Shown here one piece after another: positions 1 to 32,861 of a DNA stretch of 32,861 bases. Positions within the stretch are counted from its first letter, which is position 1. Each line of letters begins with the position of its first letter. The stretch lies in the NCBI RefSeq assembly GCF_001432305.1, contig NZ_KQ483358.1:717057-749917 (forward strand). The letters are read 5' to 3'. Under the pieces are notes generated by a model. The model saw only the letters and a list, made by a program, of their open reading frames with translations. It was not told the origin of the DNA and made no database searches. A program made the position numbers and the translations under genes. Source of the stretch: Curvibacter sp. PAE-UM (GTDB lineage Bacteria > Pseudomonadota > Gammaproteobacteria > Burkholderiales > Burkholderiaceae_C).

Positions 1-917
1 CGACCTACAGCCTGGACGGCGGCCTGGTCTTCGAGCGCGATGCCAGCTACCTGGACCGGCGTTTTCGCCAGACCCTGGAGCCGCGTCTGTTCTATGTCAA
101 TACGCCCTACGTCGAACAGAACCACCTGCCCAACTACGACTCGGGCGTGACCGACTTCAACTTTGCCAGCATCTATGCGGAAAATGCCTTTGTCGGCAAC
201 GACCGCATTGCCGACAACGATCTGCTGACGGCCGGCCTGTCCAGCCGGCTGCTCGACTCGGACAACGGTGCCGAGATTGCGCGCGTGGGCATTGCGCAGC
301 GTTTCCGTCTGGCCGACCAGCGGGTGACGCTGCCTGGCGGCACTCCGGCTGCCAAGGGCATCAGCGATATCCTGCTGGGGGCTGGCCTGCTGGTCGACCC
401 GCGCTGGTACCTGGACAGTACGGTGCAGTACAACCCGACCACACAGAAATCGATACGCTCCACAGTCTCGGCCCGCTATAACCCGGGGCACTACCGCGTG
501 CTCAACCTGGCCTACCGCTTCCAGCGCGACCTCAGCGAGCTGGTGGACATCGGCTGGCAATGGCCGATCAACGACCTATGGGGGGACCGCGGGCAGGACC
601 TGGGCGCGGGCCGTGGCCAGGGCGCGGGCCGCTGGTACAGCGTCGGACGCCTGAACTACAGTCTGCAGGACAGCAAGCTGGTCGATTCGATCATCGGATT
701 TGAGTACGATGCGGGTTGCTGGCTGGGGCGCGTCGTGCTGGAGCGCCTGCAGACGGGTCTGGTTTCGTCCAATCAGCGTCTCATGTTCCAGCTCGAATTC
801 GTCGGTTTCTCGCGGCTGGGCATCGACCCCCTGCAGACGCTCAAGAACAATATCCCGCGCTACCAGTATCTGCGTGAGCAGGTCACCGCGCCCAGCCGAT
901 TCAGCAATTACGATTGA
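1..917 (+). CDS. lptD: LPS-assembly protein LptD, C-terminal part (5' end outside window)
   Basis: The reading frame is open from base 3 and ends at TGA 915-917, giving the last 304 residues of an outer-membrane beta-barrel. LptD, with the lipoprotein LptE, inserts lipopolysaccharide into the outer leaflet of the outer membrane. The visible part has typical LptD barrel segments, such as LEPRLFYVNTPY followed by a loop with NLPNYDSG-like spacing, the FNFASIYAENAFVGNDRIAD stretch and YRFQRDLSELVDIGWQWP. Near the end there are alternating hydrophobic strands and the LEFVGFSRLGIDPLQTLKNN region. The surA start lies 4 nt after the stop, so the two genes are probably cotranscribed. The N-terminal periplasmic OstA-like domain and signal peptide are outside the window. 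Confidence 0.93.
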   Translation, partial: TYSLDGGLVFERDASYLDRRFRQTLEPRLFYVNTPYVEQNHLPNYDSGVTDFNFASIYAENAFVGNDRIADNDLLTAGLSSRLLDSDNGAEIARVGIAQRFRLADQRVTLPGGTPAAKGISDILLGAGLLVDPRWYLDSTVQYNPTTQKSIRSTVSARYNPGHYRVLNLAYRFQRDLSELVDIGWQWPINDLWGDRGQDLGAGRGQGAGRWYSVGRLNYSLQDSKLVDSIIGFEYDAGCWLGRVVLERLQTGLVSSNQRLMFQLEFVGFSRLGIDPLQTLKNNIPRYQYLREQVTAPSRFSNYD

Positions 918-921
918 ACCC

Positions 922-2298
922 ATGACGAGCTTCCGATCTCCGGTCCTGATCCTGGTGGCCATGACCTGCCTGCCTGCCTGGTCCCAGGGCCTGCGCTCCC
1001 CGGGTGCTCCGGCCACCTCATCCGCCCTCGTGCCTCCGGCTGCGACGGTGCTGGTGCCGGGCATACGCGCTGCCGACTTCATCGTTGCCGTGGTGAATGC
1101 CGAGCCCATCACCAATCTGCAGGTCAGTGCCGAGGTCGAACGCATCCGGCGGCAGCTGACCGCACAGCGTCAGCCTCTGCCGGATGCAAGAGAGCTGGCA
1201 CGCCGGGTGCTGGATCAGCTGATCAGCGAGCGAGTCCAGCTGCAATTGGCGCGCGAACAGGGCATCAAGATCGACGAGCCGTCCATCGACCAGGCCGAGC
1301 AGTCCGTGGCCAGCCAGAACCAGATGACCGTCGAGCAGCTTCGACGTCAGCTGGAGCGTGAGGGCACGGATCCCCGGCGCCTGCGCGAACAACTGCGCGA
1401 CCAGCTCCTGCTGACCCGTCTGCGCGAGCGTGAAGTGGACCCGCGTGTGCGCATCAGCGATATCGAGGTCGAGCAATACCTGACCGAGCAGCAGGAACGC
1501 AGCAACGATCCCGCCAGCCAGCAGATCAACATGGCCCATCTGCTGGTGGCTGTGCCTGAGGGTGCTGGCGAGCAACAGCTGGTCGAGCTCGAGGCCAGGG
1601 CGCAGCGCGCGTTGCAGCGCGCCCGTGCGGGCGAGGATTTTGCGGCGCTGGCACGGGAATTCTCCGATGCGGCCGATCGCACCAATGGCGGCCAGCTGGG
1701 CCTGCGCACGGGCGACCGCTACCCGCCCCTGTTTCTGGAGGCCACGCGCATGCTGGCGCCCGGCGACGTGACCGGGCCGGTGCGCTCGGGCGCCGGTTTC
1801 CACATCATCAAGCTGCTGGAGCGGCGTCTGCCCGGCCTGCCGCCGACCACCGTGACGCAAAGCCGCGCACGCCACATCCTGCTGGTGCCCAGCACCCAGC
1901 TGGGCGAGGCCCAGGCCCGCGACAAACTTAACGATTTTCGGCGGCGCATCGTGGCCGGCGAGACCGATTTCGCGACGCTGGCGCGCCAGAATTCGCAGGA
2001 CGGCAGCGCCGCCCAGGGCGGCGACCTGGGCTGGGCCAGCCCAGGCATGTTCGTTCCCGAGTTCGAGCGGGTCATGGACCAGCTGGCGCCCAGCCAGATC
2101 AGCCAGCCCCTGATCTCGCGCTTCGGCGTGCACCTGATCCAGCTGCTGGAGCGCCGCAATGCCACCCTGAGCGCGCGCGAGCAGCGTGAAATGGTGCGCA
2201 ATATGCTGCGCGAGAAGAAATACGGCGAGGTTTATGACAACTGGGCGCGGGACGTGCGTGCGCGTGCCTACGTGGAGCTGCGCGAAGCGCCACAATGA
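922..2298 (+). CDS. surA: Periplasmic chaperone / peptidyl-prolyl isomerase SurA
   Basis: A 458-residue protein starting at ATG 922, just after the lptD stop. The N-terminus is a Sec signal peptide ([20 protein letters not shown]). An N-terminal chaperone domain follows, with the typical opening [15 protein letters not shown]. Two parvulin (PpiC-type rotamase) domains come next, the first starting near [15 protein letters not shown] and the second near [18 protein letters not shown]-terminal helix packs back on the chaperone domain in this family. SurA escorts unfolded outer-membrane proteins, including LptD, across the periplasm, which fits its place after lptD. An in-frame extension upstream of 922 would overlap lptD and lacks a signal peptide at its start, so ATG 922 is preferred. 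Its last 4 nt overlap rsmA. Confidence 0.95.
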
Positions 2299-3053
2299 AA
2301 CATATTCCGCGCAAACGTTTCGGCCAGCACTTCCTGTCCGACGACGGCATCATTGACGGCATCGTGCGGGCCATTGATCCACGCCCCGGGCAGGTCATGG
2401 TCGAGATCGGCCCGGGCCTGGCGGCCTTGACGCAGCCGCTGGTGGAGCGACTGGGCCGCTTGATCGTCATCGAACTGGACCGGGACCTGGCCGGGCGTCT
2501 GCGCACCCATGCGCAGCTCGACGTCGTCGAGTCCGACGTGCTGAAGGTGGATTTCACGCAGCTGGCCCAGGCGCAAAACACACAGAAGCTGCGCGTGGTG
2601 GGCAACTTGCCCTACAACATCTCCACACCCATCCTGTTTCACCTGCTCGAGCACGTGGCCGTGGTCGAGGACCAGCATTTCATGCTGCAGAAGGAAGTCA
2701 TCGACCGCATGGTGGCCGCACCATCGACATCCGACTATGGCCGTCTCAGCGTCATGCTGCAGTGGCGTTACGCCATGGAAAACGTGCTGTTCGTACCGCC
2801 CGAGAGCTTCGACCCGCCGCCGCGCGTGGACAGTGCCGTGGTGCGCATGGTGCCCCATGCTCAGCCGGCGGCGCTGGATGTGAAGCGCCTGGAGCAACTG
2901 GTGCAGGTGGCCTTCAGCCAGCGGCGCAAGCTGCTACGCCACACCCTGGGGCGCTGGCTGGAGGAAAAAGGGCTGTCCGGCGACTTCGACCTGCAACGCC
3001 GCGCCGAGGAAGTGCCCGTTGCGGAGTATGTGGCGCTGGCGCAGCGCAGCTGA
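2295..3053 (+). CDS. rsmA: 16S rRNA (adenine1518-N6/adenine1519-N6)-dimethyltransferase
   Basis: A 252-residue KsgA/RsmA enzyme that uses S-adenosylmethionine to dimethylate two adjacent adenines in the 3'-terminal helix of 16S rRNA during 30S assembly. The sequence opens with RKRFGQHFL. The SAM-binding glycine motif is [11 protein letters not shown], an acidic residue follows in VIELDRDL, and the adenine-methyltransferase motif IV reads NLPYNIST. The C-terminal small domain ends with [11 protein letters not shown]. The ATG overlaps the surA stop (ATGA), which indicates translational coupling. In many gammaproteobacteria and some betaproteobacteria pdxA lies between surA and rsmA; here it is absent. 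A strong intrinsic terminator follows 18 nt after the stop. Confidence 0.97.
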
Positions 3054-3070
3054 GCTGGTCTCGAAAAAGA

Positions 3071-3097
3071 AAAGGCCCGTCGCAGACGGGCCTTTTT
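3071..3097. terminator. Bidirectional intrinsic terminator after rsmA
   Basis: An 11-bp perfect stem (AAAGGCCCGTC at 3071-3081 with GACGGGCCTTT at 3085-3095) has a 3-nt loop and a run of T on the plus strand. The minus strand also reads into a T-rich tail (TTTTCTTTTTC), so it can end both the lptD-surA-rsmA transcript and the minus-strand barstar transcript. Confidence 0.9.
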
Positions 3098-3113
3098 GCT
3101 GGGGTGAGCCGGA

Positions 3114-3338
3114 TCAGGCGGCAGCGAGCCAATAACCTGCGTTGAAAGGGCTGCTCATGCGCAGCGCCAGCGGCGACACGTCGAGCAGCTTGTCGGTCGG
3201 CATCTTCTCGCCGCCGTCCTCATTCAACTCAATCCCCACCGGGGCGGCTTCGCTCGCGACGCCTTCCACCTTAGCCTCGTTCGCCCGTTCTGCTTGGCTG
3301 GTTTGTGCAGAACGGGCTACAGAAAAGAATAGAAGCAC
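3114..3338 (-). CDS. Small ORF downstream of barstar; possibly a frameshifted barstar C-terminal extension
   Basis: An open frame of 74 codons beginning at a GTG (3338), which lies inside the barstar gene and overlaps its end by 22 nt. I see no ribosome-binding site, so independent translation is doubtful. The product has an acidic, Ala/Glu-rich middle and a hydrophobic, proteolysis-resistant-looking end (LLDVSPLALRMSSPFNAGYW). Adding one T in the barstar run TTCTTTTCTG would fuse the barstar frame into this one, giving a FYSFSVARSAQ junction. The frame therefore looks like the C-terminal part of a longer barstar protein separated by an indel, though a chance ORF is possible. The shared bidirectional terminator lies 17 nt beyond its stop. 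I do not recognise the family. Confidence 0.35.
   Translation of the reverse strand: MLLFFSVARSAQTSQAERANEAKVEGVASEAAPVGIELNEDGGEKMPTDKLLDVSPLALRMSSPFNAGYWLAAA
3283..3317. repeat. Inverted repeat at the barstar stop codon
   Basis: Perfect 11-bp arms GCCCGTTCTGC (3283-3293) and GCAGAACGGGC (3307-3317) are separated by 13 nt. The outer edge of one arm is the last base of the barstar TAG. There is no following T run on the minus strand, so it is not a standard terminator. It could act as an mRNA-stabilising hairpin or be a scar of a rearrangement at the junction with the tail ORF. Confidence 0.6.
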
Positions 3339-3718
3339 CGGAATGGTACCTTGCGGTCATTCCAGTAGTCCGCGGCGTCGCGGAAGATGTCGAGCAGCTG
3401 CTCGCGTGCTTCCTTGTCGAACTTGGCGTTGGCCGGGATGTGCTCGAGCACGGCAATGAAGCCCGGCTGCGGTCCCGACTTGTGCAGCGGGTCCGTCAGG
3501 CAGTCATACAAGGCATCGAAATTCTTGCCGACGTTGGCCGGCAGCATGAACTGCTGCGCGATCAGATCCAGAACATCCTGCCTGGACTGGGCCTGGGCCA
3601 GGTTGGCATACAGGAAGTGGTGCCCCAGGCCCTGGGCAGCCTCCTGCAGATCCGACACCCTGAAGGCACGGATCGACTGAACGATATTGGTTCTTACAGT
3701 ACGAAGTGGTGTATCCAT
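3317..3718 (-). CDS. Barstar-family ribonuclease inhibitor
   Basis: A 133-residue cytoplasmic protein without a signal peptide. The core NVGKNFDALYDCLTD (about residues 62-76) aligns with the barstar helix that plugs the RNase active site. The two inhibitory aspartates of barstar correspond to Asp68 and Asp72. The C-terminal strand reads VPFRCFYSF. The protein is about 40 residues longer than classical barstar, mostly at the N-terminus. It lies 36 nt downstream of a secreted RNase Sa-like gene in the same direction, the arrangement expected for a toxin with its immunity protein. The family assignment is strong; that this inhibitor binds this neighbour's RNase is inference. The stop falls within an inverted repeat, and an alternative frame continues for about 66 codons beyond it. 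Confidence 0.88.
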   Translation of the reverse strand: MDTPLRTVRTNIVQSIRAFRVSDLQEAAQGLGHHFLYANLAQAQSRQDVLDLIAQQFMLPANVGKNFDALYDCLTDPLHKSGPQPGFIAVLEHIPANAKFDKEAREQLLDIFRDAADYWNDRKVPFRCFYSFL

Positions 3719-3754
3719 CCCCGCGTCACTTTCTTGGCTAAAACACGATTCGAT

Positions 3755-4147
3755 TCAGGGCACGATCTTGCGAAAGCTCGCATAGTGATCGGCCGTGTAA
3801 TAACAGACTTCCGGCGTCGTCGTCGGGCCACCACACACAATCCGGCGAGTGCCCCGATTGCGTGCACCAGGTGTGGGCACGGTGTATTCGCGGTAGTAGC
3901 CGCGCTTGTGGGCCGGGAGCAAACGCTCGCGGTTGCCAAATACCGTGCCATCCTTTTCGTACGCAAACGGGCCGCCCTGGAAAATCTGGCGATACGTTTG
4001 CGCCCCCTGGCTTGGCAGTTCCGCCACCGACATCGTCATGGGCGTGTCCGCCGGTGCCGGGCCTCGGGCCCTGACGTCCGTGGACACACAGGCTAACGCT
4101 AGCAAAAAGCCAGTAAGTACCAACTTGATGCCGGAGCTACGTGCCAT
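3755..4147 (-). CDS. Secreted guanyl-preferring ribonuclease, RNase Sa / N1-T1 family
   Basis: A 130-residue precursor with an N-terminal export signal (GIKLVLTGFLLALACVSTD). The mature part matches the bacterial microbial-RNase fold. The catalytic glutamate lies in YREYTV (Glu87), the arginine in RGTRRIVCGG (Arg101/Arg102), and the general-acid histidine in YYTADHYASF (His121). These are the RNase Sa signature segments in the correct order and spacing. Such enzymes cleave single-stranded RNA after guanosine. Two cysteines (105 and 115) could form a disulfide in the periplasm or outside the cell. The ATG at 4147 has no clear Shine-Dalgarno, so expression may be low. A barstar-type inhibitor gene follows directly. 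Whether the enzyme is used for nutrition, competition or defence cannot be told from sequence. Confidence 0.88.
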   Translation of the reverse strand: MARSSGIKLVLTGFLLALACVSTDVRARGPAPADTPMTMSVAELPSQGAQTYRQIFQGGPFAYEKDGTVFGNRERLLPAHKRGYYREYTVPTPGARNRGTRRIVCGGPTTTPEVCYYTADHYASFRKIVP

Positions 4148-4219
4148 GAGTCGAGTTTGTTATTACTCTCCGGGTAAACCCGGAAGATTCAAGCCCGAGA
4201 GTGTCGCCGATCTGGTCTG

Positions 4220-4262
4220 AAAAAGCAAGGGCCTGCCCAATAAATAGGCAGGCCCTTGCTTT
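4220..4262. terminator. Intrinsic terminator downstream of maeB
   Basis: A 15-bp perfect stem, AAGCAAGGGCCTGCC (4223-4237) with its complement at 4247-4261, encloses a 9-nt loop. On the minus strand the stem is followed by a run of T, which suits the maeB transcript that ends at 4302. Confidence 0.9.
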
Positions 4263-4301
4263 GGTAAAGACGAGTAAGTTGGTGGTCGCTTTCGCCCGGG
4301 A

Positions 4302-6608
<2,307 letters not shown>

Positions 6609-6798
6609 CAATCAACTCCTGCTGCAGGCCTGATTTGTGATGGGGCCGGACGGCGCGGTCATTCGCACTCCCCGTCCCAACGGTCTGCTTCTATGGGGAA
6701 TCGGATTGTAGACCTCGAAAGCCACGGTTCTGGTCGGGCCACCGGGAAAAGGGCTCTCGGTTTTTACGTATATGCAAAACCGGCGAGTCCGGTCTGGC

Positions 6799-7047
6799 TC
6801 AAGTTCCTGCAGGCTCGGCGTCTGCCAAAGAGGTGGTCCGATTTGGCGGGGAGCCACGCTCCCAGGCTTTCTCATGCAGGAAGAAAGCCACGGCCTGCAC
6901 CGTCGGCTCCAGCAGGCTCAGCGTGAAGGCCATGAGCAGATCGCCGGTCACGGCATAAGCTACTGCGCCGGCGACGGTGATGTGGACCAGGTAGTAGCTC
7001 GCGGTTTTCTTGAGCGTGAGCAGATTGGCGCGGGCGAAGTCGGCCAT
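6799..7047 (-). CDS. Small DUF2061-type membrane protein
   Basis: An 82-residue protein with two predicted membrane helices, roughly residues 17-38 (YYLVHITVAGAVAYAVTGDL) and 40-58 (MAFTLSLLEPTVQAVAFFL), followed by a polar tail containing HEKAW. The SYYLVHITVAGAVAYAVTG pattern and the LEPTVQAVAFFLHEKAW ending are typical of the DUF2061 family (PF09834), whose function is unknown. The ATG at 7047 has a GGAG 8 nt upstream. The gene is short, stands alone between maeB and the PhnD-like gene, and reads in the same direction as both. No terminator is evident after it, so read-through into maeB is possible. The 190 nt between it and maeB hold no other gene that I can see. Confidence 0.8.
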   Translation of the reverse strand: MADFARANLLTLKKTASYYLVHITVAGAVAYAVTGDLLMAFTLSLLEPTVQAVAFFLHEKAWERGSPPNRTTSLADAEPAGT

Positions 7048-7143
7048 GACAGCATCTCCAAAAAGAATGGAGTTGGCTGTTATGGTAGTTTTTATCTATT
7101 TTTCAGGCCAATTGCTTTTCCCAAAGGTGGGCATAGAAACGGC

Positions 7144-7965
7144 TTACTTCTCAAGCCAATCGAGCAGTGACTTCATCCGTTCTTCCGCACCGGTATCAAA
7201 AGCCGCGATGCCGATGCGCTGCAGGATTTCGGGCCCCCCGGGCTTTTCCGGCACAGAGGCCAGCGACATCTGGATGGCCTTGAGCTGCTCGGGCTTGAAC
7301 TTGCCGTGCGCCACTAGCGGGAAATAAGGCTGGACCACGCTGCTGTGCAGGATGCGGAAACCATCCTTGTCCAGTTTCTTCGCGGGTCCGGAGTAGGAGG
7401 CGATGGCACCGACGTCGGCAAACTTGTTGTCCATGTAGAAGGTGACGGCCGCCTGCTCGCGGACGTATTGCACGTTTTCTTTCGCGAGGTCGATGCCGCG
7501 GTCGCGCAGCTCGGCACGGCAGAAACGCGACATGTAGGACACCTGCTCGGGCATGACGAAGCGCTTGCCGCGCGCATCAGCCAGCGTCTTGAGCGGTGAG
7601 TTATTGGGCACGACGATGAGACACTGGCCATCCGGCTTGGCGTTGGCCAGATAGTGATAACCGTAGTCGCGCATGCCACGTGCCGGGTAGTCGCTCGGGC
7701 GAGCCATCACGAAATCGAACTTGCCCTCCTTCATGCCGGATTCCAGGGTGGCGAACTCGCGTGCGAACACCACGCTCACCTTGGTTTTCAGCACGCCACC
7801 GATGAGGTTGGCCAAATCCTGGTACTTGGAGATCACGCGGCCATGATCGAGCCCGCCGGAAGTGCCCTCGCTGATGGCCAGCACAAGCTGGGACTGGGCG
7901 CGGGCCGCCCCGCTGAAGACAAAGGCGGCCATGCAGAAAACGGCCAGCATATGAAGCAAACGCAT
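7144..7965 (-). CDS. PhnD-like periplasmic substrate-binding protein next to the sox genes
   Basis: A 273-residue exported protein. Residues 1-23 are a Sec signal peptide ending ARAQ. The mature part fits the phosphate/phosphonate-type ABC-transporter binding protein family (Phosphonate-bd, PF12974), with LVLAISEGTSGG, an FARE.ATLESGMKEGKFDFVMARPSDYP-like segment and a ligand-lobe stretch around VVPNNSPLKTLADARGKRFV. ATG 7965 is chosen because it begins the signal peptide and has a GGGGA about 7 nt upstream; the open frame extends further but looks non-coding. No permease or ATPase gene is nearby, so the protein may work as an orphan sensor or binding protein. It sits immediately after soxX, beyond a terminator, where soxB is often found. 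Its ligand is unknown. Confidence 0.75.
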   Translation of the reverse strand: MRLLHMLAVFCMAAFVFSGAARAQSQLVLAISEGTSGGLDHGRVISKYQDLANLIGGVLKTKVSVVFAREFATLESGMKEGKFDFVMARPSDYPARGMRDYGYHYLANAKPDGQCLIVVPNNSPLKTLADARGKRFVMPEQVSYMSRFCRAELRDRGIDLAKENVQYVREQAAVTFYMDNKFADVGAIASYSGPAKKLDKDGFRILHSSVVQPYFPLVAHGKFKPEQLKAIQMSLASVPEKPGGPEILQRIGIAAFDTGAEERMKSLLDWLEK

Positions 7966-8054
7966 CGTGAATCCCCAACAACAAGTCAAACCGGCTTTCG
8001 TGCGAAGCCGTGTTTTTAGTTTAAGGCGGTGCAGGGCGCAGAAGGTAAGCGTTG

Positions 8055-8090
8055 GAAACAAACAAGCCCTCCCGCCGAGGCGAGAGGGCT
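8055..8090 (-). terminator. Probable terminator after soxX
   Basis: The arms AGCCCTC (8065-8071) and GAGGGCT (8084-8090) are extended inward by CGCC/GGCG. On the minus strand the hairpin is followed by a T-rich tail (TTGTTTGTTT). It closes the soxYZAX transcript and separates it from the PhnD-like gene. Confidence 0.75.
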
Positions 8091-8102
8091 GGTCCCGGGT
8101 GC

Positions 8103-8759
8103 TTACTGGTTGACGGGCGACTTGGGGTCGAGCAGCAGGGCCATGATGTGCCTGACCTGCTGTTCGCTCAGGATGCCCTTGTGGCCGGCGCGCGGCATCT
8201 GCGAGCAGGCGTTGTAGGCACGTGCGTTCCAGATCTTGCCCCAGGTGTACTGGATGATGGCCGCCGACTCGGGCGCATACAGATCCTTCACGCCACGCAT
8301 CTTGCCGTAGTTGTACAGGCTCGGGCCCAGCGTGCCGAAGGAGATCTCGGCCTTGCTGATCTGGTGGCAGTTGTAGCAGTTGCCGCCGTTCTCGCTGCCG
8401 GCCGCATCACTCCAGGTCATGCCACGGCCGCTCTGGGCGATCTTCTCGCCCTCTTTCCAGTCACCGATGTACTGGCCGCCCGCGGGCCACTTGATGCTGG
8501 CGAAGTTGGCCGCCTCGATGGCCTTGGCCGTCTTCTCTTCGATGGGCTGGCCCGCCACGTCGGCCTTCATGCATTCGAGGTTGGCGTCGTCCAGCACCAG
8601 GCGGTCGACCTTGGCCTGGCCCTGGTCGCGGAAGGACGCCTTGGCGATGTCCTGGCTCAGCTTGTCGAGTTCGGCGCTGCTGGGCATGCTGGAGCAGCCA
8701 GCCACCAGCACGACAGCAGCCACGCCGGCAGCGATGAGGAGTTGGGTCTGTTTCTTCAT
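8103..8759 (-). CDS. soxX: Sulfur-oxidation c-type cytochrome SoxX
   Basis: A 218-residue cytochrome subunit that pairs with SoxA. SoxXA couples thiosulfate oxidatively to the SoxY cysteine in the periplasm. The single haem-c site is CYNCH (residues 128-132). A methionine axial ligand is expected at Met188 in CSQMPRAGHKGIL. The N-terminus has a lipoprotein-like signal with LVAGC (Cys22), so the subunit may be anchored to a membrane. It is longer than the small SoxX proteins and belongs to the class with an extra N-terminal region. The ATG has an AGGAG 8 nt upstream. soxX is the last gene of soxYZAX and is followed by a terminator, not by soxB. Confidence 0.93.
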   Translation of the reverse strand: MKKQTQLLIAAGVAAVVLVAGCSSMPSSAELDKLSQDIAKASFRDQGQAKVDRLVLDDANLECMKADVAGQPIEEKTAKAIEAANFASIKWPAGGQYIGDWKEGEKIAQSGRGMTWSDAAGSENGGNCYNCHQISKAEISFGTLGPSLYNYGKMRGVKDLYAPESAAIIQYTWGKIWNARAYNACSQMPRAGHKGILSEQQVRHIMALLLDPKSPVNQ

Positions 8760-8774
8760 GGTATCGGTCTCCTC

Positions 8775-9578
8775 TTAGCGCTTGATGGCCGGGGCAATGT
8801 TCTCGGCCCCCTTGGCATTGACACCCATGTAGGCGCCCAGGGCGACGGTGGCGTCGCTGCCAAACAGCGGGTAGGGGAAACGCTGCTGGCGGTAGCAGTC
8901 GTTCAGGCGCAGCTGCATGCTCCACATCTGGCCATTGGAGACGCGGTAGGCCGGCCAGGCAGCAAAACCGATGCCGTCGCCCGGGTTCTTGGTCAGGTTG
9001 GGCAGGTCCTGGAGGCGGATGCGCTTGCCGTCTTCACCGTGGCAGGAGGCGCAGGAGAAGTCGTGCGTGCCGCTGCGCATGAAGAACAGGCGCTTGCCCA
9101 CTTCGTACATGACCTTTTCCTGCTGGTGGCTGTTGGGCAGGTTGAACTTCATACCACGCGATTCGGCAGCGATCCAGGTCGCCAGCGCCGTCACGTTGGC
9201 CTGCTCGCCGCGCCCGAAGGCCGTCTTGGCGATCTCCGCGCCGTTGAAGCCCTGCAGGGTTTCCATGCAGCTCACCAGGCGGGACTCCAGGTCCTGCACC
9301 TTGTTGGTGTCAGCAAAGTGGCGCGGCAGCTCGACAAAAGCCCCCTTGACCACGCCCGGGCCCTTGCCCAGATCACATTTTTCCAGCGAGACGTTCTTCG
9401 GCCCACGCTTCTGCTTCCACAGGTCTTCCCCCTTGGCTTCGAACAACTCGGCCGGGTTGCCGTCGGCCAGCATCGCGCGGTATTCGGCGATGCCGTCACT
9501 GGCGGATTTCTGGGCCTGAGCACTCACCGCGAGCATTGCGCTGGCGAAAAGCAGGGCCCAAGACTTGGCGTATTTCAT
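8775..9578 (-). CDS. soxA: Thiosulfate-oxidising c-type cytochrome SoxA, single-haem form
   Basis: A 267-residue exported protein with a signal peptide ending SAQAQ. It carries one haem motif, CASCH (residues 176-180). The conserved C-terminal cysteine that ligates the haem and serves catalysis is Cys228 in NDCYRQQRFP. The N-terminal haem site of dihaem SoxA proteins is missing: only Cys104 (SCMETLQGF) remains at that place, and Cys68 could pair with it as a disulfide, as in the known monohaem SoxXA of Starkeya novella. SoxA with SoxX forms the S-S bond between thiosulfate and SoxY. ATG 9578 is chosen because an AGAGG lies at proper spacing; a GTG two codons upstream would be too close to it. 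The soxX start lies 15 nt after the stop. Confidence 0.93.
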   Translation of the reverse strand: MKYAKSWALLFASAMLAVSAQAQKSASDGIAEYRAMLADGNPAELFEAKGEDLWKQKRGPKNVSLEKCDLGKGPGVVKGAFVELPRHFADTNKVQDLESRLVSCMETLQGFNGAEIAKTAFGRGEQANVTALATWIAAESRGMKFNLPNSHQQEKVMYEVGKRLFFMRSGTHDFSCASCHGEDGKRIRLQDLPNLTKNPGDGIGFAAWPAYRVSNGQMWSMQLRLNDCYRQQRFPYPLFGSDATVALGAYMGVNAKGAENIAPAIKR

Positions 9579-9610
9579 AGTCACCTCTTTCTTGGTTATC
9601 GGAATCTTGC

Positions 9611-9922
9611 TCAGGACACCGTGGCTTCGTCGGTACGGCTGTCGCCCTTGTTGTCCTTCCAGGTCACGGCAATCTTGTCACCGGCCTTGGCGCCCTTGAC
9701 CACAAACTGCATGAACGGGTTCTTGGACACGGCCGGGCCCCACTCGGCGGTCATCACAACCTTGCCGTTGAGAGACGCGCTGACGTCCTGGATGAACCAG
9801 GCCGGCACAACCTTGCCTGCCGAGTCCTTGCGTTGTCCGGATTCCATTTCGTGGCTCATGAGTACGCGCACGGTGGCCTTGTCGCCAGCGGCTTGCGCGC
9901 GAATGCGCATCGGATCTGCCAT
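9611..9922 (-). CDS. soxZ: Thiosulfate oxidation carrier complex protein SoxZ
   Basis: A 103-residue protein of the SoxZ family (MADPMRIRAQ; EMESGQRKDSAGKVVPAWFI; GPAVSKNPFMQFVVKGAKAG). It is the partner of SoxY in the carrier complex that holds the sulfur intermediate in the periplasm. It has no signal peptide, as usual for SoxZ, and is thought to be exported together with the SoxY precursor. The start ATG has an AGGAG 8 nt upstream. Its place between soxY and soxA is the common order. Confidence 0.95.
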   Translation of the reverse strand: MADPMRIRAQAAGDKATVRVLMSHEMESGQRKDSAGKVVPAWFIQDVSASLNGKVVMTAEWGPAVSKNPFMQFVVKGAKAGDKIAVTWKDNKGDSRTDEATVS

Positions 9923-9975
9923 TTTGATACTCCTAAATCTGTATGAATACTGTGGGTGGATGGGTCCGTCAGCGC

Positions 9976-10431
9976 TTAACCGCCGCAGCCGCCCAGCGTG
10001 ACCTTGACTTCCTTCTTCGCAAAGAAGGCCTTGCCGTCGTTCATGATGGCCACGGCGTACACATCGGAGGACTGCCCCATCTTGGCGCGCGTGGCAAAGT
10101 TGGCTTCCACCGCATCGCTCACGTTGAACATGGCCACCATCGCCGCCGGGTTCTTCTCCACCAGGATCAGCATGCGCTTGACACCAGCCAGCGTGGTGCT
10201 GGCCGTCAGCGGCACCACCGCACCGTTCTCGGCAATGTCCGGACCACCAATGGTCACGTCCTTGCTCTCCACCGGGGCTCCCGCGCCCAGGGCCTTGGCC
10301 ACTTCGGCCGCGGTCTTGGCGTCGAAGGCAGCCTTCTCGTAAGCCGCAGCCTGCTGCGGGATCAGGCCGGCAGAGGCCAGCAGGCCCGCCACCACGGCGC
10401 TTTGTTTCAGTGTCTCGCGACGAGTTTGCAT
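9976..10431 (-). CDS. soxY: Thiosulfate oxidation carrier protein SoxY
   Basis: A 151-residue precursor with a twin-arginine signal (TRRETLKQSAVVAG) ending near QQAAA. The C-terminus is GGCGG, the flexible arm whose cysteine covalently carries the sulfur substrate through the cycle. The middle shows IGGPDIAENGAVVP and the MLILVEKNP...MFNVSDAVEANFATRAKMG segment of the SoxY fold. Together with SoxZ it delivers the bound sulfane sulfur to SoxXA, SoxB and SoxCD. An AGGAG precedes the ATG. The key cysteine and the terminal glycines are intact, so the carrier should be functional. Confidence 0.96.
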   Translation of the reverse strand: MQTRRETLKQSAVVAGLLASAGLIPQQAAAYEKAAFDAKTAAEVAKALGAGAPVESKDVTIGGPDIAENGAVVPLTASTTLAGVKRMLILVEKNPAAMVAMFNVSDAVEANFATRAKMGQSSDVYAVAIMNDGKAFFAKKEVKVTLGGCGG

Positions 10432-10469
10432 GTGATGTCTCCTGGTTGAAATGAAAAGCGAGAGAAAAA

Positions 10470-10916
10470 TCAGGGCCGGATATAGGCGTAGCCCTGCTGT
10501 TGCTTCTGCATCAGCTCCACGACGCCAGCCGGCACGTAGCCGATGTCAGGCAGCATGTCGGCACGGGTGAGCTTCTGAGCCTTGAGCGTGTTTTCACAAG
10601 CGACGATCTGCATGCCGCCCTTGAGTGCCGCGGCAATGCGCGACGCCATCGGTGAATCGCTCTTGAGCATGCCGATGCCCGGACCGTAGACCACGATTTC
10701 CAGCGCCACGGTGCTGGCACCCAGATCGTTGATCACGTTCTGCGCATTGTTCAGTGCCAGCCCCCATTTCCCCGGATCGTTGTCGCTGACCTGGATCACC
10801 AGCCTGTTGGGCTTGCCGACCTTGTCACTGGCCTGGGCCCGAGAGGTGAAAAAGGCGCTTGCCAGCAGCGTGCCCGCTGCGGCGATGAAACTGCGCTTAC
10901 CTGTGATCTCACTCAT
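10470..10916 (-). CDS. Exported DsrE-family protein at the head of the sox genes
   Basis: A 148-residue protein with an N-terminal signal containing a KR pair (TGKRSFIAAAGTLLASAFF, ending SRAQA), so it is probably periplasmic. The mature part has the DsrE/DsrF-like fold pattern: RLVIQVSDNDPGKWGLALNN, then VALEIVVYGPGIGML, and a conserved cysteine in MQIVACENTL. DsrE-like proteins bind or relay sulfur through such a cysteine. Its exact task is unknown; sulfur trafficking is inferred from its position directly before soxYZAX. ATG 10916 has an AGGAGA upstream at good spacing, while the longer open frame has no signal peptide at its start. The soxY start lies 38 nt beyond the stop. Confidence 0.8.
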   Translation of the reverse strand: MSEITGKRSFIAAAGTLLASAFFTSRAQASDKVGKPNRLVIQVSDNDPGKWGLALNNAQNVINDLGASTVALEIVVYGPGIGMLKSDSPMASRIAAALKGGMQIVACENTLKAQKLTRADMLPDIGYVPAGVVELMQKQQQGYAYIRP

Positions 10917-10966
10917 GCTTGTCTCCTGTGGTTTGTGATCTTGGGACCCCGAATGGGGCATGCCTC

Positions 10967-11536
10967 TCAGGCGGGCGGCTGGGAAAACACGCGATAGGCT
11001 ACGGTGAGGGCTTTTTTCTTTTCCGAAACCAGGATCAAGGGACGGCCGTCGCGACCTGTGACGACCTGCCAGTAGACGTCGTTCCACCAGCCCTGGCCCT
11101 CCTTCAGGCTGACCGGCTGGTCGAAGGCAAAGACGGTGACGATGCCGCCCTTCTCAAAGAAGGTGGTCAAGTGGTAAGCCAGCTTGCCATCGATGTCGCA
11201 GGGGCGCATGAGCTGCGGATAGCCCGGGACTGGCTTGTTTTTCTCCAGGCCCAGTTGCGCGAGCAGGGTGGACGACTCCATGAAACTGCCGCGCAGGGTT
11301 CGTTCGTAGTATTCGTGCTCGATGGCACCACGCACCAGCTCGTTCGGACGGATGGCCAGCACGCCGCCCAACAGGGTGCCGGCCACGAAAGCCAGCACGC
11401 AACAGGTCTGGAGCCAGCGACGCGAGTACCAGGGCGTATGACGGAACAGCGCGCCTGGTGGTTCGCCCGTCTCATAGGCCAGCGAGAGTTCCGCTCGGGC
11501 CCGCAGGTCAAAGTCGTCGTCGAGTTTCGGGTGCAT
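10967..11536 (-). CDS. Single-pass membrane protein, probable anti-sigma factor
   Basis: A 189-residue protein. Residues 1-40 are cytoplasmic and charged (HPKLDDDFDLRARAELSLAY). One membrane helix follows at about residues 42-63 (LQTCCVLAFVAGTLLGGVLA). The remaining 125 residues should be periplasmic, with a compact-looking domain (GYPQLMRPCDIDGKLAYHL; WWNDVYWQVVTGRDG). It begins 18 nt after the ECF sigma gene, which is the usual place for the cognate anti-sigma. It resembles short anti-sigma proteins found beside sox or methionine-sulfoxide-reductase loci, but I cannot name the family with certainty. No zinc-binding HxxxCxxC motif is seen in the N-terminal part. The assignment rests on topology and gene order. 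Confidence 0.6.
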   Translation of the reverse strand: MHPKLDDDFDLRARAELSLAYETGEPPGALFRHTPWYSRRWLQTCCVLAFVAGTLLGGVLAIRPNELVRGAIEHEYYERTLRGSFMESSTLLAQLGLEKNKPVPGYPQLMRPCDIDGKLAYHLTTFFEKGGIVTVFAFDQPVSLKEGQGWWNDVYWQVVTGRDGRPLILVSEKKKALTVAYRVFSQPPA

Positions 11537-11554
11537 GGGTCGGTTCTCTCGGTC

Positions 11555-12109
11555 TCAGCTCTTGCGCAACGGGGTGACCCGCCTACCGACAGGAGCCGTG
11601 GTCTGTTCGCTCTCTCGGGGGGCTTGTGCAGGCATGACCAAGGCGCTTTTGAGCGCATCGCGCGCGCGCGCCAGCCGGGAGAGCACCGTGCCGGGCGCGA
11701 TTTCCAGGGCTTCGGCAATGAGTGCTGTCGGCATGTCGTCGAAATAATGCAACACCAGGACTTCGCGGTGGATGGGTGCGATACGGCTGAGAGCCTTGAC
11801 CACGTCCAGCCGGTTGTCGATGCCGGCATCGGCTGCTTCGCCCCACTGGCCTTCATCGCTGTCGTCCAGGGACACCGTGCAGGGCGGCAGGTGGCGGAAG
11901 ATGCTGCGACGCATGATCTGGAACAGCCACGGCCGCACCAGGGTAAGGTCGCGCAGTTGGTCCCGGTGCTTCCAGGCGTTGGTGTAGCAGTCCTGCACCA
12001 CATCTTCTGCGACGGCGCGCGATCCCGTCAGCGCCCAGGCGCTGCGCATCAGGAAACGGTAGTGATCACGAACCCACTGGTTGTAGCGGGTTTCAGATGT
12101 CAGGAACAT
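11555..12109 (-). CDS. ECF-type RNA polymerase sigma factor
   Basis: A 184-residue sigma-70 family protein with only regions 2 and 4. Region 2 covers about residues 8-75 (YNQWVRDHYRFLMRSAWALT; AEDVVQDCYTNAWKHRDQL). Region 4 covers about residues 112-165 (LSRIAPIHREVLVLHYFDDM; IAEALEIAPGTVLSRLARAR). ATG 12109 is chosen; a TTG two codons upstream is less likely. I see no strong Shine-Dalgarno. An inverted repeat lies 30-50 nt upstream of the start. The gene is followed by a membrane anti-sigma candidate, then by the DsrE-like and sox genes, all reading the same way. This suggests that the pair controls sulfur oxidation, but the target promoters are not proven by sequence. Confidence 0.9.
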   Translation of the reverse strand: MFLTSETRYNQWVRDHYRFLMRSAWALTGSRAVAEDVVQDCYTNAWKHRDQLRDLTLVRPWLFQIMRRSIFRHLPPCTVSLDDSDEGQWGEAADAGIDNRLDVVKALSRIAPIHREVLVLHYFDDMPTALIAEALEIAPGTVLSRLARARDALKSALVMPAQAPRESEQTTAPVGRRVTPLRKS

Positions 12110-12138
12110 ATGCAAGAGAGCGCGAAAATGGCTCGTCT

Positions 12139-12159
12139 ATTCCCGGCATATCCGGGAAT
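12139..12159. promoter_or_regulatory. Palindrome upstream of the ECF sigma gene
   Basis: Arms ATTCCCGG (12139-12146) and CCGGGAAT (12152-12159) are separated by 5 nt. They lie 30-50 nt before the sigma start. On the minus strand the downstream arm contains GGAAT, which resembles the -35 element of many ECF promoters, so autoregulation is possible. A second short palindrome, GGGTTAACCC, is at 12167-12176. Confidence 0.45.
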
Positions 12160-12187
12160 TTGCTAGGGGTTAACCCGCGCTGCGGCT

Positions 12188-13573
12188 TCAGGAACGCATC
12201 AGGGCTTCGATTTCGTCGGCGTTCACCGGCACGCCGCGCGAGATCAGCTCGCAGCCGTCCGCTGTGACGAAGGCATCGTCCTCGATGCGGATGCCGATAT
12301 TCCAGTACTCCCGCGGCACGTCCTCGGCCGGGCGCACGTAGAGCCCCGGCTCGATGGTCAGGCACATGCCGGGCTTCAGGATGCGGCTGGGCCGGTCCTT
12401 GATGATTTCGCCCGAGAGCGGGTCCTTGCGTTCGCTGGTCTGGCCCAGCTCGCTGGCCTCCACATAACTGCCGCAGTCATGCACGTCCATGCCCAGCCAG
12501 TGCCCGGTGCGGTGCATGTAGTAGCGGAAGTAGGCGCGGCTGGCAATCACGTCGTCCACAGAGCCGACCTTGTGCTTGTCGAGCAGGCCCAGGTCCAGCA
12601 AGCCCTGGGAGAGCACCTTGACCGTCGCCTCGTGCGGTTCCACAAAACGGGCTCCGGCATGCGTGGCCTCCACGGCGGCCTCCTGCGCGGCCAGCACCAG
12701 TTCGTAGAGCGCGCGCTGCGGCGCGGTGAATTTGCCATTGGCCGGGAAGGTGCGCGTGATGTCGCTGGCATAGCCGTCAAGCTCACAGCCGGCATCGATG
12801 AGCACCAGCTCGCCATCGCGGATGGGCGCATTGTCGGCGCGGTAGTGCAGCACGCAGGCGTTGGCGCCGGCGGCGACGATGGAGCCATAGGCCGGGTATT
12901 GCGAGCCGTGGCGGCGGAATTCGTGCAGCAGTTCGGCGTCCAGGTGGTATTCGCGCACATCCTGGCCGGCGCGCAGCATGCGGGCAGAGAGCTGCATGGC
13001 GCGCACGTGAGCGCCGGCGCTGATCTGCGCGGCGCGCCGCATCACGTCCTGCTCGTGACCGTCCTTCACCAGGCGCATCTCATCCATCAGGGCGCACAGA
13101 TCGCGCTGGGCTTCGGGACAGAGGGCGCCATAGCGCACGCGCGAGCGCACGGTCTTCAGCCAGCCATCGATGCGACCTTCCAGGCCGAGGTGCGTGGCGA
13201 AGGGGTACCAGACCGTGGCTTTGTTCTCGAGCAGCTTGGGAAGGCGCTGCTCCAGTTCGGTCACCGGACAGGCTGCGTCCACACCCAGCGCGGTCGGTGC
13301 CGCTTCGGGGCCCAGGCGGATGCCATCCCAGATCTCGCGTTCCAGGTCCTTGGGGTTGCAGAACAGCGTGGTGTGGCCTTCACTGGTGATGACGAGCCAG
13401 GCGTTGGGTTCGCCAAAGCCGCTCAGGTAGTGGAAATAGCTGTCGAAGCGGAACAGGAATTCGCTGTCGCGGTTGCGCAGGTGTTCGGGTGCCGTGGGCA
13501 CGATGGCGACGGCATCGGGACCGAGCTGGGCGGCCAGGCGCGCGCGGCGCTGTGCGTAGAGGAGGGTGCTCAT
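12188..13573 (-). CDS. pepP: Xaa-Pro aminopeptidase (aminopeptidase P)
   Basis: A 461-residue M24B metallopeptidase that removes an N-terminal residue when proline follows. The N-terminal AMP_N domain (about residues 1-140) includes YAQRRARLAAQL and RFDSYFHYLSGFGEPNAW. The C-terminal pita-bread domain holds the dinuclear metal site: Asp residues in LIDAGCELDGYASDITRTF, His in HRTGHWLGMDVHD, Glu in LTIEPGLYV and Glu in GIRIEDDAFVT. All five expected metal-ligand motifs are present. ATG 13573 overlaps the stop of the upstream murU-like gene by 4 nt (ATGA), so the two are translationally coupled. A longer open frame upstream of this ATG lies inside that neighbour and is not used. Confidence 0.95.
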   Translation of the reverse strand: MSTLLYAQRRARLAAQLGPDAVAIVPTAPEHLRNRDSEFLFRFDSYFHYLSGFGEPNAWLVITSEGHTTLFCNPKDLEREIWDGIRLGPEAAPTALGVDAACPVTELEQRLPKLLENKATVWYPFATHLGLEGRIDGWLKTVRSRVRYGALCPEAQRDLCALMDEMRLVKDGHEQDVMRRAAQISAGAHVRAMQLSARMLRAGQDVREYHLDAELLHEFRRHGSQYPAYGSIVAAGANACVLHYRADNAPIRDGELVLIDAGCELDGYASDITRTFPANGKFTAPQRALYELVLAAQEAAVEATHAGARFVEPHEATVKVLSQGLLDLGLLDKHKVGSVDDVIASRAYFRYYMHRTGHWLGMDVHDCGSYVEASELGQTSERKDPLSGEIIKDRPSRILKPGMCLTIEPGLYVRPAEDVPREYWNIGIRIEDDAFVTADGCELISRGVPVNADEIEALMRS

Positions 13574-14349
13574 GAAGGGGCGGTTTCGTTGAGTTGCGCC
13601 AGACGCTCGGGGGTGCCGACATCGGTCCACGGCCCGGTATAGAGCTCGGCGCTGATGCGCTGATTGTCCATGGCCCGACGCAACAAGGGGGCCAGCGGGG
13701 TTTTTACGCCCTGCGGGTTGCCGGGTGCAATCTCGCACCAGGGCCGGGCGAAGAATTCCCGCCGGTACAGGCCTATGGTGCTGTAGGTGTACTTCACGGT
13801 CGCCTGGTTCAGGGCCAACTGCCGGCCGGACGCCAACGGGTCGCTGGCCAGGCCGAAATCACCTAGAGGATTGTGCGAGGGGTTGGGCACCAGCCAGAGG
13901 TGAGCCAGTTTGTCGCTGCGCGCGAAGCGCTGCACGGCCTGCATGGAGAACGGGAAACCGGGGGCATACACATCACCAGCCAAGACCCAGAAGATGTCGC
14001 CCAGCAAAGGCAGCGCACGCACGATGCCGCCGGCGGTTTCCAGTGCACCACCGAAATCCAAGCCCTCCCAAGAGTATTCAATCGCCAGGGGCCGGTCGTT
14101 GCTGCTGTGCGGCTGCGGTCCGAAATGGGCGGGTATCTGTTCACCCAACCAGGCGGTGTTGATCACGATGTCGGTGAAACCGGCATCAGCCAGGGCATCG
14201 ACATGCCACTGCAGCAGCGGCTTGCCCTGCACCGGTAGCAGGGGCTTGGGTGTGGCATCGGTCAACGGGCGCATGCGTTCGCCACGCCCCGCCGCCAGCA
14301 CCATGGCCTTGATGGAAATCGGATCTTGCACACCCTCACTGTAGACCAT
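13570..14349 (-). CDS. murU: Sugar-phosphate nucleotidyltransferase, MurU-like
   Basis: A 259-residue NTP transferase. The nucleotide-binding signature is [20 protein letters not shown] followed by KPLLPV. Metal and sugar motifs include LETAGGI, LAGDVY and [10 protein letters not shown] at the end. The overall pattern, including [15 protein letters not shown] and LPLLGD, resembles MurU, the N-acetylmuramate-1-phosphate uridylyltransferase of the peptidoglycan recycling route known in Pseudomonas. A general glucose-1-phosphate-type transferase is the alternative. No kinase gene (amgK) is beside it in the window. The ATG at 14349 is used here; a start nearer the AMVLAAG motif would remove about 15 residues. 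It precedes and overlaps pepP. The upstream region is shared with the divergent tkt gene. Confidence 0.72.
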
Positions 14350-14391
14350 GGGACGGCGCGCGGCCTGTCGCTCCGAAGTCCCAACCGGCCA

Positions 14392-14406
14392 CCGGTAAAA
14401 TACCGG
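14392..14406. promoter_or_regulatory. Candidate -10 region inside a palindrome upstream of tkt
   Basis: Arms CCGGTA (14392-14397) and TACCGG (14401-14406) flank AAA. They contain TAAAAT (14396-14401), a good -10 hexamer 38 nt before the tkt ATG. No convincing -35 hexamer is seen at the proper distance. The symmetry could be a regulator site or chance. Confidence 0.35.
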
Positions 14407-14439
14407 GTTTCCCCTGACCCCCTCCGGAGCGGCCCCCAC

Positions 14440-16455
14440 ATGGCAAATACCCGACAGATGGCCAACGCGATCCGCGCGCTGGCAATGGACGCAGTGCAAC
14501 AAGCCAACTCCGGACACCCGGGTGCGCCCATGGGCATGGCCGACATGGCCGTTGCGCTCTGGGGTGAACACCTCAAGCACAACCCGACCAACCCGCAATG
14601 GGCCGATCGCGACCGTTTCGTCCTGTCCAACGGCCATGCCTCCATGCTGTTGTACGCGTTGCTGCACCTGACGGGTTACGACCTGCCGTTAAAGGAGCTG
14701 AAGAACTTCCGCCAGCTCGGCAGCAAGACGGCCGGCCACCCAGAAGTGGGCCACACCCCCGGCGTGGAAACCACCACCGGCCCGCTGGGCCAGGGCGTGA
14801 CCAATGCCGTGGGCATGGCGCTGGCCGAGAAGCTGCTGGCCCGGGAATTCAACCGCGACGGCCACAGCATCGTCGACCACCACACCTACGTCTTCCTGGG
14901 CGATGGCTGCATGATGGAAGGCATCAGCCACGAGGCCGCGGCCCTGGCCGGTGCCTGGAAGCTGAACAAGCTGATCGCCCTGTACGACGACAACGGCATC
15001 TCCATCGACGGCCAGGTCACCCCCTGGTACGGTGACAACACCGCGCTGCGTTTCGTGGCCTATGGCTGGAACGTGATCGGCCCGATCAACGGGCATGACG
15101 TCGCCGCTGTTTCCGAAGCCATCGCGCGCGCCAAGCAGTCCGACAACCAGCCCACGCTGGTCATCTGCAAGACCGCCATCGGCCACGGTTCGCCCAACCG
15201 CGCCAACACCGCCAAGGCGCATGGCGAGCCGCTGGGTGGCGAAGAGATCAAGCTCACGCGCGAGGCCCTGGGCTGGGCGCACGAGCCCTTCGTCATTCCG
15301 CAGGATGTGGCGGACGACTGGAATGCCACGAACCGCGGCATTGCCGCACAGGAAGCCTGGGAGCGGAAGTTCGCCGCCTACCGCGCCACGCACCCGGCCC
15401 TGGCGGCCGAGTTCGAGCGCCGCATGAAAGGCGAGCTGCCGAAGAACTTTGCCCAGGTGGCCGTGGACGCCGCCGTGGCGGCGCACACCAAGGCCGAGAC
15501 CGTGGCCAGCCGCAAGGCCAGCCAGATCGCGCTGGAGGCCTTCACGGCCGCCCTGCCCGAACTGCTGGGCGGCTCGGCCGACCTGACCGGCTCCAACCTC
15601 ACCAACACCAGCTCCACGCCCAATCTGCGCTTCGACGCCGATGGCAACGGCAACGGCGGGCGCCACATCAACTACGGCGTGCGCGAATTTGGCATGGCCG
15701 CCATCATGAACGGCATCGGCCTGCACGGTGGCTACATCCCCTACGGCGGCACCTTCCTGACCTTCAGCGACTACTCTCGCAACGCCATCCGCATGGCCGC
15801 GCTGATGAAACAACGCGTGGTGCATGTGTTCACGCACGACTCCATCGGCCTGGGCGAGGACGGCCCCACCCACCAGTCGGTGGAACATGCGGCCTCCCTG
15901 CGTCTGATCCCGAACCTGGACGTCTGGCGTCCCGCCGACACGGCCGAGACCGCCGTGGCCTGGGCCGTTGCGCTGCAAAACAAGAGCAAGCCCACCGCCC
16001 TGCTGCTTTCGCGCCAGAACCTGCCCTACGCGCCCAAGAAAGACCTGGGTGACATCAGCCGCGGTGCCTACGTGCTGTCTGAGCCGGCCGACCTGGGCCT
16101 GAAGCAGAAGGCTCGTGCCGTCATCATCGCCACCGGCTCCGAAGTGCAGCTCGCGCTCAAGGCACAGGAATTGCTGGCCGCGAAGAAGATCGCCGTGCGT
16201 GTGGTCTCCATGCCCAGTACCACCACCTTCGACCAGCAGAAACCCGCCTACAAGCAGGCCGTGCTGCCGGCAGGCCTGCCGCGCGTGGCCGTGGAGATGG
16301 GGGTGAGCGACGGCTGGTGGAAATACGGCTGCGCCGCCGTGGTGGGCCTCGACACCTATGGCGAGTCGGCCCCGGCCCCGGTGCTGTTCAAGCATTTCGG
16401 CTTCACGCCCGAGAACGTGGCCGACACGGTGCAGGCCGTGCTGGCCCGGAACTGA
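14440..16455 (+). CDS. tkt: Transketolase
   Basis: A 671-residue thiamine-diphosphate enzyme that moves two-carbon units between sugar phosphates in the pentose phosphate and, where present, Calvin pathways. The N-terminal part has [20 protein letters not shown], the ThDP/metal motif [18 protein letters not shown] and NNGISIDG-like DDNGISIDG. The middle domain shows the transketolase signature around [10 protein letters not shown] and [14 protein letters not shown], and the C-terminal domain follows from [13 protein letters not shown] 14440 begins the conserved [20 protein letters not shown]; a GGAG lies about 10 nt upstream. The gap gene starts 37 nt downstream in the same direction, so the two sugar-phosphate genes are probably cotranscribed. 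Divergent from the murU-like gene. Confidence 0.97.
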
Positions 16456-16471
16456 TTTCCTTGTGTTTTAA

Positions 16472-17491
<1,020 letters not shown>

Positions 17492-17510
17492 GCTAGCAAG
17501 TCCCCATGAA

Positions 17511-17545
17511 AAAAAGGCGGTGCATCATGCACCGCCCTTTTTCTT
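17511..17545. terminator. Bidirectional terminator between gap and topB
   Basis: Stem GGCGGTGC (17516-17523) pairs with GCACCGCC (17529-17536) around ATCAT. A T run follows on the plus strand and a longer T run follows on the minus strand, so it can end both converging transcripts. Confidence 0.88.
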
Positions 17546-17560
17546 TGCAGCAAGAGCGAC

Positions 17561-20509
17561 TTAGCTCAGATGCTTGCCGATGAGGCCTGCAATCTCGAAC
17601 ATCGTCACCTTGTCCTTGCCGAAGACGGGCTTGAGCTTGGCATCGGCGTTGATGCTGCGCTTGTCCTTGGGGTCTTGCAGGCCCTGGGCCTTGATGTAAT
17701 CCCAGAGTTTCTTGACGACCTCGGTGCGTGCCACCGCTGTGCTGCCGATCACGGCGGCCAGTTCGGCGCTGGGGGTCAGGCCGGCAGCCGTCTTGCGTGG
17801 CGCTTTGGCAGCAGTGGTCTTGGCTGCGGCTTTCTTGGCCGGTGCCTTTTTGGTTGCCACCTTTTTGGCCGCCGTTTTCTTGGCGGCTGGCCCCGTGGTC
17901 TTGGCGGCCGCGCCAGCGGCGGATTTGGCCGCGGTCTTGCGTGGCGGGAACTTGGACGGGGCAAACTCGAAAGCGACCTTGTTGGCCTCGGCGCTCCAGG
18001 CCAGGAAGGCCTTGAAGGGGCGACGCGTGCGCATGGAGACGAACTTGTCCAGCAGGTCGGTCTTGCCGGTGCTCAGCAGCTTGGCCATCTGCTCGCGCTC
18101 GATGGGCTGCTGCAGGATGATCTGGCCGCTCTTGAAGTCGCAGCTCGGCGTGGGCTGGGCCAGGGTGGGCACCGTTCTTTCGCAGACGTAGTTCTTGCCA
18201 TGCTCGTAGACCGCGCCGCCGCACTTGGGGCAGGCACCCAGCGACTCCTTGGCGGAGAAGTCCACCAGCTCGCCGGTCTCCTCCGCCTTGTCGTCGCCGA
18301 AGTCGAATTCGAGCTTGTAGTTCTTGGTTTCCTCGTCGAACTTGATGACCATCTCGGCCGTGAAGGGCCAGCCGGCCTTGGAGCGGAAGCCGTCCAGCGG
18401 GCCGATGCGTTTGTCGCGCAGGAATTGCTCCACCTCCGCCACCTCGAAGGTGCGACCGGCGGGGGTTTTGCCGAAGGAGAAGCCGCAGCCCTCGCCGTCG
18501 CCCTTCTTGCCGGTGCAGGTGTAGCGCCGGTAGTTTTCCTTGACCACACCGCCGCAGTTCGGGCAAGGCGTGCTGAGTGTGGCGTAGTCACCCGGCACGG
18601 TGTCGCGGTCATATTCCTTGGCCTTCTTGACGATGTGCTCGGTCATGGCGGCGATCTCGCGCATGAACTCTTCGCGCGAGAGGCGGCCGTGTTCCATCTC
18701 GGAGAGTTTGTATTCCCATTCGCCGGTCAGCTCGGGCCTCGAGAGTTCCTCCACGCCCAGGCCGCGCAGCAGGGTCATGAGCTGGAAGGCCTTGGCGGTG
18801 GGAATGAGCTCGCGGCCTTCGCGCAGCATGTATTTTTCCGTTAGCAGCCCTTCGATGGTGGCCGCGCGCGTGGCCGGTGTGCCCAGGCCCTTCTCGTGCA
18901 TGGCTTCGCGCAGCTCGTCGTCCTCGATCAGCTTGCCGGCACCCTCCATGGCCGAGAGCAGCGTGGCTTCCGAATATCGTGCCGGGGGCCGGGTCTTGAG
19001 ACCCTTGGGGTCGACGCTGTGGGTCTTGACCTTCTCGCCGGCCTGCACCGGCACCAGGGTCTTGCTGCTGCCTTCGCCCGGCGCGAGCTCGTCTTCGGCC
19101 TCCTTGCCGTAGATGGCCAGCCAGCCCGGCTTGACCAGCACCTTGCCTTCGCTCTTGAAGTTGTGGCCGGCGGCTGTGGTGATGCGGGTGGTGACCTGGT
19201 ACTCGGCACTGGGGAAAAAGATCGCCATGAAACGGCGCGCCACCAGGTCGTACAGCTTCTGCTCGGCGTCCGAGAGGCCGCTGGGCGCCTGCAGCGTGGG
19301 GATGATGGCAAAGTGGTCGCTGACCTTGGCGTTGTCGAAGATGCGCTTGTTGGGTTTGACGTAGCCGCCCTTGAGCGCGGTGGCGGCGTGTGGCGCCAGG
19401 TGTTTCATGCCGGAGTCGGCCAGCATGCCAAAGGTCTCCTTGGCCACGGCCAGGTAGTCCTCGGGCAGATGGCGTGAATCGGTCCGCGGGTAGGTCAGGG
19501 CCTTGTGGCGCTCGTAGAGGCTTTGCGCAATCGACAGCGTGGTCTTGGCGGAAAAGCCGAATTTGCCGTTGGCTTCGCGCTGCAGGCTGGTCAGGTCGAA
19601 CAACATGGGCGAAGCCTGGGTGCTGGGCTTGCTTTCCTCGATCACGGTGGCGGTCTGGCCGCGCACGGCATCGGCAATAGCCGTGGCCTCTTTCTCGTTC
19701 CAGACGCGGTCGGCGCGTTTCTCGGCGTCGTCCTCGGTTTTTTTCCACTTCGGGTCGAACCACTTGCCCGCGTAGTCGCCGGCCTGGGCGCCGAAGCTGG
19801 CGTGCACCTCCCAGTAGTTGCGGCTGATGAACTTGCGGATCTGTTCCTCGCGCTCCACCACCACGGCCAGGGTGGGCGTCTGCACGCGGCCCACGGTGGT
19901 GAGGAAGAAACCGCCATCGCGCGAGTTGAAGGCGGTCATGGCACGGGTGCCGTTGATGCCGACCAGCCAGTCGGCCTCGGAGCGACTGCGCGCCGCATCG
20001 GCCAGGGGCAGCATCTGCTTGTCGCTGCGCAGCTTGTCGAAGCCGTCGCGGATGGCCTGGGGTGTCATGCTCTGCAGCCACAGGCGCGAAACCGGCTTGC
20101 CCAGGGGCTTGGCGCCGCCGGCGTATTGCTCGATCAGGCGGAAGATCAGCTCGCCCTCGCGGCCCGCGTCACAGGCGTTGATCAGCTGGCCTACGTCCTT
20201 GCGCTTGGCCAGCTTGACCACGGCGTTCAGGCGGGTCTTGGTCTTGTCGACCGGCTTGAGGTCGAAATGCGGCGGGATCACCGGCAGGTGGGCAAAGCTC
20301 CACTTGCCGCGTTTCACGTCGTACTGCTCGGGCGCCTGGATTTCCACCAGGTGGCCGACGGCACTCGTGACGACGTAGTTGTCGCTCTCGAAGTGCTCAT
20401 CGTGCTTCTCGAACTTGCCGGCAGTGGGCGTGAGGGCGCGCACGATGTCCTGGGCGACCGAAGGCTTTTCAGCAATGATCAGGGTTTTGCCTAAAACTGC
20501 GTTTTTCAT
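17561..20509 (-). CDS. topB: DNA topoisomerase III with Lys/Ala-rich linker and C-terminal SWIB domain
   Basis: A 982-residue type IA topoisomerase, much longer than the roughly 650 residues of E. coli TopB. The Toprim domain begins TLIIAEKPSVAQDIVRAL with the acidic motif in NACDAGREGELIF. The active-site tyrosine lies in LTYPRTDSRHLP. Two C-terminal zinc-ribbon-like segments follow, starting CPNCGGVVKENYRRY and CPKCGGAVYEHGKNYVC. Residues 854-910 are a Lys/Ala/Pro-rich, histone-H1-like linker (repeats such as AAKK, APAKK). Residues 911-982 are a SWIB/MDM2-type domain, with RTEVVKKLWDYIKAQGLQDP and INADAKLKPVFGKDKVTMFE. Type IA enzymes unlink single strands and precatenanes at forks. ATG 20509 starts the conserved region; a longer frame runs through a GC repeat and is rejected. 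Divergent from the SET gene. Confidence 0.95.
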   Translation of the reverse strand: MKNAVLGKTLIIAEKPSVAQDIVRALTPTAGKFEKHDEHFESDNYVVTSAVGHLVEIQAPEQYDVKRGKWSFAHLPVIPPHFDLKPVDKTKTRLNAVVKLAKRKDVGQLINACDAGREGELIFRLIEQYAGGAKPLGKPVSRLWLQSMTPQAIRDGFDKLRSDKQMLPLADAARSRSEADWLVGINGTRAMTAFNSRDGGFFLTTVGRVQTPTLAVVVEREEQIRKFISRNYWEVHASFGAQAGDYAGKWFDPKWKKTEDDAEKRADRVWNEKEATAIADAVRGQTATVIEESKPSTQASPMLFDLTSLQREANGKFGFSAKTTLSIAQSLYERHKALTYPRTDSRHLPEDYLAVAKETFGMLADSGMKHLAPHAATALKGGYVKPNKRIFDNAKVSDHFAIIPTLQAPSGLSDAEQKLYDLVARRFMAIFFPSAEYQVTTRITTAAGHNFKSEGKVLVKPGWLAIYGKEAEDELAPGEGSSKTLVPVQAGEKVKTHSVDPKGLKTRPPARYSEATLLSAMEGAGKLIEDDELREAMHEKGLGTPATRAATIEGLLTEKYMLREGRELIPTAKAFQLMTLLRGLGVEELSRPELTGEWEYKLSEMEHGRLSREEFMREIAAMTEHIVKKAKEYDRDTVPGDYATLSTPCPNCGGVVKENYRRYTCTGKKGDGEGCGFSFGKTPAGRTFEVAEVEQFLRDKRIGPLDGFRSKAGWPFTAEMVIKFDEETKNYKLEFDFGDDKAEETGELVDFSAKESLGACPKCGGAVYEHGKNYVCERTVPTLAQPTPSCDFKSGQIILQQPIEREQMAKLLSTGKTDLLDKFVSMRTRRPFKAFLAWSAEANKVAFEFAPSKFPPRKTAAKSAAGAAAKTTGPAAKKTAAKKVATKKAPAKKAAAKTTAAKAPRKTAAGLTPSAELAAVIGSTAVARTEVVKKLWDYIKAQGLQDPKDKRSINADAKLKPVFGKDKVTMFEIAGLIGKHLS

Positions 20510-20526
20510 CTGACTACAATCCAGTT

Positions 20527-20580
20527 TCTCGCGCGCGCATACGCGCACGCATACACGGGCGCGCCCACGCGCGCCCATAC
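20527..20580. repeat. Alternating purine-pyrimidine GC repeat between topB and the SET gene
   Basis: About 54 nt consist almost wholly of CG, CA and TA steps, in imperfect units each ending CATAC (for example GCGCGCATAC and GCACGCATAC). Such runs can adopt left-handed Z-DNA under negative supercoiling. The tract lies in the shared upstream region of two divergent genes, one of which encodes a topoisomerase. Confidence 0.65.
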
Positions 20581-20607
20581 GAGTTCACCTTACCAAATTT
20601 TTCAGCA

Positions 20608-21141
20608 GTGTCCAAGAATCCCGTTTCCGAACCCGGCCGCCGTATCCAGACCCGTCGCTCCGGCGTCCATGGCAAGGGGGTCTTTGCTGTCCAGGACATT
20701 CCCAGGGGGGAAACCCTCATCGAGTACGTGGGCGAGATCATCAACTGGGAGGAAGCGCTGCGCCGCCACCCCCACGACCCCAAGGATCCCAACCACACCT
20801 TCTATTTTCACGTCGATGAAGACCATGTGATCGACGCCAAGGTGGGCGGCAACTCCTCGCGCTGGATCAACCATTCCTGCGAACCCAACTGCGAGGCTGA
20901 CGAGGAAGAGGGCCGCGTCTTCATCAAGTCGCTGCGCAAGATCAAGGCCGGTGAGGAGCTCAACTACGACTACGGCCTCATCATCGACGAGCCCTATACC
21001 AAGAAGCTCAAGGCGGAATACCCTTGCTGGTGCGGCAGCAAGCTCTGTCGCGGCACGCTGCTGGCACCGAAGGACGACGACAAGCCCAAGAAATCCAAGA
21101 AGTCCAAGAAGAAAAACAAGTCCAAGGGCGGCAAGCGCTGA
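20608..21141 (+). CDS. SET-domain protein-lysine methyltransferase
   Basis: A 177-residue protein consisting of a SET domain and a basic tail. SET motifs are SGVHGKGVFAVQDIPRGE near the start, EYVGEII, the SAM-binding and catalytic pseudoknot RWINHSCEPNC (85-95) and GEELNYDYG (115-123) with the catalytic tyrosine. A post-SET-like zinc motif follows (CWCGSKLC; Cys140, 142, 147), probably shared with Cys95. The last 22 residues are almost all Lys, Ser, Asp and Gly. SET enzymes transfer methyl groups from S-adenosylmethionine to lysine side chains. In bacteria the substrates are largely unknown; Chlamydia NUE methylates histone-like proteins. The start is GTG 20608, with no good Shine-Dalgarno. 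It is divergent from topB and 11 nt before birA, with which it is probably cotranscribed. Confidence 0.9.
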   Translation: MSKNPVSEPGRRIQTRRSGVHGKGVFAVQDIPRGETLIEYVGEIINWEEALRRHPHDPKDPNHTFYFHVDEDHVIDAKVGGNSSRWINHSCEPNCEADEEEGRVFIKSLRKIKAGEELNYDYGLIIDEPYTKKLKAEYPCWCGSKLCRGTLLAPKDDDKPKKSKKSKKKNKSKGGKR

Positions 21142-21152
21142 AGGAGTTCGCC

Positions 21153-21911
21153 ATGTTGCGCTGGCCGGCCGAAGCGATCTGGGAAGCGGTGGTGCCCACC
21201 CTGCCCGGTTTCACGGTCGAAGTGCTGCCGCAGCTGGACTCCACCAACACCGAGCTGATGCGCCGTGCCCGTGCGGGCCGGCTGGAGCCGGTGCTGCTGG
21301 TGGCCGAAGCCCAGACCGCCGGCCGCGGCCGCCTGGGGCGCGCCTGGAGCAGCGGCACCCAGCCCGGGGACGTGCTGACCTTCTCCCTGGGCCTGCCCCT
21401 GCAGATGGCCGACTGGTCTGGCCTGTCGCTGGCCGTGGGCCTGAGCGTGGTGCAGAGCCTGCACCCCGACCTGCGGCTCAAGTGGCCCAACGATGTCTGG
21501 CTGGCCGACCGCAAGCTGGCCGGCATCCTGATCGAGACCACCCAGATTGGCGCTGCACGCTACGCGGTCATCGGCGTGGGTATCAACATCAGGCCGCGGG
21601 ACGCGACCGGGCTGAGCACACCGCCGGCCTGGTTGCAGGAGCTGGTGCCCGGCACCGACGCGCCACAGGCCCTGTTGCAGGTGGCCGCGCCCCTGGTTCA
21701 GGCCGTGCAGCGCTTTGAGGCCCAGGGCTGGGGACCCTTCCATCCCGCCTACGCGGCACGGGATGCACTGGCTGGCCGCGAGGTGACCTTGAGCGACGGC
21801 AGCAGCGGCCAGGCCCGGGGCGTGGATGGCAGCGGTGCGCTGCTCGTGCATACTGCTGCCGGGCTGAAGAAAATCTCCAGCGCTGAAGTCAGCGTCCGCC
21901 CCTCGAACTGA
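21153..21911 (+). CDS. birA: Biotin--[acetyl-CoA-carboxylase] ligase, catalytic form without HTH
   Basis: A 252-residue biotin protein ligase that makes biotinyl-AMP and attaches biotin to the carrier subunit of acetyl-CoA carboxylase. The nucleotide/biotin motif is AQTAGRGRLGRAWSS, followed by LKWPNDVWLADRKLAGIL and the GVGINIR strand. The C-terminal small domain ends with GALLVHTAAGLKKISSAEVS. It is about 70 residues shorter than E. coli BirA and lacks the N-terminal DNA-binding domain, so it should not repress biotin genes. ATG 21153 has an excellent AAGGAG 7 nt upstream, and the longer open frame upstream lies within the SET gene. In relatives a type III pantothenate kinase often follows birA; here a SPOR-like gene follows directly. 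Confidence 0.94.
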   Translation: MLRWPAEAIWEAVVPTLPGFTVEVLPQLDSTNTELMRRARAGRLEPVLLVAEAQTAGRGRLGRAWSSGTQPGDVLTFSLGLPLQMADWSGLSLAVGLSVVQSLHPDLRLKWPNDVWLADRKLAGILIETTQIGAARYAVIGVGINIRPRDATGLSTPPAWLQELVPGTDAPQALLQVAAPLVQAVQRFEAQGWGPFHPAYAARDALAGREVTLSDGSSGQARGVDGSGALLVHTAAGLKKISSAEVSVRPSN

Positions 21912-21926
21912 AGACGAACCCTTCCC

Positions 21927-22586
21927 ATGCTGCGTCTCCTTGTCCTGCTGCTGGTCCTGTTGAATGCGGGCTATTACGCCTGGTCGCAGGGCATGCTGCG
22001 CAGCTACGGCTGGGCCCCGGCCGAGCAGAGCGAGCCGCAGCGTCTGACGCAGCAGATCCGTCCGGAGGCCATCCGCATCCTGCCGGCCGACGAGGGGCGC
22101 CGCGCCGAACAGGTCGCGCTGACGCCGCCCAAACCCCCCGAGTGCCTGCAGGCCGGCCTGTTTGACGAGGCCCAGACCGAGACCGTGCGCAAGGCCCTGG
22201 AAACCAGCTTGCCGGGCGGTGCCTGGTCGCTGGAGCTGATGGTGGAGCCGGCGCGCTGGATCGTCTACATGGGCAAATTCCCCAACGCCGCTGCGCAGGA
22301 GAAAAAGAAGGTCGAACTCGAGAAGATGAAGCTCAGATTGCAGCCGCTGGACAACCCGGAATTGCAACTGGGCCTGTCCCTCGGGCGTTTCGAGACCCAG
22401 GCACAGGCTCAGACCGAGTTGAACGCTCTGCAGCGCCGCGGTGTGCGCACGGCGCGCGTGGTGCAGGAACGGCCGGAGATCCGGCAAAGCCAGCTGCGGA
22501 TCCCGGCGGCCGACGAGGCCCTGCGGCCCAAGCTGGAAGAGATCAAGCCGGCGCTGGGCGACAAGACGCTGCGCAGCTGCCGCTGA
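21927..22586 (+). CDS. SPOR-domain-like membrane-anchored protein
   Basis: A 219-residue protein with an N-terminal membrane anchor (LRLLVLLLVLLNAGYYAW, about residues 2-20) and a periplasmic part. A Pro/Arg-rich linker precedes a conserved cysteine in PPECLQAGLF. The region from about residue 95 to 180 resembles a SPOR domain, with WIVYMGKFPNAAAQEKKKVE and LSLGRFETQAQAQTELNAL followed by GVRTARVV. SPOR domains bind denuded septal peptidoglycan. A role in cell division is therefore possible but not shown. It starts 15 nt after birA, with no strong Shine-Dalgarno, and is probably part of the SET-birA transcript. The C-terminal 35 residues are charged and end RSCR. Confidence 0.7.
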   Translation: MLRLLVLLLVLLNAGYYAWSQGMLRSYGWAPAEQSEPQRLTQQIRPEAIRILPADEGRRAEQVALTPPKPPECLQAGLFDEAQTETVRKALETSLPGGAWSLELMVEPARWIVYMGKFPNAAAQEKKKVELEKMKLRLQPLDNPELQLGLSLGRFETQAQAQTELNALQRRGVRTARVVQERPEIRQSQLRIPAADEALRPKLEEIKPALGDKTLRSCR

Positions 22587-22604
22587 GTCGGATGGTGTCG
22601 GCCC

Positions 22605-24044
22605 TTATTCCGGCGTGAGGTCAAAGCGCACCGTGAAGCGCGCCCCTGGCGGTGTCTGGCCGGGGCGGGTGTCCTCCACGCTGATGCGGGCGTGGTGCTG
22701 CTGGGCGATTTCCTGTGCGATGGGCAGGCCCAGGCCTGAACCGTCGACGTCGTTTCCCAGGGCCCGGTAAAAAGGCTGGAACACCAGTTCACGCTCGGCT
22801 GGCGTGATGCCTGGCCCTGAATCCTCCACCTGCAGCACGATGATCTTGCCGAATGGGTCGGCCAGCACGCGTGCGGTGATGACCCCCGGCTTGTCGATGC
22901 TGGACGGTGTGTAGTTGATGGCGTTGTCCAGCAGGTTGCGCACCAGTTCCTTGAGCAGCGTGGGATTGCCTTCGAGCATGACGCCGGGCATGGCCGGCTG
23001 GGCGCCCTCGTAGCCCAGGTCGATGTGTTTGTCCATGGCGCGTGGCACGCTGTCCTGCACGACTTCCATGGTGAGCCGGGCCAGGTCGCAGGGCTGGCGG
23101 CTCATGGCCATGGTGCCGGCTTCGGCACGGGCCAGTGCCAGCAACTGGTTGACGGTATGGGTGGCGCGGATGCTGGCGCGTCCGATCTGGCGCAGCGACT
23201 GCTTGAGCTCCTCGGTGCTGGTGCCTTCGCGCTGGGCCAGGTCGGCCTGCATGCGCAGGCCGGCCAGTGGCGTTTTGAGTTGATGTGCGGCGTCGGCTAG
23301 AAAACGTTTCTGCGTGCCGATCGAGTCTTTGAGCCGTAGCAGCAGGTCGTTGACCGAGGACACCAGGGGCGCCACTTCCAGCGGCACCGTCTGCGCGTCC
23401 AGCGGGCTGAGGTCGTCAGGGCGGCGGGCCCGTATGCGTTCTTCCAGGCGACTGAGGGGTTTGATGGCCTGCACCAGCGCCAGCCAGACCAGCAGCACGG
23501 CCAGCGGCAGAGTCACGAATTGCGGCAGCATCACGCCTTTGATGATCTCGGCGGCCAGCACCGATCGTTTGTCCAGGGTTTCGGCGACCTGGATCAGAAC
23601 CGTTCTCGAGGTTTGCGGATTCAGTGGGACCCACATATAGGCGACCCGGATGTCCTGGCCGTGAAAGGTGTCGTCTCGCAGGCGTACCTCGCTGCCTGTG
23701 ACCGGTGCGTCCTCGGGCGGCAGCGGGAAGTCGCGCTCACCACTGAGGTACTCACCGCGCACGCCCAGGACCTGGTAATAGACCGTGTCGATGTCATCGG
23801 CGCGCAGCAGTTCCCGTGCCGGCAGGGGCAGGTTGAACTGCACGTGCTGCTGGTTGACCGTGACCAGCTGGGCCAGGGCGTTGACGTTGTACTCGAGCGT
23901 GCGGTCGAAAGGCTTGCCGGCAATGCCTTGCGCGACCAGCCAGGTCAGCACCAGGCTGATCGGCCACAGCAGCAGCAAGGGCGTGAGCATCCAGTCCAGG
24001 ATCTCACCGAAGAGCGAGCGCTGCTCGCGCTGGAAAAGTTTCAC
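22605..24044 (-). CDS. Two-component sensor histidine kinase, TctE/QseC type
   Basis: A 479-residue membrane kinase. Two membrane helices, at about residues 18-40 and 172-192, enclose a periplasmic domain of about 130 residues of the 2CSK-N type seen in TctE. The phospho-acceptor histidine lies in ADAAHQLKTPLAGLRMQADL. The ATP-binding domain shows the N box LVRNLLDNAINYTPS, the G1 box VEDSGPGI and the G2 box GSGLGLPIAQEI. The start is GTG 24044, giving a short cytoplasmic head KLFQREQRSLFGE; the open frame continues upstream but overlaps the regulator gene. It lies 38 nt after the response regulator and forms an operon with it. The signal is unknown; tricarboxylates are a guess from the TctE-like class. 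Confidence 0.88.
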   Translation of the reverse strand: MKLFQREQRSLFGEILDWMLTPLLLLWPISLVLTWLVAQGIAGKPFDRTLEYNVNALAQLVTVNQQHVQFNLPLPARELLRADDIDTVYYQVLGVRGEYLSGERDFPLPPEDAPVTGSEVRLRDDTFHGQDIRVAYMWVPLNPQTSRTVLIQVAETLDKRSVLAAEIIKGVMLPQFVTLPLAVLLVWLALVQAIKPLSRLEERIRARRPDDLSPLDAQTVPLEVAPLVSSVNDLLLRLKDSIGTQKRFLADAAHQLKTPLAGLRMQADLAQREGTSTEELKQSLRQIGRASIRATHTVNQLLALARAEAGTMAMSRQPCDLARLTMEVVQDSVPRAMDKHIDLGYEGAQPAMPGVMLEGNPTLLKELVRNLLDNAINYTPSSIDKPGVITARVLADPFGKIIVLQVEDSGPGITPAERELVFQPFYRALGNDVDGSGLGLPIAQEIAQQHHARISVEDTRPGQTPPGARFTVRFDLTPE

Positions 24045-24082
24045 GATGCAGGCGTTGCGGTGGAGTAGGCCTTGCCCGGCGG

Positions 24083-24760
24083 TCAGCTGTTCGGGATCTT
24101 TTCGAGACAGTAACCCAGGCCTCGCACGGTGGCGATGCGGATGGGCCCCTTCTCGATCTTCTTGCGCAGGCGGTGGATGTAGACCTCGATGGCGTTGTTG
24201 CTCACTTCCTCGCCCCACTCGCACAGGCGCTCGACCAGCTGGTCCTTGCTGACCAGTCGGCCGGTGCGCTGCAAGAGCACTTCCAGCAGGCCCAGCTCGC
24301 GTGCCGAGAGTTCGACCATGCGTCCGTCGATGGTGGCCACGCGCCCGGCCTGGTCGTAGACCAGCGGGCCGTGCTTGATATGGCTGCTGGTGCCACCCAT
24401 GCCGCGGCGCACCAGCGCGCGTACGCGCGCCTCCAGTTCCTGCAGCGAGAAGGGCTTGGCCATGTAGTCGTCGGCACCGTAGTCCAGTCCCTTCACGCGC
24501 TCCTCCACGCTGTCGGCCGCCGTGAGGATGAGCACAGGCAGGCTGGAGCCGCGCGCGCGCAGCTTTCTCAGCACCTCCAGCCCGTGCAGCTTGGGCAGGC
24601 CCAGGTCCAGGATCAGCAGGTCGAACTCATTGTTGGTCATCAGCGCCGCGTCGGCCTCGGAGCCGCTGGCCACGTGGTTGACGGCCGCACCTGAACTGCG
24701 CAGTGTGCGCAGCAGGCCGTCGGCCAGTACCTGGTCATCCTCGGCGATCAGTATCCGCAT
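24083..24760 (-). CDS. OmpR/PhoB-family response regulator
   Basis: A 225-residue regulator. The receiver domain (1-115) has the acidic pocket AEDD (Asp8, Asp9), the phosphorylation site Asp52 in LLILDLGLPK, the conserved Thr in LTAAD, and Lys in MAKPFS. The C-terminal winged-helix DNA-binding domain (about 130-220) contains LSARELGLLEVLLQRTGRLV and NNAIEVYIHRLRKKI. It resembles the TctD and QseB group. GAGGAG lies at proper spacing before the ATG. It precedes the kinase gene in the same operon. A GCCGGC-based dyad at 24779-24798 sits upstream of it and could be part of the promoter region or a hairpin. Confidence 0.93.
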   Translation of the reverse strand: MRILIAEDDQVLADGLLRTLRSSGAAVNHVASGSEADAALMTNNEFDLLILDLGLPKLHGLEVLRKLRARGSSLPVLILTAADSVEERVKGLDYGADDYMAKPFSLQELEARVRALVRRGMGGTSSHIKHGPLVYDQAGRVATIDGRMVELSARELGLLEVLLQRTGRLVSKDQLVERLCEWGEEVSNNAIEVYIHRLRKKIEKGPIRIATVRGLGYCLEKIPNS

Positions 24761-24819
24761 GCTTGTCTCCTCGCGCCTGCCGGCTGTGGTTCGCCGGCTG
24801 GGCGCTTCATGTGCCGATT

Positions 24820-25305
24820 CTAGGCGCTGGCATAGGCTTCGAGCCCAAGGGCAATCACGGTGGCCACTTCGGGGCTCACGGCCAGTTTGAGTTCGGCTTC
24901 GGCCTGGATCACGGCCCGCTGGAAGCCACGCAACCAGGCCAGTCCGGCGGGCGTGAAGCGCACAAGCTTGGCGCGGCCATCACGCCTGTCGGCTTCGCGC
25001 GTGACCAGGCCCCAGGCCTCGCATTGGTCGACCAGCTTGCCCATGGCCTGTTTGCTCATCCCTGCCGATTCCGCAAGTTCCTGGAGTCGCGCGCCCTGCA
25101 CGGCCAGATGGCGCGTGATGTGGATGTGGGCGGCGCTGACCTGGCCGCGCGCGGCCAGGTTGGACAGGGCCAGCGGCACCTCGGCGTCATGCGCCATCAG
25201 GTGGAGCACGCGCTGGTCGAAGCGGCGCATGGCGTGGCCCAGCAGGCGACCCAGGTGGGTCTGGCGCCAGCCGTCGTCGACTGGAAAAGTGGCGGCATCT
25301 GTCAT
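24820..25305 (-). CDS. MarR-family transcriptional regulator
   Basis: A 161-residue winged-helix regulator. The DNA-binding segment includes LQELAESAGMSKQAMGKLVD as helix-turn-helix, followed by the wing EADRRDGRAKLVRFTPAGL, with the DRRDGR motif typical of MarR proteins. The N-terminal helices mediate dimer formation in this family. ATG 25305 is chosen; a TTG six codons upstream is possible. It is divergent from recA, with about 130 nt between them, and precedes the two-component operon by 59 nt in the same direction. The ligand and targets are unknown. Shared control with recA is not implied by anything I can see. Confidence 0.88.
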   Translation of the reverse strand: MTDAATFPVDDGWRQTHLGRLLGHAMRRFDQRVLHLMAHDAEVPLALSNLAARGQVSAAHIHITRHLAVQGARLQELAESAGMSKQAMGKLVDQCEAWGLVTREADRRDGRAKLVRFTPAGLAWLRGFQRAVIQAEAELKLAVSPEVATVIALGLEAYASA

Positions 25306-25340
25306 GGGCAAATAGTAAACCAAAATGACTAATTTATGCC

Positions 25341-25369
25341 TTTACTGGAAAGTACAAGACGGATAAATT
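25341..25369 (+). promoter_or_regulatory. Candidate recA promoter
   Basis: TTTACT (25341-25346) and TAAATT (25364-25369) each match four of six bases of the sigma-70 consensus and are 17 nt apart. Transcription would start near 25376, about 60 nt before the recA ATG. Confidence 0.45.
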
Positions 25370-25387
25370 ACTGGTCAAGCATCCAGC

Positions 25388-25403
25388 CTGTGATTAAAAA
25401 CAC
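25388..25403 (+). promoter_or_regulatory. Candidate LexA (SOS) box upstream of recA
   Basis: CTGTGATTAAAAACAC fits CTGT-N8-ACAG with one mismatch in the last base. An overlapping-phase dyad, CTGG-N8-CCAG, lies just upstream at 25371-25386, near the predicted transcription start. Both are placed as expected for a LexA-repressed recA gene. Confidence 0.5.
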
Positions 25404-25437
25404 TGGAACTGAGTCAACCCCACCCAAGGAGCAAGTC

Positions 25438-26493
25438 ATGGACGTATCCGGCAAATCCATCAGCGTCGCCAACAGTGAAAAAGCCAAAGCCCTGGCGGCC
25501 GCACTGGCCCAGATCGAGAAGCAATTTGGCAAGGGCACGATCATGCGCCTGGGCGAAGGTGAGGCGATCGAGGACATCCAGGTCGTCTCCACCGGCTCCC
25601 TGGGTCTGGACATCGCGCTGGGCGTGGGCGGCCTGCCGCGCGGCCGCGTGGTCGAGATCTACGGCCCTGAATCCTCGGGCAAGACCACGCTGACCTTGCA
25701 GGTCATCGCCGAGATGCAGAAGATCGGCGGCACCTGCGCCTTTGTCGATGCCGAGCACGCGCTGGACGTGCAGTACGCGCAGAAACTGGGCGTCAACCTG
25801 CCCGATCTGCTGATCTCCCAGCCCGACACGGGCGAGCAGGCGCTGGAGATCGTCGACAGCCTGGTGCGCTCCGGCGCCGTGGACCTGATCGTGATCGACT
25901 CGGTGGCAGCCTTGACGCCCAAGGCCGAGATCGAAGGCGAGATGGGCGATTCCCTGCCCGGGCTGCAGGCGCGCCTGATGAGCCAGGCCCTGCGCAAGCT
26001 GACCGCCACCATCAAGAAGACCAACTGCATGGTCATCTTCATCAACCAGATCCGCATGAAGATTGGCGTGATGTTCGGCAGCCCCGAGACCACGACCGGC
26101 GGCAATGCGCTGAAGTTCTACGCCTCGGTGCGCATCGACATCCGCCGCACCGGCACCATCAAGAAGGGCGAAGAGGCCATCGGCAACGAGACCAAGGTCA
26201 AGATCGTCAAGAACAAGGTGGCGCCGCCCTTCAAGACCGCGGAGTTCGACATCCTCTTCGGCGAGGGCATCAGCCGCCATGGCGAGATCATCGACATGGG
26301 TGTCAACGCCAAGATCATCGAGAAATCCGGCGCCTGGTACGCCTACAACGGCGAGAAAATCGGGCAAGGTCGCGACAACGCGCGCGAGTTCCTGCGCGAG
26401 AACGCGGAGTTGGCGCACGAGATCGAGAACAAGGTGCGCGAGTCCCTGGGCATTCCGCTGCTCAACGAGGCGACAGAAGCCGCGGCTGAATAA
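25438..26493 (+). CDS. recA: Recombinase RecA
   Basis: A 351-residue strand-exchange protein and coprotease for LexA. Visible motifs are [18 protein letters not shown] at the N-terminus, the Walker A loop GPESSGKT, the Walker B-like strand [10 protein letters not shown], loop L1 near [20 protein letters not shown], and loop L2 with [19 protein letters not shown]. The C-terminal domain ends with an acidic tail ([11 protein letters not shown]). An AAGGAG lies 6 nt before ATG 25438; the longer open frame reads through the promoter region and is not used. recX follows 29 nt later. The leader carries a candidate LexA box. Confidence 0.98.
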
Positions 26494-26522
26494 GACGGGA
26501 GGCCGGTAACGGGGAGCGAGCC

Positions 26523-26993
26523 ATGGCGACGGCACGGTTGTCGTTCCAGCCCACACTCAAGGGCCGGGCGTTGCGCCTGCTGAGCCAGCGCGAGCACTCG
26601 CGCCGCGAGCTCGAGCGCAAGCTCCAGCCTTACGAGGAAGAGCCTGGCACGCTGGCGCTGGCGCTCGACGAGCTGCAGGCCCGGGGCTTCATCAGCGAGG
26701 AGCGGGTGGCCGAGTCGGTGCTGAACCGGCGCGCGAGCCGGCTTGGCTCGACACGCATACGCCAGGAGTTGCAGGACAAGGGGCTGGACGGCGAATTGAT
26801 CGCCCGGACCCTGTCCGGCCTCAAGGACAGCGAACTGGGGCGTGCGCGCGAAGTCTGGCAAAGAAAGTTCGATGCCCTGCCGCAGACTCCCCAGGAGCGG
26901 GCGCGGCAGACGCGGTTTCTGCTGGCACGAGGCTTTGCTGGGGAGGTGGTGCGCCGTGTGCTGGGCGGCGATCCGGCCGACGAAGAAGCCTGA
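26523..26993 (+). CDS. recX: Regulatory protein RecX
   Basis: A 156-residue RecX-family protein that binds RecA filaments and limits their growth. Typical RecX repeats are visible: LKGRALRLLSQREHSRRELE, then LDELQARGFISEERVAESVL, NRRASRLGSTRIRQELQDKG and the third three-helix unit FLLARGFAGEVVRRVLGG. A GGGAG lies upstream of the ATG. It follows recA and should be expressed with it. Its stop codon directly abuts the stop codon of argC on the other strand, with no intergenic base and no visible terminator. Confidence 0.93.
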   Translation: MATARLSFQPTLKGRALRLLSQREHSRRELERKLQPYEEEPGTLALALDELQARGFISEERVAESVLNRRASRLGSTRIRQELQDKGLDGELIARTLSGLKDSELGRAREVWQRKFDALPQTPQERARQTRFLLARGFAGEVVRRVLGGDPADEEA

Positions 26994-27926
26994 TTACAGG
27001 CCCAGCATCAGTTTGAGGTTCTGCACCGCAGCGCCGCTGGCGCCCTTGCCCAGATTGTCCAGACGCGCCACCAGCACGGCCTGGCCCAGCGCATCGTTGC
27101 CATAGACGCTGAGTTCCATCTGGTTCGTGCCGTTGAGCGCGGTCGGCTCCAGCCGGCCACCTGCTGCCGGCGGCACCACGCTGACCCACTCACTACCGGC
27201 GTAGTGCGCGCGGAGCACGTCTTCCAGCTGCTGGGTGCGCGTGACACCCTTCATCAGATCAAATTGCAGGCCGATCTGGTCCAGCATGCCGGCGTAGAAA
27301 TTGCCAACAGCCGGCACGAAGATGGGCCGGCGGCTCAGGCCGCTGTAGCGTTGCAGCTCGGGCAGGTGCTTGTGGGCCAGGCTCAGACCGTAGATTTCCA
27401 GTGGCGGTGCGCTGTGCGTGACCTCGTAGGCCTCGATCATCTGGCGGCCGCCTCCCGAATAGCCGGAGTAGCCCGACATCACGACAGGATAGTCCGGCGG
27501 CAGCAGGCCGGCATCGACCAGCGGGCGCAACAGGGCGATGCCGCCGGTCGGGTAGCAGCCCGGGTTGGCGACGCGGCGGGCCTGCGTCACGGCCTGCGCC
27601 TGGCTGCGTGTGAGCTCAGGGAAGCCATAGACCCAGCCCGGGGCGACCCGGTGCGCGGTGGAGGCGTCGATGATCTTGGGGCCGGGCCGGCCGGACGTCT
27701 TTTCCAGCGCATCGACCAGTGCCACGGTCTCGACAGCGGCCTCATCGTGCAGGCAGAGGATGACCAGATCAGCGCCAGACAGCAGCTCCCGCTTGGCGGC
27801 CGGGTCCTTGCGCTGCGCAGCTGCAATGCTCAACAGTTCGACCTGCGGCATGGCCAGCAGGCGCTCACGGATCTGCAGGCCGGTGGTTCCGGCTTCACCG
27901 TCGATGAAGATTTTCTGGATGGACAT
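26994..27926 (-). CDS. argC: N-acetyl-gamma-glutamyl-phosphate reductase, type 2
   Basis: A 310-residue NADPH-dependent reductase for the third step of arginine synthesis, forming N-acetylglutamate semialdehyde. The N-terminus [18 protein letters not shown] is the dinucleotide-binding part of the shorter ArgC2 class. The catalytic cysteine lies in [15 protein letters not shown]. Other conserved parts are [15 protein letters not shown] and the His in LAHKHLPEL. It is about 35 residues shorter than the common type 1 ArgC. The ATG has a GAGG 8 nt upstream. It stands alone, convergent with recX, and no other arg gene is nearby. In related genomes I expect recA-recX to be followed more directly by sucCD, so it may be an insertion; this is inference. 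Confidence 0.93.
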
Positions 27927-28088
27927 GGCTTATGCCTCGGTTGACGGAAATTATGGGACCGGGCTGAAATCCGTCAGTTTTGGTGCAGAGCAACATGATA
28001 CATTCCAAGGCTGTGCTGAACCCAGCACCAGCTACGGGACACGCCGGTTCCGTGGCAGGACAGAAATCCATTTCCTGAGAGAGCCCTC

Positions 28089-29258
<1,170 letters not shown>

Positions 29259-29277
29259 AGCTACCCAAGGAACCGTC

Positions 29278-30171
29278 ATGTCGATCTACATCAACAAAGA
29301 CACCAAAGTCATCACCCAGGGCATCACCGGCAAGACCGGCCAGTTCCATACGGAAAAGTGCCAGGAATACGCGAACGGCAAGAACTGCTTTGTCGCTGGC
29401 GTGAACCCCAAGAAGGCCGGTGAATCGATCTTCAACATCCCGATCTACGCCTCGGTCAAGGAAGCCGCCAAGCAGACCGGTGCCACCGTGTCGGTGATCT
29501 ACGTGCCGCCGGCGGGTGCCGCCGACGCCATCTGGGAAGCGGTCGAGGCCGATCTGGACCTGGCGATCTGCATCACCGAGGGCATTCCGGTGCGCGACAT
29601 GCTGATGGTGCGCAACAAGATGAAGGCCAAGGAAGCTGCGGGCGGCAAGAGGACCCTGCTGCTGGGCCCCAACTGCCCCGGCCTGATCACGCCCGACGAG
29701 ATCAAGATCGGCATCATGCCCGGCCACATCCACCGCAAGGGCCGTATCGGCGTGGTCTCCCGCTCTGGCACGCTGACCTATGAAGCCGTGGCGCAACTGA
29801 CCGAAATCGGCCTGGGCCAGTCCTCGGCCGTGGGCATCGGTGGCGACCCGATCAACGGTCTCAAGCACATCGACGTGATGCAGGCCTTCAACGACGACCC
29901 GGATACCGATGCCGTCATCATGATCGGCGAGATCGGCGGTCCGGACGAGGCGGAAGCCGCCCGCTGGTGCAAGGCCAACATGAAGAAACCCGTGGTCGGC
30001 TTTATCGCTGGCGTGACGGCCCCTCCCGGCAAGCGCATGGGCCATGCCGGTGCCCTGATTTCCGGTGGCGCCGACACGGCCGACGCCAAACTGGCGGTCA
30101 TGGAGGAATGTGGTTTCAAGATCACCCGCAACCCGTCCGAGATGGGCAAGCTGCTGAAGGCGCTGCTGTAA
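29278..30171 (+). CDS. sucD: Succinate--CoA ligase (ADP-forming), alpha subunit
   Basis: A 297-residue subunit that binds CoA and carries the phosphohistidine. The N-terminal CoA-binding domain shows [18 protein letters not shown]. The central part has [10 protein letters not shown] and [12 protein letters not shown]. The active-site histidine lies in [17 protein letters not shown] 29278 follows an AAGG at suitable distance; the longer frame upstream overlaps the end of sucC and is not used. The pair sucCD is intact. Two hairpins occupy the gap to the next gene. Confidence 0.97.
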
Positions 30172-30189
30172 GCAAAAATACGCATCCAT

Positions 30190-30214
30190 AAGTGTGCGCA
30201 GTTAAGGCACACTT
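30190..30214 (+). repeat. Hairpin after sucD
   Basis: Perfect 8-bp arms AAGTGTGC (30190-30197) and GCACACTT (30207-30214) enclose 9 nt, followed by no T run. It stands just upstream of the terminator hairpin and could be an mRNA 3'-end stabiliser. Confidence 0.5.
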
Positions 30215-30231
30215 GATCGCAAGATCCCTGG

Positions 30232-30266
30232 GAGCGCTCCAGACGGACTGTCTGGAGCGCTCTTTC
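30232..30266 (+). terminator. Intrinsic terminator between sucD and the TerC-family gene
   Basis: A 13-bp perfect stem, GAGCGCTCCAGAC (30232-30244) with GTCTGGAGCGCTC (30250-30262), has a 5-nt loop and a short T run (TTTC). It ends sucCD transcription. The position, 30 nt before the next ATG, also allows partial read-through or attenuation. Confidence 0.8.
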
Positions 30267-30295
30267 ATTACAGATATAACTTCAGGAGCACTTCG

Positions 30296-30982
30296 ATGGA
30301 AATCATGCAGGATGTCAATTTCTGGATTGGTCTGCTCAAGATCGTCTGGATCAACATCATTCTGTCCGGCGACAACGCCGTGGTGATTGCACTGGCGGCG
30401 CGTTCGTTGCCTGCACACCAGCAGAAAAAAGCCATTCTTTTCGGTTCGGGCGCCGCCGTCGTGCTGCGTATCGCGCTGACGCTGGTAGCTGCCCAGCTCT
30501 TGCAGATGTCGTTCCTGCAGGTCGTTGGCGGTCTGCTGCTGCTGTATATCGGGGTGCAACTGCTCAGCGAAGACGACGACGAGGAGGGTCACGGTGGCGA
30601 AGGCGGTGGCCTGATGGCTGCTGTGCGTACCATCCTGATTGCCGACGTGGTCATGAGCCTGGACAACGTGATTGCCGTCGCGGCAGCCGCCAAGGGCAGC
30701 AACCTGTTGCTCATGATCGGTCTGGCGATCAGCATCCCGCTGGTGATTTTCGGCAGCTCCCTGATGATTCGCCTGATGGAGCGTTTCCCGATCATCGTGA
30801 CATTGGGCGCGGCCTTGATTGGCTGGGTCGGTGGCGAAACCATCGTCAGCGATGTGGCGCTCAAGGAAATCGCCATGGAAAATCCCTGGTTGCACTACGT
30901 GGCGGCCGCAGCCGGCGCGATCTTCGTAGTCCTGCTGGGGCGCGCTCTGCAAAAGCGACATAAGTCGGCGGCAGAGGGCTGA
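30296..30982 (+). CDS. TerC-family integral membrane protein (YjbE-like)
   Basis: A 228-residue protein with about seven membrane helices. The two internally similar conserved motifs carry the acidic residues of this family: NIILSGDNAVVIALAARSL near residue 20 and DVVMSLDNVIAVAAAA near residue 120. A His/Asp/Glu/Gly-rich loop (EDDDEEGHGGEGGG) separates the halves. TerC-family members act in metal-ion homeostasis, in several bacteria manganese efflux; the substrate here is not known. AGGAG lies 7 nt before the ATG. It follows sucCD after a terminator and is the last gene before a non-coding stretch. I see no yybP-ykoY-type manganese riboswitch consensus in its leader. Confidence 0.9.
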   Translation: MEIMQDVNFWIGLLKIVWINIILSGDNAVVIALAARSLPAHQQKKAILFGSGAAVVLRIALTLVAAQLLQMSFLQVVGGLLLLYIGVQLLSEDDDEEGHGGEGGGLMAAVRTILIADVVMSLDNVIAVAAAAKGSNLLLMIGLAISIPLVIFGSSLMIRLMERFPIIVTLGAALIGWVGGETIVSDVALKEIAMENPWLHYVAAAAGAIFVVLLGRALQKRHKSAAEG

Positions 30983-31365
30983 TCTCAGCTTGCTGATCCG
31001 GAGCCGGTTTCCGGGGCGCCCTGGCTTCCGGACCGGGACCCTTGTTCCGGGCAGTTACGGGACTTTGCAAAAAAAGACAGAGCCCTGCGTATTACTACCT
31101 TGCCGGCCGGGAGTTGCTCTGCTAAGGTCGACAGCTTGTATGGCGTACCCTCGGTACGCTGGTTTCATGGTGGGCTCCTGATTATCTACAGCAAGAGCCC
31201 TGCGGATCTGAACAGGCACGAATTGGCAACTTCATTCTCCAGCAGGCGGTCTCAACCGGAATCGAGGCCGGCGTGTGCCGTGTCTTTACGGGCATCTCTC
31301 CGGACCTCAGGGGCGCGGCGCGGCCTTTCTGCGCGTCCAGTCTTCCCCAGGTAAATCATTGAGCC
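30983..31365. other. Non-coding stretch with short repeats and possible RNA structure
   Basis: These 383 nt hold no gene that I recognise. The part near the TerC-family stop has three TTCCGG copies (31009, 31026, 31045). A direct repeat AGAGCCCTGCG occurs at about 31079-31089 and 31195-31205. Between the copies lies a hairpin GCGTACC/GGTACGC (31143-31159), flanked by partly complementary GCTCTGCT and AGCAAGAGC, so an elongated structured RNA of about 100 nt is possible. An 84-codon frame at 31100-31354 lacks a ribosome-binding site and family resemblance. The last 60 nt must contain the leader of the phosphatase gene. Confidence 0.5.
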
Positions 31366-32166
31366 ATGACGACAGAAGCCATGATTTACAGGTTTTGTGC
31401 ACAGACCGACTCCGGCTTGACGCGGGAAAACAACGAAGACGCGGTCGGCTTTGACGAAAGCGCGGGCGTCGCCATCCTGGCTGATGGCATGGGCGGCTAC
31501 AACGCCGGTGAAGTGGCCAGCAGCATGGCGACTTCCATCATCAACTCGGAGATGAGCCGCTGGCTCACCGAGTCTGCGGCTACAGCGACAGTGCAGGACA
31601 TCCGCCGGGCGCTTGAAATCTGCGTGGGCAATGCCAATTCGGCGGTTTTCCGGGCCGCGCATGCCAATGCGCACTACTCGGGCATGGGCACCACCCTGGT
31701 GGCTGGCGTGTTTCGTGGTGCAGACCTGGTGATCGGGCACATCGGCGATTCACGTTGCTACCGGCTGCGCCAGGGGGAACTGGTCCAGATCACCCGGGAC
31801 CATTCCCTGCTGCAGGAGCAGATCGACGCCGGCCTGCTGACGCCCGAGCAGGCGGCCCTGTCCATGAACAAGAATCTGGTGACGCGTGCCCTCGGGGTGG
31901 ATGACGCTGTCCTGCTGGAGGTGCATGAGCACGCCGTCGAGCCCGGCGACGTCTACCTGATGTGCTCGGATGGCCTGTCCGATATGGTCAGGGATCAGGA
32001 TATTGCGAAAATCCTGCAGATGCCATTGGCAGCTGAGCTGCGAGCGAAAGCCCTGGTCGACACGGCCAATGCACATGGCGGTCGCGACAATATCACGGTC
32101 CTGCTGGTACAGGCCGAGATGGGCGCAGAAAAGCGCGGCCTGATGGCGCGATTGCTGGGAAAATAA
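31366..32166 (+). CDS. PP2C-family serine/threonine protein phosphatase
   Basis: A 266-residue soluble metal-dependent phosphatase. The PP2C motifs appear in order: SGLTRENNEDAVG near the start, LADGMGGYNAGEVAS with metal-binding Asp40, SGMGTTLVAG, IGHIGDSRCYRL followed by QITRDHSLLQEQ, YLMCSDGLSDMV and GGRDNITVLLVQ near the end. It removes phosphate from Ser/Thr residues of proteins and usually opposes a Hanks-type kinase, which is not in the window. The ATG at 31366 has only a weak ribosome-binding site; ATG 31381 (IYRFCAQTDSG) is an alternative that keeps all motifs. An FHA-domain gene follows 42 nt later, so the two probably act in one phospho-signalling pathway. Confidence 0.93.
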   Translation: MTTEAMIYRFCAQTDSGLTRENNEDAVGFDESAGVAILADGMGGYNAGEVASSMATSIINSEMSRWLTESAATATVQDIRRALEICVGNANSAVFRAAHANAHYSGMGTTLVAGVFRGADLVIGHIGDSRCYRLRQGELVQITRDHSLLQEQIDAGLLTPEQAALSMNKNLVTRALGVDDAVLLEVHEHAVEPGDVYLMCSDGLSDMVRDQDIAKILQMPLAAELRAKALVDTANAHGGRDNITVLLVQAEMGAEKRGLMARLLGK

Positions 32167-32208
32167 CGAAGGTATATTCATAACGAGCAACAGGAATAGG
32201 AGTCGGGC

Positions 32209-32835
32209 ATGCCGAAAATGATCGTATCGATCGACGGTGTTGTCATCAAGGAAGTGCAGTTGACCAAGGAGCGCACGACCTTTGGGAGGCGACCATACAA
32301 CGACGTGGTGATCGACAATCTGGCCGTCAGTGGTGAACATGCAGCATTGCAGATGACGGGCAGCGAGGTCACGCTGGAAGATCTCAACAGCACCAATGGC
32401 ACCTATGTCAATGGCAAGGCCGTCAAGAAACAGGCTTTGCAGAACGGCGACACCATTGAGGTTGGCAAGTACAAGATCAAGTTCGTCAACGAGGCCGAGG
32501 CACCGGGCTTTGACAAGACCATGCTCTTCAAGCCGGGAGAAACGCCCGTGCCGGCTGCTGCAGAAGGCGGTAACCTGAATGGCGCACTGCGCGTCCTCTC
32601 CGGTACGGCCTCTGGCCGCGAAGTCCCCCTGACCAAGGCGGTCACGACGGTCGGCAAGCCGGGGGTGGCTGTGGCATCGATTTCGCGACGTTCGCAGGGT
32701 TTTGTCGTGGCGCATGTCGAGGGCTCCGGTATCCCGCTGCTCAATGGTGCACCGATCGGCAACGAGCCGGTGGCGCTCAAGAGTGGCGACGTGATCGAAC
32801 TGGCGGGCACGAAAATGCAATTCATCCAGAATTGA
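32209..32835 (+). CDS. FHA-domain protein with a second, degenerate FHA-like domain
   Basis: A 208-residue soluble protein. The first FHA domain (about 4-95) has all phosphothreonine-binding motifs: FGRRPYNDVVIDN, VSGEHA and STNGTYVNG. A short linker with DKTMLFKPGETP follows; its threonines could be phosphorylation sites. The second domain (about 124-207) keeps the FHA outline (TTVGKPG, SISRRSQG, LLNGAPIG, GDVIELAGTKMQF), but the Gly-Arg of the first loop has become Gly-Lys and the Ser-x-x-His is lost. It may therefore serve as a scaffold that does not bind phosphate. AGGAG lies 7 nt before the ATG. The gene follows a PP2C phosphatase; a kinase partner could lie beyond the window end, which is 26 nt after the stop. 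Confidence 0.92.
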   Translation: MPKMIVSIDGVVIKEVQLTKERTTFGRRPYNDVVIDNLAVSGEHAALQMTGSEVTLEDLNSTNGTYVNGKAVKKQALQNGDTIEVGKYKIKFVNEAEAPGFDKTMLFKPGETPVPAAAEGGNLNGALRVLSGTASGREVPLTKAVTTVGKPGVAVASISRRSQGFVVAHVEGSGIPLLNGAPIGNEPVALKSGDVIELAGTKMQFIQN

Positions 32836-32861
32836 GTCCGTGGCGGGGCCCGCCCGGGCCC

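What the first reader, a model, noticed from the sequence alone, without database searches (positions are those of the whole stretch)
17561..21141. Divergent topoisomerase III-SWIB fusion and SET methyltransferase: a candidate chromatin-like module
Seen: topB carries a histone-H1-like Lys/Ala-rich linker and a SWIB domain, and the adjacent divergent gene encodes a SET lysine methyltransferase with intact catalytic motifs. Known: SWIB and SET are chromatin-associated domains in eukaryotes, and Chlamydia has both a SWIB-tailed topoisomerase and the SET enzyme NUE, which acts on histone-like proteins. Inference: the SET enzyme may methylate the lysine-rich linker of the neighbouring TopB, or a nucleoid protein, and so tune topoisomerase action on DNA. 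I know of no description of such a pair in betaproteobacteria, but cannot check this.
Basis: partly seen in the sequence, partly recalled or inferred. Interest (0 to 1): 0.75.

Follow-up and report, generated by a model that had tools for sequence, protein, structure and literature searches.

The report
Conserved SET methyltransferase beside topoisomerase III
A histone-methylase-like enzyme sits back to back with a DNA topoisomerase in nearly all sampled members of one bacterial family, which hints at a chromatin-like housekeeping function in bacteria, although the enzyme's target is still unknown.

Summary
TopB (982 aa, window 17561-20509, minus) ends in a Lys/Ala-rich linker and a SWIB domain. 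A GTG-started SET gene (20608-21141, plus) is divergent, 98 bp away, with catalytic and zinc residues intact.

The adjacency is not chance. 135 of 140 loci of the window's family have SET divergent from topB, and so do 76 of 80 named relatives. TopB's other neighbour, gapA, is kept in 11 of 135. SET is nearly as conserved as TopB. It is a housekeeping block: topB | SET-birA.

The "SWIB-SET pair" reading needs correction. SET sits beside SWIB-less TopB too (60 of 129). The SWIB fusion looks like one later event. Lys-rich TopB tails occur without SET, and are absent in one genus where SET adjoins topB. TopB's linker is therefore not singled out as substrate.

SET and SWIB genes co-occur across the order beyond genome size, and some SET proteins carry their own H1-like tails. 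Best reading: a cytosolic lysine methyltransferase of nucleoid proteins. The substrate is unproven. A SET/SWIB/topoisomerase chromatin set was already proposed for Chlamydiae (PMC6426960).

The parts
17561..20509 (-). topB, DNA topoisomerase III of the SWIB-tailed type, 982 aa
   Evidence: NF011313 1970 bits against a cut-off of 1088
17777..17944 (-). Lys/Ala/Pro-rich linker of TopB (about residues 856-911), with PPRKT and KAPRKT motifs near its two ends
17567..17776 (-). SWIB/MDM2 domain (residues 912-981)
   Evidence: PF02201 95.8 bits; TopB SWIB domains fit one clade apart from standalone SWIB
20510..20607 (.). 98-bp divergent intergenic region between topB and SET; no sigma-70-like site found by consensus scan
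20608..21141 (+). SET-domain lysine methyltransferase gene (177 aa, GTG start)
   Evidence: (MLL1/KMT2A E 3e-26)
20671..20976 (+). SET domain, residues 22-123
21025..21054 (+). post-SET zinc motif CWCGSKLCRG, residues 140-149
21073..21138 (+). Lys-rich C-terminal tail of SET, variable across the family
21153..21911 (+). biotin-protein ligase (birA), next gene of the conserved block
   Evidence: PF03099, PF02237; on SET's strand in 134 of 134 loci in which topB, SET and birA were all found
21927..22586 (+). following gene of the block; called SPOR-like by recall, no Pfam match
   Evidence: no family; found in 109 of 135 loci

Best explanation
The SET protein is an endogenous, cytosolic housekeeping lysine methyltransferase. 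It is kept in a divergent unit with topoisomerase III (topB | SET-birA) in nearly all sampled members of the window's family. It most likely methylates lysines in the disordered, histone-H1-like tails of nucleoid proteins: chiefly the standalone tail-SWIB protein and other H1-like proteins, TopB's own tail where suitable, and possibly itself. This would tune DNA binding and thereby topology. Shown: intact sequence motifs, conserved pairing, housekeeping-level constraint, SET-SWIB co-occurrence, H1-like tails on SWIB and TopB proteins and on some SET proteins. Inferred: catalytic activity, cytosolic or nucleoid location, substrate, effect on topology.
For: SET beside and divergent from topB in 135 of 140 family loci, median 162 bp, and in 76 of 80 named loci, the other 4 within 214 bp of a contig end. 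SET present in 141 of 150 family genomes. Median identity to the window protein: SET 72% (n 140), TopB 75% (n 135), BirA 54% (n 137); SET above BirA in 134 of 134 loci. Catalytic and zinc residues invariant or nearly so. One genome per family, 50 families: SET and SWIB together in 10, SET alone 2, SWIB alone 6, neither 32; p 4e-5; 4e-4 after genome size; PhaC and HC2 0.08 each after size; p 7e-4 without the two weakest SET matches and 1e-4 without the window's family. The standalone SWIB protein has an H1-like (AKKAPAKK)n tail. Some SET proteins of other families carry 40-82 aa H1-like N-terminal tails, 32-39% Lys. Outside the family, SET lies within 10 kb of topB in 9 of 37 genomes examined, in four families, never divergent. 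Precedents: cpnSET methylates Hc1, Go1-SET methylates MC1-alpha (PMC3980110, passages).
Against: No substrate is shown. The adjacency could be passive: birA is kept beside SET just as faithfully, and SET distances correlate with BirA at least as well as with TopB (partial r 0.37 against 0.31). Seven of nine SET-less genomes are at least 90% complete, so the enzyme is dispensable. Genome size and lifestyle confound the co-occurrence: before correction SET goes with the unrelated PhaC too (p 0.02), and SWIB with PhaC (p 0.002). Relatedness between families is not corrected for. HC2-type H1 proteins are not significantly associated with SET (p 0.11 raw, 0.075 after size). The SET C-terminal tail is short in most family members (median 11 aa, 138 of 140 measured), and in 2 of 7 f13 and 2 of 4 f47 loci the N-terminal tail is short.
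Confidence: 0.5

Rival explanations
1. Gene order is only a conserved block with a shared divergent control region. SET methylates something unrelated to DNA, such as a ribosomal protein, a translation factor or a metabolic enzyme.
For: birA is kept in the block as well as topB is. No special SET-TopB distance correlation. SET is retained whether or not TopB has SWIB.
Against: The SET-SWIB co-occurrence across families after genome-size correction. H1-like tails on some SET proteins themselves. SET near topB in four other families with other orientations.
Confidence: 0.32
2. One reading: SET methylates the lysine-rich linker of its neighbour TopB and so tunes the topoisomerase.
For: Faithful pairing. 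Each of 129 SET-paired family TopBs measured (window included) has at least 4 tail lysines. In SWIB-tailed TopB the linker has a PRK motif in 58 of 70, shuffled mean 5.7. Two of six SET-less family TopBs with a complete tail have few lysines, 0 and 3.
Against: Lys-rich TopB ends in genomes without a detected SET; 2-3 lysines in genus g11 although SET is adjacent. Four of six SET-less family TopBs keep 8-12 tail lysines. Six SET and six SWIB changes on the TopB tree give no testable coupling: 3 independent pairs. Motif counts are inflated by common descent and by anchoring to folded domains.
Confidence: 0.13
3. It is a secreted effector that methylates host histones, like the reported BtSET of Burkholderia and LegAS4 of Legionella.
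For: Reviews report a B. thailandensis SET protein as a type III effector and name a LegAS4-like one in Bordetella (PMC3980110, passages; PMC7819608, passages, for the Burkholderia protein). Clear similarity to eukaryotic KMT2/SETD enzymes.
Against: Found in 141 of 150 family genomes; the 80 named relatives are by title or recall mostly environmental genera. It sits in a housekeeping block and is nearly as conserved as TopB. LegAS4-type NCBIfam model far below cut-off, 44.6 against 550. Secretion itself was not tested.
Confidence: 0.05

Closest known systems
Chlamydial set: DNA topoisomerase I-SWIB (CT643/Wcw_1713), standalone SWIB (CT460/Wcw_0377), SET protein (CT737 NUE/Wcw_0084)
   Same: The same three parts; [quoted passage not shown]
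   Different: Here the enzyme is topoisomerase III (PRK14724), not topoisomerase I (PRK06319 model 188.8 bits against a cut-off of 868). The genes are a tight conserved pair, and SET also pairs with SWIB-less TopB. Whether the chlamydial genes are linked was not examined.
cpnSET of Chlamydia pneumoniae, which methylates histone-like Hc1 (Murata 2007, known here only through passages of PMC3980110)
   Same: A bacterial SET enzyme acting on an H1-like protein of its own cell is the mechanism proposed here.
   Different: Substrate and activity are unknown here; NUE did not methylate Hc1.
BtSET (B. thailandensis) and the LegAS4-like protein of Bordetella
   Same: SET proteins in the same bacterial order; possibly orthologues.
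   Different: Reported as injected effectors. Orthology with the topB-linked gene was not tested; I did not fetch them by name.
Eukaryotic KMT2/MLL SET plus post-SET domains
   Same: Catalytic and post-SET zinc motifs present; best PDB hits (E 3e-26).
   Different: Small single-domain bacterial protein without MLL's other domains; specificity unknown.

Membership tests
DNA topoisomerase III, SWIB-tailed (NCBIfam NF011313/PRK14724) | Whole-protein score over the curated cut-off | tested here: met
   1970.4 against 1088 bits, residues 8-982
SWIB/MDM2 domain (PF02201) | Score over the gathering cut-off | tested here: met
   95.8 against 25 bits
SET protein lysine methyltransferases (PF00856) | SET domain over cut-off; NH.C.PNC, catalytic Tyr, G.G, post-SET CxC...C (motifs recalled) | tested here: met
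   90.1 against 22.4 bits; residues invariant or nearly so in 141 sequences
SET protein lysine methyltransferases (PF00856) | Lysine methyltransferase activity | not testable with these tools
   needs enzyme assay or proteomics
Chlamydial topoisomerase I/SWIB (NF004966/PRK06319) | Score over the curated cut-off | tested here: not met
   188.8 against 868 bits
LegAS4/AnkI-type injected effector (NF043024) | Score over the curated cut-off | tested here: not met
   44.6 against 550 bits; only residues 20-123, the SET domain, match
Injected SET effectors in general (NUE, BtSET) | Secretion into host cells | not testable with these tools
   no secretion test made
Chromatin-like SET/SWIB/topoisomerase module | Gene linkage or co-occurrence beyond chance | tested here: met
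   135 of 140 loci; SET x SWIB p 4e-5 raw, 4e-4 after genome size, n = 50 families
Chromatin-like SET/SWIB/topoisomerase module | SET partner specifically tied to the SWIB-tailed topoisomerase | tested here: not met
   60 of 129 SET-paired TopBs lack SWIB

The most novel reading that the evidence does not exclude
Bacteria of the window's family carry an endogenous chromatin-modification circuit. A SET enzyme, co-regulated with topoisomerase III from a shared divergent region, methylates histone-H1-like tails on SWIB nucleoid proteins and on TopB. Possible sites are the PPRKT and KAPRKT motifs that flank the TopB linker. The SET proteins called effectors in relatives could then be recruited or misread versions of this housekeeping enzyme.
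Probability: 0.15. Interest if true: 0.85.

Novelty: new variant of a known kind. Interest (0 to 1): 0.5.

Why it matters
In the reviews seen here (passages), bacterial SET enzymes are discussed mostly as injected effectors. A SET gene conserved almost like a topoisomerase, found in 132 of 141 sampled genera of one family and in a fixed pair with topB, makes the question 'do bacteria methylate their own chromatin-like proteins?' directly testable in harmless strains. It also cautions against reading related genes in pathogens as effectors by default.

Tried and rejected
TopB linker as the co-evolved substrate: not supported, because Lys-rich ends occur without detected SET and are missing in g11 with SET.

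Coupled loss of SET and TopB-SWIB: it looked striking at first, because 8 of 9 SET-less family genomes gave a topB match (7 of 9 a near-full one) and only one of these reaches the SWIB end. On the TopB tree several of these lie in lineages whose SET-bearing neighbours also lack SWIB, and the independent-pair test had 3 pairs. Fisher on rows 69/1 against 60/5 gives p 0.11.

Special SET-TopB coevolution: partial correlations SET-TopB 0.31, SET-BirA 0.37, TopB-BirA 0.49 over 127 of 128 loci (the first attempt gave no partial value).

H1-like HC2 proteins as partners: raw p 0.11, after genome size 0.075.

SET C-terminal Lys tail as a conserved element: variable, median 11 aa, 138 of 140 measured.

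AlphaFold model of SET: mean pLDDT 40.5 from an alignment of 25 close relatives, not used, no fold search made.

Shared sigma-70 promoter: none found by consensus scan.
Full report
WHAT IS THERE. The window carries topB at 17561..20509 (minus, 982 aa) and a SET-domain gene at 20608..21141 (plus, 177 aa, GTG start), divergent with 98 bp between them. TopB is a complete topoisomerase III with zinc repeats, a Lys/Ala/Pro-rich linker and a SWIB domain. It scores 1970 bits on the NCBIfam model NF011313/PRK14724, cut-off 1088, so SWIB-tailed TopB is a recognised protein type. SET matches eukaryotic KMT2/MLL SET plus post-SET domains at E 3e-26. In 141 sequences (140 family loci and the window) N88, H89, Y122, C140 and C142 are in all 141, and C91, C95 and C147 in at least 97%. 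The genome has one SET gene and two SWIB genes. The second SWIB gene encodes a standalone protein with a long (AKKAPAKK)-type tail and a SWIB domain. The next genes are a biotin-protein ligase and a protein without a Pfam match that I call SPOR-like from recall.

IS THE PAIR CONSERVED? The window's family is coded f1 by the tool. In a sample of 250 genomes of the order, all 7 genomes of f1 have SET near a long SWIB-bearing open frame with divergent coordinates; the longest open frame around a SWIB match outside f1 is 354 aa, too short for a topB fusion. In 150 genomes of f1, 141 have SET and 148 have a SWIB domain. I fetched one stretch, around the best SET match, for 139 of the 140 other SET-bearing genomes (the position of G291 was not listed) plus one f1 genome of the first sample: 140 loci (checked). 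In 135 of 140, SET is adjacent to and divergent from topB (48-804 bp between matched parts, median 162). Of the other 5, two SETs lie within about 200 bp of a contig end, and three have no topB in the stretch, two of which still have birA. Of 80 named relatives, 76 show the pair and the other 4 lie within 214 bp of a contig end. The biotin-ligase gene lies on SET's strand in 134 of 134 loci in which it was found with topB and SET. By contrast gapA lies convergently within 2.5 kb of topB's other end in only 11 of 135, of which 112 have 2.5 kb of flank. So topB | SET-birA is a conserved block while topB's other side is shuffled. In four of the nine SET-less genomes birA lies directly divergent from topB (170-233 bp between matched parts), as if SET alone were missing; in a fifth, 1.5 kb of flank shows no birA, and the others lack the flank or topB.

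HOUSEKEEPING CONSTRAINT. Median identity to the window protein is 72% for SET (n 140), 75% for TopB (n 135), 54% for the biotin ligase (n 137) and 44% for the SPOR-like protein (n 90). SET is more conserved than the biotin ligase in 134 of 134 loci, and more than TopB in 51 of 134. This does not look like a fast-evolving effector. The NCBIfam effector model that the SET domain touches (AnkI/LegAS4) is far below its cut-off.

WHAT SET IS NOT TIED TO. In 135 family TopBs with a callable end (window included), 70 have SWIB. SET sits beside 69 of those and beside 60 SWIB-less TopBs; 6 are SET-less. On a FastTree tree of TopB, SWIB-bearing TopBs fall in one clade of 83 with scattered losses: 6 changes of SWIB, 6 of SET; several inner branches have low support. 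The 70 SWIB domains of TopB are compatible with one clade apart from 30 standalone ones (the AU test does not reject it, and the constrained tree scored better than the free one). The simplest account is one fusion of a tail-SWIB gene to topB, after SET was already in place. Losses of SET and SWIB cannot be shown to be coupled: 3 independent pairs. The Lys-rich tail also fails as a specific tie. All 129 SET-paired family TopBs measured have at least 4 tail lysines, but 4 of 6 SET-less ones keep 8-12. Outside f1, several TopBs of genomes without detected SET end Lys-rich (for example 14-20 lysines in L220, L221, L227, L234). In the four genomes of genus g11, where SET is convergently adjacent to topB, the same stretch has 2-3 lysines. 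A distance-correlation test shows no extra SET-TopB signal over SET-BirA.

WHAT POINTS TO THE NUCLEOID. (1) With the first genome drawn from each of 50 families, SET and SWIB occur together in 10, SET alone in 2, SWIB alone in 6, neither in 32 (p 4e-5; likelihood-ratio p 4e-4 with genome size in the model). Without the two weakest SET matches the table is 8, 2, 8, 32 (p 7e-4); without f1 p is 1e-4. The one control family, PhaC, chosen by me, gives 0.02 raw and 0.08 after size; HC2 gives 0.11 and 0.08; SWIB with PhaC gives 0.002 raw, so size or lifestyle does confound. In the full sample of 250 the table is 52, 14, 41, 143, without correction for relatedness. Families are themselves related, so this is suggestive, not conclusive. 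(2) SET proteins in five of seven f13 loci carry 60-82 aa H1-like N-terminal tails (32-39% Lys) and two of four f47 loci 40-50 aa ones, taking the first ATG of the frame as start; the window's SET has a Lys-rich C-terminal tail. (3) Outside f1, in 9 of 37 SET-bearing genomes examined (of 59) topB lies within 10 kb: families f4, f8 and f20 with both genes on one strand, f6 convergent. The 37 were not a random draw: six were taken because topB was already known to be near, and some stretches are short. (4) In SWIB-tailed TopB the linker has a PRK motif in 58 of 70 (shuffled mean 5.7), PPRK in 50 and K[AT]PRK in 35. From memory, KAPRK equals residues 14-18 of histone H3. Common descent and anchoring to folded domains inflate these counts, so this is a lead only.

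MECHANISM. My commitment: an endogenous lysine methyltransferase of H1-like tails on nucleoid proteins, paired with topB because both act on DNA topology and may share control in the 98-bp gap. Probability about 0.5. TopB's linker as the main substrate: 0.13. A target unrelated to DNA, with the block passively kept: 0.32. An injected effector: 0.05.

WHAT IS KNOWN. A 2019 paper on Waddlia (PMC6426960; passages and part of the reference list read) states that SWIB often co-occurs with SET, citing Aravind, Abhiman and Iyer 2011 (which I did not look up or read). [quoted passage not shown] Reviews (PMC3980110, PMC7819608, PMC10117894; passages read) report SET effectors, including one from B. thailandensis; PMC3980110 notes that cpnSET methylated Hc1 and NUE did not. 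Searches for SWIB with topoisomerase, Burkholderia and domain and for SWIB with topoisomerase III found no paper. A search for SET domain, SWIB, bacteria and topoisomerase found two, one on Waddlia and one on plant organelles. Other searches on bacterial SET proteins, SWIB and nucleoids were seen as listings only, apart from the papers named above; no listed title or abstract start describes this pair. These searches cover open-licence papers only, so an earlier description, above all in Aravind 2011, is possible. I therefore call it a new variant of a known kind.

Noticed in passing
L004, L005, L008, L009, L019 (family f13) and L273, L274 (f47): SET proteins with their own histone-H1-like N-terminal tails (40-82 aa, 32-39% Lys) fused directly to the SET domain.
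   Followed up: partly
window 17777-17944: Linker ends carry PPRKT and KAPRKT motifs, the latter resembling histone H3 around Lys14-Lys18 (recalled).
   Followed up: partly
L254-L257 (genus g11): SET and topB adjacent but convergent, with a Lys-poor, Arg-rich TopB end (RARRR or RTRRR): a natural counter-example to the linker hypothesis.
   Followed up: yes
G000:C1:167673-168122: HC2-type H1-like protein in the window's genome (54 bits, cut-off 40), a candidate substrate.
   Followed up: no
L061, L063, L064, L065: SET-less relatives keep birA divergent next to topB, as if SET alone had been lost from the block.
   Followed up: partly
window 14440-17491: tkt and gapA lie on topB's 3' side here, but on the SET-birA side of topB in many relatives, mostly SWIB-less ones: the block may have flipped as a unit.
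   Followed up: partly
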